Shown piece after piece: positions 1-7,282 of a stretch of 7,282 nucleotides of DNA. Position 1 is the stretch's first letter. Every line of letters begins with the position of its first letter. This DNA is from a bacterium (GTDB lineage: Bacteria; CG2-30-53-67; CG2-30-70-394), in the NCBI GenBank assembly GCA_024278555.1, contig JAJRSX010000066.1, positions 1 to 7,282 on the forward strand, in the 5' to 3' direction. Made by a program: the position numbers and the translations under genes. The notes under the pieces were generated by a model, which worked only from the letters and a program-made list of their open reading frames with translations, searched no databases and was not told the origin of the DNA.

Positions 1-305
1 AGGCCGTAGATGGCGATCCCCTCTGCCAGCCCCACGAAGATCAGGAGGCGGCCGAAGAGCTCCGGCTTCTCCGCCATCGCCCCCACCGCCGCCGACCCCA
101 CCACCGCCACCGCGTAGCCGGCGGCCAGGGCCGAGAGGCCGGTGGCGGCGGCCGCGGCGACCATCCCCCACCGCCAGATCCCCGGGTCGAGGGGGATCCC
201 CGGAGGGGCGGCAGAGGCGGGGACCACCCCCACCAGGACCACGGTGGCCGCGACGCCGAGGAGGAGGGTAAGGAGGGTGAGGGCGACGGCAAGCTTGAGA
301 CGCAT
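1..305 (-). CDS. atpK: V/A-type ATP synthase proteolipid subunit K, 3' end missing
   Basis: This is the membrane ring (c-like) subunit that carries ions through the rotary ATP synthase. About 101 residues are visible and the C-terminus lies off the left edge. An N-terminal hydrophobic, signal-like helix (residues about 4-33, ending in VVPASAAPP) precedes a proteolipid hairpin. Helix 1 is the small-residue segment GLSALAAGYAVAVVGSAAVG (about 56-75), the polar loop is AMAEKPELFG (76-85), and helix 2 contains LAEGIAIYG, in which Glu95 is the expected ion-binding carboxylate. The loop plus LAEGIAIYGL is the family signature. The ATG overlaps the subunit I stop by one base (TGATG), so the two are translationally coupled. 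The visible part fits a single-hairpin ring subunit with a leader helix. A duplicated four-helix form cannot be excluded because the end is missing. No Gln is seen in helix 1, which weakly favours H+ over Na+ (inference). Confidence 0.93.
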   Translation of the reverse strand, partial: MRLKLAVALTLLTLLLGVAATVVLVGVVPASAAPPGIPLDPGIWRWGMVAAAAATGLSALAAGYAVAVVGSAAVGAMAEKPELFGRLLIFVGLAEGIAIYG

Positions 306-2266
306 CACGAGGCTCCTTGGGAGAGGGGCGGGGCGAGGGGGCGGAAGGGGCGCCCCTCCCCGCGCAGGAAACGGGCGAAAAGCTCGAAGAGGACGAGGCG
401 GGTCGTCTGGATGGAGACCACCAGCCCCTCCAGGCCGATGACCAGGAGGTTGCCGGCGATCCAGATAAGCGGCGACGCGGGACCGGCGGCGTGGGCGAGG
501 GTGGCCACCGCCGAGGCGAGGCCGGCGTGGGCGAGGGCGAAGGCGCCGACCCGGGCAAACGAGACGGTGTTCACCAGCAGCCGCTGTGCCTCCTCCACGA
601 GGCGGGCGAGGGCGGGGGCCGGGGCGGACCACCGACCCCCGAAGAGAGCCGCCGCCAGGTGGTAGACCACCGCCGCCACCGCCAACCCGAAGAGGGGTCG
701 GAAGAGGAGCCCGCCGGCGAGGCCGAGGTAGAGGAGGAGGAGCCCCGCCTCCTCCCGGAGCCACCGCCCCCCCTCCCCCACCCACGCCGCCTCCACCCCG
801 GCGAGGAGGAGCCCCCCGGCGAGGAGCACCACCGCCCCGGCGACCGGAACCGACAAGAGGGTGATCGGCTGGTCGAGGGGGTGGATCCAGAGGGGGGGGA
901 TGACCCCCTCCCTGCAGAAGAGGGAGCCGAAGAGGAGGCCGAAGCCGGCGGCGGCGACCCCGCCCACCGCGAGCAGCCGCCACACCGGGCCGCGCCGCCA
1001 CAGGAGGGACCCCGCCACCGCCAGGACCACCCCGTGGCCCACATCCCCGAACATGTAGCCGAACAGCAGGGGCACCACCACCGCCAGCATGGGCGACGGA
1101 TCGACCTCCCCCTCCCCCGGGGTGCCGAGGGCGCGGGCGAAGAGCTCGAAGGGGCGGACCCACGGCCGGTTCACCAGCAACGACGGCGGCCGCACCCCCG
1201 GCGGCGGCGCCGGCAGGGCGAGGAGGGCGGCGATCCCCTCCCACTCCACCGCCCGCACCATGGCCGCCGAATCCGGGGTCCAGCCGGTGATCCGGGCAAA
1301 GAGCGGGGTGCCCGCCACCGGCCCTACCCGCTCCACGAACCACGCCACCGCCCGGAGGTCGGTGATCGCCTCGGCGAGGTGGAGCGCCTCGGCGAGGGTG
1401 AAGAGGGCGACGTAGCCGCGCTCGATCTCCTGCTCCACCTGCGCCAGCCGCGCCGCCAACCGCCCCACCGGGTCGGCGCCGGTGAGCCACGCCGGCCGGG
1501 TCAGGTGGCGGCCGCGCAGCTCCACCAGCCGCGCCACCTCGCGCGCCACCATGGCCGCCGGCCCCACCACCACCACCGCCACCCGGCCGTCGGCCAGGGG
1601 GAGGCGGAGGGCGAGGAGGGGGCGGGGGGGAGACCCCGGCGCCGCCGCCTCCGGGAGGATGATCGTCTCCATCGCCAAGGGTCTGTCGGCAACTGGCGAC
1701 CGCAATGAGGGGAACCGGGCTCGACTCCGGACCGCCTCCCCTTCGGGGCGCACAGTGGGCCTCCGCAACGAAGAACGGGGCGCGATCCGGCCCGGGCGCC
1801 GCCCCCCCGCGGGGGATCGGGCCGGCGGCGAGCCGGCCCCCGGGGCCGGCCCCGACGACAGGAGCGCGGCCACGTCCACCCCCGCGGATGCCAGGGAGGG
1901 GAGGAGCTCCTGCCACCGGCGCAGCCGGTCGCGCTCCGCCTCCAGCCCCTGGACCGTGCGGATCCGCGCCTCCCCCTGCCGCGCCCACCGGTCGAGGCGG
2001 CGGAGTGCGGCGGCCATGGCGTGGCGCGGCGAGCGGGTCAGGGAGGGCGGTGTCGCCGCCACCACCGGCCAGTAGCGGCCGTGGCGACGGGCGAGGTCGC
2101 GGAAACGGGCGACGCCGCGCTCCAAGGCGTCGCCGTGGGCCGGCCCATCCACCACCGCCTCCACCTCCACCACGCCGCTGGCGGCGAGGCAGGTGGCGGC
2201 GCGCACCGCCGACCCCCGCGACACCAGGAGCTCGAACCAGCGCGCCGGTCGCGGACGGAGGCTCAC
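305..2266 (-). CDS. atpI: V/A-type ATP synthase subunit I (stator a-like)
   Basis: This integral membrane stator subunit provides the ion half-channels against the K ring and anchors the peripheral stalk. The call is 653 residues from a GTG that overlaps the upstream stop as GTGA. The product begins VSLRPRPARWFELLV, a good start for the family. The open frame continues 77 codons further upstream, but only as low-complexity Gly/Pro sequence inside the preceding gene. The soluble N-terminal half has a coiled-coil arm (about 80-125) and a second helical arm (about 265-300). The membrane half starts near 390 with the hallmark GYMFGDVGHG (403-412). Two conserved arginines of the a-subunit path are present: Arg572 in SFARVGAFALAHAGL and Arg623 in TTRLVLFELFARF. 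Oddity: residues about 139-197 form an Arg/Pro/Ser-rich stretch with unusual codons, interrupting the arm domain (see the repeat entry at 1676-1851). No stop or frameshift breaks the gene. Confidence 0.95.
   Translation of the reverse strand: MSLRPRPARWFELLVSRGSAVRAATCLAASGVVEVEAVVDGPAHGDALERGVARFRDLARRHGRYWPVVAATPPSLTRSPRHAMAAALRRLDRWARQGEARIRTVQGLEAERDRLRRWQELLPSLASAGVDVAALLSSGPAPGAGSPPARSPAGGRRPGRIAPRSSLRRPTVRPEGEAVRSRARFPSLRSPVADRPLAMETIILPEAAAPGSPPRPLLALRLPLADGRVAVVVVGPAAMVAREVARLVELRGRHLTRPAWLTGADPVGRLAARLAQVEQEIERGYVALFTLAEALHLAEAITDLRAVAWFVERVGPVAGTPLFARITGWTPDSAAMVRAVEWEGIAALLALPAPPPGVRPPSLLVNRPWVRPFELFARALGTPGEGEVDPSPMLAVVVPLLFGYMFGDVGHGVVLAVAGSLLWRRGPVWRLLAVGGVAAAGFGLLFGSLFCREGVIPPLWIHPLDQPITLLSVPVAGAVVLLAGGLLLAGVEAAWVGEGGRWLREEAGLLLLYLGLAGGLLFRPLFGLAVAAVVYHLAAALFGGRWSAPAPALARLVEEAQRLLVNTVSFARVGAFALAHAGLASAVATLAHAAGPASPLIWIAGNLLVIGLEGLVVSIQTTRLVLFELFARFLRGEGRPFRPLAPPLSQGAS
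1676..1851. repeat. Palindromic, atypical in-frame insertion inside subunit I
   Basis: This segment encodes residues about 139-197 of subunit I and looks unlike the rest of the gene. The peptide is Arg/Pro/Ser/Gly-rich. It uses codons that are rare in the neighbours (AGA, CGA, TCA, TTG, CCA, GTT, AGT, TCT, ACT on the coding strand). The DNA is strongly palindromic: GCCGGCCCC/GGGGCCGGC (1832-1840 and 1842-1850, one-base centre), CCCCCGCGGGGG (1804-1815), and CCGGCCC/GGGCCGGC-type arms (1787-1793 with 1819-1825) enclosing the latter. On either side the protein returns to normal subunit I character (LLPSLASAGVDVAALLSSG before, METIILPEAAAPG after). The inference is a repeat-derived insertion that kept the reading frame. 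A linker that simply drifted under GC pressure is the alternative. Edges are approximate. Confidence 0.5.
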
Positions 2267-2946
2267 CCCTCCCCCTCCTCGAACAACCGGCGCACCACCA
2301 GCTCGCCGCGCAGGCGGGCCAGGTCGAGAACCACCAGGGTGAGATAGGCGAGGGGGGCGACCGACTCCGCCGGGTGGCGGCGGACCAGGCGGAGGAGGGC
2401 CAGACGCACCGCCTCCCCCTCCCGCCCCTCCGGCAGGGAGGGCGAGCCCAACTCCCGAAGCCGCTCCGCCACCGGTGCGGGGGAAGGGTCCGGCCACCGG
2501 TCGCGCCAGCCATCGAGCCAGGCCGTGAAGGGGGCGTCACCGCTCGCCGCCCGGTCCAGACCCGCCGCCCCGCCCTCCCGGTACGGGGCGAGGGCGGGAT
2601 CCGCCGCCACCCACGGCGGCATCTCCCCGGCGGCCATCGCCGGCAGGAGCTCCTCCACCGCCAGGTGACGCAGCCACCCCACCGCCGGCCGCCAGCGCGG
2701 CCCGACCCAGCCGGCCACCTCGGCCACCGCCCGCCGCGCCTCACCCCGCATCGCCCGCTCGATCTCGTGGGCGGTGGCGGCGGCGGCGAGGGTGGCGACC
2801 CACGGCGCCACCGGCGACCGGCGCGCCGCCGCCAGGTAGGCGGCCAGGGTGCGGGCGGTGGCCAGGTGGGCCCACACCGCCGCCTCCGGGTGGCGCTCCA
2901 GGCGGGCGCTGATACGCGCCTGGGCATAGACGAGGCCGACCCTCAC
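2263..2946 (-). CDS. atpC: V/A-type ATP synthase subunit C, short AC39-like form
   Basis: The likely role is the central-stalk cap that sits on the K ring and couples rotor to ring. The product is 227 residues and almost entirely helical. The N-terminus GLVYAQARISARL matches the characteristic start of subunit C/AC39 proteins (a Tyr-rich segment followed by Ala-Arg-x-x-Ala-Arg). The C-terminus, APLAYL...DLARLRGELVVRRL (about 197-221), resembles the family's closing motif, where a Pro-x-x-x-Tyr-Leu segment is followed by an Arg-rich helix. Typical members have about 320-350 residues, so this one is markedly shortened. The GTG start overlaps the stalk gene's stop (GTGA), and its own stop overlaps the GTG of subunit I (GTGA), so it sits in the middle of a coupled operon. 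The family call rests on the two end motifs and the position; the middle is too divergent to align by eye. Confidence 0.68.
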   Translation of the reverse strand: MRVGLVYAQARISARLERHPEAAVWAHLATARTLAAYLAAARRSPVAPWVATLAAAATAHEIERAMRGEARRAVAEVAGWVGPRWRPAVGWLRHLAVEELLPAMAAGEMPPWVAADPALAPYREGGAAGLDRAASGDAPFTAWLDGWRDRWPDPSPAPVAERLRELGSPSLPEGREGEAVRLALLRLVRRHPAESVAPLAYLTLVVLDLARLRGELVVRRLFEEGEG

Positions 2947-3284
2947 CGCTCCCCCCCGGTAAGCTCCGCCGCCAGCCGCCGCACCGCCCGCGCCAGGCGC
3001 GCGCCGGTGCCGGCGTCCAGCGCCACCGGCCCCTGGAGCTGCTGCGCCCTTGCCTCCAGGGCGGCGACCCGGGCCTCAACCCGCCGCTCCATCCCCTCGC
3101 GGGCGGCGGTGAGCCGCTGCTCACCGCGGGCGAGGATGGCGCGCGCCCGGGCGCGCCCGGCGGCGACCATCTGCTCCGCCTCCGCCCGCGCCGCCGCCAC
3201 CGCCGCGAGCGCCCGCTGCTCCTCGGCGAGGACCGCCTCGATCCGCGCCGCCACCGCCAGGTCCACCGCCGGTCGCTCTGCCAC
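2943..3284 (-). CDS. V/A-type ATP synthase peripheral-stalk subunit (E/H-like coiled coil)
   Basis: The predicted product of 113 residues is essentially one long amphipathic helix rich in Ala, Arg and Glu (residues about 10-85), followed by a short Gly/Thr break and a last helix (LARAVRRLAAEL). Low-complexity coiled coils of this size at the head of a V/A-type operon are peripheral-stalk subunits, which tie the catalytic head to subunit I. The length is closer to subunit H/G (about 100-110 residues) than to subunit E (about 190-220), so the letter is left open. Two adjacent GTG codons are possible starts (3287 and 3284). A strong GGAGG at 3296-3292 gives spacers of 4 and 7 bases, which favours the second. 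The open frame upstream of the GTGs has no coding character. The stop overlaps the next gene's GTG. Function is assigned mainly from context. Confidence 0.7.
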   Translation of the reverse strand: MAERPAVDLAVAARIEAVLAEEQRALAAVAAARAEAEQMVAAGRARARAILARGEQRLTAAREGMERRVEARVAALEARAQQLQGPVALDAGTGARLARAVRRLAAELTGGER

Positions 3285-3407
3285 CACCTCTCCTCCGTGG
3301 TAACGGCCTCCTCTCCGGCCACCGTCCGCCCCCAGTGTAGCGTGGATCTCCCCCGCAGGCCCGACCCCAATTCTTTCGGCTATCGTCTGGTGCGAAGGGG
3401 GTCGCCC
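3285..3407. promoter_or_regulatory. Divergent intergenic region, ATP synthase operon versus archease
   Basis: This gap of about 120 bases separates the minus-strand ATP synthase genes from the plus-strand archease, so both transcription units may start here. The best -10-like candidate for the ATP synthase side is GCTACACT on the minus strand (TACACT at 3339-3334), about 50 bases before the GTG, but no convincing -35 accompanies it. On the plus side TATCGT at 3381-3386 is a weak -10-like hexamer. A purine run, AAGGGGG (3395-3401), could serve as the archease ribosome binding site, 6 bases from its ATG. None of the promoter calls is strong. Confidence 0.3.
3288..3296 (-). promoter_or_regulatory. 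Shine-Dalgarno of the stalk-subunit gene
   Basis: On the minus strand this reads GGAGGAGAG and lies directly before GTGGTG. The GGAGG core at 3296-3292 is 7 bases from the GTG at 3284, an ideal spacing, and this decides the start of the operon's first visible gene. Confidence 0.7.
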
Positions 3408-3857
3408 ATGCCACACGCTAATGGCTCACCGCCGCCGTGGGAGCACTTCGAACACGGTGCCGACGTGGGGGTGCGCGGCCGCGGCGCCAGCGCGGCAGAG
3501 GCCTTTGCCGCCGCCGCCGTCGCCCTCACCGCGGTGGTCACCGACCCGACGCGGGTGGCCCCCCGCAAGGCGGTGGCGATCGAGGTACGGGAGGCGACGT
3601 TGGAGCTCCTGCTGGTGGCGTGGCTCGACGCCCTGATCTACGCGATGGCGGTGCGCACCATGCTCTTCGGCCGCTTCGAGGTGGCGGTTACCAAGGAGGG
3701 GGAGGCGTGGCGCCTCACCGCCACCGCCTGGGGGGAGGGGGTGGCAGTGGCCCGCCACCGCCCGACAGTAGAGGTAAAGGGGGCAACCTTCACCGAGCTG
3801 CGCGCGGGACCCACCGCCACCGGCGGCTGGATCGCCCAGTGCGTGGTGGATGTCTAA
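3408..3857 (+). CDS. Archease, RtcB activating protein
   Basis: Archease is a small protein cofactor of RtcB. It speeds the guanylylation of the ligase and lets it perform repeated turnovers. The product has 149 residues, normal for the family (about 135-150). Family features in order are: WEHFEHGADVGVRGRG with the conserved acidic Asp19; AAEAFAAAAVALTAVVTD (29-46); the helix LELLLVAWLDALIY (65-78); LFGRFEV (86-92); a His followed by PTVEVKGATFTEL (119-131); and a terminal WIAQCVVDV with Asp148, another conserved acidic position. The ATG at 3408 is chosen because the archease fold starts within 12 residues of it; upstream codons in the same frame show no family similarity. The rtcB gene follows 59 bases downstream on the same strand, the classic neighbour, which strongly supports the call. 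Other proposed roles of archeases as general chaperones are less likely here. Confidence 0.93.
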   Translation: MPHANGSPPPWEHFEHGADVGVRGRGASAAEAFAAAAVALTAVVTDPTRVAPRKAVAIEVREATLELLLVAWLDALIYAMAVRTMLFGRFEVAVTKEGEAWRLTATAWGEGVAVARHRPTVEVKGATFTELRAGPTATGGWIAQCVVDV

Positions 3858-3916
3858 GGCGGGGCGGGGCGCTGCGCCGCCACGCCTCCCGGCCCCTCCT
3901 CGTCTACCTTTGGACC

Positions 3917-5341
3917 ATGGAGGTCGACCGTTTCGAACCGGTGGAGGAGGGGGTGTGGCGCCTGGCGCCCGAGGGACGGATGCGCGTACCCGCCCTCCTC
4001 TTCGCCAGCCGCGCGCTCCTGGCGGCCATGGACGACAAGGTGGCGGAACAGCTCGCCGGGGTGGCGAGCCTGCCGGGGATTGTGGAGGCGGCCTTTGCCA
4101 TGCCCGACGCCCACTGGGGGTACGGCTTTCCCATCGGCGGGGTGGCCGCCTTCGACCCGGAGGAGGGGGGGGTGGTCTCGGCGGGGGGCGTCGGTTTCGA
4201 CATCTCCTGCGGCGTGCGCACCCTCCTCACCGGCCTGCAGGCAGGCGAGGTGCGCGATCACCTGGAGCGGGTGGCCGATGCCCTGTCGCGGGCGATCCCC
4301 GCCGGGGTCGGCTCCCACGGCAGCCTGCGCCTCACCAACGCGGAGATGGAGGCGATGCTCACCGGCGGTGCCCGCTGGGCGGTGGCGCGCGGCTACGGCG
4401 AGGAGGCGGACCTGGAGCGGGTCGAGGAGGGGGGACGGCTGGCCGGCGCCGACCCGGCGGCGGTCTCGGAGCGGGCCAAGGTGCGCCAGCGCGACGAGGT
4501 GGGGACCCTCGGCTCGGGCAACCACTACCTGGAGGTGCAGGTGGTGGACCGCCTCTACCGGGCGGAGGTGGCGGCACGTCTCGGCCTGGTGGAGGGGGAG
4601 GTGGTGGTGTCGCTCCACTGCGGCTCGCGCGGCCTCGGCCACCAGATCGGCACCGACTACCTGAAGGAGATGGTGGCCGCGGCCGCCCGCCACCACCTCC
4701 ACCTGCCGGACCGCGAGCTCGCCGCCGCCCCCGTCGATTCGCCCCTGGGACGCGCCTACCTGAGGGCCATGGCCGCAGGGGTGAACTGCGCCCTGGCCAA
4801 CCGCCAGGTCCTCACCCACCTGGTACGCCGGGCCCTCGGCCGCCTCTTCCCCGGCCTCGCCATGGACCTCCTCTACGACGTCTCCCACAACACCTGCAAG
4901 GTGGAGTCCCACCCGGTGGGGGGGAGGCGGCGGCGCCTCTACGTCCACCGCAAGGGGGCGACCCGCGCCTTCGGCCCGGGCCACCCGGAGCTGCCGCCGG
5001 CCCTGGCGGAGGTGGGCCAGCCGGTGCTCATCGGCGGCGCCATGGGGACCGCCTCCCACGTGCTCGTGGGCGCGGCCGGGGGACGCGCCTTTGCCTCCGC
5101 CTGCCACGGCGCCGGCCGCGCCATGAGCCGCAACCAGGCGCGCAAGCGGTGGCGCGGCCGCGCGGTGGTGCGCGCCCTCGCCACCGGCGGCGTCCTGGTC
5201 CGCTCCCCCTCCTACCGCGGCGTGGCCGAGGAGGCGCCCGCGGCGTACAAAGACGTGGACGCGGTGGTGGCCGCCACCGAGGCGACGGGCCTCGCCCGCC
5301 GGGTGGCCCGGCTGCGACCGCTGGTCTGCATCAAAGGGTGA
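3917..5341 (+). CDS. rtcB: RNA 3'-phosphate/5'-OH ligase RtcB
   Basis: RtcB is a GTP- and Mn2+-dependent ligase. It joins RNA ends carrying 2',3'-cyclic or 3'-phosphate to 5'-hydroxyl ends, acting in tRNA splicing in archaea and eukaryotes and in RNA repair in many bacteria. The product of 474 residues is full length (family about 400-480). Visible motifs: MPDAHWGYGFPIGGVAAF (62-79); GGVGFDISCGVR with metal ligands Asp95 and Cys98; GSGNHYLE with Asn202 and His203; SLHCGSRGLGHQ with His234; DVSHNTCK with His324; RKGATRAFGPG (345-355); GGAMGTASHVL; SACHGAGRAMSR with His397, the residue that takes GMP; and the terminal CIKG with Lys473. Numbering is nearly that of the Pyrococcus enzyme. No intein is present. 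The ATG at 3917 gives the family N-terminus (MEVDRFEPVEEGVWRL). No clear Shine-Dalgarno precedes it. It is likely co-transcribed with archease. Confidence 0.97.
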   Translation: MEVDRFEPVEEGVWRLAPEGRMRVPALLFASRALLAAMDDKVAEQLAGVASLPGIVEAAFAMPDAHWGYGFPIGGVAAFDPEEGGVVSAGGVGFDISCGVRTLLTGLQAGEVRDHLERVADALSRAIPAGVGSHGSLRLTNAEMEAMLTGGARWAVARGYGEEADLERVEEGGRLAGADPAAVSERAKVRQRDEVGTLGSGNHYLEVQVVDRLYRAEVAARLGLVEGEVVVSLHCGSRGLGHQIGTDYLKEMVAAAARHHLHLPDRELAAAPVDSPLGRAYLRAMAAGVNCALANRQVLTHLVRRALGRLFPGLAMDLLYDVSHNTCKVESHPVGGRRRRLYVHRKGATRAFGPGHPELPPALAEVGQPVLIGGAMGTASHVLVGAAGGRAFASACHGAGRAMSRNQARKRWRGRAVVRALATGGVLVRSPSYRGVAEEAPAAYKDVDAVVAATEATGLARRVARLRPLVCIKG

Positions 5342-5359
5342 GGGGCGTCACCCCCACCC
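5336..5359. terminator. Candidate hairpin terminator between convergent genes
   Basis: GGGTG-A-GGGG (5336-5345) can pair with CCCCCACCC (5351-5359) around a CGTCA loop, giving 9 G:C-rich pairs with one bulged A. It overlaps the rtcB stop (TGA 5339-5341) and lies in the short gap before the mutase stop, so it could serve both convergent transcripts. No T-run follows on either side, so intrinsic termination is uncertain. Confidence 0.4.
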
Positions 5360-5399
5360 GCCGGGCCGGGAGGCCGTCCCCTGCCCCCGAAGCTCCACG

Positions 5400-6845
5400 C
5401 TAAGAGGTCAGCCATCCCTGGGCGGCGTCGAGGAGCTCCGCCGGGTCGCCCCCCGGGGCGGCCTCGCAGTAGAGGCGCACCAGGGGCTCGGTCCCCGAGG
5501 GGCGGACCAGGAGCCAAGCGGTATCGTCGAGGGTGAGGCGGAGGCCGTCGATGCGATCAATTTCGGTGAGCGCGCGGCCGGCGAGGGTCGCCGGGGGGTC
5601 GGCGACGATCCGCTCGGCGACCCGCGCCTGCTCCGCCTCGGTGAGGGTGAGGTCGCGCCGCGCATACGGGCCGACGCCGTACTCCTCGTGCAGGTCGTCC
5701 ACCATCCGGCCGAGGCGCTCCCGACGCTCCCACATCGCCTCCGCCACCAGGAGGGCCAGGTAGGTGGCGTCACGCTCCTTCAAATACCCCTGGATGCCGA
5801 TCCCCCCCGCCTCCTCGCCGCCGATGAGGACGTCGCCGCCGACCATCGCCGCAGCCACATGTTTGAAGCCCACGGGAAGCCGCCGCTCGGGAAGGCCGTA
5901 GCGGCGCGCCATGGCCGGGATGGTGCGTGACAAGTTCACCGCGTGCAGTACGGTGCCGCGCATCTTGCGCACCTCCACCAGGTGGCGCAGGAGGATGAGG
6001 AAGAGGTCGTGGGCGGTGAGGACCCGGTCGCGCTCGTCGATCACCGCCAGGCGGTCGCCGTCCCCATCGGCGACAAAGACCACGTCGCGATCCCACACCA
6101 CCCGCAGCTTTCGCTCAACCGCCAGATTGTCCGCCACCGGCTCGGGCTTGCGACCGCCGAAGGTGACATCGCGCTGGTTCTCGATCTCGCTGATGTTCAG
6201 GCCGCGGTCGGCGAAGGCCTGGGGCAGCAGCCCCTGGGTGGCGCCGCGCATGGAGCTGGCGAGCAACGAGATCCCGCACCGGCGCTGGGGAACCGGCCCA
6301 AGGCAGCGGATCATGTGGGCAAGATAGCCGCGCCGCTCATCCACCACCTTGATTTGTTTCGCCCGCTTGAGCTCCTCGAAGGTGGTGGTGAGCGGCGGGA
6401 TGTCGGCGGCGGTGAGCTCGCTCGCCCGGGCGGCGATCCAGTCTGCCGCCGCGTCGTCGATGGAGCCGCCGAAGGAGGCCTTCACCTTCACCCCGATGTA
6501 GTTCGGGGCGTTGTGGCTGGCGGTGATCATCAGACCGGCGGCGCAGGTCTCGGCAATGACCATGTAGGAGAGGCACGGGGTCGGAATAAAGGTCTTCGCC
6601 AGGCGCACCGGCAGGCCGCGGGCGGCGAAGACCCGCGCCGCCTCCTCCGCCAACACCGGCGCCAACAGCCGGGTGTCGTAGCCGATCGCCACCGGCCGCC
6701 CGTGCCACCCCGCCTCGGCGAGCCAGTCTGCCACTGCCGCGGCGATGCGGCCGACCTGCAGGAAGGTGGGGCCGTGGCCGAGGGGCGTACGCCAGCCGTC
6801 GGTACCAAAGTGGATAGCAGGGATCTCGGCAGTCTCTGGGCTCAT
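5400..6845 (-). CDS. Phosphoglucomutase/phosphomannomutase family enzyme
   Basis: This cytoplasmic alpha-D-phosphohexomutase moves phosphate between C1 and C6 of a hexose phosphate through a phosphoserine intermediate. That feeds glucose-1-P or mannose-1-P into polysaccharide, nucleotide-sugar or glycogen metabolism. The product of 481 residues has all four signatures: TASHNAPNYIGVK with catalytic Ser110; ADGDGDR with Mg2+ ligands Asp260, Asp262 and Asp264; GGEEAGGIG (342-350) for sugar recognition; and RPSGTEPLVRLY (448-459) for phosphate binding. The N-terminal IHFGTDGWR (11-19) and GYDTR (55-59) are also typical. ASHNA replaces the more common ASHNP. The ATG at 6845 places the family start after ten residues; a GTG at 6878 would add 11 residues with no family character. 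Neither has a visible Shine-Dalgarno. Substrate preference (glucose, mannose or glucosamine phosphate) cannot be read from motifs alone; GEEAGG is compatible with a glucose/mannose enzyme. Confidence 0.93.
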   Translation of the reverse strand: MSPETAEIPAIHFGTDGWRTPLGHGPTFLQVGRIAAAVADWLAEAGWHGRPVAIGYDTRLLAPVLAEEAARVFAARGLPVRLAKTFIPTPCLSYMVIAETCAAGLMITASHNAPNYIGVKVKASFGGSIDDAAADWIAARASELTAADIPPLTTTFEELKRAKQIKVVDERRGYLAHMIRCLGPVPQRRCGISLLASSMRGATQGLLPQAFADRGLNISEIENQRDVTFGGRKPEPVADNLAVERKLRVVWDRDVVFVADGDGDRLAVIDERDRVLTAHDLFLILLRHLVEVRKMRGTVLHAVNLSRTIPAMARRYGLPERRLPVGFKHVAAAMVGGDVLIGGEEAGGIGIQGYLKERDATYLALLVAEAMWERRERLGRMVDDLHEEYGVGPYARRDLTLTEAEQARVAERIVADPPATLAGRALTEIDRIDGLRLTLDDTAWLLVRPSGTEPLVRLYCEAAPGGDPAELLDAAQGWLTS

Positions 6846-6966
6846 AGGTCGAGAGGGGTACGGGGCACGGGGAGACACGAAGGGGAGCGGAGTTTGCCGC
6901 GATCCGGTGGCGCTTCGCGAGCCCGGAGGGGCCGAAACCAGGTCAGACGTGGGGCCGGGTCAAAAC

Positions 6967-6993
6967 CACGAAGGCCGCGAAGGGCACGAAGAC
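6967..6993 (+). repeat. Three-unit 9-base tandem (cacgaag type)
   Basis: Three consecutive nine-base units, CACGAAGGC, CGCGAAGGG and CACGAAGAC, are preceded by AAC. A further CACGAAGGGG occurs at 6876-6885 and GGCGCGAAGGGGG lies near 7067-7079. Accurate family assignment needs a genome-wide comparison, but the AACCACGAAGG motif is well known from intergenic repeats in proteobacteria and other phyla. Confidence 0.6.
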
Positions 6994-6997
6994 GGAC

Positions 6998-7105
6998 CGC
7001 GAGGTTGGCGTCGCCGGTGGCGGACCGAACGATGGCGCCGGCCTGAAAGGCCGATCCCAACGCAACGGCGCGAAGGGGGAGCGCGAGGGGACGGCGTCGC
7101 CGGTG
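6998..7105 (+). repeat. Imperfect direct repeat pair
   Basis: CGCGAGG-TT-GGCGTCGCCGGTG at 6998-7019 recurs as CGCGAGG-GGAC-GGCGTCGCCGGTG at 7082-7105. The 7-base and 13-base blocks are identical and only the 2-4 base spacer differs. The copies are about 86 bases apart, with the hairpin at 7039-7053 between them. Confidence 0.6.
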
Positions 7106-7158
7106 ATCAGCGGGAGGCAGGTGCCGAGTGGGATTTCACCGCAGAGATGGGATGAGGA

Positions 7159-7241
7159 GGCCGCTCTCCTCGCGAGCTCAGGTTCTAACCTGGCTCAATG
7201 CTAACCACGGGCTCGGAGCCCACAAGCAAAGGAGAGCGACC
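7159..7241 (+). promoter_or_regulatory. Structured leader masking the ribosome binding site of the IS110-like gene
   Basis: GGCCGCTCTCCT (7159-7170) pairs with AGGAGAGCGACC (7230-7241) in 11 of 12 positions (one C:A mismatch), closing a domain that ends right at the ATG. Inside are two hairpins. One is GAGC-T-CAGGTT / AACCTG-GCTC (7174-7196, ten pairs, one bulged T, tight loop). The other is GGGCT-CGG-AGCCC (7209-7221). The right arm of the outer stem contains the Shine-Dalgarno AGGAG (7230-7234, 7 bases before ATG), so folding would hide it. This could be a translational brake on the transposase, part of an IS110-type bridge RNA encoded in the left non-coding end, or both. Confidence 0.6.
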
Positions 7242-7282
7242 ATGAAGCAGGCTACCACGCAGACGATCGGAGTGGACGTGAG
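7242..7282 (+). CDS. IS110-family transposase, first 13 codons only
   Basis: Only the N-terminus MKQATTQTIGVDV(S) is visible before the window ends. IGVDVS close to the N-terminus is the usual start of the RuvC-like DEDD domain of IS110-family recombinases, and the Asp of GVDVS would be the first catalytic acid. A good Shine-Dalgarno (AGGAG, 7-base spacing) supports the ATG. A long non-coding, structured 5' end next to such a gene fits the IS110 subgroup, in which the left end encodes the bridge RNA. With only 13 residues, other RuvC/actin-like folds that begin with a Gly-x-Asp motif remain possible. The element's left boundary cannot be fixed here, and no terminal repeat was recognised. Confidence 0.62.
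   Translation, partial: MKQATTQTIGVDV
7242..7282 (+). mobile_element. Left end of a probable IS110-type insertion sequence (partial)
   Basis: Inferred from the transposase start and the structured leader. The coordinates cover only the certain part. The element probably extends left into 7150-7241 or further, since IS110 members carry a non-coding left end before the gene. IS110 elements usually lack long terminal inverted repeats, which agrees with none being visible. Confidence 0.5.

Follow-up and report, generated by a model that had tools for sequence, protein, structure and literature searches.

In this analysis, we identify a conserved, closed three-stem leader that precedes the transposase gene of an IS110-family insertion sequence and that, judging from comparison, folding predictions and analogy with known elements, probably occludes the Shine-Dalgarno (SD) sequence and keeps the transposase scarce, while a separate guide RNA at the right end picks the target. 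The analyzed stretch, referred to here as the window, spans 7282 nucleotides and constitutes one full contig (G000:C35), with the element at its right edge. Its untranslated leader is predicted to close with an outer stem, formed by the left subterminal repeat and the SD region, around two hairpins. Once transcribed, such a leader would occlude the SD and, as a result of that occlusion, lower the rate of transposase synthesis and so limit transposition. The relevant features of the window are as follows:

7134-7146, plus strand: left half of the insertion target, TTTCACCGCAGAG, by comparison with about 25 other left junctions and with right junctions
7147-7241, plus strand: left end and untranslated leader; copies are alike from ATGGGATGAGG, and relatives have the same left end and leader
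7152-7166, plus strand: left subterminal inverted repeat, ATGAGGAGGCCGCTC, whose exact reverse complement, GAGCGGCCTCCTCAT, stands at own-genome right ends
7159-7170, plus strand: left arm of the outer stem, GGCCGCTCTCCT, pairing with 7230-7241; compensatory changes at 4 of 11 pairs
7174-7196, plus strand: hairpin 1, GAGCTCAGGTTCTAACCTGGCTC, with a conserved bulged T; compensatory changes at 5 of 6 counted pairs
7209-7221, plus strand: hairpin 2, GGGCTCGGAGCCC; compensatory changes at 3 of 5 pairs
7230-7241, plus strand: right arm of the outer stem, AGGAGAGCGACC, which includes the SD, AGGAG; from the sequence and the predicted SD pairing
7242-7282, plus strand: start of an IS110-type transposase gene (MKQATTQTIGVDV...), from longer copies (L016, L017, L020 and C16) and the domains of complete relatives

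Comparison with other copies in the genome establishes that positions 7147-7282 are the left end of a multicopy IS110-family insertion sequence. About 25 further left ends occur in the same genome, with left flanks that differ between copies and a common boundary, (C)RGAG/ATGGGATGAGG (the slash marks the junction or break here and below), leftward of which the sequences are unrelated; in most of these copies, the boundary is preceded by TTTCACCAC. Left junctions mostly read TTTCACCACRGAG/ATGGGATG and right junctions ...CTCATGGA/AGACACGGAGG. The AG at 7145-7146 is presumed to be the crossover dinucleotide (core), and the element's first letter, A7147, directly follows this target AG. Copies mostly run into contig breaks, and many contigs break within the element. 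Right ends in this genome, located by way of the target sequence, read ...GGGAGCGGCCTCCTCATGGA/AG, and the subterminal inverted repeat is an exact 15 bp here and about 10-16 bp long in relatives. Many copies have inserted into the end of a palindromic intergenic repeat of 166 bp that is abundant in this genome, and such insertion is probably how the element was amplified; the use of a palindromic repeat as target resembles the use of REPs by other IS110-family elements. The window copy's own site, CCGCAGAG, is one letter off the common target. The palindromic repeat itself, which ends in TTTCACCACAGAGACACAGAG, was observed at about 40 own-genome loci (e.g. C169:27393-27560 and C174:18777-18943). 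Positions 1-6878 of the window, inspected by eye, hold V-type ATPase-like subunits on the minus strand and archease-like and RtcB-like genes on the plus strand, with a phosphoglucomutase-like gene at 5400-6878 on the minus strand.

The 12-base outer stem contains one mismatch (C7161-A7239); its left arm overlaps the subterminal inverted repeat (7152-7166), and its right arm ends immediately before the ATG at 7242. The first-pass annotation of this DNA had described the stem with its mismatch, both hairpins and the SD arm abutting the ATG, and every coordinate it gave was right. The minimum-energy fold reproduces the three-stem structure at -41.6 kcal/mol, with a z of -1.86 relative to shuffles, 11 of 200 of which folded equally well, a modest excess over chance. 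Because the single-sequence fold only mildly beats shuffles, the case for the structure rests on comparison. Searches of Rfam returned no match for the leader at E values up to 1, and loci with both leader and guide had no match at Rfam gathering scores.

The covariation test covered 18 diverse related leaders and 22 named pairs across the three helices. Paired cells amounted to 86.9%, against 76.0 in shuffles and 31-52 in slid-partner controls, and double-change cells numbered 54, against 19.6 and 4-14, respectively. Changes on both sides of a pair were found in all three stems (four pairs in the outer stem, five in hairpin 1 and three in hairpin 2), and RNAalifold, run with the structure unconstrained, recovered essentially the same fold, in which 12 of 18 pairs had compensatory changes. 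Covariation in the outer stem could partly reflect a protein-binding DNA site, since its arms also copy the DNA inverted repeat. The first-pass annotation had held that an absence of compensatory changes in the 7159-7170/7230-7241 stem would tell against it; as these are present at 4 of 11 pairs among the 18 leaders, that objection does not arise. On this comparative evidence, the three-stem RNA of the leader is conserved across several bacterial phyla. Within the window, the predicted probability that the SD is unpaired is 0.02, compared with 0.42 after the upstream leader is shuffled; among relatives, the predicted accessibility has a median of 0.20 versus 0.49 for shuffled leaders and is lower in 18 of 21 elements, the other three (L122, L148 and L159) having an SD that is not less accessible than in shuffles. 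Pairing of the SD within the conserved structure is supported by both the sequence comparison and these folding predictions.

The leader layout recurs in L117, an IS110 element of another genome that is 36% identical over the compared region. A broader scan for relatives, which searched for the left-end signature followed by AGGAG at 58-88 nt, recovered 80 loci among the matches listed, mostly from Acidobacteriota, with the remainder from Planctomycetota, Myxococcota or deltaproteobacterial bins, Actinomycetota and Gemmatimonadota. Among these loci, a few, including L137, L162, L177, L180, L183 and L193, are chance matches in coding sequence. Since the pattern used to choose most relatives demands both the left-end signature and AGGAG, selection accounts in part for how constant the SD is, and for this reason relatives found by other routes were checked. 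The leader model scored 68.7 bits on L248, found by protein search, and 76.6 bits on L040, found by similarity to the window. L247, also found by protein search, gave no match to the leader model; it has a shorter leader and a quite different terminal repeat, and its SD region is still paired by folding. A first viral scan, built on a two-sequence alignment, returned no relatives, and a later one yielded L247 and L248. In a small tree, the leader-bearing elements formed a monophyletic clade (99/99) with IS4321 outside it, IS4321 being a long branch in a tree that samples few named elements. No leader was found in the alphaproteobacterial IS110 elements, ISShdy1, IS5708 or IS4321.

The ATG at 7242 opens a frame that begins MKQATTQTIGVDV and runs for only 13 codons before the contig ends. 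Several own-genome copies continue into an IS110-like frame, and five of them (L011, L016, L017, L018 and L020) carry an identical internal deletion. Searches of the assembly with PF01548, PF02371 and a composite IS110 protein query, an approximate sequence that served as a search seed only, detected no intact transposase of the element. The own-genome fragments aligned to 56-71% with the composite query and, taken alone, had no Pfam match; the 86-aa open reading frame of an internally deleted copy, used as a query in a contig scan, had no matches. Intact relatives bearing the same leader contain both PF01548 and PF02371, the DEDD plus Transposase_20 combination of the IS110 family, in agreement with the first-pass annotation's call of an IS110-like gene. 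A weak match of the recombinase to PDB 8wt6 (IS621) covered residues 212-360.

For the guide analysis, we used 17 complete relatives, each with left end, gene and right end, and read their targets from both flanks. Their right noncoding regions, 251-524 nt in length, hold a bipartite target guide and a donor loop. As reverse complement, these regions match the right target of their own element with a mean longest run of 7.9 nt, compared with 5.4 for the targets of other elements (p = 5e-5), and in the sense orientation, they match the left target with 6.3 versus 5.5 (p = 8.5e-4). The guide follows a recurrent frame, GACTGCG-[right guide]-stem-[left guide]-ATNGCAGC, after which a second loop carries a CCCATC-like stretch, complementary to the left-end GATGGG in several elements, together with ATGGAAG, which corresponds to the right end plus core. 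At fixed positions, the right guide agrees with its target at 6.9 of 9 positions against 4.0 when shuffled (p = 5e-5), and the left guide at 6.1 of 7 against 3.4 (p = 5e-5), to which the shared AG contributes part; a permutation p of 5e-5 is the minimum attainable with 20000 shuffles. Folds of the guide in relatives show the target loop and the donor loop. In the genome of the window, a guide fragment reads GCCACAGAG/ATAGCAGC, and within it, CCACAGAG equals the left target half of the common site used by most copies; contig C157 opens with CGCCACAGAG-ATAGCAGC followed by the donor loop, and contig C129 has the same donor loop leading into the right end. The right target guide of this element is predicted to be complementary to ACACRGAGG, which follows the AG core in the target. 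These sequence matches show that target choice is encoded by a bipartite guide in the right noncoding region, apart from the leader, and we infer that this right-end RNA serves the element as its bridge or seek RNA.

Several further features of the ends were observed. The right noncoding region of L150 contains two successive guide-like target loops, each with a GACTGCG frame, of which the second matches the present target. Among the leader-less IS110 elements, a weak match to the right-end guide model was found in L121 only (1781-1909), directly after the gene of an IS110 element that lies outside the clade, on a Dinoroseobacter plasmid, hinting that right-end guides extend beyond the clade. 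In nearly all elements (e.g. L156, L178 and L181), a TTGACA-like box precedes the right end by about 20 nt, a position suited to forming a promoter once the ends are joined in a circle. Right-truncated copies are also present in the genome of the window (L022, L025, L028, L032, L035, L036, C16 (L062) and C139 (L063)); their break points vary and usually fall at or one letter past AG, as in GGAAGAG/C (three times), GGAGAG/C, GCG/AG and CAAAG/, with L023 and L033 as exceptions. In three copies, the same short right end lies about 149 nt from the left end. These AG-adjacent breaks suggest that the recombinase may use false right ends. In addition, L029 from this genome, L146 from Planctomycetota and L186 from Sulfotelmatobacter are short palindromes that combine a left end and the leader hairpins with a second, inverted left end, and the leader model matches both of their strands; they look like small non-autonomous forms, which are seldom present in IS110 elements.

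The first-pass annotation had left it open whether the leader is part of a bridge RNA, limits translation or does both. Its bridge-RNA reading draws on the IS110 subgroup, e.g. IS621, in which, according to PMC11208160 and PMC11187229, the guide is encoded in the left end, and a conserved, structured leader would fit such a role. However, matches between leaders and the targets of their own elements stay at chance level across the 17 relatives (p 0.39-0.96), a result on which we rejected this reading; moreover, just about 60 nt of leader lie between the arms, and both hairpins lack guide-like internal loops. The complete target and donor guide lies in the right end, in the 17 relatives as in the own-genome fragment, and not in the left noncoding end, where the IS110 subgroup has it; we regard a bridge-RNA leader as highly improbable. 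The translation-limiting half of the suggestion fares better, as the SD pairing is conserved and ISPpu9 offers a precedent, with the effect on translation here an expected consequence.

An unlikely alternative for the arms is that they act primarily as DNA, with the SD arm as a third copy of the subterminal repeat, in a transposase-bound operator that serves autoregulation and makes RNA pairing secondary. The left arm does overlap the subterminal repeat, and its changes are accompanied by changes of the right-end repeat in several elements (AGCC, GGTC and AGTC); yet RNA-stem covariation extends to the inner hairpins, neither of which is a repeat copy, the stem reaches past the repeat into the SD, and the order of the hairpins is kept. 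The occluding leader could instead be a switch, in which, within a transcript across joined circle ends, the left arm is taken up by pairing with the right-end repeat and the SD is released; transposase would then come mainly from the circle. Folding the right end and leader together raises the predicted SD accessibility of the window from 0.02 to 0.93, and accessibility also rises in L150, L167, L196 and L201, but it does not change in most other relatives. A promoter with its -35 at the right-end TTGACA would, furthermore, start downstream of the right-end repeat, so that its transcript would lack that arm, and we consider the switch very unlikely. Binding of the arms by transposase and release of the SD in RNA across the junction might each also act as a supplement to occlusion. 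Unlikely, too, is a leader that senses the state of the element, with the SD closed upon integration and opened in the circle by bound transposase, by guide RNA or by the left arm pairing with the right-end repeat; were it so, transposase synthesis would be coupled to excision.

The transposase leaders of IS10, IS50 and IS200 sequester the SD through an arm, derived from the end of the element, that pairs with the ribosome site and guards against read-through expression. These elements are unrelated to ours, in which the stem encloses two further conserved hairpins. Within the IS110 family, ISPpu9 of Pseudomonas putida has a structured 5'-UTR, likely including the ribosome-binding site, that lowers transposase translation, and mutations weakening this structure raised translation (PMC8450116); the element analyzed here resembles it in its conserved RNA structure pairing the ribosome site. 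ISPpu9 likewise occupies repetitive extragenic palindromes, has an AG direct repeat and encodes a sense RNA downstream of its gene (PMC8450116). It differs in its 244-nt 5'-UTR and its antisense RNA, Asr9 (PMC8450116), against a leader of about 95 nt here. With IS1111-type elements, as described in PMC11187229 and PMC11208160, the clade shares subterminal inverted repeats (about 7-17 bp in that type), a long right noncoding region with a bipartite guide RNA, and the lack of a long target duplication. IS4321, the only IS1111 member in our tree, nevertheless lies far from the clade and matches neither the leader nor the guide model. The likeness to IS621 and the IS110 subgroup lies in the recombinase domains and in a guide with target and donor loops, but IS621 carries its guide in the left end (PMC11208160 and PMC11208158), whereas here the guide occupies the right end and a different RNA structure the left. 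An SD-pairing leader is not mentioned in the portions of the seekRNA (PMC11187229) and bridge RNA (PMC11208160) work available to us.

Singly, IS110-family elements, right-end guides and SD-occluding leaders are each already known; we found no description in the open-access literature of this leader itself or of the phylum-spanning combination of a left-end leader with a right-end guide. IS110-type recombinases are under development as RNA-guided DNA writers, and how their scarcity is controlled within IS110-type elements has been little studied. The clade described here, distributed across several phyla, carries two distinct conserved RNAs at opposite ends: a left leader that would limit translation and a right bipartite guide that can be read. 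This arrangement thereby provides a set of right-end-guided recombinases with sequence-readable targets, along with a testable case of recombinase dosage control.
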